A stretch of DNA of 42,677 nt from Candidatus Saccharimonadota bacterium (GCA_030530425.1 JAUMVA010000005.1:1-42677); one strand, 5' to 3'. Positions 1 through 42,677 are shown, counted from the first letter of the stretch. The notes: generated by a model from the letters alone, not told the origin. Program-made: numbers and translations.

Positions 1-1825
1 CGCCACCGGAGGAACCGCCGCCACCCGAACCGGAACTACTAGATGAGCTAGCTGATGACGCTACTGATCTAAACGATCTAATAGAATTCGAAAATGAATT
101 TGCATTAAAAGCTTGCGTACCAAAATACCAACTCGGTGTATAATTTGCCTCTCGGTAAACAGCATTCAGCGCCCTACTCCATGAAGCCTCTAAACCAAAC
201 ATTATCGCATAAGGCAACAATCGTTCATATAATACCACCAGACCTTGTGCGTCACGCATCGCCCCACCAACTGATTGATTGAATGCCAATCGCTCCGCTT
301 CAGCCATTGAAATATAACGCTCCAACCCTCGGAGATGAGTATTAGCCTTGACACCAGCCGGAGTTAATTGTTTAAATGTGAAGACCGATGCTAAACTAAT
401 AATACTTACGTTAATCATAAAAAAATGAATTATCGATGACGAAAAAGGTATGAACGCATTAGCTAATATTCCGTCCATATTATCCACACTGACCGATTCA
501 AGCGCCGTTAATAATACGATGAACGAAATACCTGACGCAACTATTGCGATGATTGCTTTAATTATCACTGGGCGAATTATTCGTTTAGTAGCTTGAACGT
601 CATAGATATCACCCCGAAGCGAATCAACTGTTTTTCCCGTAAACGAACTCACCCGTGAGCTCATGTTATAATCATCACGATCAAGCTTAAATTCCTGATC
701 ATCGACTGGTTTAGATTTAAATATTGCAGAGAAAAACTTTTCTTCGCGCTCAGTCCAAGTCCTACCTGGCAATACTTTAATAACATAATCTTTATCTCTT
801 GAAAAAAGTGATTTAGCTTTCCGTTCAATAATTTTAATCTTTCTAGTAATTGCCAACTCAATTAAACCAGCTGGCATAATTTTAGCTGAGTAAGTTGCTA
901 AATTTTCATAAAGGACTGTTGATTGGAAAACATCAATATCAGCCGGAGGCAAATATTCGGTCGGAATAATAGCTAACTGATTTTGACGACGCATTTTTTT
1001 CTTGTCAATTCTTACGACAATAATCAATACTGCGCTGATCGAACCAAGAATCACCACTAGCCATGCCAACATTCGATGATAGTTACTAAGTTTATAGGCC
1101 GCAAAAGTCGCTTCACCAAATTGTATTGCCAAAGTCATATTACCACCAGCTTCTAATGGCTTTGTTGTTGTAAATGTCACAACGCTATTATCATTATTTA
1201 CTTCATAATAGCAGTCGCGTTCCGTACTGTTTAAAACTCCAGTATAACAAGCAATTTGTTTTGGATTAAAATCCTGCCGAACCGATTCATCTAAATGCAC
1301 CCGCGCTATAATTTGTTGAAATTGTTGGCTCCAGCCCGTACCGTTTGTATCCCAATAAAACTCTTGTTTAGCGCTATCAGTCGGTTTCATCGTCACATCA
1401 CGCATAGTGTAATTAAATTCGTATTTGTGAGAACCATGCAGATAAGCCGAATCGCTTTTATCACGAATCGTCAAGACGCGAAATCCAGAGCTAGTTTCAT
1501 TTTTATAGACTGGAGCTGGCTGATCGTCCCGTAAAATTTGTCCTACTTGCAAATCAAGCGTGTGTTTTTGATAAGTTAGCGGAATTGAACGGACAATTCC
1601 ACGATTTTGGTCATAATCTGGGAAAATAGGATAGAGCACTTCTTTAACTCGCAACTCTGACTGACCATCAGCGTTTTTACTCAGATAATAGTCAACCTCC
1701 ATCTTATCAAAATAAAAATCATTCACACTAGCATTTGCTGATTGTGTCGTTAAGCCAATTACTGAACCAGCTGTTACAACAATCATTACGCCAGTTGTCA
1801 CCAATATTTTTTGCCACCTGCTCAT
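1..1825 (-). CDS. DUF2207 family membrane protein, C-terminus cut by window edge
   Basis: An open frame runs from an ATG at 1825 to the window edge, giving about 608 residues with no stop. It begins with a hydrophobic signal or anchor segment (MSRWQKILVTTGVMIVVTAG), followed by a beta-rich extracellular stretch, a membrane segment after the KLSNYHRMLAWLV region, a cytoplasmic part and two more hydrophobic segments. It ends in a Ser/Gly-rich tail (SSSSSSGSGGGGSSGG) still open at base 1. This layout and the Ser/Gly tail are typical of DUF2207 proteins (YciQ-like), which are common in Gram-positive bacteria and CPR; their function is unknown. The start has a good GGGGAG site, and the gene follows the dehydrogenase by 16 bases, so the two are probably co-transcribed. 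Family assignment is by recall of the architecture. Confidence 0.8.
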   Translation of the reverse strand, partial: MSRWQKILVTTGVMIVVTAGSVIGLTTQSANASVNDFYFDKMEVDYYLSKNADGQSELRVKEVLYPIFPDYDQNRGIVRSIPLTYQKHTLDLQVGQILRDDQPAPVYKNETSSGFRVLTIRDKSDSAYLHGSHKYEFNYTMRDVTMKPTDSAKQEFYWDTNGTGWSQQFQQIIARVHLDESVRQDFNPKQIACYTGVLNSTERDCYYEVNNDNSVVTFTTTKPLEAGGNMTLAIQFGEATFAAYKLSNYHRMLAWLVVILGSISAVLIIVVRIDKKKMRRQNQLAIIPTEYLPPADIDVFQSTVLYENLATYSAKIMPAGLIELAITRKIKIIERKAKSLFSRDKDYVIKVLPGRTWTEREEKFFSAIFKSKPVDDQEFKLDRDDYNMSSRVSSFTGKTVDSLRGDIYDVQATKRIIRPVIIKAIIAIVASGISFIVLLTALESVSVDNMDGILANAFIPFSSSIIHFFMINVSIISLASVFTFKQLTPAGVKANTHLRGLERYISMAEAERLAFNQSVGGAMRDAQGLVVLYERLLPYAIMFGLEASWSRALNAVYREANYTPSWYFGTQAFNANSFSNSIRSFRSVASSASSSSSSGSGGGGSSGG

Positions 1826-1841
1826 TTTTACTCCCCGTAAT

Positions 1842-2834
1842 TTAATAAGGTATTTCATTTTTAATTTTATCATATTTAGTCATATTGATAATATTTTCCA
1901 AACTAATTTTTACCATATTACGTACGGCATGATTAGTATTAAAGGCGATATGCGGCGTAATAATTACGTTTGGTAGAGACTTTAATTTGCGAAACAGTTC
2001 GTCTTCAATTATCGCACCTGATAAATCGCGCTGAAAAATATTTTTTTCACCTTCAATTACATCAAGTGCCGCACCAGAGAGCCGACCAGACAACAAAGCA
2101 TCATATAAATCCCGCGTGTTAACAATTTCACCACGAGCTACATTAATAATTACAGAACCACGTGGTAGCTTGGCGATAGTTTGGCTGTTTATTAAATGAC
2201 GACTACCCTTATTTAGTGGCATATAAATTCCAATTAGATTCGCTTGCTTTAAAAAATCATCTAAATTATCGACATATTCTAGCCATTGCCGTTCTTCTTC
2301 AAGCGGCGCAACATCATAAGCAATTACCCGTCCGCCAAATCCTTGAAAAGCTCGTGCTGCCTCAAGACCAATGTGTCCAGTACCAAGAATCCCAACCGTA
2401 AAATCACGAATTTCACGACCAATTAAGTTTTCTAAACGATAATCATTATTCTGCCAGCGTAAACAACCTAATTGTAAATTTCTCAGTAGCATCAAAGCTA
2501 ATGCCACCGAGTGCTCACTAATCGCATTTGGTGAGTAATCTGGAACTCTCGCAAATCTGACATCATGATCATAACCTAGTTCGCAGTTTAGACCATCAAA
2601 TCCCGCCTGCCGTAGAGAAAAATATCTAATGCCTTGCTGCTGCATCCGCTCATAAATTACTTGATCATAACAGCGGGTTGTAATATCAGTCACACCATCC
2701 ATACCATCCAATAAGTCAATAGTTGTCATATCGAGTGGCTGACTAGTTGTAAAACATTCAACTCCAAACTTTGCCGCAAAATGCTCAAAATATTCCAGCT
2801 CATCCGGCCTCACCCCAAAGTTAATAATTCTCAT
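1842..2834 (-). CDS. ldhA: D-2-hydroxyacid dehydrogenase, probably D-lactate dehydrogenase
   Basis: 330 aa, the normal length of the NAD-dependent D-lactate dehydrogenase group. The NAD-binding loop GTGHIG is at about 151-156, and the catalytic set of the family is present: Arg234 in NVARGE, Glu at 261/263 in DVIEGE and His295 in TPHIAFN. Known members reduce pyruvate to D-lactate and regenerate NAD+, which fits a fermentative organism; related 2-hydroxyacid substrates cannot be excluded. The start lies 6 bases after a TACCAT -10 element with no Shine-Dalgarno, so the mRNA is predicted to be leaderless. The promoter sits inside a perfect inverted repeat (2832-2861). The DUF2207 gene follows. 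Confidence 0.88.
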   Translation of the reverse strand: MRIINFGVRPDELEYFEHFAAKFGVECFTTSQPLDMTTIDLLDGMDGVTDITTRCYDQVIYERMQQQGIRYFSLRQAGFDGLNCELGYDHDVRFARVPDYSPNAISEHSVALALMLLRNLQLGCLRWQNNDYRLENLIGREIRDFTVGILGTGHIGLEAARAFQGFGGRVIAYDVAPLEEERQWLEYVDNLDDFLKQANLIGIYMPLNKGSRHLINSQTIAKLPRGSVIINVARGEIVNTRDLYDALLSGRLSGAALDVIEGEKNIFQRDLSGAIIEDELFRKLKSLPNVIITPHIAFNTNHAVRNMVKISLENIINMTKYDKIKNEIPY

Positions 2835-2861
2835 GTTTAAATGGTATCATTTTTAAACATG
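2832..2861. promoter_or_regulatory. 10+10 bp perfect inverted repeat over the dehydrogenase promoter and start
   Basis: CATGTTTAAA at 2832-2841 is repeated inverted as TTTAAACATG at 2852-2861, with a 10-base spacer. The extended -10 (TGATACCAT on the minus strand, 2841-2849) and the start codon (2834-2832) lie inside it. There is no GC-rich stem and no following T run, so it does not look like a terminator for lysS. An operator for a dimeric repressor is the simplest reading; the regulator is unknown. Confidence 0.55.
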
Positions 2862-2882
2862 TTTTTCAATTTTATTAATAAG

Positions 2883-4412
2883 TTATTTAGTGATTTTTTG
2901 TTTTTCGTTAACTTCACCAAAATCAATTTCTGGATAAATCTTACGAGTTACCGGATCGATTTCTCGACGCAACTGAGGAAATGGTACACCTTCACGAGCA
3001 GTCACACCTTCAAAAATCCAAAATACTCGCTCTGAATAGCCCCAACCACAAGTCGGTGGCATGCCATACTCCAACATCTCAACAAAATCAATATCAAGCA
3101 TCATCGCCTCATCATCACCCGCCTCACGCATCCTTTGTTGTTCCAAAAAACGCTCTAACTGATCAGCCGGGTCATTTAATTCTGAAAAACCATTACCTAA
3201 TTCACTTCCTGCAATAATCGGCTGAAATCGCTCAGTCAATCGATTATCTTCAAGATTTGCTTTTGATAGTGGTGAAATAAACTTTGGCGTATTTATTAAC
3301 CACACTGGACCAGCCACATCTTTACGAATATTTTTCCAGAGTTTATCAATAATTCGCGCTCGATTATCAGCCTTTTCAACCTCTAAATTATTATCAGCTA
3401 AAATTTGCTTCAGGCGCTCAATATTAGTTTCAAAAATATCGATGTTATATCGTTGGTTTAAAGTAGTAGTATAATCCCAAACTTCCCATTTTTGACTCAT
3501 ATCAACATTAAACTTACCAAATTGAAACTGCAGCTTGCCAAAAGTTTTTTGTAACACATCACGATACATTTCTTCCATCATTTGCATACCATCCTGCCAG
3601 TTAGCATAGGCCCAGTACCATTCCATTGCTACGTGCTCTGGTAAGTGTTCATCTGAATAATTTTCATTACGAAAACGCTGACCAATATCATAAACCTTTT
3701 CATAACCAGCACCAATTAAGCGCTTCAATGGTAATTCGTGCGAAATCCGCAGATAAAAATCCTCACCCAAAGCATCCATATGCGTCACAAACGGGTTAGC
3801 GTCAGCACCACCTGTAGTATGTTCCAAAACCGACGTATTAATCTCAATAAAGCCTCGTTGATTTAAAAAATCACGCGTTGCCTGCCAGAATTTTGATCGA
3901 CGAATATAGCGATCACGCACGTCTTGATTAAGATTTATGTCTAAATATCTGCGACGCAATCGTTCCTCTTTGTTCGACAATTCTTCTGGCAATGGACGAA
4001 GAGCTTTAGCTAATAATCGCACCGAATCAGCCATCACTGAAATCTCACCCGTTTGAGTCTTAATTACCTGGCCATTAACCTCTACAAAATCGCCAGTATC
4101 TAGCAATCGTAGTTCAGCCATGCTCAACCAATTATTGTTCACACTAGCCGTTAACTTATCGCGCTGTAAAAAAATCTGTAATTCACCACTAAAATCTTTT
4201 AATACCAAAAAAGCAATCTTACCAAACTTGCGAATTTTTATTACTCGTCCGACCACAGACACGGTTTGTGTTTCAAGCTTTTCAAAATTAGATACGATTT
4301 CATCCAATTGATGTGTTCGTCGAGCCCTACTAGGATAAAGATCATAGCCCAGATCTAATAATTCCTGTTTCTTACGTAGTCGTTCATTGCGAAAATCTTG
4401 TAATGTTGCCAT
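2883..4412 (-). CDS. lysS: Lysyl-tRNA synthetase, class II
   Basis: 509 aa, the usual length. An N-terminal OB-fold anticodon-binding domain (about 50-140, VVGRVIKIRKFGKIAFLVL) precedes the class II catalytic core with motif 2 around FRNENYSDEH (247-256) and the family-typical GGADANPFVT at about 201. Motif 3 (GWGYSERVFWIFEG, near residue 470) keeps the essential Arg but differs from the GIDRLVML form of E. coli LysS. It charges tRNA-Lys in the cytoplasm. The start ATG is preceded by AAAGGA, and an extended -10 TGATAAAAT lies at 4434-4442, so this gene has a leader and its own promoter directly behind the greA terminator. Confidence 0.96.
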   Translation of the reverse strand: MATLQDFRNERLRKKQELLDLGYDLYPSRARRTHQLDEIVSNFEKLETQTVSVVGRVIKIRKFGKIAFLVLKDFSGELQIFLQRDKLTASVNNNWLSMAELRLLDTGDFVEVNGQVIKTQTGEISVMADSVRLLAKALRPLPEELSNKEERLRRRYLDINLNQDVRDRYIRRSKFWQATRDFLNQRGFIEINTSVLEHTTGGADANPFVTHMDALGEDFYLRISHELPLKRLIGAGYEKVYDIGQRFRNENYSDEHLPEHVAMEWYWAYANWQDGMQMMEEMYRDVLQKTFGKLQFQFGKFNVDMSQKWEVWDYTTTLNQRYNIDIFETNIERLKQILADNNLEVEKADNRARIIDKLWKNIRKDVAGPVWLINTPKFISPLSKANLEDNRLTERFQPIIAGSELGNGFSELNDPADQLERFLEQQRMREAGDDEAMMLDIDFVEMLEYGMPPTCGWGYSERVFWIFEGVTAREGVPFPQLRREIDPVTRKIYPEIDFGEVNEKQKITK

Positions 4413-4433
4413 AATATTCCTTTATTTACTTTT

Positions 4434-4442
4434 ATTTTATCA
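4434..4442 (-). promoter_or_regulatory. lysS extended -10 promoter
   Basis: TGATAAAAT on the minus strand, one base after the greA terminator stem. The -35 position falls in the terminator hairpin and has no match to TTGACA. Confidence 0.6.
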
Positions 4443-4443
4443 C

Positions 4444-4477
4444 AAAATTGCCCCTGATACTAATCAGAGGCAATTTT
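4444..4477 (-). terminator. greA terminator
   Basis: A 15-bp stem (4444-4458 with 4463-4477) and a 4-base loop, with one G-U pair in the RNA, flanked by A and T runs. It lies 15 bases past the greA stop. Confidence 0.8.
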
Positions 4478-4492
4478 TATTTTTTTAAAATC

Positions 4493-4966
4493 TTAATGCT
4501 TGCCAATCTTTAAAATCTTGTATTCAATTATATCGCCGTTTGGAGACTTGACCTTTATCACAGCACCTTCAAGCTGACCAATTAACTCATTTCCCAAAGG
4601 TGATTCGTCGCTAATTTTGCCAGCCATCGGATCAGCATCAGTTGTGCTGACAATTTCATATTCAATCTTCTTTTTATCACTTAATCGTTCTAAGCTAACT
4701 ATTGATCCAATTCCAATACCGATCGAATTCATCACCTCATCGCTAATAATTTCAGCATTATCAATAATATCTTTGAGTTCAGCAATTTTAGTTTCTAATT
4801 CTGCTTGCTCTGAGCGAGCTGCATCATATTCGGCATTTTCTCGTAAATCACCAAAATCCCTAGCTTCAGCAATTCGATCAGCTACCTGACTACGATAAGC
4901 AATTAATTTTTCTAATTCAGCTTTTTTATCATTTAAACTTTGTTGAGTTAATTTAATTTTTTTCAT
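4493..4966 (-). CDS. greA: Transcription elongation factor GreA
   Basis: 157 aa, full length for the family. The N-terminal antiparallel coiled coil contains the family signature GDLRENAEYDAARSEQ (about 39-54), whose acidic residues stimulate transcript cleavage by RNA polymerase; the C-terminal FKBP-like domain contains the SPLGNELIGQ segment. GreA rescues backtracked RNA polymerase by promoting 3' RNA cleavage. It has a clear AGGAG site and follows proS by 14 bases, so it is in one operon with it. A strong hairpin terminator lies downstream. Confidence 0.95.
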   Translation of the reverse strand: MKKIKLTQQSLNDKKAELEKLIAYRSQVADRIAEARDFGDLRENAEYDAARSEQAELETKIAELKDIIDNAEIISDEVMNSIGIGIGSIVSLERLSDKKKIEYEIVSTTDADPMAGKISDESPLGNELIGQLEGAVIKVKSPNGDIIEYKILKIGKH

Positions 4967-4980
4967 AAATCTCCTAATTT

Positions 4981-6222
4981 CTACTTTACTTTATCGAATA
5001 ATTCGGTTTTAGTCAATATTTGAGTGTCACCAGTTGCACGATAAGTTAATTCAAACTTGTCATCTTCTAATAAACGACGGCTAATCACTACTCGCCATGG
5101 TAAGCCAATCAAATCTGCATCAGCAAATTTGGCGCCAGCCCGCACCCCCTGTCGATCATCATACAAAACTTCAACGCCAGCTGCTGTCAATTCATGATAC
5201 AGTTCATCGGCTTTATCTATTGATGCATCATCAACAGCCACTAAATGAACTTTAAACGGTGCAACATTTTCTGGCCAAACCAACCCTTTATCATCGGCAA
5301 ATTTTTCAACAATCACTCCCATCACTCGAGTAATTCCAATGCCATACGAACCTAGATATAGTGATTGCCGTTGTCCTGACGCATCAGTATAATACAACCC
5401 CATTTCATCAGTTTTTTGAGTACCAAAATTAAAAATGTTACCGACTTCAGCTGTCTTAACTGGTTCTAATTCTTCACGAGCAATACTCAATTCTGCGACT
5501 GCATTATCAATCACTTCTTCATTTACCGCAACGTTTTTTTCTCGGTGTAAATATATTACATCCTCACCAGCTTCACAAATCGTTTGAAACTCATGACTAA
5601 ATTTGGTAAACGACCCACCACTTGCAAAAGTCACATAAGTATCATCACCAATACCAAATCGCTGATAACAACGTTTATATGACTCAATCACCTGTTTGTA
5701 ATAATCATCTAGATCTTCAGCCGTCGCATGAAATGAATACATATCTTTCATTAGAAATTCACGACCGCGCATAATACCACTTTTAGCCCGCAACTCATTA
5801 CGCATTTTGGTTTGAAATTGATACAAACTGATTGGCAAATCTTTATAACTTTGAACAAAAGATTGCATCATGTTGACAATTGGCTCTTCATGACTCCAGC
5901 CTAAACCAACTTCGGTCTCATCTTTTAACTGCGTCTTAAACCAAATATCAACCGTCTCATCATTCCAACGACCAGTTTTTTCCCAAACTTCCTTACGTTG
6001 TAAACTAGTCATGACTAATTCATTGCTATGAAGGGCATTCATTTCTTCGCGTACAATTTGTTTGATCTTTTCAATTACCCTAATACCTAGCGGCAAATAA
6101 GCATAGACACCAGCCATTTCTTTATAGACGAATCCAGCTCGAATTAATAACTGAGCATTTTTCGCTACTTCATCAGCTGGTGCGGTTTTACTAGTTTTGG
6201 TAAAAAGTTGACTCTGTCGCAT
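4981..6222 (-). CDS. proS: Prolyl-tRNA synthetase, short form without editing domain
   Basis: 413 aa against about 570 in E. coli. Class II core: motif 2 region KMRNELRAKSGIMRGREF at about 139-156, then DMYSFHA, and motif 3 LGSYGIGITRVMGV; the C-terminal anticodon-binding domain contains LYDDRQGVRAGAKFADADLIG. The sequence passes almost directly from motif 2 to motif 3, so the roughly 180-residue INS domain that clears mischarged Ala-tRNA-Pro is absent, as in several alphaproteobacteria and CPR. I see no stand-alone editing factor in this window. The start has AAGGA and a leader of about 35 bases after TATAAT at 6264-6269. It is the first gene of proS-greA. Confidence 0.95.
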   Translation of the reverse strand: MRQSQLFTKTSKTAPADEVAKNAQLLIRAGFVYKEMAGVYAYLPLGIRVIEKIKQIVREEMNALHSNELVMTSLQRKEVWEKTGRWNDETVDIWFKTQLKDETEVGLGWSHEEPIVNMMQSFVQSYKDLPISLYQFQTKMRNELRAKSGIMRGREFLMKDMYSFHATAEDLDDYYKQVIESYKRCYQRFGIGDDTYVTFASGGSFTKFSHEFQTICEAGEDVIYLHREKNVAVNEEVIDNAVAELSIAREELEPVKTAEVGNIFNFGTQKTDEMGLYYTDASGQRQSLYLGSYGIGITRVMGVIVEKFADDKGLVWPENVAPFKVHLVAVDDASIDKADELYHELTAAGVEVLYDDRQGVRAGAKFADADLIGLPWRVVISRRLLEDDKFELTYRATGDTQILTKTELFDKVK

Positions 6223-6263
6223 GTTATTCCTTACTTTATAGTCATTTAGTTTTTCTAGGTATA

Positions 6264-6272
6264 ATTATATCA
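6264..6272 (-). promoter_or_regulatory. proS extended -10 promoter
   Basis: TGATATAAT on the minus strand, about 42 bases upstream of the proS ATG. The leader contains an AAGGAATAAC ribosome-binding site. Confidence 0.65.
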
Positions 6273-6291
6273 CAGGAGAGATATTTACTGA

Positions 6292-7113
6292 TTAGTTTAA
6301 ACCAGAAAGCATTGGTAAATACAGCAAAGCCACAAAAGCAACACCATTATTCATCATATGCATCAAAATACTTGGGTAAATTGAACCCGAGACTTCACGA
6401 GTTAAACACATTACCACAGATAATGAGAAGGTAACTACCACCGATATCCATCCACCGCCATTATAATGTGCTAGACCAAACAAGACACTCACTATCAACA
6501 TTGACATGAAAAAATTTGAATGTGATCGTAATTTGCCAAATAAATAGCCGCGAAAAGCAGTTTCTTCAGCAACAGGAACTAATATTACCAATAGCACGAA
6601 AACTGTCATCAAATCAAAGCGTGAATTTTGCAAACTAAAACTAAAACCCAATTCCTGCCGTTGATTGATATTAAAATCTGGAAAAATATTTTGAATCAGC
6701 ATCACAAGACCAACACGCAACAACATAGCTAAAATGATTCCAGTAATCGCTAAACCGATTTCCTTCCACTTCAGCCACCCAGTAAAGCCTAACTTTTTTA
6801 ATTCTACCGTGACTAATTTAGTGAGCTTTGATAATTTTTGTCGCTTTATCAACGCTCTTGGAACACAAACTAGCATCACAAAAGTCAACATCCACACTGC
6901 AAAAGTTATTAAAGTACTAAACATAATCTGATTACTCGATAACAGATCAATTATTTCTGGCGACAGTTTTTTAATTAGACTTAAAATCTGAACAAATAAA
7001 AACCCCGTCACTAGATAAGCGACCGTTACCCAAATCACTAAAATTATATTTTTTATCATTGCCGACTTGATTTTAGACCAATTCGGTTTTAATTTAGAAA
7101 AATTTAAAAACAT
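6292..7113 (-). CDS. CPBP-family intramembrane metalloprotease
   Basis: 273 aa from ATG 7113; a GTG one codon earlier is possible. Multi-pass membrane protein whose C-terminal half carries the CPBP (CAAX protease/bacteriocin-processing, Abi) motifs: EETAFRG, then FGLAHYNGG, then HMMNNG, which supply the Glu, Arg and His residues of the intramembrane site. Bacterial members cleave peptides or prenylated proteins, or act in bacteriocin immunity; the substrate here is unknown. Its start overlaps the 3' end of rseP by 20 bases, so it is translationally linked to a second intramembrane protease. Confidence 0.88.
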   Translation of the reverse strand: MFLNFSKLKPNWSKIKSAMIKNIILVIWVTVAYLVTGFLFVQILSLIKKLSPEIIDLLSSNQIMFSTLITFAVWMLTFVMLVCVPRALIKRQKLSKLTKLVTVELKKLGFTGWLKWKEIGLAITGIILAMLLRVGLVMLIQNIFPDFNINQRQELGFSFSLQNSRFDLMTVFVLLVILVPVAEETAFRGYLFGKLRSHSNFFMSMLIVSVLFGLAHYNGGGWISVVVTFSLSVVMCLTREVSGSIYPSILMHMMNNGVAFVALLYLPMLSGLN

Positions 7114-8248
7114 CACTTACCGTAATTATTAAACTTAATATTAATAAAGCTAGCATCCCTAAGCCGTGAATTTTTGATTCCAATTCCTCACCCAATGGTT
7201 TATTCAGAAGCCTAAATATCATCGTTACAAACCAACGACCACCATCGAGCGCTGGAATAGGCAGAGCATTCATTACTGCTAAAGTTAAGGAGATAATTGC
7301 CACAAATAGCCAAAAATTAGTCATCGATCCACCAATTAAGGCTGGGAAAATTACTCCCAAAAGGCCGACAGGTCCAGCGACTGACTCACCCGCCGCAGCT
7401 AGTTTTTGATCAGCTAATTGTCTTATTGTTTGATCTGAACTTATTTTTTGAACTAAACCACTAAAAAAATTATTCATTAAGTCGCCCAGTCCATGTAAAG
7501 TTACTTCCATGAACTGTAAAACCGTACCCACACCAACAATCGGAGCTGACCAAGTCGCATAAATTACCGATGTCTGATTAGGCACAGCCCCAAGATAACC
7601 TTTAGACTTTGCTATTTCTTCATTATTTAAGTTGACCAAAATATTTTTTAATTCACCGTTATCTCGTTCTCGATAAGCAAGTTCGATTTTTTGTCCAGCA
7701 TGTTGTTTAGTTAAACTACGTAACTTATCAGAACTGTCAACTTTTTCACCATTTACTGACACAATCACGTTACCAGTTTTCAATCCAGATTCGTAAGCTG
7801 GTGAATCTTTTGACACAGCACTTATTTTTACTGGTGAAAGCTCCAACCGCCCATCATTACGCAGGCGAAATTGATCATTCAAGACCACTGGTAAACCGGT
7901 AATAGCCAATATCGTCATAACCACACAAGCAAATAAAAAATTCATTGCCACGCCAGCAAATAATATTTTAGTTTTTGCCCATAAACTTGCCGCGCCATAA
8001 TCGCCTTTTTTATTAGCGCTATCATGTTCACCTTGCAATCTGACATAACCACCGAGCGGTATTAAATTAATTTTAAATAAAATACCATTTTTCAGTCGTT
8101 TTGACCAAGCAGTTGGCGGAAAACCAATTCCAAACTCCTCAACTTTTACGCCATTACGAATTGCAGCAATCGCGTGTCCTAGCTCATGGATCGTTACCAA
8201 AAAGACCAACACCAATAAGCCAACAATAATTCCCAAGACAGTTTGCAT
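7094..8248 (-). CDS. rseP: Site-2 intramembrane zinc protease (RseP/MmpA type)
   Basis: 384 aa. The active-site HELGH is at 21-25 in the first membrane helix and the partner motif NALPIPALDGGRW is near residue 330, the M50 zinc ligand set. Between them is a single PDZ domain (about 125-205, SPAYESGLKTGNVIVSVNG); E. coli RseP has two. Site-2 proteases cleave membrane-embedded regulators or leftover signal peptides. Which substrate applies here cannot be told, as no anti-sigma factor is visible nearby. It starts 14 bases after frr, an arrangement often seen near frr in bacteria. No clear Shine-Dalgarno is present. Confidence 0.93.
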   Translation of the reverse strand: MQTVLGIIVGLLVLVFLVTIHELGHAIAAIRNGVKVEEFGIGFPPTAWSKRLKNGILFKINLIPLGGYVRLQGEHDSANKKGDYGAASLWAKTKILFAGVAMNFLFACVVMTILAITGLPVVLNDQFRLRNDGRLELSPVKISAVSKDSPAYESGLKTGNVIVSVNGEKVDSSDKLRSLTKQHAGQKIELAYRERDNGELKNILVNLNNEEIAKSKGYLGAVPNQTSVIYATWSAPIVGVGTVLQFMEVTLHGLGDLMNNFFSGLVQKISSDQTIRQLADQKLAAAGESVAGPVGLLGVIFPALIGGSMTNFWLFVAIISLTLAVMNALPIPALDGGRWFVTMIFRLLNKPLGEELESKIHGLGMLALLILSLIITVSDVFKFF

Positions 8249-8262
8249 CTACTTATTTACCA

Positions 8263-8817
8263 CTATATTGTAGTGATTTCCTTTTCTTTTTGTTTAAAAA
8301 TAGCTTCGATTTCCTCTTGGGTTTTATCAACCAAAGTTTGTACATCTTTTTCATAACGACGTTTATCATCTTCAGAAATCTGCTTATCGTCTTTTAGCTT
8401 TTTTAATTCCTTAAAAGCATCCTGACGAACGTTGCGAATCCGAATTTTAGCTTCTTCAACTTTTTCGCCAGCTTGTTTAACAATTTCTAAACGCCGCTCC
8501 GTCGTAAGTGGTGGAATCGGTACACGCACCGTTTTACCATCATCACTCGGATTCAACCCTAATGAACGATCATTACGAATCGAACTAGCGATCGCCTGAA
8601 CGTTATTTACATCAAATGGTGTAATCATCAGCATCTGTGCATCTGCCACCACTACATTCGCCACTTGGTTAAGCGGCATAACCGTACCATAAGCTTCAAC
8701 TTTAACATTTGCCAGCATTGATGCTTGCGCTCGTCCCGTACGCACCGATTGCATTGCTTGAGTAAAAAACTCAATTATTTTTTTCATTTCCTCTTGATAT
8801 TGGCTTAATTCAAACAT
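8263..8817 (-). CDS. frr: Ribosome recycling factor
   Basis: 184 aa, the normal RRF length. Recognisable conserved blocks: SVRTGRAQASMLANVKVEAYG (about 24-44), the ITPFD segment, IPPLTTERR and the C-terminal long helix with DDKRRYEKDVQTLVDK. With EF-G it splits post-termination ribosomes. It has a GGGAG ribosome-binding site and TATAAT at 8839-8844. First gene of the frr-rseP-CPBP operon. Confidence 0.97.
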   Translation of the reverse strand: MFELSQYQEEMKKIIEFFTQAMQSVRTGRAQASMLANVKVEAYGTVMPLNQVANVVVADAQMLMITPFDVNNVQAIASSIRNDRSLGLNPSDDGKTVRVPIPPLTTERRLEIVKQAGEKVEEAKIRIRNVRQDAFKELKKLKDDKQISEDDKRRYEKDVQTLVDKTQEEIEAIFKQKEKEITTI

Positions 8818-8838
8818 ATTCTCCCTTTCTTTACTTAT

Positions 8839-8847
8839 ATTATATCA
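8839..8847 (-). promoter_or_regulatory. frr extended -10 promoter
   Basis: TGATATAAT on the minus strand, 21 bases upstream of the frr ATG. No good -35 is seen. Confidence 0.6.
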
Positions 8848-8869
8848 AAAGCTATTTCTTGACTCCATC

Positions 8870-8898
8870 TTGACTTTTTAGCATAACTGTGATATAAT
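8870..8898 (+). promoter_or_regulatory. Distal promoter (P1) of the 120-aa gene
   Basis: TTGACT (8870-8875), a 17-base spacer and a perfect TATAAT (8893-8898) preceded by TGA, so it has both a -35 and an extended -10. The start of transcription would be near 8905, giving a leader of about 130 bases. Confidence 0.8.
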
Positions 8899-8910
8899 GA
8901 AAGTATAGTT

Positions 8911-8933
8911 TACCAAGCAAATATTGTTTGGTA
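8911..8933 (+). other. Leader hairpin between tandem promoters
   Basis: TACCAAGCAA (8911-8920) pairs with TTGTTTGGTA (8924-8933) across a 3-base loop, with one G-U pair in the RNA, and is followed by ATTTTATTTT. It lies just after the P1 start site. It could be a weak attenuator, an mRNA-stabilising 5' stem, or a DNA operator. Confidence 0.5.
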
Positions 8934-8965
8934 ATTTTATTTTAAGATATTTTATGTTTTAAGTA

Positions 8966-8994
8966 TTGACTTTTTAAACCTTTTATGCTAATAT
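8966..8994 (+). promoter_or_regulatory. Proximal promoter (P2) of the 120-aa gene
   Basis: TTGACT (8966-8971), 17-base spacer, TAATAT (8989-8994) preceded by TGC (an extended -10). Start of transcription near 9001. Confidence 0.7.
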
Positions 8995-9036
8995 GGAGGT
9001 ATCAAATAATTTAAATCAAAACAAAAAGGACAAAAT

Positions 9037-9399
9037 ATGAATCAAGACCTACAATATAAATCTAAATCGTTTCAAGTTTTTATGCCAGAAGTTGAAACCG
9101 TAAAGACCGTCACCGTTAGTCAATTAGCGACTGACGCTGAAGACACTGAGACACCAATTACTAAAGTCGAAATGCCAATTGAACATGGTTTTTTCCGTGG
9201 TGTCGAGTACACCGAGACCAACACCCTGCTCGAATATGCTGGTAAAAAATGGGAAAAATTAACTACCATCGTCTTTAAAGATGGCGGTAAAGATATGTTT
9301 GGTACCGACACTATCCGTAAAATTGGTCGCTTGACTAAAATTGATAAAAGTGTCCGTAATGCTGTTTTAACCGCTGCCGAATTGCCAACAGCCGCCTAA
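9037..9399 (+). CDS. Unknown 120-aa protein with strong tandem promoters
   Basis: I do not recognise a family. The 120-aa product is soluble, with no signal peptide, membrane segment or cysteine. It has a Thr/Val/Glu-rich N-terminal half and a basic middle (KDMFGTDTIRKIGRLTKIDKSVR) and ends in ELPTAA. The start has AAAAGGACAAA upstream. It is the only gene in its transcript: two near-consensus promoters lie upstream, and a strong hairpin separates it from the opposing tsf gene. Codons lean to C-ending Asp, Thr and Val choices, as in the ribosomal protein genes nearby, which with the promoters suggests an abundant protein. The basic patches could bind nucleic acid, but this is a guess. Confidence 0.8.
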   Translation: MNQDLQYKSKSFQVFMPEVETVKTVTVSQLATDAEDTETPITKVEMPIEHGFFRGVEYTETNTLLEYAGKKWEKLTTIVFKDGGKDMFGTDTIRKIGRLTKIDKSVRNAVLTAAELPTAA

Positions 9400-9440
9400 A
9401 GCATCACCAGATTTAAATTATTTCAAACACAAACACAAAA

Positions 9441-9468
9441 AATTACCCACCGCAACTGATGGGTAATT
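9441..9468. terminator. Bidirectional terminator between the 120-aa gene and tsf
   Basis: AATTACCCA (9441-9449) pairs with TGGGTAATT (9460-9468), with an A run on the left and a T-rich run on the right, between two convergent genes. Confidence 0.75.
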
Positions 9469-9503
9469 TATTTAGTTCAACTGGCTTAATTATCAAACCG
9501 AAA

Positions 9504-10100
9504 CTAATCGTCCAGGCCAACTTCAATACGCTTGAAGCGTTTGATAGTAATATTTTCACCAAGTTTAGCAATCGCGTCTTTGATTAAATCTTCGACTTTT
9601 TTACTATCGTCTTTAATAAAATCTTGTTTCATTAAAGTTTTTTCCGCAAAATACTTATCAATTTGACCAGTTACAATTCGATCAGCAATATCGGCTGGTT
9701 TGTTTTTCAACGCATCAGCAGCTATAAACTCAGCCTTAACTCGTTCCATTTCCTCCGCCGGTACATCTTCAAGCGAAACATAAAGTGGACTCATTGCCGC
9801 AACTTGCAAAGCAATTTCGTGAGCTAAAGCTTTAAATTCTTCAGTTCGCGCTACGAAATCAGTTTCGCAGTTAACTTCTACTAGCACACCGATTCGACCG
9901 TCATGAATATAGCTATCAATTACGCCCGAACGAGTCTCACGATCACCACGTTTTTCAGCCCGAGTTAAACCTTTTTTGCGCATCGCTTCTAGAGCCTTTT
10001 CAAAATCTCCGTCAGCTTCTTTTAATGCATCACGAGCGTCGGTCAAACCAACACCAGTTAAATCTTTTAGTTTTTTTACATCTTCAACTGTAAATGACAT
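9504..10100 (-). CDS. tsf: Elongation factor Ts
   Basis: 198 aa, a short EF-Ts (E. coli 283 aa), like those of mycoplasmas and CPR. The N-terminal UBA-like domain (VKKLKDLTGVGLTDARDALK, about 9-28) and the core motif VEVNCETDFVARTEEF (about 73-88) are intact; the last coiled-coil and subdomain portions are reduced. It is the nucleotide-exchange factor for EF-Tu. It follows rpsB by 36 bases with a GGGGACGAG site, the classical rpsB-tsf operon. Confidence 0.97.
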   Translation of the reverse strand: MSFTVEDVKKLKDLTGVGLTDARDALKEADGDFEKALEAMRKKGLTRAEKRGDRETRSGVIDSYIHDGRIGVLVEVNCETDFVARTEEFKALAHEIALQVAAMSPLYVSLEDVPAEEMERVKAEFIAADALKNKPADIADRIVTGQIDKYFAEKTLMKQDFIKDDSKKVEDLIKDAIAKLGENITIKRFKRIEVGLDD

Positions 10101-10136
10101 CTCGTCCCCTTTTAGATTTTAATCTGTTTAATTTAA

Positions 10137-10829
10137 TTACTTAGCACTTTTTTGGGCAGTTTTTACTGTTTCAGCTAAATAATCTAAAATCAGCTCAACA
10201 CCCTTAATCGCATCATCATTAGCAGGCACAACATAGTCGATGCCTTCTGGATTAACGTTAGTATCAACTAAAGCGATTACTGGAATCTTCATTTTATTAG
10301 CTTCTTTAATAGCGTTTTTGTCAACAATCGCATCAGTTACAAACACAATCGCTGGAGTACCAACTAGATTTTTGATACCACTATACTTAAGGTTTAATGC
10401 ATCTATCTCTTCTTGATAGCGCTGAATTTCAAGTTTTGAATAACGCTTTTCAAATTCACCTGAGGCCATTGATTTTTCATATTGGTGTAATTTACGAATT
10501 TGTGATGAAATAGTAGCCCCGTTAGTTAGCATACCACCAATCCAACGTTCACAAACATAAGGTTGGTCAATTGATTCAGCTACGGTTTTAACTTTGTCTT
10601 TGATTGATTTTTTAGTACCAACAATAAGCACTTTGCCACCTTTGGCAACCTTTTTTGAGACTTCACTCAAGGCTTTTTCTAAATTATCAACCGTCTTTTC
10701 AAGGTCGATAATGTGACTTCCGTGTTGTTTTGAGTGAATGTATGGCGCCATTTTTGGATGCCAACGACTGGTTTTGTGTCCAAAATGAACACCAGCTTCG
10801 AATAAAGCTTTGATGTCAATATCTGACAT
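10137..10829 (-). CDS. rpsB: 30S ribosomal protein S2 (uS2)
   Basis: 230 aa from ATG 10829. This start is preferred over an in-frame TTG ten codons upstream because AAAGGAG lies 4 bases before it and MSDIDIKALFEAGVHFGHKT is the normal uS2 beginning. Family blocks WHPKMAPYI, ERWIGGMLTN and the C-terminal ALVDTNVNPEGIDYVVPANDD are present. uS2 sits on the 30S body near the platform and helps recruit S1. First gene of rpsB-tsf, transcribed from a promoter about 90 bases upstream. Confidence 0.97.
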   Translation of the reverse strand: MSDIDIKALFEAGVHFGHKTSRWHPKMAPYIHSKQHGSHIIDLEKTVDNLEKALSEVSKKVAKGGKVLIVGTKKSIKDKVKTVAESIDQPYVCERWIGGMLTNGATISSQIRKLHQYEKSMASGEFEKRYSKLEIQRYQEEIDALNLKYSGIKNLVGTPAIVFVTDAIVDKNAIKEANKMKIPVIALVDTNVNPEGIDYVVPANDDAIKGVELILDYLAETVKTAQKSAK

Positions 10830-10921
10830 TTTAACTCCTTTGTCCTCGTTTTCGGGCAAATAATCCTAGTTCGATCAGAAGTTTTCCCAAAAACTGTGTC
10901 ATTAATATTATTACAACATAT

Positions 10922-10950
10922 ATTATACAGTAAATTGGTTTAAAAGACAA
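10922..10950 (-). promoter_or_regulatory. rpsB promoter and long leader
   Basis: TTGTCT (10950-10945), 17-base spacer and TATAAT (10927-10922) on the minus strand. The leader is about 87 bases and contains a small stem AGTTTT/AAAACT near 10880-10895. A long leader is unusual in this window and could host autoregulation by S2, but I see no recognised S2-leader structure. Confidence 0.65.
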
Positions 10951-10977
10951 GATCAAGTATTATTACTACACCTTCTT

Positions 10978-11006
10978 TTGACTTTACGACTAAACTAGTG
11001 TATAAT
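10978..11006 (+). promoter_or_regulatory. Promoter of bL31, leaderless
   Basis: TTGACT (10978-10983), 17-base spacer, TATAAT (11001-11006). The hexamer ends 8 bases before the ATG at 11015, so transcription should start at or within two bases of the start codon. Confidence 0.8.
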
Positions 11007-11014
11007 CTTGGTCT

Positions 11015-11335
11015 ATGAAAAAGAATATCCACCCCCAAGACTATCGGCTCGTCGTATTTAGCGACGAAGCAGCGGGTTTTTCGTTCTTAAGCAAGAGCAC
11101 CGCTCCTACTAACGAAACCATTAAATGGGAAGACGGCAAGGAATATCCACTAATCAAAGTTCATATTTCAAGTGCTTCTCATCCATTCTTCACTGGTGAA
11201 GAGAAAATCATCGACACCGAAGGTCGCGTTGATCGCTTCAAGGCTAAATTCGAAGCTGCTCGTAAGCACAAAGAAGCTTTAGAGAAAAAATTAGCAGCTC
11301 AAAAAGCTCCAAAAGCCGAAAAAGCTGACAAATAG
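11015..11335 (+). CDS. rpmE2: 50S ribosomal protein L31, type B (bL31)
   Basis: 106 aa. The type B bL31 pattern is clear: [21 protein letters not shown], then [20 protein letters not shown] and RVDRFKAKF. It has no CxxC zinc site, as expected for the zinc-independent form. A Lys/Ala/Glu-rich C-terminal extension of about 25 residues goes beyond the usual 80-85 aa. bL31 bridges the central protuberance to the 30S head. It is a single-gene transcript with a near-consensus promoter, no Shine-Dalgarno and a perfect 13-bp terminator. Confidence 0.93.
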
Positions 11336-11341
11336 GCTCTG

Positions 11342-11371
11342 TTTAAAACCTCCCACTCGGGAGGTTTTAAA
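11342..11371 (+). terminator. Terminator of bL31
   Basis: A perfect 13-bp stem (11342-11354 with 11359-11371) with loop ACTC, six bases after the bL31 stop. It is symmetrical enough to work in both directions. Confidence 0.85.
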
Positions 11372-11454
11372 GTTTGCGACGCAATTGTGGGTAGTTAATT
11401 GTGTTTCAACGAGATTAACAATCTAGGCTGATAATAATGTTATAACCAGCCTTA

Positions 11455-12114
11455 TTATAGCTGCCAGTCAATCGGCTGCTGACCAGTTTTAAGCAGAAAA
11501 TCATTAATTTTTGAAAAAGGTTTTGAACCAAAGAAGCCTCTGTTAGCCGAAAATGGCGACGGATGGGCGGTGGCGATTTTACAATGAATCGGATTGGAAA
11601 TTTTTGTACCAACTTTTTGGGCATGTGCGCCCCATAACACAAACACCAACGGCCGCTCCATTTCATTTAAAAATTCTAACACGTGCTCAGTAAACTCCAT
11701 CCAACCAAAACCAGCGTGACTCGCCGGCTTGCCTTTCTCTACACTAAACGAAGTGTTCAACAAAAGCACCCCCTCTTCTGCCCACTTGGCTAAATAACCA
11801 GTTTTAGCAGCCTTAATTCCTAAATCATTTTCCAGCTCTTTGAAAATATTTTGCAAGCTTGGTGGTAATTTAACACCAGGTTTAACCGAAAAACTCATAC
11901 CATGAGCCTGACCTTCACCGTGATAAGGATCTTGACCAATAATGACAACTTTAGTTTTTTCAAGTGGACATTGATAAAAGCAAGAAAAAATATCTTGTCG
12001 CTCTGGAAAAACTTGCGTTCGCTGGCGAGCTGTTTCAACTTTATGCCACAGCTGTTTAAAATAATCTTGTTTTGCCTCTGCCTCAATAAAATCACGCCAA
12101 GAATTGTACTTCAT
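11455..12114 (-). CDS. ung: Uracil-DNA glycosylase, family 1
   Basis: 219 aa, full length. Motif A GQDPYHG (60-66) carries the catalytic Asp62, and motif B HPSPFS starts at His184. The segment PPSLQNIFKELENDLG and the FVLWGAHAQ segment are also typical. It removes uracil from DNA to start base-excision repair. The start codon lies 6 bases after TAAAAT without a Shine-Dalgarno. It is divergent from prfA and monocistronic. Confidence 0.96.
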   Translation of the reverse strand: MKYNSWRDFIEAEAKQDYFKQLWHKVETARQRTQVFPERQDIFSCFYQCPLEKTKVVIIGQDPYHGEGQAHGMSFSVKPGVKLPPSLQNIFKELENDLGIKAAKTGYLAKWAEEGVLLLNTSFSVEKGKPASHAGFGWMEFTEHVLEFLNEMERPLVFVLWGAHAQKVGTKISNPIHCKIATAHPSPFSANRGFFGSKPFSKINDFLLKTGQQPIDWQL

Positions 12115-12120
12115 GGTTTT

Positions 12121-12129
12121 ATTTTATCA
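12121..12129 (-). promoter_or_regulatory. ung extended -10 promoter, leaderless
   Basis: TGATAAAAT on the minus strand, then 6 bases, then ATG. No -35 match and no ribosome-binding site. Confidence 0.65.
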
Positions 12130-12160
12130 TGAATGATATCTTTAAAAAACTGCTACTATT

Positions 12161-12169
12161 TGATATAAT
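12161..12169 (+). promoter_or_regulatory. prfA extended -10 promoter, leaderless
   Basis: TGATATAAT, then 6 bases (GACCCC), then the prfA ATG at 12176. No ribosome-binding site fits in the gap. Confidence 0.75.
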
Positions 12170-12175
12170 GACCCC

Positions 12176-13249
12176 ATGCCAAAAATTGATTTAAATCTTG
12201 AAAAATTACGTGCTGAATATACTGAAATTCAGACTTTTTTAAGTTCGCCCGAAGCTTATTCTTCACCAGATTTTTCTACTAAAAACAAACGTTTTGCTGA
12301 ACTTGAAAAATTAATTTTCAAAGGCGAATTAGTTCAAACTTTAGAAAAAAACATCACCGAGGCCAAAGAATTATTAACTTTAGAAACTGGTGAATTAGCT
12401 GAACTAGCAAAATCAGAAATCGCTGACAATGAACAAAAATTAGCTGATTTAGAACAAGAATTGATTAATCTGTTAGCTCCGAAAGATCCAAATGATGAAA
12501 AAAATGCTATTATTGAAATCCGCGCTGGGGCTGGTGGCGACGAGGCCAGTTTATTTGCGGCTGAATTAATGCGAATGTATTTACGCTACTGTGAAATTCA
12601 TCACCTTAAAACCGAATTAATGAGTGAAAGTTCGAATGACACCGGTGGCTATAAAGAAGTTATTTTTAAGATTAGCGGCGACAATGCTTACGGTACTATG
12701 AAATTTGAGTCTGGTGTTCATCGCGTCCAACGCGTACCGGCTACCGAAAGCCAAGGCCGCATTCACACCAGTACCGTTACTGTCGCAGTTTTGCCAGAAG
12801 CTGAAGAAACCGACATTGAGATCAACCCAAATGATTTACGCATTGATGTTTATCGTTCAGGCGGACATGGCGGTCAAAGTGTTAACACTACCGATAGTGC
12901 CGTACGGATTACTCACCTGCCAACTGGTATCGTGGTTGCTAATCAAGACGAAAAATCACAAATCAAAAACAAATTAAAGGCGATGAGCATCTTGCGCAGC
13001 CGCTTATTACAGGCGAAACTTGAAGAAGAGCAGTCTAAACTTGATGAAAAGCGTCGCAAGCTGATTGGTTCTGGTGATCGTAGCGAAAAAATTCGTACCT
13101 ATAACTTTCCACAAGATCGCATTACTGACCACCGCATCAGCTATTCTCGTTCTAATATTCCAGCTGCCATGAGTGGTGACATCGATGATTTAATCACTAA
13201 TCTTAAAACTTACGAAAGTGAACTCGCTCTTGCCGAAGCTAAACGTTAG
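12176..13249 (+). CDS. prfA: Peptide chain release factor 1
   Basis: 357 aa. The peptidyl-tRNA hydrolysis motif GGQ is at 232-234 in RSGGHGGQSVN, and the codon-recognition tripeptide is PAT (188-190) in RVPATESQGR, which marks RF1 (reads UAA and UAG) rather than the SPF of RF2. Nearly all genes in the window end in UAA or UAG, so RF1 carries most of the load here. Predicted leaderless. prmC, which methylates the GGQ glutamine, overlaps its end, a common pairing. Confidence 0.97.
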   Translation: MPKIDLNLEKLRAEYTEIQTFLSSPEAYSSPDFSTKNKRFAELEKLIFKGELVQTLEKNITEAKELLTLETGELAELAKSEIADNEQKLADLEQELINLLAPKDPNDEKNAIIEIRAGAGGDEASLFAAELMRMYLRYCEIHHLKTELMSESSNDTGGYKEVIFKISGDNAYGTMKFESGVHRVQRVPATESQGRIHTSTVTVAVLPEAEETDIEINPNDLRIDVYRSGGHGGQSVNTTDSAVRITHLPTGIVVANQDEKSQIKNKLKAMSILRSRLLQAKLEEEQSKLDEKRRKLIGSGDRSEKIRTYNFPQDRITDHRISYSRSNIPAAMSGDIDDLITNLKTYESELALAEAKR

Positions 13250-14084
13250 ACAATGGCTTCAACAAGCTATCACACAATTAAAAGCAGCTTCTTTTATTAC
13301 GAACCCACGGCTTGAGGCTGAACTATTAATCACGCTACTACTAGATTTAGATCGGCTTCAACTTCAATTACATTTAGATAGAGAATTGACAACAGTAGAG
13401 GTTAAAACCGTCAATCAATTACTGTCACAAAGACTCAATAATTACCCATTTGCTTATTTAGCAGGCAGTCAGGAATTTTACGGTCGTCAATTTATTGTCA
13501 ATGAACAAGTTCTGATACCACGACCAGAGTCAGAAATCATTATTGAGGAGGCTTTATTAATAATTAAACGTGATTTTTATAATGATAAAATTATCAATAT
13601 TCTTGATGTTGGTTGTGGCAGCGGAGCTTTGGGCATTTCCCTGGCAAAAGAATTGATTCTTAAAAAAATACCAGCAAAATTAACCATGAGCGATATCTCC
13701 GAAGATGCACTTTCGGTAGCTAGACAAAATCTGCAAAAGCACGCAATAGCCGCTGATCTCGTCATTAGCGATTTGCTTACTAATATTAATCAACCGTCTG
13801 ATATCATTCTAGCTAATTTACCATATGTTAATCCTGAATGGGATTTTATTCAAAATGTCGATTTTGAACCAAAGCTAGCCCTTTTCGCTCAAGACAACGG
13901 TCTGAAATTGATAAAAAAACTAATTGACCAGTTAATCGACAAAAAGAAACTTTTTGCGAAAAGTTGGGTTTTTCTCGAATCGGATCCGTGTCAACAACCG
14001 ACAATCAAGAAATACTTACAACATAATTTTATAGAAAATTTTTATTTTAATCACTTTATAACCGTATTTAAAATCCCCGACTAA
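13218..14084 (+). CDS. prmC: Release factor glutamine methyltransferase
   Basis: About 288 aa from GTG 13218, overlapping prfA by 32 bases; a TTG at 13230 is an alternative start, and neither has a strong Shine-Dalgarno. The SAM-binding motif DVGCGSGALGISLA lies at about 130-143 and the N-terminal helical domain has the typical YLAGSQEFYGRQF and LIPRPESE blocks. It should methylate Gln in the GGQ of RF1. The substrate-binding signature reads NLPY (200-203) where the family has NPPY. Its stop lies in the loop of the following terminator. Confidence 0.92.
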   Translation: MNSLLPKLNVRQWLQQAITQLKAASFITNPRLEAELLITLLLDLDRLQLQLHLDRELTTVEVKTVNQLLSQRLNNYPFAYLAGSQEFYGRQFIVNEQVLIPRPESEIIIEEALLIIKRDFYNDKIINILDVGCGSGALGISLAKELILKKIPAKLTMSDISEDALSVARQNLQKHAIAADLVISDLLTNINQPSDIILANLPYVNPEWDFIQNVDFEPKLALFAQDNGLKLIKKLIDQLIDKKKLFAKSWVFLESDPCQQPTIKKYLQHNFIENFYFNHFITVFKIPD

Positions 14085-14094
14085 AGCCGGGGAT
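14073..14094. terminator. Terminator shared by prmC and htrA
   Basis: ATCCCCG (14073-14079) pairs with CGGGGAT (14088-14094), followed by a T-rich stretch. The genes are convergent, and the prmC stop codon is in the loop. Confidence 0.75.
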
Positions 14095-14115
14095 CTTATT
14101 TATTTAAGAAACGTT

Positions 14116-15303
14116 TTAAGCAGTAACATTATTAGCTGCTCGTAGAATCACTTCGAGTGTGATTACTGAGTTACCACGCTTAATTTTTAAGTTAACTTTA
14201 TCGCCTGGTTGGTATTCAGAAATCAAAGTATTTAGGCCACCGTCCTTACCAACTACATAGTCATTGACTTGAAGAATAATATCGTCTTTTTTTATACCAG
14301 CATCGGCCGCTGCTGTATTACTTCCTGGATCAGAAGCTATCAGCGCTCCTTGTTTTTCTGACAGATTTTGTTGTTTTGCAATAGCTGGATTAATGCTAGT
14401 AAATCTCACACCAAGCATTGCTCGCTGTATGTCCTTGCCAGATGCAAGTTGTTTTAGTAAACCTTTTGCTGCACCAATTGGAATTGCGAAACCTAAACTG
14501 TTTGCGTCTTGAGCAACCGCTGTATTGATTCCTATTAATTGACCTCCAGCATTAACTAATGGACCACCAGAGTTACCTGAATTGATTGCAGCATCAGTTT
14601 GTAGCATATCTGTTAAGGTCTCGGTCATACCATTATTCCCTTGCGCTGTAATACTGCGCCCAACGCCTGAAATAATTCCACGAGTAACCGTATTCTGATA
14701 TTGTCCAAGTGAATTGCCAACTGCAATTACTGCCTGACCGACTTTAATCGTCTTTGAGTCACCAATTTCAATTGGCAAAAAATTAGCATCCTTGGTCTCA
14801 ATTTTTAAAATCGCCAAGTCATTTAGTGGATCTTGAAAAACTATCCTTACATCCTCATAAGTATCGCCAGAACTAGTCACTGCCATGATCTTGTTAGCGG
14901 ACGCAATCACATGTTTATTAGTTAATACATAGCCATTTTTAGTGACTATCACTCCGGTACCAGCACCAGATGACTCAGTATTGCCAAAAAATGACCGAAC
15001 CGAAGAAGAAGTAACAATCGATACCACACTTGGCGAAATCTTATCAACAATTTCGCTGATTGATTTATCAGTAAATTGAGCTCTGTTATAATCGTTGGTT
15101 TGGGTTTGAACTAATGAATCCGTGGTTCGAGCATATGGTTTTTGCTCTAACCAATTCTTCATCCTAGTAAATAAACTTGGAGTTATTAATAAAATAACTA
15201 ATAAAATTATCGGCCACAATTTTTTATTTTTTATATATTTTTTGTTTTTATTAAATGATGAACTTTTTACGTCGCTCGCTTCCATATCTATAATTTCTTT
15301 CAA
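14116..15303 (-). CDS. HtrA/DegP-type trypsin-like serine protease with PDZ domain
   Basis: 395 aa from a TTG start at 15303 that has AAAGGA 7 bases upstream. A membrane anchor is at about 29-46 (LWPIILLVILLITPSLF). The protease domain has the triad His131 (TNKHVIA), Asp162 (NDLAILKI) and Ser245 (NSGNSGGPL). One C-terminal PDZ domain follows (about 300-390, SDPGSNTAAADAGIKKDDI). It is a membrane-tethered, outward-facing quality-control protease of the HtrA/DegQ group. It follows the polytopic membrane protein by 18 bases. Confidence 0.95.
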   Translation of the reverse strand: MKEIIDMEASDVKSSSFNKNKKYIKNKKLWPIILLVILLITPSLFTRMKNWLEQKPYARTTDSLVQTQTNDYNRAQFTDKSISEIVDKISPSVVSIVTSSSVRSFFGNTESSGAGTGVIVTKNGYVLTNKHVIASANKIMAVTSSGDTYEDVRIVFQDPLNDLAILKIETKDANFLPIEIGDSKTIKVGQAVIAVGNSLGQYQNTVTRGIISGVGRSITAQGNNGMTETLTDMLQTDAAINSGNSGGPLVNAGGQLIGINTAVAQDANSLGFAIPIGAAKGLLKQLASGKDIQRAMLGVRFTSINPAIAKQQNLSEKQGALIASDPGSNTAAADAGIKKDDIILQVNDYVVGKDGGLNTLISEYQPGDKVNLKIKRGNSVITLEVILRAANNVTA

Positions 15304-15321
15304 CTCAATATCCTTTCTTGT

Positions 15322-16119
15322 TTAGACAGCTTGCACTTTTGAAAAAAACAACAACATACTCAATATAGCAATTACTACAAATATAACTGACACCACTAAA
15401 TCCAATTTTAAAGCTTGTCGTTCCCCACCAGATTCGCTGTTTGCATAATTTAATATTTTATAAGCCATAAAAGTCATTAGAGTTGAAATAATCGAAAACT
15501 GAGACAATCTCAGCCCCCAAGCTATGTCATATCCAATCAACCAATGCCAACAAACCCAAGCTAACTCAGCCATGATCAAAGCCCAGATTCCGCTAATTAA
15601 ACGTAAGCTATCGTTATCAGATTCGCAATTTATCAAAAAATGTCGCATTACATGATAGCCAACTAGCATTTCCGCTAAAACAAAAAATGATACAGCCAAA
15701 TTAGAGCCAAAAGTTGATAACATGGTATTAGTTAAAAAGATAGCAACCAAACCTTGTAGCACAATCATCCGACAATTAGTCGCAGGTTTAATCAACAAAA
15801 GCCAAATTAGGTATAAACCAGCTATTGCTAACTGAGCAAAAAGCTGTGCATCACCCAACAAATAAACAATTGACACATAGCTTACTCCAACTAAAAAATC
15901 AACAAAATTCGCCATGATATTAGCCCACCAAAAACGAATCTTAACCGCAAATACTCGCCATTTACTTAATACAATTAAAGCCATTGCTAGCCAAATTGAA
16001 TCAAATAGGTCGATAATCATTATTACCGCCAAAGCTAGTGCAATGTTTAATAAAATATAAATTAAACTACTGACTAAGTTTGCGACTTTATGACTTGGTT
16101 TTTTTAAAAATCCACTCAT
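15322..16119 (-). CDS. Polytopic membrane protein of unknown function
   Basis: 265 aa from ATG 16119 (MSGFLKKPSHK). I prefer this to a start seven codons earlier because TATAAT ends 9 bases upstream of it. About eight hydrophobic segments cover nearly the whole length and there is no soluble domain. I do not recognise the family; the Trp-rich helices and the lack of charged motifs give no enzymatic hint. It sits between an LCP wall-attachment protein and an HtrA protease, all on the same strand, suggesting an envelope role. Confidence 0.8.
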   Translation of the reverse strand: MSGFLKKPSHKVANLVSSLIYILLNIALALAVIMIIDLFDSIWLAMALIVLSKWRVFAVKIRFWWANIMANFVDFLVGVSYVSIVYLLGDAQLFAQLAIAGLYLIWLLLIKPATNCRMIVLQGLVAIFLTNTMLSTFGSNLAVSFFVLAEMLVGYHVMRHFLINCESDNDSLRLISGIWALIMAELAWVCWHWLIGYDIAWGLRLSQFSIISTLMTFMAYKILNYANSESGGERQALKLDLVVSVIFVVIAILSMLLFFSKVQAV

Positions 16120-16128
16120 TACAAGTAA

Positions 16129-16134
16129 ATTATA
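16129..16134 (-). promoter_or_regulatory. -10 of the membrane protein gene, near-leaderless
   Basis: TATAAT on the minus strand, 9 bases before ATG 16119, in the short gap after the LCP gene stop. No Shine-Dalgarno fits. Confidence 0.55.
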
Positions 16135-16143
16135 ACACAATCG

Positions 16144-17811
16144 CTATTGATTGAGAACAAATTCTTTACCCAGAACTATCACAAAATCACTTGAATAATT
16201 GCCATACTTAGCCTGGTTAGCTACATCAGTTTGTAAACCAAATAGATTTTTTAGATACTCTAAAGACTGTGGTTTTTCAACACCAGCTTTAATATAGATA
16301 TAGCCTTTGTTAACCAGTTCATCTGGCGCATTACCAATCTGACTAACTGTGATATTTTTTTCTCTTGCATAGTCAGCAACTTTCTGTGCTAATCCAGTTT
16401 GTCCACTGCCATTTAATATTGTTACGGTTGGATCTTCATCCATAAACGGTTCCATCGACATTTGCTTTTTAATATATTCACGAATTGAGGAGTAATTACC
16501 GTCTCCTGAAATCGGAATAACTACAGACTGACCATTAATATCTCCAGTTTTTGTTACATCAACTAGACTAATTGATTTCATCGTTTGGTTGCTCATTTGT
16601 GATGACATCTCTTTTGCGGCCACAACAGCTGAACGCATCTCATTTGTGCCAAAGTTCGTTCGAATGTTACCACCGACTACATCCAAGATAGCAATAAGCT
16701 TATTTAAATCCAATAAAGTTCCGTTATCCATCATTCGTTTTGCCAATGCAGCCATTACCTTCCGTTGATTGTCTTCGCGATCATAGTTCGAGCGCGGCAG
16801 ACCGTAGCCACCAGCAGCATTACGAGCACGAATTAACGCTAAAGCATGTTGTCCATCCATTAAGCCAGTTGGCCCGTTTGGATATTTAACCATATGACAA
16901 GTCTTATTTCCACAGCGAACATCAGAGTTGATATCATAAATACCGCGCGGGTCTGGACTTTCAATTATTACCTCAACACCTCCAATTGCATTAACTAAAG
17001 ATACAACTGAAGCAAAGTTAATGTGTACATAATAATGAATATCTAAACCAGTGATTTCTGTGATCTTGCGACCCAAAGCGTCAGCACCAGCTTTTTCGTC
17101 TTTTGCGTTATCAGACCCACACTGATAAACTGTGTTTATCTTCGCTGAATAACCAACTACGCAGCTTTTTTCAAGACGAACCCATAAATCTCGAGGAATA
17201 CTAATCATTGAAGTCTGATGAGTTTCGTTGTTATAACTGGCTACCATAATTGAATCAGTCAGAAGCGGACCACCATGTTGACTATTTATGTCTTCACTCT
17301 CAGTCCCAAAAATTAAAATATTTGTGCGTTTTTGATTATCTTGCTTTAATGGATCAGCTTTTAATAAGCCAGATGCATCGCCTTCTAATACATTACTAAT
17401 AACATTAGCGGCCTTACCTGCGATATTGACAAAATAATAAACGGCAGTCCCCATTAGTATCAGCACTGTAGCGAGTGCTATCAGCTTAACTATTTTTTTA
17501 TTAAAAGAAAATTTTTTAACAATTTTATTAGTTTTAGCTTGGATCTTTGAATTTTTGAAAATGTTTTTATGATTTATATTTTTTGAATGCGTAGGCTCTT
17601 GCTCAAAAATATCTTTTTCACTAATCTTTAAATTTTCAACAGCAGACCTTGCAGCTGTCTTCGAAACAAAACCATCATTTCGTCGAGCTGCTAATCTTAC
17701 GGATGAAGGAGTTTGCGCTGGACTTTTGGACGAGTCAGACGGTCGCCTCAGCGTATCAATTGGTCTTCTCGCAACCCTAAAACCATCAATTGAATTATAT
17801 TTTTTATTCAT
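16144..17811 (-). CDS. LCP (LytR-CpsA-Psr) family protein with LytR_C domain
   Basis: 555 aa. A basic, probably disordered cytoplasmic N-terminus (1-105) precedes one membrane helix (about 107-128) and an extracellular LCP domain (about 165-350). That domain has the motifs NILIFGTES, SIPRDLWV (the Arg/Asp pair), the GGVEV segment and RARNAAGGYGLPRSNYDREDN. A C-terminal LytR_C domain follows (about 455-550, VTILNGSGQTGLAQKVADY). LCP enzymes transfer glycopolymers from lipid carriers to peptidoglycan or surface proteins. The start is 6 bases after TATAAA. It is divergent from lepB. Confidence 0.93.
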   Translation of the reverse strand: MNKKYNSIDGFRVARRPIDTLRRPSDSSKSPAQTPSSVRLAARRNDGFVSKTAARSAVENLKISEKDIFEQEPTHSKNINHKNIFKNSKIQAKTNKIVKKFSFNKKIVKLIALATVLILMGTAVYYFVNIAGKAANVISNVLEGDASGLLKADPLKQDNQKRTNILIFGTESEDINSQHGGPLLTDSIMVASYNNETHQTSMISIPRDLWVRLEKSCVVGYSAKINTVYQCGSDNAKDEKAGADALGRKITEITGLDIHYYVHINFASVVSLVNAIGGVEVIIESPDPRGIYDINSDVRCGNKTCHMVKYPNGPTGLMDGQHALALIRARNAAGGYGLPRSNYDREDNQRKVMAALAKRMMDNGTLLDLNKLIAILDVVGGNIRTNFGTNEMRSAVVAAKEMSSQMSNQTMKSISLVDVTKTGDINGQSVVIPISGDGNYSSIREYIKKQMSMEPFMDEDPTVTILNGSGQTGLAQKVADYAREKNITVSQIGNAPDELVNKGYIYIKAGVEKPQSLEYLKNLFGLQTDVANQAKYGNYSSDFVIVLGKEFVLNQ

Positions 17812-17817
17812 AATGCA

Positions 17818-17823
17818 TTTATA
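17818..17823 (-). promoter_or_regulatory. -10 of the LCP gene, leaderless
   Basis: TATAAA on the minus strand, 6 bases before the LCP ATG, with no ribosome-binding site between. Confidence 0.5.
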
Positions 17824-17879
17824 ACTATAACGTTTATGAACATTTTATGCAATATTTATTGTTTTATTTTTGCGATCTC

Positions 17880-17888
17880 TGATATAAT
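17880..17888 (+). promoter_or_regulatory. lepB extended -10 promoter, near-leaderless
   Basis: TGATATAAT ends 9 bases before the lepB ATG at 17898. An out-of-frame ATG at 17893 is followed at once by a stop. No Shine-Dalgarno is seen. Confidence 0.65.
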
Positions 17889-17897
17889 GATTATGTT

Positions 17898-18497
17898 ATG
17901 AGTAAAATCTGTATTAATCACAACAATCGTATTCGTGATTTTGCTAATATTATTTTCTTTGTAGCCGCTGTTGTTTGCGGAACTTTGCTCATGAATGCGT
18001 TTATTTTTCGTAGTTATAGTATATCTGGTGGCAGTATGGAACCAACTCTTTTCCAAAATGATCGCGTCATTGTTAATCGTTTGCCAGTTACATGGTCGCA
18101 AATTAAAAATATAGATTACATTCCCAAACGTGGACAAATTATTGTTTTTGAGAATCCTCAACATGCTAGTAGACAACAAGATCGGTATTTAATCAAACGA
18201 GTTATTGGCTTACCAGGAGATCATATTACAATAAAAAATAATAAAATCACTATTATTAATTCAGATAATCCAACCGGATTCGATCCAGATCTAAATCTGT
18301 CTGATAAAATGATCAGCTCTATCAGCGACGAGGTCGATGATATTGTAGTTAAAGATAAGTATTTATTTGTGGTGGGTGATCATCGCGATGGACATTCTTA
18401 TGACTCACGCAATGGACTCGGACAAGTTCCGTTTCATAATGTCATTGGTCCAGTTTCAATTCGCCTATTTCCATTAACTAATTTTCAAACCTTTTAA
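17898..18497 (+). CDS. lepB: Signal peptidase I
   Basis: 199 aa. An N-terminal membrane helix (about 16-37) is followed by box B with catalytic Ser46 in GGSMEPTL, box D with Lys100 in RYLIKRVIGLPGD and box E VGDHRDGHSYDSRNGLG. It cleaves signal peptides from secreted proteins on the outer face of the membrane. Candidate clients in this window are the LPxTG/DUF11 protein and the DUF2207 protein. It stands alone between the divergent LCP gene and the convergent parB. Confidence 0.95.
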   Translation: MSKICINHNNRIRDFANIIFFVAAVVCGTLLMNAFIFRSYSISGGSMEPTLFQNDRVIVNRLPVTWSQIKNIDYIPKRGQIIVFENPQHASRQQDRYLIKRVIGLPGDHITIKNNKITIINSDNPTGFDPDLNLSDKMISSISDEVDDIVVKDKYLFVVGDHRDGHSYDSRNGLGQVPFHNVIGPVSIRLFPLTNFQTF

Positions 18498-18514
18498 TTA
18501 TTATTTATAAATCT

Positions 18515-18547
18515 AAAACACCCACTAGTTTTATTTATGGGTGTTTT
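18515..18547. terminator. Terminator shared by lepB and parB
   Basis: AAAACACCCA (18515-18524) pairs with TGGGTGTTTT (18538-18547) across a 13-base loop, between convergent genes. Confidence 0.7.
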
Positions 18548-18558
18548 GACTTAAAAGA

Positions 18559-19452
18559 TTAAGATAAAAATTTAATTATTCGCTCCAAGTCATCTCGACT
18601 CCTAAAATTAATCTGAATAGTTCCTGAGCCATTTTCTCTGGATTTAATTTTAACTTTAGCGTCCAAGCGCTGTGTAATTGCTTGAATTGCCTGTTCTTCC
18701 TGAACAATTTTAGTAACCTTTTTATTATTACAATTAGAATCTTGATCAATATTTTTATAGTTTGCCGTTACTCTCTCAACTCGTCTGGCTGACCAATTTT
18801 GCTTAATAATTTGTGGCAACAATTTAAGAACAATTTTATGGTCCATTCCAATCAACGGTTTTGCTTGTCCCTCTGATAGCTCACCACGGCTTAAGGCCTC
18901 AATCGCTTCTTGCGGTAATCGCAATAAACGCATTGTATTACTAATTGCGCCAACTGTTTTACCACTAACACGCTCACTAATCTGCTTCAGCGTTAAATTA
19001 AATTGTTCACGTAATTTTAAATAGCCAGTTGCAATTTCAATAACATTTAAGTCCTGACGCTGAACGTTTTCAATCAATGACAATTCTAGACGATTTTGAG
19101 CGCTTAAAGTTCGAATAATGGCTGGTATTTTCTTTAAGCCAACAAGTTTGCTTGCTCGATAACGTCGCTCACCGGCAACGATTTTATATTTGTCGCCTTT
19201 TTTAATCACCACAATTGGCTGTAAAACGCCATGTTGCTTAATTGACTGTGCCAAAGCTTGCATCGCCTCTTCCTCAAATGCCTTACGAGGTTGTTCCTTG
19301 TCAGCCTCAATCTGGTCAAGCGGAAGTTGTCTCAAATCACTAACCTTTGCATCCTGTTCACTAGTCGGATCAAAAGCTTCATCAAATAGTTCAGTTGGTA
19401 GTAATGATTCAAACCCTCTTCCAAGTGCTGTTTTTTTCTTAGTTGTCGACAC
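18559..19452 (-). CDS. parB: Chromosome partitioning protein ParB
   Basis: 297 aa. N-terminal ParB/Spo0J nuclease-like (CTPase) domain: LRQLPLDQIEADKEQPRK at about 40-57, then GERRYRASKLVGLK. Central helix-turn-helix KQISERVSGKTVGAISNTMRLLRLP. The C-terminal dimerisation segment is short. It binds parS sites and slides on DNA as a clamp. It overlaps the end of parA by 14 bases. I could not find a convincing parS palindrome in the window. Confidence 0.95.
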   Translation of the reverse strand: MSTTKKKTALGRGFESLLPTELFDEAFDPTSEQDAKVSDLRQLPLDQIEADKEQPRKAFEEEAMQALAQSIKQHGVLQPIVVIKKGDKYKIVAGERRYRASKLVGLKKIPAIIRTLSAQNRLELSLIENVQRQDLNVIEIATGYLKLREQFNLTLKQISERVSGKTVGAISNTMRLLRLPQEAIEALSRGELSEGQAKPLIGMDHKIVLKLLPQIIKQNWSARRVERVTANYKNIDQDSNCNNKKVTKIVQEEQAIQAITQRLDAKVKIKSRENGSGTIQINFRSRDDLERIIKFLS

Positions 19453-20215
19453 GGTTAATCACCTCCTTCGCTAATAACTTATAACTATGTGCGCCTTTAG
19501 AAAAACGATCATAAACACCAATTGGCACTCCATGACTTGGTGCCTCAGCTAGGCGAATATTACGAGAAATGACAGTCTTAAACATTTTTTCACCAAAATA
19601 TTTTTTGATTTCTGTAATGACCTGGCTCGATAATACCGTTCGAGTGTCAACCATCGTCGGCAGCACGCCTAAAATCTCCAATCGTTTATTCATACCACCG
19701 CGAATAATTTTCATTGTTTCGAGTAGCTGGCCAAGCCCTTCTAAAGCATAAAATTCAGTTTGTACCGGTAATATCATATAGTCAGCGACTATTAGTCCAT
19801 TAACCGTCAATAGGCTTAAGCTCGGCGGACAATCAATTAAAATAAAATCATATTGACTACGTATTTTATCGATTGCTTTCTGTAATCGGCGGAACTTACC
19901 TTCAGCCTTAGCTAAATCAACTTCGGTATTAGCCAAGGTTGGTAAAGTAGGCGCCACTGATAATTTTTCGTATTTTGTCTGTTGAATGATTGTCTCCAGC
20001 TCACAATCACCAGCCATAACATCACTCATTGAAGCACCTAAAGTTTGCTTATCGATGCCTAAACCGCTCGAGGCATTTCCCTGCGGATCAAGGTCTATCA
20101 ATAAAACATCTTTTCCTTCTTTCGATAAATAATATGATAAATTAATTGAGGTTGTCGTTTTCCCAACGCCACCCTTTTGGTTCGTAATTGCAATTACCAC
20201 CGCATTCTTTTCCAT
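19439..20215 (-). CDS. parA: Chromosome partitioning ATPase ParA
   Basis: 258 aa from ATG 20215 (MEKNAVVIAI). The deviant Walker A KGGVGKTT is at 14-21, the signature Asp follows in LLIDLDPQGNASSGLG, and the Walker B region reads FILIDCPPSLSLL. It is a DNA-binding ATPase that moves ParB-bound origins. The start is chosen because TATAAT ends 7 bases upstream; ATG 20221 would lie only 1 base from the -10 and is unlikely. First gene of parA-parB, predicted leaderless. Confidence 0.95.
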   Translation of the reverse strand: MEKNAVVIAITNQKGGVGKTTTSINLSYYLSKEGKDVLLIDLDPQGNASSGLGIDKQTLGASMSDVMAGDCELETIIQQTKYEKLSVAPTLPTLANTEVDLAKAEGKFRRLQKAIDKIRSQYDFILIDCPPSLSLLTVNGLIVADYMILPVQTEFYALEGLGQLLETMKIIRGGMNKRLEILGVLPTMVDTRTVLSSQVITEIKKYFGEKMFKTVISRNIRLAEAPSHGVPIGVYDRFSKGAHSYKLLAKEVINRVDN

Positions 20216-20222
20216 AACCATT

Positions 20223-20231
20223 ATTATATCA
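20223..20231 (-). promoter_or_regulatory. parA extended -10 promoter, leaderless
   Basis: TGATATAAT on the minus strand, 7 bases before ATG 20215. The -35 position falls at the edge of the rplU terminator stem and does not match TTGACA. Confidence 0.7.
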
Positions 20232-20248
20232 CAAACCAATTATTTTTT

Positions 20249-20292
20249 AATAACATTAAAATCACCCATTTTTGGGTGATTTTAATGTTATT
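20249..20292. terminator. Terminator of rplU, perfect 20-bp stem
   Basis: 20249-20268 and 20273-20292 are perfectly complementary with a TTTT loop. The rplU stop codon (20290-20288) lies in the stem. Confidence 0.85.
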
Positions 20293-20596
20293 TGATTGAT
20301 TTAATCGTAATTTGTGAGTATTTTTGACGATGACCAACTTCTTTATGTACGCGCTTTTTAGCTTTATAGCGAATCACACGAAGCTTTTCACCTTTTACCA
20401 ATTCTTCCTCAACATTAGCTGTTACTTTAACACCTTTTACGATTGGTTGACCAACAGAAGTTTTGTCACCATCAATCGTTAAAAGCGCATCAAGTTCGAG
20501 CTCTTTTGTGCCTTCTGGGAGGAGGTCCACCCAAAGGGTCTCACCTTCAGTAACAATATATTGCTTGCCACTGATCTTGACTACTGCTTTTTTCAT
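20288..20596 (-). CDS. rplU: 50S ribosomal protein L21 (bL21)
   Basis: 102 aa, normal length. Family features: KISGKQYIVTEGETLWVD at the start and a basic C-terminus RYKAKKRVHKEVGHRQKYSQ. It binds 23S rRNA domain II. It has an AAGGA site and a leader of about 20 bases. The usual partner rpmA (L27) is not next to it, so the L21-L27 operon is split here. Confidence 0.96.
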   Translation of the reverse strand: MKKAVVKISGKQYIVTEGETLWVDLLPEGTKELELDALLTIDGDKTSVGQPIVKGVKVTANVEEELVKGEKLRVIRYKAKKRVHKEVGHRQKYSQITIKSIK

Positions 20597-20622
20597 AATT
20601 ATTCCTTATTAAATACCGTCTT

Positions 20623-20651
20623 ATTATATCAATTTTTTTTAACTTTTGCAA
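20623..20651 (-). promoter_or_regulatory. rplU promoter
   Basis: TTGCAA (20651-20646), 17-base spacer, TGA-TATAAT (hexamer 20628-20623) on the minus strand, followed by a leader with AAGGAATAATT. Confidence 0.75.
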
Positions 20652-20652
20652 G

Positions 20653-21474
20653 CTAGAGTTCATTTTCTATCACTACCTGATTAGCATGCAACCAGCCCTG
20701 TACTGTACCACCGTCTAAATATTCCCCATTCGCTGCTACGACTTTTAAAGTATTCCCAGCATTAACGTAATTATTTAATGGTACAGTAATGAAATATTCA
20801 CCTATCACATCATCTTGCTCAGCATATTTCTTAATCATGGCCACAGCTTTAGCACTCAAAACATATTTGCTGATATTAATTAGATTGCTTGGAGCGTCTT
20901 CAGGCGCTGGTTTCTCAATAATTTGTTTAAAATTGTGATCAATATCCAACTCAATTACACCATAGCGTGATACCTCATCAGATGATATTTTTGCACCAAG
21001 CAATGCGCTATCATCACCTGCCTGCTCAACCAGGCGCGCCACATCACTTGATCCATCACGATTATAAATAAAATCATCACCCATCAACACCAAGACTGGT
21101 TCATTACCAATCTCTTTTGCTACTAAATAAATTGGGATCGCCGTACCATATTTACCATTCTGATCCTGTTCTACATAATGAAACTTGATATCAGACAGCG
21201 GTGTCACCAAAGCAAGATATTGTTCCTTATTGTTTGCTCTTAAATATTCTTCAAGTCTTTGATTTTGTGAATAATAATCTTTTACTTGAGTTGACCCTTT
21301 AGAAATTACAAAATAAATATCTGTAATTCCCGCCTTTATACAATCTTGTACTATGTAATCAATGATTGGTCGATTGCCAACTGGCAACATACATTTTTCG
21401 ATTGTCTTAGTGATTGGTAAGCGACGTGTTCCCCAGCCAGCTACCGGAATAATAGCCTTAGTAATCTTTTTCAT
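20653..21474 (-). CDS. galU: UTP-glucose-1-phosphate uridylyltransferase
   Basis: 273 aa. The nucleotidyltransferase signature AGWGTRRLPITK is at about 13-24, with CMLPVGNRPIIDYIV, the LVLMGDDFIY metal-binding stretch and the GEYLDGGTVQGW end typical of bacterial GalU. It makes UDP-glucose for surface glycans, matching the LCP protein upstream. A glucose-1-phosphate thymidylyltransferase is less likely given the GalU-like C-terminus. The start is 6 bases after TACAAT with no Shine-Dalgarno. Confidence 0.9.
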   Translation of the reverse strand: MKKITKAIIPVAGWGTRRLPITKTIEKCMLPVGNRPIIDYIVQDCIKAGITDIYFVISKGSTQVKDYYSQNQRLEEYLRANNKEQYLALVTPLSDIKFHYVEQDQNGKYGTAIPIYLVAKEIGNEPVLVLMGDDFIYNRDGSSDVARLVEQAGDDSALLGAKISSDEVSRYGVIELDIDHNFKQIIEKPAPEDAPSNLINISKYVLSAKAVAMIKKYAEQDDVIGEYFITVPLNNYVNAGNTLKVVAANGEYLDGGTVQGWLHANQVVIENEL

Positions 21475-21480
21475 GAAGCT

Positions 21481-21489
21481 ATTGTATCA
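21481..21489 (-). promoter_or_regulatory. galU extended -10 promoter, leaderless
   Basis: TGATACAAT on the minus strand, 6 bases before the galU ATG and 4 bases from the hairpin at 21494-21525. Confidence 0.65.
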
Positions 21490-21493
21490 CATT

Positions 21494-21525
21494 TTAAATA
21501 GCTTCGATAACTCGAAGCTATTTAA
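21494..21525 (-). terminator. Hairpin between the DUF11/LPxTG gene and galU
   Basis: TTAAATAGCTTCGA (21494-21507) is perfectly complementary to 21512-21525 with a 4-base loop. It lies upstream of galU and downstream (in minus-strand order) of the surface cluster's neighbour region only if transcription runs rightward; on the minus strand galU is read away from it and the DUF11 gene (22843-21551) is read into it. It is therefore the likely end of the surface-protein transcript. Confidence 0.65.
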
Positions 21526-21550
21526 TTGCCCTATTTGATATTTTTAATGA

Positions 21551-22843
21551 TTATTCTTCATCATCTTTAGCATCTATTTTCATCTCGATGCCGTTAGTAG
21601 TTTGTTTCTTCAACTCTTTTTGTGATTTATACCAGTAGATTATTGAAGTTGTTACTAACATCAATCCAATGATACTAATTGCAATTTCCGCTGGACCGGT
21701 ACTTGGCAATGCATCTGGGCTATTTGGTGGAGTTACATTAGTTGATGGTTCACAGTTGGTCTTCTTTACGACTACATCAGCAACATCTTCTAGATTACCC
21801 TCTGGAGTATAAACAATTACACGGTTACGAAAGATATTGTCACCACAAACCTTTAGGTCGTCATTTTTTGGCACTTTCGCGGCAAAAATCATGAATGCAT
21901 TACTGTTAGTTCCATAGTTACCGATATTCAGACCGCTACCATTAAACAGTGCATCTTGGTTAGTAACTAAACTAGCATTTGGGTTAGCTGCATTTTTAAG
22001 TTTTAAAGTTGATGCAACTGCTGAGATACCATTTGGTAAATAGTCTTTAACAATAACATTATTTTGAGTTGACTGACCAATATTTTGATACATCAATTGA
22101 TACTCAACATTTTCACCAGGGTTAGCTGCAATTTTATTTGACCACTCAGTTGTACCAGCTTTACGTACTTGCTTGGAAATCTTGAAAGCTGCTGTTTTTT
22201 GAGTTTGAACTTTTATTTTAAAAGTTAGAATACCTGAATACTGGAAACAACCTTGAAGACGACCGTCCATCTGATTATAACCAACTTGTGCGCCAGAACT
22301 GGTGACTAAACTATCACTGATCGCGAAACCGTTAGTTGGGTTAGTGTTATTGTGATAACGAGCTGAACCAGCAATATAGGCAATGTTGAATAATTTGGAA
22401 TCACTTTTAAAAATAACATCATCATAAACTTCTTTTGGAGTAGCATTATCAGCTGAGACAAAGGCACCAATTCGAATCTCTTTAGCTGTTGTAGTTGGTA
22501 AACTGATACGCACTCGAGTGTTTTCAGCGACTAAGTTCAAGTTAGCTGCAGCATTATTATGTACATAGACTTGAACTAAATACTCTTGATCGCCACTGAC
22601 ATTTACGTAAGTATCATTCCAACCACCAGCCTGAGTATGACTAGCTGGCTTAGCAAGCATAAAGTTGCGCTCATCACCGTGATTTGGGTTGTTAGTAATC
22701 GAGTTAAAAGTAATCCGATCAGCTGGATTTTCAATCGTATAAGTAGTGCGCTCTGGCGAATAAGCTAAAGCACTAGCCGGTACGATTGAAGCAACAGCGA
22801 TTGCTACAATCAAAGCTTTTAAGTTAATATTTTTGTAGGGCAT
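21551..22843 (-). CDS. Secreted DUF11-domain protein with LPxTG sorting signal
   Basis: 430 aa. A signal peptide (about 1-27, cleavage near ASALAYS) is followed by an Asn/Thr-rich beta domain and a DUF11-like repeat (about 225-320, FKISKQVRKAGT...NVIVKDYLPNGIS). The Pro-rich linker ends in LPSTG at 379-383, then a membrane helix and a charged tail of about 30 residues, longer than in most sortase substrates. It should be exported by Sec, cut by signal peptidase I and anchored by a sortase; no sortase gene is in this window. It is likely a surface adhesin or stalk protein. It follows the 608-aa gene by 27 bases and has AAAGG upstream. Confidence 0.88.
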   Translation of the reverse strand: MPYKNINLKALIVAIAVASIVPASALAYSPERTTYTIENPADRITFNSITNNPNHGDERNFMLAKPASHTQAGGWNDTYVNVSGDQEYLVQVYVHNNAAANLNLVAENTRVRISLPTTTAKEIRIGAFVSADNATPKEVYDDVIFKSDSKLFNIAYIAGSARYHNNTNPTNGFAISDSLVTSSGAQVGYNQMDGRLQGCFQYSGILTFKIKVQTQKTAAFKISKQVRKAGTTEWSNKIAANPGENVEYQLMYQNIGQSTQNNVIVKDYLPNGISAVASTLKLKNAANPNASLVTNQDALFNGSGLNIGNYGTNSNAFMIFAAKVPKNDDLKVCGDNIFRNRVIVYTPEGNLEDVADVVVKKTNCEPSTNVTPPNSPDALPSTGPAEIAISIIGLMLVTTSIIYWYKSQKELKKQTTNGIEMKIDAKDDEE

Positions 22844-22870
22844 GTTTGTTTTTCCTTTCGTTATTATTTA

Positions 22871-24697
22871 TTAGAACCCACCAACGTTTTCATTATTTAC
22901 TATGTTTTGGTTCCCATTCTCAACTGGTTGTGCAGTCTCTGCAGCATCTTCATAAGATTTATTGACTTCATTTTGACCATTCTGATTGTCTATGATTGTC
23001 TGTAACTCTTCGTCAGATAAGCCAGAGTAACTTTGGTTTAGTTCATTTTCCCGTTCGTTTATTAGCTTATCAATCTGATTCATCATGTCTTGATCCAATA
23101 CTACGTCTGGTTCGGCCGGTGCTTTATAAGTAGAAGTTGTTGCGTCTTCAGCTGGACGATACCCACCGTCATTGACAATTTTATCTGTTTTAAGTTGGTC
23201 TGGCAAAGCTTTATTATTCTTAATATCTAATTGTGGGTTTTTTGGAGCAAGGTCCGGAGTCTCTTTTTTAGGCTCTGGTGTATTATTTTCCTCTTCGCCA
23301 CCGTTGTTAGTATTTTCATCATCTTCAGTTAATTCATCGGTTGTATAATCGATTTTATATTCAATTTCATCGTCGTCATCGTCGTCATCATTCTTTTTCT
23401 TTTTCTCACCACCGTCTGGTTCATCTTCTTTAATGTTCACAGTTGGCGTAACAATAGTCTTTACTTTAATAACAGTCTTTTCACGTTCAGTATATTTTTG
23501 GGCACATTTTAATCTGAAATATAATGTTTTAATTTCGCCATTAATGATATATGTAAGTTTTATACCTTGACCAGGGTTTGGAACAGCATCGAAATCGATT
23601 GCAATCTTTGATTTGCCATCAACTTTATCGACCATGCGATAAATAGTCGACCATAATCCTTTATTTAAATCATAAAATTCAGTATTTTGAATATTATCAA
23701 ACACCACTTCATTTATAGCATCATAAACTTGTCCATAATATTCTGGATTATTATTTAAATCTTCAATAAATTGAGCTACTTGATCGCCGTCACTAAAATC
23801 GATTACTTCGCCATCAAGATTCTCAATTTCAATACCGTCAACACTACCATGTAAAAACCCAGCCACGAGCTCAGGTCGAGTATAAATACCTTCACGAAGC
23901 TTTTCCAGTGATTCTTCACTAGTTTCAGCTTCAATATTCCACAAATGATGTTCTTTATCTTCTAATTTATCAATTCCTTCTTTAATTTTTTCTTGATTAA
24001 TATAAATAGGATCGCCTTTTTCATGATTTTCAAAAGAATATTCTTTTTCAACATCAGTTTTATCTGTACTAATTTCAGAAGAATCTTGAATATTATCGAC
24101 ATTATGTTCAGTCGCAACTTCTCGAGTGTTATTTTGATTCTGTTGTTTTATATAACCATAGCCACCAAGTGTTATCATTGCTGCACCAATAAATCCCATT
24201 GCTCGAATGAACCACTTTGAATGACGAATTTTTTCTAGCAATCCACGCTTTTTATTTTCTGGAGTGCTTGGATCATTAATAGTTTCAATAGCATCATCAA
24301 CTTTTTCTTCAGAATCCAGTAAATCATCCAATTCACCATTATCAGGATTAACGGCATCTACATCATTATTCTTATTTTCTGGAGTGCTTGAATCATTAAT
24401 AGTTTCAATAGCATCATCAACTTTTTCTTCAGAATCATCAGCCTCATTAACAACTGAGCTATAGAAATCTTCTGCTTGTTTCATCATATCAACATCCATA
24501 CCGGTTGTTGAGATAAACTTTGATGGATCAGAATCATCAGCCTCATTAACAACTGAGTTATAGAAATCTTCTGCTTGTTTCATCATATCAACATCCATAC
24601 CGGTTGTTGAGATAAACTTTGATGAGAATTCATCATTATCTTGTGAAGAGTTTTTTACCCCCCAACTGTTTGTTTCGCGAGATTCTCTGTTTTCCAT
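22871..24697 (-). CDS. Large single-pass membrane protein with N-terminal tandem duplications
   Basis: 608 aa, not assigned to a family. The N-terminal 150 residues are acidic and contain two duplicated units: SKFISTTGMDVDMMKQAEDF at 26 and 59, and SEEKVDDAIETIND at 89 and 129. One membrane helix (about 161-182) follows. The C-terminal part has a folded stretch (about 215-405) with GKSKIAIDFDAVPNPGQG, then long Asp/Glu/Asn/Lys-rich low-complexity segments including a run of eight Asp. There is no signal peptide, so the N-terminus is probably cytoplasmic and the C-terminal domain outside. Middle gene of a three-gene cluster; AAAAGGAC precedes the start. Confidence 0.82.
   Translation of the reverse strand: MENRESRETNSWGVKNSSQDNDEFSSKFISTTGMDVDMMKQAEDFYNSVVNEADDSDPSKFISTTGMDVDMMKQAEDFYSSVVNEADDSEEKVDDAIETINDSSTPENKNNDVDAVNPDNGELDDLLDSEEKVDDAIETINDPSTPENKKRGLLEKIRHSKWFIRAMGFIGAAMITLGGYGYIKQQNQNNTREVATEHNVDNIQDSSEISTDKTDVEKEYSFENHEKGDPIYINQEKIKEGIDKLEDKEHHLWNIEAETSEESLEKLREGIYTRPELVAGFLHGSVDGIEIENLDGEVIDFSDGDQVAQFIEDLNNNPEYYGQVYDAINEVVFDNIQNTEFYDLNKGLWSTIYRMVDKVDGKSKIAIDFDAVPNPGQGIKLTYIINGEIKTLYFRLKCAQKYTEREKTVIKVKTIVTPTVNIKEDEPDGGEKKKKNDDDDDDDEIEYKIDYTTDELTEDDENTNNGGEEENNTPEPKKETPDLAPKNPQLDIKNNKALPDQLKTDKIVNDGGYRPAEDATTSTYKAPAEPDVVLDQDMMNQIDKLINERENELNQSYSGLSDEELQTIIDNQNGQNEVNKSYEDAAETAQPVENGNQNIVNNENVGGF
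24252..24436. repeat. 65-bp direct repeat, two copies, period 120
   Basis: 24252-24316 and 24372-24436 differ at one base. The period is 40 codons, so the reading frame of the 608-aa protein is kept. Confidence 0.85.
24432..24624. repeat. 94-bp direct repeat, two copies, period 99
   Basis: 24432-24525 and 24531-24624 differ at one base near 24469/24568. The period is 33 codons, in frame in the 608-aa gene. It adjoins and slightly overlaps the 65-bp repeat. Confidence 0.9.
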
Positions 24698-24750
24698 TTT
24701 TGTCCTTTTTGTGTTTATTTTTATTATTTAACTTATTTATGATCTTATCA

Positions 24751-24918
24751 CTACGAATCTAGATTTTCAATATTTTGTCTTATCTTTAATAAATTAACAG
24801 CTGTTGTACCTAATATTTTCTTATCTTCTTCTCGAAGTTTCGGTTGCGATTCCATACCACTAAGTTCCTCAATTGTTGAAACTGGTGGTCTGAATAAATC
24901 AATTCTTTCGCTGTTCAT
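24751..24918 (-). CDS. Small 55-aa protein at the head of the surface cluster
   Basis: ATG at 24918, stop TAG at 24753-24751, 55 aa. The product begins MNSERIDLFRPPVSTIEEL, is hydrophilic, has no membrane segment and ends with a helical stretch ILGTTAVNLLKIRQNIENL. AAGGC lies 6 bases before the start. It follows a good promoter at 24968-24996 and is read into the 608-aa gene after a 53-base gap. It is very short, but the promoter, ribosome-binding site and uninterrupted frame support a real gene. Function unknown. Confidence 0.65.
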   Translation of the reverse strand: MNSERIDLFRPPVSTIEELSGMESQPKLREEDKKILGTTAVNLLKIRQNIENLDS

Positions 24919-24967
24919 TTTTTGCCTTGTTATGTTTGTTTTTAAATTTTATTTAATTTATATTTTC

Positions 24968-24996
24968 AGTGTATCATAAAACTTATGTTTTGTCAA
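24968..24996 (-). promoter_or_regulatory. Promoter of the surface cluster
   Basis: A perfect TTGACA (24996-24991), 17-base spacer and TACACT (24973-24968) on the minus strand. The -35 overlaps the last codon of the thioredoxin-like gene. The leader is about 45 bases. Confidence 0.7.
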
Positions 24997-25259
24997 TAGC
25001 TTTGATCGTAATAGGAAATTTGACTAATTTGTGGCAATGGACGTCCTGGCCACACTTGGATCATACTACCAAAGTCATTAACGGCAATAATTGTCGGATA
25101 TTCGACAATATCATTTGCCTTGCAAAAGCTCTCACCATGTGGTGACTCAGGGTCAAGAGTTTCCAGCTCTCGTCCAGTAGCCTTAAAATAATCTCGTAAG
25201 TAATCATTGACCTCGCGAGCATGATCAGAATGCTCTTTATAAACTACAACTACTCGCAT
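24993..25259 (-). CDS. Thioredoxin-fold protein without cysteine pair, after ftsZ
   Basis: 88 aa from ATG 25259, one base after the ftsZ stop. The pattern MRVVVVYKEHSDHAREVNDYL...EYPTIIAVNDFGSMIQVWPG has the beta-alpha-beta start and the cis-Pro (YPTI) of a thioredoxin or glutaredoxin fold. The usual CxxC position reads EHSDHA, and the only Cys (in FCKAND) is elsewhere. A longer frame extends upstream inside ftsZ but is rejected, because the short start has AGGA five bases before it. A redox role is unlikely; a binding role is possible. Its stop is TGA, rare here. Confidence 0.75.
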   Translation of the reverse strand: MRVVVVYKEHSDHAREVNDYLRDYFKATGRELETLDPESPHGESFCKANDIVEYPTIIAVNDFGSMIQVWPGRPLPQISQISYYDQSY

Positions 25260-25260
25260 T

Positions 25261-26592
25261 TTATCCTCGACGACGGCGTAAGAAATCTGGAGTATCAAGC
25301 TCATCTTCAGACAGATCCCAAACATTAACGCCTTCGTCATCGTCTGATTGAGGCGTTGAGTCAATATCAATTTCATCAACTACATCATCAAAATCATCTA
25401 CTGGCATTTTAGTTACTTTTTCTCGAGAAAAATGCGAAAATGAATTATTTGTTGATTCCGAATGTTTTTCATCATCAGACTCTACTTCATCATTTTTTTT
25501 AGCACTTTGATTAGTTTCGATATTTTGCTCCCGATCATCAGAATCAATCTTATTATAGTCATTAAGCTCAGCGGAATTACGTTTATCCTTTGAATAATCA
25601 AATCTATCGACATCCTTCTCATCTTGATTGTGATACATTGAATCAAATCCAGTTGCCACGACAGTAACTACAATTTCATCATCCAATTCCGGCTTTAACG
25701 TTGCACCAAAGATAATATTAGCGTCCGGCGAAACTGATGCAGTAATTAGTTCAGCAGCATCTTGAATCTCGCTCATGCTCATATCATAGCCACCAGCGAT
25801 GTTAAACAGTACACCACGCGCACCATCAATTGACACTTCAATAAGTGGCGATTCTATCGCCTGTTTTGCAGCTTCAACTGCACGGTTTTCACCACTAGCG
25901 CAGCCAATACCCATCAATGCCGAACCAGCATTGCTCATGATCGCTTTAACGTCAGCAAAATCAAGATTAATCAAACCATGTTCAGTGATTAATTCAGAAA
26001 TACCCTGAACACCTTGACGCAAGATATCGTCAGCAATCTTAAAAGATTCTAACATTGGAGTATTGCGATCAATAATTTGAAGTAGGCGTTCGTTTGGAAT
26101 GGTAATCAATGCATCAACCTGACGACGCAATTGATCAATTGCCCAATCAGCATTTTGTTTACGTCTTGGACCTTCAAATGGAAAAGGTCTAGTGACTACA
26201 CCCACCGTTAGAATGCCTAGATCACGTGCTATTTCAGCCACTATATGGCCAGCGCCTGATCCAGTTCCTCCACCAGCACCTAGAGTGATAAACACCATGT
26301 CGGCGCCTTCAAGCGCTGAGCGAATATCTTCTCGAGATTCCTCAGCGGCTCGTTCACCCTTTGACGGATCTGCACCAGCCCCTAAGCCGTGAGTAGCTTC
26401 ACGACCAAGATAGACTTTGATATCAGCTAGAGATTTGTGTAAAGCTTGCGCGTCTGTGTTCATTGCCACAAAATCAACACCCTTTAATTGCGCTTCTTTC
26501 ATGCGATTAACCGCCGAGCCGCCCGCTCCACCAATGCCAACTACTTTAATATTAGCAAATGTTTCAATTTCTGTTGGTTTAATTTCTGGCAT
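25261..26592 (-). CDS. ftsZ: Cell division protein FtsZ
   Basis: 443 aa. The GTPase domain has VGIGGAGGSAVNRM (18-31) and the tubulin signature GAGGGTGSG (105-113), then the T7 loop region NLDFADVKAIM. A long acidic linker (about 320-430) precedes the C-terminal peptide TPDFLRRRRG, which matches the D-I-P-x-F-L-R-R type that binds FtsA. It forms the division ring. It follows ftsA by 9 bases with a GGGGACGGA site. Confidence 0.97.
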   Translation of the reverse strand: MPEIKPTEIETFANIKVVGIGGAGGSAVNRMKEAQLKGVDFVAMNTDAQALHKSLADIKVYLGREATHGLGAGADPSKGERAAEESREDIRSALEGADMVFITLGAGGGTGSGAGHIVAEIARDLGILTVGVVTRPFPFEGPRRKQNADWAIDQLRRQVDALITIPNERLLQIIDRNTPMLESFKIADDILRQGVQGISELITEHGLINLDFADVKAIMSNAGSALMGIGCASGENRAVEAAKQAIESPLIEVSIDGARGVLFNIAGGYDMSMSEIQDAAELITASVSPDANIIFGATLKPELDDEIVVTVVATGFDSMYHNQDEKDVDRFDYSKDKRNSAELNDYNKIDSDDREQNIETNQSAKKNDEVESDDEKHSESTNNSFSHFSREKVTKMPVDDFDDVVDEIDIDSTPQSDDDEGVNVWDLSEDELDTPDFLRRRRG

Positions 26593-26601
26593 TCCGTCCC
26601 C

Positions 26602-27804
26602 TTATCTTTTAAAAAATCTTTTTAGTCCTTTTAATATTCCGTCTTGTGCGCGTGTGTTTACTGTCGAATTTTGTAAATTAGCACTGTAGTCGTAAAGCAA
26701 TAATCCGACAGCCGTGATATATTCTACTCCACTTATTTTATCAGTTAGGCCTTTAAATTGATACTGTGGATTAGCAACTTTCGTAACCAAGCCCAAAGCA
26801 TTTTTAGCGTAATTTTCAATACCCTTCAATCTAGCACCACCACCCGTCAAAACTACTCCGCTTGGTAATTTGCCAGCATAGCCAGATTCCTTTAGTTTAT
26901 GATTAATTAATTTGAACATATCATTCAAACGAGCTCTGACGGTTTCATCAATATCTGACTGATGAAATTCATAAGTCTGTTTATCAAATTTAATCGAAGT
27001 TAACCGATTGTGATCAGAAAAAATTGCACTCGCTAAATTAGTTTTTACCTCTTCAGCAACATCTGGATTAATCTGTAATTTTAAAGCTAGATCATTAGTA
27101 ATTGTATTGCTGCCGATTGAAAGCGAAGTTGTGTATTGAAGCTCACCATCAACAAAAATTGCAATTCCAGTCGTTGCCGCACCAAGGTCAAGCAACATCA
27201 CCCCATTCTCTTTTTGTTTTTCAGTCAGTACCGCTTTAGAGGCAGCGATCGAAGAAACGACAGTCTGATTAATTTCACTATTTGCCATCTCAACAGCCTT
27301 ACGGATACCATCAAGATGTGGTGATAAAGTCGAGACAACATTGACTTTTACCTCTAGTCGTGTGCCAGACATGCCGATTGGATCTTTTATTCCGGCCTGC
27401 CCATCAAGAATAAACTCGTATGGAATTACCGATAGAATCGAGCGATTTGATGATACGCCAGCTGTTGCTAATTCTTTTAGTCGTTCAACTTCTTCCGCAG
27501 TAATTTCTTGACCAGCAACGGCAATCATGCTATCCGTTTTAGTAGACATCACACTCATACCACCGATGTTAACAGTTACAAAATGAATCTCTTCACCGCT
27601 GCTTTTTTCGGCTTGAGCTAAAGCTTGATCAATTGATTGACTTAAATTATTAATGTCGGTCACAACACCTTTACGCATACCACTGGTTACTGATTGACCA
27701 ACACCGATAATGGTAATTTCATTGTCTTTGACCTGTCCAACGACTGCCTTAACTGCACTCGTACCAACATCAAGCCCCACTATAATTTTAGAGTCTTCTT
27801 GCAT
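26602..27804 (-). CDS. ftsA: Cell division protein FtsA
   Basis: 400 aa from ATG 27804 (MQEDSKIIVGLDVGTSAVKA). This start is chosen over an ATG six codons upstream because that codon overlaps the promoter spacer, while TATAAT ends exactly 6 bases before 27804. Actin-fold motifs: IVGLDVGTSAVK, LLDLGAATTGIAIF and VVLTGGGARLKGI. The C-terminal amphipathic helix ILKGLKRFFKR tethers FtsZ to the membrane. First gene of ftsA-ftsZ-thioredoxin-like. Confidence 0.95.
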   Translation of the reverse strand: MQEDSKIIVGLDVGTSAVKAVVGQVKDNEITIIGVGQSVTSGMRKGVVTDINNLSQSIDQALAQAEKSSGEEIHFVTVNIGGMSVMSTKTDSMIAVAGQEITAEEVERLKELATAGVSSNRSILSVIPYEFILDGQAGIKDPIGMSGTRLEVKVNVVSTLSPHLDGIRKAVEMANSEINQTVVSSIAASKAVLTEKQKENGVMLLDLGAATTGIAIFVDGELQYTTSLSIGSNTITNDLALKLQINPDVAEEVKTNLASAIFSDHNRLTSIKFDKQTYEFHQSDIDETVRARLNDMFKLINHKLKESGYAGKLPSGVVLTGGGARLKGIENYAKNALGLVTKVANPQYQFKGLTDKISGVEYITAVGLLLYDYSANLQNSTVNTRAQDGILKGLKRFFKR

Positions 27805-27810
27805 AATTTT

Positions 27811-27839
27811 ATTATAATCCATAACAAAGCTTATGGCAA
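27811..27839 (-). promoter_or_regulatory. ftsA promoter, leaderless
   Basis: TTGCCA (27839-27834), 17-base spacer, TATAAT (27816-27811), then 6 bases to ATG 27804. It is one of the clearest leaderless promoters here, with both boxes present. Confidence 0.8.
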
Positions 27840-27852
27840 GTTTTTCAATACT

Positions 27853-28620
27853 TTATTGTTGTTTAGTTAAAATTTCACAACCACTTTCAGTCACTAAAAC
27901 AGTGTGTTCAAAATGAGCCGAAAGTGAACCATCTCGCATCGCGATTGTCCAACCATCATCGGATACGCGAATTGCTGGTTTACCTAGACTAAACATTGGC
28001 TCAATTGCAATTGTATTACCAACACTTAAAACCGGACCAGTTCCGCGACGACCATAGTTCGGAACTTCCGGTTCCATATGCATCTCTTGGCCAACCCCAT
28101 GGCCGACCAATTCCTTCACCACACCTAATTTAGCTTTTACGGCAACTTTTTCAATTGCCGCTGAAATATCACCAACTTTTGCACCCGCCTTGACTTGTTC
28201 AATTCCAGCATACAGTGCTTTTTCAGTTTGCGACAACAGAATCTTCTTTACGCCAGTTGGCTCTTCACCGACCACCATTGTAAAGGCTGAATCTACCATC
28301 ATCCCATTATAAGTAATTACTAAATCAAATTTTACTACATCACCTTTTTGAAACGGGATCTCATTCGGCAAGCCATGTACAATATTTTCATTAACAGAAA
28401 TACAAATACTAGCGGGATAGTCAACTCCAGCTGCTGGGTCTTTATAAGTAACAATCGCACCATGTTTTAAAATTTGTTGTTCAACCCATTGATCAACCTC
28501 TAACCCAGTCATACCGACTTTTACGAACTGTTTTAAATCATGCAAAATACTACCTAAAATCCGCCCACCTTGACGCATGGCCTCAATTTGTTCGGGACTT
28601 TTATTTGGTTGTAAAGACAT
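27853..28620 (-). CDS. map: Methionine aminopeptidase, type I
   Basis: 255 aa. Metal ligands of the pita-bread fold are visible: Asp in VKFDLVITYNGMMVDSAF (two Asp), His in GHGVGQEMHMEPEVPN, Glu in AIEPMFS and Glu in FEHTVLVTE. It removes the initiator Met after deformylation, the step after Def and alongside Fmt further right. AAAGGAG precedes the start, which overlaps the adk end by 20 bases. The adk-map order matches the classical ribosomal-operon arrangement, here without secY. Confidence 0.96.
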   Translation of the reverse strand: MSLQPNKSPEQIEAMRQGGRILGSILHDLKQFVKVGMTGLEVDQWVEQQILKHGAIVTYKDPAAGVDYPASICISVNENIVHGLPNEIPFQKGDVVKFDLVITYNGMMVDSAFTMVVGEEPTGVKKILLSQTEKALYAGIEQVKAGAKVGDISAAIEKVAVKAKLGVVKELVGHGVGQEMHMEPEVPNYGRRGTGPVLSVGNTIAIEPMFSLGKPAIRVSDDGWTIAMRDGSLSAHFEHTVLVTESGCEILTKQQ

Positions 28621-29131
28621 TTTTCATCTCCTTTAAAATATTCTGGTGAACTTGCTCAACTGTCTGATTACCATCGATATGTACAACCTTAACACCGTTA
28701 CTCTTAAAAAAATTTACAACTTCCAGTGTCTGATTTTCAAAAACTTTTACTCGCTCATCAATAATCGTTTCTTGGTCATCCTTACGACCACGCAAAGCCA
28801 GTCTAGCCTTTATTATCTCTACCGTCACATCAAGCACAAAACAAACATCAATTTTTCGGTGTTCATCAATCAACCATCGTGCCTGCTCTATCTGCCTTGG
28901 ATAGCCATCAACAATCAACTTATCTTGAGCTTCATCAAGCACTTGGCGCATCAATTGATTAGTTACTTGATAATTGACTAGTTTTCCAGACATCATATCC
29001 GACTGTAATTGTTGGCTGTTTTGACTGCGCAACAACGCTCCCGCGCTTATATGCCGCCAACCAATTACCTCCGATAACATACTAGATTGAACACTTTTAC
29101 CCGATCCAGCTAAACCAAAAAATATGATCAT
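28601..29131 (-). CDS. adk: Adenylate kinase, short type
   Basis: 176 aa. P-loop GLAGSGKS (about 6-13), VDGYPRQIEQARWL for the Adk signature and RLALRGRKDDQETIIDERV for the LID arginines and Asp pair. The LID insert is short and has no zinc cysteines. It interconverts ATP, ADP and AMP; UMP/CMP specificity is not excluded because the family is degenerate. It lies between yqeY and map in one operon, with GGAT upstream. Confidence 0.88.
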   Translation of the reverse strand: MIIFFGLAGSGKSVQSSMLSEVIGWRHISAGALLRSQNSQQLQSDMMSGKLVNYQVTNQLMRQVLDEAQDKLIVDGYPRQIEQARWLIDEHRKIDVCFVLDVTVEIIKARLALRGRKDDQETIIDERVKVFENQTLEVVNFFKSNGVKVVHIDGNQTVEQVHQNILKEMKNVFTTK

Positions 29132-29149
29132 ATTTCTATCCTATCTTTA

Positions 29150-29605
29150 CTAAACTAACACTGCCGACACAAGCTTAGCAATCACCGATCCATCAGCCGC
29201 TGAACCAGCTCGTTTCTTAACTGCACCAATAATAATACCACGATTTTTAGCAATCGGTTCAAGTTTTGTATCAGATAAAACTTGCTGAATTAAAACTTTT
29301 ATTTCATCTTCGGTTAATGGTTTTGGCAAATAGCGCTGCAAAACATCAGATTCTGATGTTTCCATTGTAGCTAGATCACTTCGACCAGATTGTTGATAAA
29401 TATGCGCAGCTTCACGACGCTTTTTGACTTCGCGCTGAATCAAAGCTTCTAGTTCTTCATCGCTTAAGCCAGTTTCGCGCTTATTGCTAGCAATCTCTTG
29501 ATTAACAATTGCCGCTCTTAACATTTTCAATACATCACTAACAAAACGATCGCCACCCTTAAAGGCGGCTTTTAAATCGTTTGAAATTTGGTCTTGTAGT
29601 GACAC
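29150..29605 (-). CDS. yqeY: GatB/YqeY domain protein
   Basis: 151 aa from a GTG that shares its G with the rpsU stop (TAGTG). It shows the YqeY pattern: SLQDQISNDLKAAFKGGD, LQRYLPKPLTEDEIK and KNRGIIIGAVKKRAG. The domain is the tail of GatB, which binds tRNA in the amidotransferase; the role of stand-alone copies is unsettled. The pairing with rpsU is common in many bacteria. Confidence 0.93.
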   Translation of the reverse strand: MSLQDQISNDLKAAFKGGDRFVSDVLKMLRAAIVNQEIASNKRETGLSDEELEALIQREVKKRREAAHIYQQSGRSDLATMETSESDVLQRYLPKPLTEDEIKVLIQQVLSDTKLEPIAKNRGIIIGAVKKRAGSAADGSVIAKLVSAVLV

Positions 29606-29820
29606 TAGCGTAATCCCATCTTGATTTTAGCTAGCTTTTCAGCGCGATGTTGTTTAGAAACAATTGCGTTTTTGCGACGTTCGGTTTTTGAAATTGGTTT
29701 TTCAAAACGTAGAGTTGCCTTTTTGGCAGACAGCACACCACTTTGAACTACTTTTCGATTAAACCGACGAATAATATTTTCGTTCGCCTCTTTATCATCT
29801 TTTCGTGTAACTTTTACCAT
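29605..29820 (-). CDS. rpsU: 30S ribosomal protein S21 (bS21)
   Basis: 71 aa, basic, with the family pattern ANENIIRRFNRKVVQSGVL and a Lys/Arg-rich tail. bS21 lies near the anti-Shine-Dalgarno on the 30S platform, which makes the absence of a Shine-Dalgarno on its own mRNA notable. The start is 6 bases after TAGAAT, predicted leaderless. First gene of rpsU-yqeY-adk-map. Confidence 0.93.
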   Translation of the reverse strand: MVKVTRKDDKEANENIIRRFNRKVVQSGVLSAKKATLRFEKPISKTERRKNAIVSKQHRAEKLAKIKMGLR

Positions 29821-29826
29821 AATGTT

Positions 29827-29835
29827 ATTCTATCA
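29827..29835 (-). promoter_or_regulatory. rpsU extended -10 promoter, leaderless
   Basis: TGATAGAAT on the minus strand, then 6 bases, then ATG. No ribosome-binding site. Confidence 0.65.
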
Positions 29836-29860
29836 GATATATAATAAAAAATCAATGCAC

Positions 29861-31504
29861 TTATTGACTGGTTTGTAACGATAACAAACGACCTTGAAGT
29901 TTAGATTGACCATTCCAATAATTTACCGACAAAGTAAAAATCACATCTACTTTATCATCAAGTCGATTTTTCCAATCTTGATTATAATTAAAACGTATCA
30001 TCTCAAATGATTTATTATTTGCATCACTTAAATATAGTTTTAAATGTTGATTTTCAGTACCAAGTAAAATTACTTGCTGAATTTTTAAATTTTTAACTCG
30101 AAAAATTGGCTCAGGATTACCAACACCGAATGGCTCAAATTGCTGAATTTGTTGGTATAAATCATCGGTTAATAAATTAAAATTTGCTAATTCTATTTCA
30201 ATTTTAGGCTCAAAATATTGCAACTGATTTGTTAAATTCAATGAAGTATAAAATTCATTGACTCGTTGACGAAAAATATCGAAATTTTCGGTCGCCAAAC
30301 TTAACCCACCAGCTGCTTTGTGACCGCCACCAGTCTTTAATAAAGGACGACAATATTCAATCGCCTCAAACACTGAAAAATCACCAAAACTGCGAGCTGA
30401 ACCCTTTGATACATCATTTTTTTTACTTAATAAAAATACTGGTTTCTGAAACTCTTCTTCTATATGTGAGGCCGCTATGCCTACTACCCCCTCATGCCAA
30501 TTATCACCGCTCAAAACTAACACCGCATCATTATTTTTCATTGCCTGCTCGCGCGCTTCAGTATAAACTTTGTTTTGTAATGCTCGGCGCTTTGTATTTA
30601 AAAAATCTAATTTTTCAACACGCGCATCAGCTTCTGCTAAATCACTAGCGGTTAGCACCTCCAGCGCCAAGTCAGCCCGTTCTAACCGACCAGCCGCATT
30701 TAATCTTGGCCCAATAATAAAACCAATTGTTTCAGACGTAACAGACTCGAGCTTATTTTTATCCAACAGGTGTTTTAGCCCAAGTCGCCGTGTTTTATTT
30801 AATACTATCAGCCCAAATTTCACCAGTACGCGATTTTCACCAGTTAATTCCATTAGATCAGCAATAGTACCAATTGCCACTAAATCTAACAGCCATTTTT
30901 CCCTACCATTTTCCAAACCAGTAAGCACCGTTTGTAAAGCTCGCACTAAAGTAAAGGCCGTACCAACTCCAGCTAAATTTCGATTTGGATAGTTATTTTC
31001 TGGTCGTTTAGGATTAATAACTGCCACAGCTGATGGTTGAATTTCAGCCAAATTATGATGGTCGGTCACAATTACATCAACGCCTAATTCATTAGCTCGC
31101 GTAATTTCAGCGTGGTTCAAGCTTCCGCAGTCAACTGTAATGATCAAGTCGGGCTTATTTTTTGTCACAATATCTTCAATCGCAGTAATTGTTAACCCGT
31201 AACCATTCGTAAAGCGGTCCGGCAAATAAAAATCTACATTTTTAAAACCAAAACTTGCCAACGCGTCCAATAATAATGCGGTTGAAGTTACACCGTCGGC
31301 ATCATAATCGCCAAAAATAACAATTTTTTGTTGCCCTTCTTTGGCTTTAACCAATCTCGATACCGCTTTATCCATATCGACCATACCGAAAGGATCGTGT
31401 CTGGTTAATACTTGTTGATAATCTGGTGCAAAAAATTCGCCACGATTAGTTACTTGGCGATTTTTCAGTAATATTTCAATTATCTCAGCTTGCGTTGTTA
31501 TCAC
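29861..31504 (-). CDS. recJ: Single-stranded-DNA exonuclease RecJ
   Basis: 547 aa, close to the usual length. DHH-family motifs: FGDYDADGVTST (64-75), the VDCGS stretch, VTDHHN and, in the DHHA1 domain, GGGHKAAGGLSL. The C-terminal OB-fold is present. It is a 5'-3' exonuclease for recombination and mismatch repair. It starts with GTG behind an AGGGATGC site, 6 bases after the winged-helix gene. Confidence 0.95.
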   Translation of the reverse strand: MITTQAEIIEILLKNRQVTNRGEFFAPDYQQVLTRHDPFGMVDMDKAVSRLVKAKEGQQKIVIFGDYDADGVTSTALLLDALASFGFKNVDFYLPDRFTNGYGLTITAIEDIVTKNKPDLIITVDCGSLNHAEITRANELGVDVIVTDHHNLAEIQPSAVAVINPKRPENNYPNRNLAGVGTAFTLVRALQTVLTGLENGREKWLLDLVAIGTIADLMELTGENRVLVKFGLIVLNKTRRLGLKHLLDKNKLESVTSETIGFIIGPRLNAAGRLERADLALEVLTASDLAEADARVEKLDFLNTKRRALQNKVYTEAREQAMKNNDAVLVLSGDNWHEGVVGIAASHIEEEFQKPVFLLSKKNDVSKGSARSFGDFSVFEAIEYCRPLLKTGGGHKAAGGLSLATENFDIFRQRVNEFYTSLNLTNQLQYFEPKIEIELANFNLLTDDLYQQIQQFEPFGVGNPEPIFRVKNLKIQQVILLGTENQHLKLYLSDANNKSFEMIRFNYNQDWKNRLDDKVDVIFTLSVNYWNGQSKLQGRLLSLQTSQ

Positions 31505-31510
31505 GCATCC

Positions 31511-31879
31511 CTACTTGATTGTTTTTTTCTTAGAATTAGCTAATTGTTGAGTTTTAATCACAATACTTTGCAATTCTTTAAAAATTATAAATTGTTTGTT
31601 AGTAAAATAAACTCGGGAATTACCAGTCTTTTCACTCAATAAGAAACCTGAACGTTCCAATTTTTTTAATTCACGCTGAACATTTCCTGGATCTTCCTTA
31701 ATTAATTTCGACAACCCACGAACGTGAGTCTTAAAATCGGGATACTTAGCATAGACCACAATCACTTTGCGTCTAACTCTTGATGTAATAAATATATCTA
31801 ACACCTGCTTCTCCCTTATTTTTTCCTTACAATCTATATTACACTTTTTACAACAGTTTTTCAAATGTTTTATTGCCAA
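31511..31879 (-). CDS. Winged-helix transcription regulator with N-terminal cysteines
   Basis: 122 aa from a TTG that overlaps the phosphoribosyltransferase-like gene by 10 bases. A winged helix-turn-helix occupies about 40-105 (GLSKLIKEDPGNVQRELKKLERSGFL with wing EKTGNSRVYF), resembling ArsR or MarR folds. The N-terminus has Cys9, Cys10, Cys13 and Cys17 in CCKKCNIDC, a possible metal- or redox-sensing site. The target is unknown; the overlapping gene or recJ are the obvious candidates. Confidence 0.8.
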   Translation of the reverse strand: MAIKHLKNCCKKCNIDCKEKIREKQVLDIFITSRVRRKVIVVYAKYPDFKTHVRGLSKLIKEDPGNVQRELKKLERSGFLLSEKTGNSRVYFTNKQFIIFKELQSIVIKTQQLANSKKKTIK

Positions 31880-32526
31880 CTTAAAATGTTTTGGTTAATT
31901 TGCTCAATTATTTCAGCTTGACTTGGCAAATTATTATCATCAAAATAATGATTTGCGCCAAAATAATTGCGCTTAACATCCAAAACATGCAACTCATCAA
32001 CTAACGCATGAAGTCGATTCACCGCACCAATACTGGCTACCGGAGCTGCTGCTATTAATCGCTCGATCCGAACTGGCTTAATAAAATCCATCACCGCACC
32101 GAGCAGCGTTTGGTCATCAAAACCATCACTAATAATAATCACATTACGACCATTTAACAGTTTGCGATCGCACATGCCACCATCACCCACCATTCGGTTA
32201 ATTCGATGAAAAGCTTGCCGTTTTTGTTCCTCAAAATAGCCATAAAACTCATTTTTGTATTCATTAATTTCAAAACTTGATAAATTGTCATTATAAGTAA
32301 AATTGCCAGTTTGCGATACTGAACCGATTTGTAGATTTTGCCCAGGAATGTCAATTTGTTCAGATAGTAGTAAGCTAATTGGGCAGTGGATTTTCTGCGA
32401 AATTGGTTTGCCAACCAACACACCACCAAGATTAACCGCCAAGATAACCGAGTTTTCATAGCGATATTTTTCAAACAATTCTTCAGCTAATTTTTCTCCA
32501 GCCTGCCCACGACTCTCAAAATACAT
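31870..32526 (-). CDS. Phosphoribosyltransferase-like protein with degenerate PRPP site
   Basis: 218 aa. The fold is suggested by an N-terminal FESRGQAGEKLAEEL, then VILAVNLGGVLVGKPI and later NVIIISDGFDDQTLLGAVMDFI, which occupies the place of the PRPP loop (hhhhDDGhaTGxT) in type I phosphoribosyltransferases. The loop is altered: SDGFDDQT replaces DDGIATGAT. An enzyme with another substrate or a regulatory protein is possible. The start is 6 bases after TAAAAT. It is divergent from priA and heads an operon with the winged-helix gene and recJ. Confidence 0.75.
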   Translation of the reverse strand: MYFESRGQAGEKLAEELFEKYRYENSVILAVNLGGVLVGKPISQKIHCPISLLLSEQIDIPGQNLQIGSVSQTGNFTYNDNLSSFEINEYKNEFYGYFEEQKRQAFHRINRMVGDGGMCDRKLLNGRNVIIISDGFDDQTLLGAVMDFIKPVRIERLIAAAPVASIGAVNRLHALVDELHVLDVKRNYFGANHYFDDNNLPSQAEIIEQINQNILSWQ

Positions 32527-32532
32527 ATGTTT

Positions 32533-32541
32533 ATTTTATCA
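32533..32541 (-). promoter_or_regulatory. Extended -10 of the phosphoribosyltransferase-like gene, leaderless
   Basis: TGATAAAAT on the minus strand, then 6 bases, then ATG at 32526. Confidence 0.65.
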
Positions 32542-32568
32542 CATAAATAATTTTTATATCATCATACA

Positions 32569-32577
32569 TGATAAAAT
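32569..32577 (+). promoter_or_regulatory. priA extended -10 promoter, leaderless
   Basis: TGATAAAAT, then 6 bases, then the priA ATG at 32584. A short inverted repeat TATCAT/ATGATA (32557-32573) overlaps its left end. Confidence 0.65.
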
Positions 32578-32583
32578 TGTAAT

Positions 32584-34521
32584 ATGAATTATTATTTGGT
32601 AGCAGTCAATCAAGTAGTTTCAAAACAACACGATAGATTTACTTATTCTAGCGATTTGCAGCTTTCCGTTGGGCAAATCGTGCAAGTTCCAATTGGTAAA
32701 AAAACCGCCATTGGTATTGTATTACAAACAGTATCAAAGCCAGATTTCGCAACTAAAAATGTTATAAAAAGTATTGAATCTCAGCCTCTACCAAGGTATC
32801 TTCTAAAAACTTTATTATGGATGCAAAAATTTTATTTATCACCACTCGCGAACATTATTCAAACCGCCTTACCAACCGGCATCACTAAACAACGACGTGA
32901 CTCAAATCAAATTGATCAAAAATCGTTTTCCAAAGAAAAAGCATCGTTATCACCAACCGCTGCACAATCAAAAATTATTCAAACAGTTCTTCAGTCTAAT
33001 CAACGGACTTTCTTACTTCATGGCGTAACTGGATCCGGCAAAACAACCGTTTACATTGAACTAGCCAAGCGTACTATTGCGCAAAACAAATCTGTTATTG
33101 TGATAATTCCAGAAATTTCTCTAACAACTCAGTTAACTCAGCAATTCTCAAGTCATTTTAACAATGTTGTAATTTTTCATTCAAACTTAACTGAAAGTAT
33201 TCGTCATCAAATTTGGCAAAAATGTTTGAACAGTGAAGAGCCTTTAATCATAGTAGGCACTCGTTCAAGTCTATTTTTGCCATTAAAAAACTTGGGGCTA
33301 ATTATAATTGATGAAGCTCATGAAATCAGTAGTCTCAGACAAGATAAAAACCCAAAATATTCTAGTGTCCAAGTAGCTACCATATTTACTCATTACACCA
33401 AAGCAAAGCTAATTTTAGGTAGCGCTACACCGTCAGTTAATGACTATTGGTTTTATGAACAAAAAAATTATTCAATACTTGAATTAACGGAGACTGCCTT
33501 AACCACAGTTGCACCAAGAGTTTTACTTATCGACATGCGACAAAAAAATTATTTTAGTCGAAGTAATATTATATCTAGACAACTAATTGAATCGATAAAA
33601 AATTCATTAAAAAATAATCAACAAGCCTTAATATTTCATAATCGTCGTGGCAGTACTTCAGCCACCTTTTGTAAACAATGCGGGTGGACCGCTGAGTGCC
33701 CAAATTGTCACATTCCATTAACATTACATCACGACAATTTTCAACTACACTGCCATGTATGCAATCATCAGCAGTCAATTCCAATTTTCTGTCCAGAATG
33801 TGGTTCGGCCGACATTGAGCATCGCGGCATTGGCACCAAACTAATTGAATCAGAATTGAAACGTTTGTTTCCTTCAGCCACTATCCGCAGATTCGATGCT
33901 GATACACCAGACAGTCAAAGCGTGGCTAATTCTTACAACCAACTTCGTGATGGTGAGATTGATATTTTAATTGGCACTCAGGTAATCGCAAAAGGATTAA
34001 ATTTGCCAAACCTAACTACTGTCGGTGTAATCCAAGCAGACGTTGGCTTATCACTACCCGACTTCGTAGCACGTGAACGAACCTTTCAATTACTTACTCA
34101 AGTCATTGGACGAGTTGGACGTAATCAAAATCGAACTAATGTTATTGTTCAAAGCTATCAACCAGATAATCCAATTATTCAATTAGCTTTATCACAAAAT
34201 TATCCAGACTTCTACCGTCAAGAAATTAAACAACGACGACAAGACAATTACCCTCCATTTTGTTTCTTGCTCAAATTGTCTGTTGCTTATAAAACTGAAC
34301 GCACCGTTATAAAGCACGCTGATCAACTCGCCACCAAGCTGCGCACGAAATACACGCAGTTGAACATTATTGGACCAGCACCAAGTTTTTATGAGAGGCG
34401 TGGCGATAAATATTATTGGCAAATTATTATTAAATCTAAAAAACGATCACTCCTCCAGGAAATCATATCAGAATTACCGCCTAATTGGTTTTATGATTTA
34501 GATAGTGCTTCCCTGATTTAA
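32584..34521 (+). CDS. priA: Primosomal protein N' (replication restart helicase PriA)
   Basis: 645 aa, shorter than the 730 aa of E. coli. An N-terminal 3'-DNA-binding domain is followed by Walker A GVTGSGKTT (147-155) and DEAH (243-246). Eight zinc-binding cysteines follow in CKQCGWTAECPNC, CHVC and CPEC, then helicase motifs V and VI (IGTQVIAKG, QVIGRVGR). It reloads the replisome at stalled forks. The deletion is spread over the N-terminal region. priA-def-fmt is a widely conserved order. Confidence 0.96.
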   Translation: MNYYLVAVNQVVSKQHDRFTYSSDLQLSVGQIVQVPIGKKTAIGIVLQTVSKPDFATKNVIKSIESQPLPRYLLKTLLWMQKFYLSPLANIIQTALPTGITKQRRDSNQIDQKSFSKEKASLSPTAAQSKIIQTVLQSNQRTFLLHGVTGSGKTTVYIELAKRTIAQNKSVIVIIPEISLTTQLTQQFSSHFNNVVIFHSNLTESIRHQIWQKCLNSEEPLIIVGTRSSLFLPLKNLGLIIIDEAHEISSLRQDKNPKYSSVQVATIFTHYTKAKLILGSATPSVNDYWFYEQKNYSILELTETALTTVAPRVLLIDMRQKNYFSRSNIISRQLIESIKNSLKNNQQALIFHNRRGSTSATFCKQCGWTAECPNCHIPLTLHHDNFQLHCHVCNHQQSIPIFCPECGSADIEHRGIGTKLIESELKRLFPSATIRRFDADTPDSQSVANSYNQLRDGEIDILIGTQVIAKGLNLPNLTTVGVIQADVGLSLPDFVARERTFQLLTQVIGRVGRNQNRTNVIVQSYQPDNPIIQLALSQNYPDFYRQEIKQRRQDNYPPFCFLLKLSVAYKTERTVIKHADQLATKLRTKYTQLNIIGPAPSFYERRGDKYYWQIIIKSKKRSLLQEIISELPPNWFYDLDSASLI

Positions 34522-34549
34522 TAAGCTAGCAAAAAAGGTCATTTTAAGG

Positions 34550-34555
34550 TATAAT
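34550..34555 (+). promoter_or_regulatory. -10 of def-fmt
   Basis: TATAAT 15 bases before the def ATG, predicting a leader of roughly 9 bases with no Shine-Dalgarno. Confidence 0.55.
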
Positions 34556-34570
34556 ATCAGCTGAATTACT

Positions 34571-35155
34571 ATGAAAAAAATAGCCTCAGTTAAAGATATC
34601 ATTGTCCTGCCCGATCCACGCTTACGACAAAAATCAGAAAGCGTTGACATTATTGATCAAGAGATTCTTGATATTATTAAAAATATGAAGCAAGCAGCGC
34701 TTGATTGGGAAAAAACCCGCCCGCACGAAGTGAGCACAGCTCTAACTGCCGTCCAAATGGGTATTATGAAACGAATCGTCATTGTGAGAGAAGATTTTGG
34801 TGATAAAAAAAATACCAACTTTCAAACTTTAATCAACCCCAAGATTATCAGTACTGGCGGTAAGATTATTAGAGATTTTGAAGGTTGCTTAAGTGTTCCA
34901 GATATTTATGGTAAGGTGGCTCGACCAGATCGCGTAAAAATTAAAGCCAAAAACGAAAAAGGTGAAACTTTTTTTATAAAAGCTCGTGGATTTTTATCTC
35001 GAGTTTTACAGCATGAGTACGACCATACCGAAGGGATTGTTTTTATTGACCGAATTAAAAATACTAACGATTTTTATCGCCTTGATGATGAAGGTGAATT
35101 GCAAAGGATTGATTATGACACAAATGTCAAACCAACTGGTTTTCTTCGGGACTGA
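34571..35155 (+). CDS. def: Peptide deformylase
   Basis: 194 aa. Motif 2 EGCLSVP (104-110) provides the metal-binding Cys, and motif 3 HEYDH (148-152) the two His and the catalytic Glu. Motif 1, normally GxGLAAxQ, reads STALTAVQ (55-62): the Gln is kept but the glycines are not. It removes formyl from nascent Met. It ends in TGA, and fmt starts inside its last codons. Confidence 0.93.
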   Translation: MKKIASVKDIIVLPDPRLRQKSESVDIIDQEILDIIKNMKQAALDWEKTRPHEVSTALTAVQMGIMKRIVIVREDFGDKKNTNFQTLINPKIISTGGKIIRDFEGCLSVPDIYGKVARPDRVKIKAKNEKGETFFIKARGFLSRVLQHEYDHTEGIVFIDRIKNTNDFYRLDDEGELQRIDYDTNVKPTGFLRD

Positions 35156-36002
35156 AGATTTTAGCGCCGCCGTATTAGAACGTCTAATTAACGCCGGCTT
35201 GAAATTTGAAGCTGTTATAACTAAACCAGACAGTAAAAAAGGTCGTGGGCAAAAGTTACAAGCGCCTATAATTAAAACCGTTGCCCAAAAATATGACATT
35301 ACGGTTTTTCAGCCACACAATGTGGCAGAAATGCGACAGGCAATTTCGCAAACTAGTTGTTTAGCTGGAGTATTGGTTAGTTTTGGAAAAATTATTCCTC
35401 AAGATATTATTGATAGTTTTAAGTTCGGAATCATCAATCTACATCCTTCATTATTACCAAAATATCGTGGTCCATCACCAATCGAAACAGCTTTATTGAA
35501 TGGTGACGATATTACAGGTATTACCGTAATATCGCTCAACTCCAAAATGGATGCTGGTCCAATTTATGCGCAAGAAATCATTGAGTTAACACCAAAAACT
35601 ACAGCCAATGATTTATATCAGATAGCCATAAATCATGGCAGTAATTTACTCATTCAGAGCTTACCACGAATTTTATCCAAGAATCTCCAATCGGTTCCGC
35701 AAGAAGAATCACAAGCTAGTTACTGTAATCTATTAACCAAGTCTCAATCGCAACTTAACCCAGAGATAAAAACTGCACAACAATTAGTTAATCAGATCAG
35801 AGCATTTCAACGCTTTCCAAAAAGTCGCATCACTATTTTTAATCAAAATTGCGTTATTGTCGAAGCTACTGCTGATGACAAAATCACCTCACCAATCAGC
35901 TTTGAATGCGTCAACGGTAGTTATTTGAATATCACTCAATTAGTTACACCTAGTGGGAAGATTATGACAGCCAAAGATTTTATAAATGGCCACAAGAGCT
36001 AA
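35115..36002 (+). CDS. fmt: Methionyl-tRNA formyltransferase
   Basis: 295 aa from ATG 35115, chosen because AAAGGA lies 6 bases upstream and the Rossmann start QLVFFGTEDFSA follows. The longer open frame upstream lies within def and is not coding. The catalytic region contains the family motif NLHPSLLPKYRGPSPIETAL with Asn and His, and the formyl-folate loop. The C-terminal OB domain is short. It formylates Met-tRNAi, feeding Def and Map. Overlap with def is 41 bases. Confidence 0.95.
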   Translation: MTQMSNQLVFFGTEDFSAAVLERLINAGLKFEAVITKPDSKKGRGQKLQAPIIKTVAQKYDITVFQPHNVAEMRQAISQTSCLAGVLVSFGKIIPQDIIDSFKFGIINLHPSLLPKYRGPSPIETALLNGDDITGITVISLNSKMDAGPIYAQEIIELTPKTTANDLYQIAINHGSNLLIQSLPRILSKNLQSVPQEESQASYCNLLTKSQSQLNPEIKTAQQLVNQIRAFQRFPKSRITIFNQNCVIVEATADDKITSPISFECVNGSYLNITQLVTPSGKIMTAKDFINGHKS

Positions 36003-36013
36003 CTAACAATCAG

Positions 36014-36427
36014 TTATTTCAGCATTTTATCTTTGTTTTTAATAATTTCTTGACGAATTTGGCTAATTACATTAGCCACCACTTGCCCGTAATCTGGACG
36101 ATTTAATTCCAGCCATTTACTAGCAGCATATTCCGACAATAATCGAGAATCGGTTACATCGTAGCCAGTAATTTTTTGCATATTTTTAAAAACTTCGTCC
36201 GAATGATACATCGGCACAAAAGCCGATAACCAATTAACAATAAAGCTGCTATCTTTATCAGCAATTTTTTTAAACTCGACCACTTGTTCAGGTGTCATAT
36301 CGCGTGACAAAGTATCGCCAACACGCAATTCAATTTCTGAATATAAATATTCGAGAAAAGCTTGTTTTTCTTCCTCTGGCAAACTAGATAGCCCGACTTC
36401 TTCTAAAAACTTATTGTTCAGTTCCAT
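36014..36427 (-). CDS. DUF5663-like protein
   Basis: 137 aa, helical and acidic. It starts MELNNKFLEEVGLSSLPEEE, followed by FLEYLYSEIELRVGDTLSRDM, a pattern I associate with DUF5663, a CPR-enriched family of unknown function. A second block, SSFIVNWLSAFVPMY, has a short hydrophobic patch but no real membrane helix. It is monocistronic, convergent with fmt. TGATATAAT at 36440-36448 lies 12 bases before the ATG, giving a leader of only about 5 bases. Confidence 0.78.
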   Translation of the reverse strand: MELNNKFLEEVGLSSLPEEEKQAFLEYLYSEIELRVGDTLSRDMTPEQVVEFKKIADKDSSFIVNWLSAFVPMYHSDEVFKNMQKITGYDVTDSRLLSEYAASKWLELNRPDYGQVVANVISQIRQEIIKNKDKMLK

Positions 36428-36439
36428 AATACTAATGTT

Positions 36440-36448
36440 ATTATATCA
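36440..36448 (-). promoter_or_regulatory. Extended -10 of the DUF5663-like gene
   Basis: TGATATAAT on the minus strand, 12 bases before the ATG at 36427. No ribosome-binding site between. Confidence 0.6.
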
Positions 36449-36450
36449 CG

Positions 36451-38220
36451 TTATTTTAATTTTCGTGCAATAAATTCCCGTTTAAAGAACTCTAATTTAT
36501 CACCAATTTCTAACTGTACTTTTTTAGCTGATTTAAGAGACAAGCCACACATCTCACCTTCAAACACTTCCTTAGCTTCTTGCTGATTTTTTTCGACAGA
36601 CATCACTTCCATCTCAGCAATTTGTTCCTTATTACGCTTAACACGCACGAGCAAATCTGGTGTTATTTTACCAGCAGTCACTAAACCACCGGCAATTATT
36701 TTATCTTTTGAAGTTCGGAATACTCCTTTAATGGTTAATTTACCAATTTCTTGTTCTTTGATTTCCGGAGACAGCTTTTTTTCTATCTCACTACGAACAT
36801 CATCTAAGAGTTCGTAAATCACTCGATATAAACGAACCTGCACTCCCAAGCGGGCTGCTAAACGTCGAATCGATGCCGATATATTAACATCAAACCCGTA
36901 AATAATCGTTGAATCGCCAGCTGCCATTTTAACATCATTTTCAGTTATATCACCAATACCACTGTTAACGATCTTCATTTGAACTTCATCGCCAGCATCA
37001 ATCAATTTTAAATTATCAACCACTGAAGTTAAACTGCCTTGCACGTCAGCCTTAACCAGCACATTGAATTCTTGTGAGACTGCATTATGATGAATCTTAC
37101 TTAACAGCTCCAAGCTCGTAACATTGCTAGTTGGAATATTCATACTAGCTTCATAGCGTGCTTGGTTAGCTATAGTTCGAGCTTCTTTTTCCGACGCAAC
37201 CTCTTTAAATAACTCACCAAATTCTGGCAAAGTTTTAAAACCAGTTACTGTTACCGGTGTTGATGGACCGACTTTGTCAACCATCTTACCAGAAAAATCA
37301 GCTATAGTACGTATTTTGCCGTAGCTACCACCAGCCACCAATACATCACCTACTTTTAACTCACCATGTTGAACCAGTAGACCCACCATTGCGCCTTTGC
37401 CATGTTGCATGCGAGCCTCAATTACCAAACCTTCCGATAGATAATCATAATCGGCCTTAAATTCTTCAATATCAGCAATTAACAGAATCGACTCTAGTAA
37501 CTTGTCAATTCCTTCCCCAGTCTTACCTGATACTGGAACAAAAATCGTATCACCGCCCCATTCTTCGGGATTAAGTCGATACTCACTAGCTAACTGGGTT
37601 TTGACCATCTCGATGTTAGCATCTGGTTTATCGATTTTAGTAATCGCAACAATAATTTTTGCATTAGCAGACTCAGCAAACTTAATCGCTTCAACAGTCT
37701 GAGGCTTTACGCCATCATCAGCCGCCACTACGATTACCACAATATCAGTTAATAGAGCACCGTGTTGACGAATTGAAGCAAATGCCTCATGACCAGGTGT
37801 ATCAAGCAAAGTAATCTTTCGACCATCATATTCTGTCTGATAAGCTGAAATATGCTGAGTAATACCACCATCTTCACTCTCGACAGTTTTCATACTTAAA
37901 ATCTTATCAAGCAATGTAGTTTTACCATGATCAACATGCCCCATGGCAGCTACCACCGGCGGTCGGATGAGCCCTTTATCGGACGTTTGGTGGCGTTCTG
38001 TAAGTTTATGAGCCTGATCAACTTGTTCTAATTTAACTTTTAGACCTAGCTCATCAATAATAATTGATACCGTATCGTAATCGAGTTTTTGATTGATAGT
38101 CGCCACAATACCATTTTTGAACAACTCTTGAATCAGGCTAGCTACAGACAGATTTAGATTATCAGCAAGTTCATTAACGGTGATTGATCCGCTCATTTTT
38201 ATTATTTTTTCTTGCTCCAT
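36451..38220 (-). CDS. infB: Translation initiation factor IF-2
   Basis: 589 aa, a short IF-2 (E. coli 890 aa) that keeps a single IF2_N subdomain (about 8-60, SITVNELADNLNLSVASLIQ). G-domain: G1 GHVDHGKT (94-101), G3 DTPGHEAF (140-147) and G4 TKID (194-197), where most IF-2 have NKMD. Domains II to IV follow and end normally. It brings fMet-tRNA to the 30S subunit. A strong GAGGAG precedes the start; it is 49 bases after rpsA and probably co-transcribed with it. Confidence 0.96.
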   Translation of the reverse strand: MEQEKIIKMSGSITVNELADNLNLSVASLIQELFKNGIVATINQKLDYDTVSIIIDELGLKVKLEQVDQAHKLTERHQTSDKGLIRPPVVAAMGHVDHGKTTLLDKILSMKTVESEDGGITQHISAYQTEYDGRKITLLDTPGHEAFASIRQHGALLTDIVVIVVAADDGVKPQTVEAIKFAESANAKIIVAITKIDKPDANIEMVKTQLASEYRLNPEEWGGDTIFVPVSGKTGEGIDKLLESILLIADIEEFKADYDYLSEGLVIEARMQHGKGAMVGLLVQHGELKVGDVLVAGGSYGKIRTIADFSGKMVDKVGPSTPVTVTGFKTLPEFGELFKEVASEKEARTIANQARYEASMNIPTSNVTSLELLSKIHHNAVSQEFNVLVKADVQGSLTSVVDNLKLIDAGDEVQMKIVNSGIGDITENDVKMAAGDSTIIYGFDVNISASIRRLAARLGVQVRLYRVIYELLDDVRSEIEKKLSPEIKEQEIGKLTIKGVFRTSKDKIIAGGLVTAGKITPDLLVRVKRNKEQIAEMEVMSVEKNQQEAKEVFEGEMCGLSLKSAKKVQLEIGDKLEFFKREFIARKLK

Positions 38221-38269
38221 CTTTTCTCCTCTCGGTAACTAGCCCTCACACTAGTTGTTTTGTTTTAAA

Positions 38270-39331
38270 TTACTTTACTAAACACAGTGAAATCTTACGA
38301 TTTTCTTTATCAATATCCAAGATGCGGAATTGTTTCTGTTCGTTTAGTTTAAAAATGTTTTCTGGATTAATGTTTTCACCCTTGCCAAGTTCTGAAACAT
38401 GAACTAGTGCTTCAACGGCTGGACTTAATTGGACGAATGCACCAAACGGAGTAATACGAGTAACAACACCGTCAACTTTGTCGCCTTTTTTAAATTTTTC
38501 AATCTCGCTCATCCAAGGATCTTCAGTGAGTTGTTTGATACTGAGATTTAAGCGATCTTTGTCAATGTCAATGATCTTAGCCTCGATTGTATCACCAACC
38601 TTGACGTAGTCATTTGGATCAATCACACGTTCCCAACTAATTTCTGAGATATGAACTAGACCTTCGATACCATCAACAGTTACAAACACACCGAAATCAA
38701 CCACACCAGTTACTTGACCTTTGACTTTATCACCAATGCTCATCTTTTCAAAAGTTTCGGCCAAACTATCTTTCACAGCCTCTTTTTCGCTAAAGATTAA
38801 TTTATTAGTCTTCCGATCAACATCGATAATACGAGCTTTGATCTTTTTACCAATTAAAGCATTTAAACGTGCTAAAATTTCATCTTTATCACTTGAAGCG
38901 ACTCGTGGATAATGTTCAGCTGATAATTGACTAACTGGCATAAAACCACGCACGCCTTCGAAATTAACCAGCAAACCACCACGATTAGCATCAGCTGGTT
39001 CAACTTCAATAACTTCTTCATTTTCCATAATCTTGGTGACTTCTTCCCAACCACGATCCTTGACAGCCTTACGTAATGATAATAATACACGACCATCTTC
39101 CATTTCTTCTTCTAGCACGCTAGCGCTAACCTCGTCACCAACTTCTAATTTGCGACCTGCATCAATTTCTCGACGATAAACCACACCAGTTCCACCAGCG
39201 CCTAGGTCAATAATTACTTCATGTTTTTTAACTGACACTACTTTACCAGTAGCCACGTCATCGCGTGAAAGCGGTTTTACTTTGTCATTTTGAGCCAACA
39301 GCTCGTCCATTGTTAATCTGGCTTTTGCCAT
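38270..39331 (-). CDS. rpsA: 30S ribosomal protein S1 (four S1 repeats)
   Basis: 353 aa. Four S1 RNA-binding repeats: about 24-95 (GKVVSVKKHEVIIDLG), 110-185 (weaker), 195-265 (GQVTGVVDFGVFVTVDGIEG) and 280-353 (GVVTRITPFGAFVQLSP), against six in E. coli. The last two, the best conserved, match the mRNA-binding repeats. The start has no adjacent Shine-Dalgarno; AAAGGAG lies 47 bases upstream across a 13-bp hairpin. S1 helps bind structured or leader-poor mRNAs, relevant in a genome with many leaderless transcripts. Confidence 0.93.
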   Translation of the reverse strand: MAKARLTMDELLAQNDKVKPLSRDDVATGKVVSVKKHEVIIDLGAGGTGVVYRREIDAGRKLEVGDEVSASVLEEEMEDGRVLLSLRKAVKDRGWEEVTKIMENEEVIEVEPADANRGGLLVNFEGVRGFMPVSQLSAEHYPRVASSDKDEILARLNALIGKKIKARIIDVDRKTNKLIFSEKEAVKDSLAETFEKMSIGDKVKGQVTGVVDFGVFVTVDGIEGLVHISEISWERVIDPNDYVKVGDTIEAKIIDIDKDRLNLSIKQLTEDPWMSEIEKFKKGDKVDGVVTRITPFGAFVQLSPAVEALVHVSELGKGENINPENIFKLNEQKQFRILDIDKENRKISLCLVK

Positions 39332-39342
39332 AATAAGTCTTT

Positions 39343-39372
39343 ACAACAAGTCACTAAACAGCGACTTATTGT
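39343..39372 (-). other. rpsA leader hairpin between ribosome-binding site and start codon
   Basis: A 13-bp stem (39343-39355 with 39360-39372), loop AAAC on the plus strand, with two G-U pairs in the RNA. AAAGGAG (39384-39378) precedes it and ATG (39331) follows, leaving 16 unpaired bases between the two once the stem is formed. A second imperfect stem lies upstream (39415-39437). Confidence 0.65.
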
Positions 39373-39475
39373 TATAACTCCTTTCTTAATTAATATTTTC
39401 TACAGAAGTGCATCTTAAGTTGTGAGTTACGACTTAAAAACCAACTTTAAATAACACCCAAATAGATTATTCTAT

Positions 39476-39504
39476 ATTTTAACCTGAAATTATTTTTTTT
39501 GCAA
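39476..39504 (-). promoter_or_regulatory. rpsA promoter
   Basis: TTGCAA (39504-39499), 17-base spacer, TAAAAT (39481-39476) on the minus strand. The leader is about 135 bases, the longest predicted in this window. Confidence 0.65.
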
Positions 39505-39520
39505 GCGTAATCAAATAGGC

Positions 39521-39967
39521 CTAGCGTTTTGATTGGGTGAATATTAAAGCCGCATAGATTAGAGCCGCTATCGCAATCAATTGGCTAATTATATCGTCTG
39601 AACCAGTCTTAGATAAAGCTTCTGGTGCTACTACTGGTAACTGTTCTTTTTGAGGCTGCGTCGATTGAGCATCTTGTTTAGTTTGGTCAGGTTGTACAGC
39701 TTCAGTTTCAGTTTTAACTTCAACTTCAGCTTTTTTATTATCATTTTTAGCCACTGCCTCTTCTTTTTTATCAGTAGTTTCTTTTTTTCCAGTCTCCTCA
39801 ACTGCTACTTTTTGGATCTCAGTCTGTGAGATATTTTGATCGCTATGGTTATTAATTAAATTTTTAATTAGATAAATACCACCACCAGTAACAACCAAGA
39901 AAGTTGCTAAACCAATCACGAAATATTTAAATGACGGATCCTTTAGTACCTGTTTAAAATTAGTCAT
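39521..39967 (-). CDS. Small membrane-anchored protein with a sorting-signal-like end
   Basis: 148 aa. An N-terminal helix (about 15-35, YFVIGLATFLVVTGGGIYLI) is followed by a Lys/Glu/Gln/Thr-rich linker of about 75 residues. The end resembles a sortase signal: LSKTG, a hydrophobic helix and the basic tail QSKR. LSKTG departs from LPxTG at the Pro, so sorting is uncertain; a protein anchored at both ends would be the alternative. Not assigned to a family. AAAGGAG precedes the start. Confidence 0.72.
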   Translation of the reverse strand: MTNFKQVLKDPSFKYFVIGLATFLVVTGGGIYLIKNLINNHSDQNISQTEIQKVAVEETGKKETTDKKEEAVAKNDNKKAEVEVKTETEAVQPDQTKQDAQSTQPQKEQLPVVAPEALSKTGSDDIISQLIAIAALIYAALIFTQSKR

Positions 39968-40000
39968 AAATTATTTTCTCCTTTAACTCTAAGATATCTT

Positions 40001-40006
40001 ATTATA
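40001..40006 (-). promoter_or_regulatory. -10 of the 148-aa gene
   Basis: TATAAT on the minus strand with TGG in the extended position. TTTACT lies about 17 bases upstream. The leader is about 27 bases and contains AAAGGAG. Confidence 0.65.
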
Positions 40007-40094
40007 CCATAAAATAACAATAAAGTAAATACTTATATAGCGATAGATATTATTACGCACACTAAAGAAAATATTTTTATGCTTTATATTGTAG

Positions 40095-40100
40095 TATAAT
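40095..40100 (+). promoter_or_regulatory. -10 of the ROK gene, leaderless
   Basis: TATAAT, then 6 bases, then ATG at 40107. No Shine-Dalgarno. Confidence 0.65.
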
Positions 40101-40106
40101 AAAAAT

Positions 40107-40931
40107 ATGATTATAGCCATCGATATCGGAAGTCAAGCATTATTTATCGCTCATATCAATAAAAACGGTCAGATTACTCATCAAGCTGGTTTTGACACCC
40201 CACCGCTTGCTCAAGATTGTTTAGATTTAATCAAAGCTACTATCGCTAGCGATTTTTCACATCAAGCCTTTGAGGCAATTGTTGTTGGAATTTCTGGATC
40301 AGTGATTGATAACATTATTCAATGGGGCAGCAATCTCGGTGATGATTGGATTAATTTTGACTTCAAAACAGCTCTTGAAAATGAGTTTCAAAAACCAACT
40401 TTAATCGAAAACGATGCAAATCTTGGCGGTTTAGCTGAAGCTCATCAATTTGCTCAGATTCCACAATCATTAGTTTATTTAAATATCGGTGCTGGAATCG
40501 GCTCAAGCGTCATCGCTGACGGTAAGCTAGTGCCCGCCCTGCTTAATTCAGAAGCAGGTATGACAATGCTTGAATATGACGGCGTAACTCGCAAATGGGA
40601 AGATTTTGCCTCCGGACGAGCTATTTATTTAGCCTATAACCAATTAGCAAAAGATATAAAATCACCTGACATTTGGGACGCCATTGCTGATCGGATTTCT
40701 CGCGGTTTGTTAACTCTGATACCAGTCATTCAACCAAATGTGGTCGTTATCGGTGGTGTTATGGGAAACTATTTTACTAAATACAGTGAACACTTAATTG
40801 CGTTAATTGATGAAAAGTTACCACCAGAGCTCAATCGCCCTCGCGTTATAGCCGCCAAAAACCCAGATTCATCAGTTATTAATGGCTGCTATTACCTCTA
40901 TAAATATTATGCAAGCCAAACAAATAATTAA
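40107..40931 (+). CDS. ROK-family sugar kinase-like protein lacking the zinc motif
   Basis: 274 aa. ASKHA fold with the phosphate-1 region IAIDIGSQALFIA, the catalytic-Asp motif ENDANLGGLAEA, the IGAGIGSSVIADG loop and the adenosine motif VVIGGVMGN. ROK kinases and repressors normally have a GHM motif and CxCGxxGC that hold a zinc. Here that stretch reads EAGMTMLEYDGVTRKWEDF, without the His and all four Cys. It may be a kinase of the zinc-free type or have lost activity. There is no DNA-binding domain. It is translationally linked to the next gene. Confidence 0.83.
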   Translation: MIIAIDIGSQALFIAHINKNGQITHQAGFDTPPLAQDCLDLIKATIASDFSHQAFEAIVVGISGSVIDNIIQWGSNLGDDWINFDFKTALENEFQKPTLIENDANLGGLAEAHQFAQIPQSLVYLNIGAGIGSSVIADGKLVPALLNSEAGMTMLEYDGVTRKWEDFASGRAIYLAYNQLAKDIKSPDIWDAIADRISRGLLTLIPVIQPNVVVIGGVMGNYFTKYSEHLIALIDEKLPPELNRPRVIAAKNPDSSVINGCYYLYKYYASQTNN

Positions 40932-41358
40932 TCAGCTCAGAAATGACTATCCACGATTTGTTTTTCTAGCTGGTGAAAACTTTTTGTTTCACTCTAGCGA
41001 ACAACAAATTTTTTACATTCCCGATGGTGAAGCTATTTTCTTAATTCACGAATTAGCCCATGCCCTATTGCAGCATCATGATTATAAATTCGACATTGAA
41101 CTATTAAAAATTGAGTCTGAAGCCTGGGATTTAACTAAAGAATTAGCTAATAAATATAAATTAGATATTACAGAAAATGAAATTAATGATGCTATTGATA
41201 GTTATCGAGAATGGCTAGATACTCGTAGTCGCTGCCCAAAATGTAATTCCATTGGTTTTCAAAAAAAGACCGGTGTTTATTGCTGTCTTGAATGTCAATC
41301 TGAATGGCGTCCCAATTCCGCCAAGCAGAACTTCCTCCGTCGAAAACTTATCAAATAA
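40909..41358 (+). CDS. HExxH metallopeptidase-like protein with C-terminal zinc ribbon
   Basis: 149 aa from ATG 40909; an ATG 9 codons earlier (40882) is possible. The start overlaps the ROK gene by 23 bases. HELAH (in LIHELAHALLQHHD) lies at about 50, the zincin motif seen in ImmA/IrrE-type peptidases, and a helical region follows. Near the end two knuckles CPKC and CLEC form a zinc ribbon (about 106-127). I know no characterised protein of this exact combination. No Shine-Dalgarno is seen. The gene ends in a perfect 20-bp terminator. Confidence 0.8.
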   Translation: MQAKQIINQLRNDYPRFVFLAGENFLFHSSEQQIFYIPDGEAIFLIHELAHALLQHHDYKFDIELLKIESEAWDLTKELANKYKLDITENEINDAIDSYREWLDTRSRCPKCNSIGFQKKTGVYCCLECQSEWRPNSAKQNFLRRKLIK

Positions 41359-41395
41359 AATAACCTCTATAATGCGAGGTTATTTTATTTGATAA
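41348..41395. terminator. Bidirectional terminator, perfect 20-bp stem
   Basis: 41348-41367 and 41376-41395 are perfectly complementary with an 8-base loop. It separates the convergent metallopeptidase-like and KGG genes, and the former's stop codon lies in the stem. Confidence 0.85.
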
Positions 41396-41400
41396 ACAAA

Positions 41401-41604
41401 TTAAGCATTCTTTTTTGCTGGTCCACGACGTGAAATACGTCCACCTTTAGCACCAGCAATGCGAGCTAATTCTGGGTTAGCAGCAAATCCACCAGTTGTG
41501 CCTTTTTTACCACCTTTAGCACCAATCTTTGCATAAAAGTCTTTACCATAACGTTCTTTGTTAGCAAGAGCTGCTTTTTTGCCACCTTCTTTAGTTCCGG
41601 CCAT
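41401..41604 (-). CDS. KGG-repeat stress-type protein
   Basis: 67 aa, very basic and Gly/Ala/Lys-rich. It has KGG motifs in GAKGGKKGTTGG and AGAKGGRISRRG, and a leading EGGKKAALANKERYG, the pattern of the GsiB/Con-10 type stress proteins (KGG, PF10685) common in Saccharibacteria. Such proteins are probably disordered and have been linked to desiccation or starvation. AAAGGA precedes the start. It is driven by the best promoter in the window. Confidence 0.9.
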   Translation of the reverse strand: MAGTKEGGKKAALANKERYGKDFYAKIGAKGGKKGTTGGFAANPELARIAGAKGGRISRRGPAKKNA

Positions 41605-41668
41605 AATAATTTAATTCCTTTCTCTATATTTTTCCCACACATCTCTCTCGTGATATGTTAATGCTTTT

Positions 41669-41697
41669 ATTATATCACAGCTTTAGCTTTTTGTCAA
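41669..41697 (-). promoter_or_regulatory. Consensus promoter of the KGG gene
   Basis: Perfect TTGACA (41697-41692), 17-base spacer and perfect TATAAT (41674-41669) with TGA before it. The leader is about 58 bases. Confidence 0.85.
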
Positions 41698-41818
41698 TAT
41701 TTACACAAGCTTTTTTTATGTTCTAAAAGGTATTGCATTTATGCCGTTTATGATATATACTTAAGTTACCCTGTTTTTTGAATATTATCAATAAGACAGA
41801 AAATACTACAACGCTCAA

Positions 41819-41852
41819 AAAACAACCCAGCTTCTGCGAGATGGGTTGTTTT
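41819..41852 (-). terminator. Terminator of the 68-aa gene
   Basis: AAAACAACCCA (41819-41829) pairs with TGGGTTGTTTT (41842-41852), with a run of T after it on the minus strand, 15 bases past the stop of the 68-aa gene. Confidence 0.8.
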
Positions 41853-41866
41853 AAAACAGATAATCT

Positions 41867-42073
41867 TTAGTAAGCAATATAAGGATAGTTAGATTTTTCG
41901 GCTCGGTCACATCTTTCTTTTTCGTATTGAGAAAGTGGTGGTTGACAATCAATATACTCACCATTAAACTCATTACTATGGCGTGTTAGGATATGATAGA
42001 TTGCCGCTAATATAACTATCACGATAATAATTAATAAAATTATAAATAATTGTTTCTTGTTTTTTAAGTTCAT
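41867..42073 (-). CDS. Small single-pass membrane protein
   Basis: 68 aa. A hydrophobic helix at about 9-29 (LFIILLIIIVIVILAAIY) is followed by a short polar tail with two Cys (DCQPPLS and RCDRA) that could form a disulfide outside the cell. No family is recognised. The start lies 6 bases after TATAAT with no Shine-Dalgarno. It has its own promoter and terminator and lies between the rRNA operon and the KGG gene. Confidence 0.7.
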   Translation of the reverse strand: MNLKNKKQLFIILLIIIVIVILAAIYHILTRHSNEFNGEYIDCQPPLSQYEKERCDRAEKSNYPYIAY

Positions 42074-42079
42074 GTTTAT

Positions 42080-42085
42080 ATTATA
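42080..42085 (-). promoter_or_regulatory. -10 of the 68-aa gene, leaderless
   Basis: TATAAT on the minus strand, 6 bases before the ATG at 42073. Confidence 0.6.
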
Positions 42086-42187
42086 CTACACAAACTCATC
42101 CAAAATTCAAACAAAAAATCTAACACCATTTTGTTAATTTTTATCAATAAATATTACAACTACAAGTTTTATCATATCTACAAAGAT

Positions 42188-42213
42188 AAAACCCCACCTT
42201 TCGGAGGGGTTTT
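42188..42213 (-). terminator. rRNA operon terminator
   Basis: An 11-bp stem with one mismatch (42188-42198 with 42203-42213) and a GAAA loop in the RNA, a few bases after the 5S 3' end, ending in a T run. Confidence 0.85.
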
Positions 42214-42219
42214 ATATAA

Positions 42220-42326
42220 TTCGGCATCGTGCTAGTTTCCCGCATAGCAGTATAATCGCCGCTGATGAGCTTGACTTCTGTGTTCGGAATGATTACAGGT
42301 ATTTCCTCATCGCCATGGACACCGAA
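42220..42326 (-). rRNA. rrf: 5S ribosomal RNA
   Basis: The minus-strand transcript has the 5S pattern: a loop region with CATTCCGAACACAGAAGTCAAG, the GGCGAT stretch and a 9-bp terminal helix made of UUCGGUGUC with GAUGCCGAA (two G-U pairs). With ends set by that helix, the length is about 107 bases, on the short side for 5S. It lies downstream of 23S and before a terminator. Confidence 0.9.
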
Positions 42327-42475
42327 ACAGGACTTCGACACTTTGGGCTGATATCTCTTCATCAGTGGGTCAAAGCCTTATTTCGGCAGCCATCATTTCA
42401 ATTTGTAAATAACAACTGGTGATAAACACCAATTATTAGTCAAAGCCTAACTCACTTAATAATAAAGTAAGTAGC
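42327..42475 (-). other. 23S-5S spacer
   Basis: About 150 bases without a tRNA. It contains two copies of GTCAAAGCCT (42369-42378 and 42439-42448 region, plus strand) and a short stem ACTGGTGATAAACACCA near 42414-42431. These may take part in rRNA processing. Confidence 0.5.
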
Positions 42476-42677
42476 ATAAAAAGTCAATGGGACTGTTAGT
42501 ATGCTTCGGCTGAACACGTTACCGTGCTTACACCTTGCACCTATCAAACAGATATTCTCTCTGTGTCCTCATAGGGAAATCTTATCTTGAAGTAGGCTTC
42601 ACGCTTAATATGCTTTCAGCATTTATCCCTTCCGAACATAGCTACTCGACAATGCAGCAGGTGGCCACAATCGATAC
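42476..42677 (-). rRNA. rrl: 23S ribosomal RNA, 3' end only
   Basis: The minus strand from the window edge shows conserved 23S 3' blocks: TGTCGAGTAGCTATGTTCGG, GGATAAATGCTGAAAGCAT and the end TAACGTGTTCAGC...GTACTAAC-like CATACTAACAG, which align with the last about 200 bases of E. coli 23S. The rest lies beyond the window. The exact 3' end is uncertain by about ten bases. Confidence 0.9.

Follow-up and report, generated by a model that had tools for sequence, protein, structure and literature searches.

A membrane protein gene and an LPxTG surface protein gene form a conserved pair near ftsZ in the genome of a putative Saccharibacteria-type epibiont

Are the three genes that lie close to ftsZ in this genome a recent acquisition or part of an older surface system, and what might their products do? 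We analyzed a window of 42,677 nucleotides, corresponding to contig C1 of a genome of 661,276 bases (33% G+C, 15 contigs) whose gene content and P3 homologs (see below) suggest a Saccharibacteria-type epibiont. An earlier note on this DNA had described a surface cluster of three apparently lineage-specific genes under one promoter, placed between ftsZ and galU. We confirmed the three minus-strand ORFs (P1, P2, and P3, with 55, 608, and 430 amino acids, respectively) at that place (Table 1). The gene order on the minus strand is ftsZ, an 88-amino-acid glutaredoxin-like gene, P1, P2, P3, galU, rplU, parA, and parB. The glutaredoxin-like gene, which was absent from the earlier description, stands between ftsZ and P1; it was present in all 105 of the good genomes of the family.

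Table 1. Features of the cluster and its flanks, in window coordinates
Feature	Positions	Strand	Basis
Glutaredoxin-like gene, 88 aa, conserved core neighbor between ftsZ and P1	24993..25259	-	Family survey
Sigma-70-type promoter-like site, TTGACA-17-TACACT, TG before the -10	24968..24996	-	Consensus match
P1, 55-aa small protein, function unknown	24751..24918	-	ORF, codon usage; no family match
P2, bitopic membrane protein of 608 aa, divergent P2-family member	22871..24697	-	ORF, hydropathy, profile
99-bp tandem duplication, 33-aa module SKFISTTGMDVDMMKQAEDFY... twice in the P2 cytoplasmic tail	24429..24624	-	Repeat analysis
68-nt direct repeat, two copies at 120-nt spacing, EEKVDDAIETIND module	24249..24436	-	Repeat analysis
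P2 membrane helix, residues about 163-181, basic residues before it	24155..24211	-	Hydropathy
Folded part of the P2 ectodomain, residues about 252-407, helices then six strands	23477..23944	-	AlphaFold2, pLDDT 53-94 by block
Codon of P2 Cys398, the sole cysteine of P2	23504..23506	-	Sequence, family alignment
P3, 430-aa LPxTG/DUF11 surface protein, family-wide	21551..22843	-	ORF, profile matches, homolog survey
P3 N-terminal beta domain, conserved, residues about 27-215, invariant Cys199	22199..22765	-	Alignment, model
P3 DUF11 (CLIPPER) domain, residues about 220-365, Lys224/Asp267/Asn340, Cys333/Cys364	21749..22186	-	Profile, alignment
P3 LPSTG sortase motif, residues 379-383	21695..21709	-	Sequence
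Terminator-like 14-bp hairpin with only a short T run, in the P3-galU gap	21494..21525	-	z -4.4

The three genes are plausibly carried on a single transcript. Intergenic gaps of 53 nt (P1-P2) and 27 nt (P2-P3), the absence of terminator-like sites on the cluster strand within the cluster, and the strong hairpin 3' of P3 all fit such a transcript, and P2 and P3 are probably cotranscribed. The site upstream of P1 shares bases with the glutaredoxin-like gene's stop codon and was the best of 33 promoter-like sites between 20.5 and 27 kb. Because 24 ± 5 such sites were expected by chance, we treat it as a consensus match with a putative promoter role and not as a proven promoter. A second, weaker promoter-like site at 24770-24742 could drive the expression of P2 and P3 without P1. 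A search of the cluster against Rfam yielded no match. Beyond the cluster, an extended -10 like sequence (TGATACAAT) at 21475-21495 lies six nucleotides 5' of the galU ATG and, if used, would give a leaderless transcript.

P3 is widespread among relatives. Homologs were detected in 122 of 151 family genomes; of the 287 genomes sampled across the phylum, 50 matched P3, many of them through the DUF11 part only. A scan of the genome_contigs set for P3 returned two relatives only. P2 behaved differently in direct searches, with a BLAST-level search of 60 relatives and 84,980 species genomes finding nothing outside its own genome, where the only match was a 33-amino-acid module in another protein. 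We defined the P2 family as the upstream partner of P3. The ORFs directly 5' of P3 homologs share the plan of P2, i.e., a cytoplasmic tail of variable length, basic residues, one membrane helix, and an ectodomain with a cysteine about 155 to 390 residues past the helix, followed by an acidic or Pro-rich tail; P2 itself has the single helix, an ectodomain ending in the conserved cysteine, and then an acidic/Pro-rich tail. A P2-type gene immediately precedes most P3 homologs, and the gap between the two was mostly 0 to 80 nt.

Profiles recovered the relationship. Using a first profile built from 21 upstream-ORF ectodomains, with P2 excluded, P2 scored 31 to 33 with its cysteine aligned; the maximum was 14.9 among 30 shuffles and 17.9 among 118 unrelated proteins. 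With a leave-one-out profile, the score of P2 was 39.4 (E value, 6e-5), and 34 of 43 upstream ORFs scored at least 26; the other 9 were not clearly above the level of the controls, which were scored with the first profile and not with the individual leave-one-out profiles. Partners with a short N terminus (class B), including a gene on contig C9 of the same genome, belong to the P2 family, and several of them were recognized even though they were not included in the profile. Other P2 ectodomains showed only 11 to 17% identity to this one. Judged by these scores, P2 is a fast-evolving family member that is invisible to BLAST and recoverable by profile. The P2 family thereby illustrates how a conserved gene can pass as an orphan until synteny and profiles recover it across genera.

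Gene order agrees with this picture. In relatives, the adjacency of P2 and P3 was kept and P1 was not. We found the P2-P3 pair in the ftsZ-to-rplU interval at 20 loci from six other genera; some of these loci were picked for a nearby P3, and the counts accordingly speak for a shared position but not for its frequency. At 15 loci (genera g2, g11, g12, and g65), the pair is found in the stretch from ileS to rplU, with ftsZ and the glutaredoxin-like gene upstream of it; at the remaining 5 (g36 and g70), it follows just after galU. The genome also has a second P2-P3 pair of its own on C9 (L105:8040-9344 and 9577-10806), whose P2-like gene was recognized by a leave-one-out profile. A profile search for P2-like genes in this genome returned exactly the C1 and C9 genes, both of which are rows of that profile. 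On the basis of gene order and profile matches, P2-P3 is a conserved two-gene module that we take to be ancestral in the family, and the proposed lineage-specific insertion does not hold for these two genes. No description of the pair was found in the literature searched, which takes in few subscription journals.

Two further observations concern this region. In relatives, ileS and an NrdR-like gene separate ftsZ from the cluster. Neither is at that position here (window 24993-26592); ileS is on contig C8 (L158), and tblastn found no match to the NrdR-like gene in this genome. In one relative (genome G063; L028/L191), the P2 ectodomain runs in frame into P3. Nearby frameshifts on the contig make a true fusion doubtful, and we set it aside; a 27-column profile match that seemed to indicate homology between P2 and P3 arose solely from that L028 sequence and was likewise rejected.

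P1 is probably a real coding gene because its codon usage was better than that of 99.4% of the 159 size-matched spurious ORFs. Searches of Pfam, NCBIfam, and PHROGs gave chance-level matches only. Small ORFs at the equivalent position in relatives scored 7.8 against P1, and shuffles reached 13.2; their likeness is positional only. The C9 pair, moreover, has no P1. The idea that all three genes are gained and lost together thus fails for P1, which in these comparisons is a lineage-restricted small gene without detectable relatives in front of P2-P3. It might be a small accessory protein encoded in the leader region and would not be a constant member of the module; the regulator or chaperone role suggested for it in the earlier note is hypothetical.

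The earlier description of P2 as an acidic, repeat-rich, single-pass protein was confirmed, with one predicted helix and the 99-bp and 68-nt repeats. The positive-inside rule points to an N-in/C-out orientation, which would place the 33-amino-acid module in the cytoplasm and the C-terminal part outside. Structure prediction gave a model of moderate confidence (mean pLDDT, 67.7) with a folded core. A fold search of this model against the PDB and viral models found nothing at an E value of <0.001, and the P2 profile matched PDB sequences at chance level (E value, 0.27 and worse), as did P2 against Pfam, NCBIfam, and PHROGs. Cys398 is the only invariant column in the family alignment (26 sequences).

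P3 was predicted with confidence by AlphaFold2 (mean pLDDT, 87) and looks like a small adhesin, with a signal peptide, a conserved N-terminal domain, DUF11, and LPSTG. As the earlier note had stated, the LPxTG-type motif is present and the DUF11 assignment exceeds curated cutoffs (PF01345, 28.3 bits with a cutoff of 24.6; TIGR01451, 37.4 with a cutoff of 24). Past LPSTG, the C terminus comprises a hydrophobic helix (residues 384-416 in the model) and a basic tail, YKSQKELKKQ. DUF11 has been renamed CLIPPER because one member was shown to contain a Lys-Asn isopeptide bond within a single molecule, an Asp completing the triad (PMC12617251). Among 49 sequences, Lys224, Asp267, and Asn340 of P3 were conserved at 98, 100, and 96%, respectively, and occur in the same order as Lys715/Asp748/Asn806 of 9IFR; we assign them as a putative isopeptide triad by order and alignment only. 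The three cysteines (Cys199, Cys333, and Cys364) were conserved at 98 to 100% in the same 49 sequences. In the model, Cys333 and Cys364 face each other across a predicted hairpin (334-346/349-361), and they would therefore be expected to pair within P3, apparently leaving one of the three conserved cysteines unpaired.

Attachment of P3 to the wall would fall to a sortase. Three sortase genes (PF04203) exceeded the cutoff, on C6, C10, and C12, with none in the cluster; a catalytic-type TC motif was found in two of them. An all-ORF scan of the genome for sorting signals yielded the LPxTG-like signal of P3, LAKTG in its paralog, and one APNTG candidate on C14, the other candidates being poor or false. 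The pair includes one of the very few recognizable sortase substrates of the genome, which has two or three C-terminal sorting signals. These features support the earlier view of a surface or envelope cluster with a sortase-type surface protein. As a separate matter, two of the sortase genes (L161:11278-11961 and L156:2403-3107) each adjoin a secY-like gene, and the assembly seems to hold two copies of the secY/infA/rpsM neighborhood, on C12 and C6, perhaps reflecting a close strain or contamination.

Comparison with known systems places P3 near LPxTG fibrillar adhesins with DUF11/CLIPPER stalks (PF01345; PMC12617251), with which it shares the signal peptide, a DUF11 domain with Lys/Asp/Asn, LPSTG, and a hydrophobic/basic C terminus; its profile matched 9IFR, the crystal structure for CLIPPER, as well as 9UVR, a surface protein. 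Unlike those adhesins, P3 has a single stalk domain, a family-specific N-terminal domain with Cys199, and a dedicated membrane protein partner encoded upstream. The best PDB fold matches of P3 included the collagen adhesins CNA, Cnm, ACE, and RspB and the pilins PilA/PilB of Streptococcus sanguinis. The P3 model is, like these, of a multidomain Ig-like beta type, and the TM-scores (0.16 to 0.28, normalized to P3) denote likeness of general architecture only. We rejected P3 as a sortase-assembled pilin, given that it lacks a YPK motif and that the cluster has no sortase gene. In Saccharibacteria, type IV pili are host contact structures, and close-range adhesins acting after the pili have been postulated (PMC12206443); P2 and P3 matched no pilin family in the libraries searched.

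On balance, we favor, with moderate confidence, a model in which P2-P3 is a probably cotranscribed ancestral surface module whose membrane protein holds or presents its wall-anchored partner. P2 would remain membrane bound and expose its C-terminal part, a sortase would attach P3 to the wall, and the two would meet at the surface; P3, or the fast-evolving P2 ectodomain, would contact the host bacterium. The pairing of the genes is well supported by gene order and profiles; the link between the proteins and their role in host attachment are inferred, the latter being what one would first suppose of an epibiont's surface proteins, and plausible. A disulfide perhaps joins the partners: if Cys333 and Cys364 pair within P3, Cys199 and Cys398 of P2 are left over and could connect the two proteins. 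A membrane-anchored thioredoxin-like CPHC protein (C14:24901-25482; L181:4901-5482) is a candidate disulfide-forming enzyme, and enrichment of MdbA-like oxidoreductases and sortases in the phylum has been reported (PMC6744442). That paper also cites the MdbA/VKOR sortase-pilus system of Actinomyces, where an enzyme of thioredoxin fold, anchored in the membrane, folds sortase substrates with disulfides. Sortases and the CPHC protein are present in this genome, but the DsbA-type Thioredoxin_4 and VKOR models found no match in it, which counts against a disulfide, and the bond proposed here lies between proteins. Several cysteines occur in some of the class B partners, and this weakens a simple one-plus-one arithmetic. 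The full version, a hitherto undescribed two-component surface adhesin of Saccharibacteria in which a fast-evolving P2 of new fold is disulfide linked through its only invariant cysteine to wall-anchored P3, tying membrane and wall at the site of host contact, seems rather unlikely to us as a whole.

Other readings separate the two proteins. P3 might be a stand-alone sortase-anchored adhesin, every feature of which it has, with P2 an independent membrane protein that merely shares its transcript, for example, an envelope or cell cycle protein with a cytoplasmic scaffold tail. Each is complete as a single gene, yet P2-type and P3 genes remain side by side in different genera, at several positions, and in a second pair within this genome, a pattern that is difficult to account for unless their functions are connected, and we consider independence unlikely. 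P2 could instead help to assemble or export P3, as a membrane chaperone or sortase adaptor, and remain outside the mature structure. Its membrane anchor and its position close to and upstream of P3 would suit this role, as would the location of the sortase genes elsewhere in the genome; the long acidic/Pro-rich tails and fast-changing ectodomains are less reminiscent of a conserved chaperone than of a part exposed at the surface, making this reading quite improbable. An insertion of three new genes, toward which the lack of BLAST-level relatives of P1 and P2 would point, is contradicted for P2 and P3 by the family-wide occurrence of P3, the profile-recovered P2, and the gene order in relatives, and we give it hardly any credence.

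P2 and P3 are good candidates for the display of adhesive proteins toward host bacteria. Adhesins that hold Saccharibacteria to the host after pilus contact have been postulated, and few have been assigned (PMC12206443 and PMC11665869). Transformable Saccharibacteria strains exist (PMC10633639), and a family-wide pair, duplicated here, offers a short list of genes for deletion or tagging in them.

One repeat of P2 also occurs outside the cluster. Two copies of the 33-amino-acid module, SKF(I/V)STTGMD..MMKQAEDFY, lie in the P2 tail, and another stands at the N terminus of an unrelated 1485-amino-acid protein (L004:4630-9087; C15:137629-142083), with module copies 83% identical in DNA; the module is missing from a partial ortholog (L128). 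Proteins of this genome may share it as a docking tag. A DUF5663-like small protein, scoring slightly below the Pfam cutoff, precedes the 1485-amino-acid protein and also precedes P2-like genes of genus g2 (L004:4335-4628, L088:7515-7841, and L104:5608-5949). A literature search on DUF5663 found no paper; these positions hint that the small protein serves the cytoplasmic tails of such proteins.
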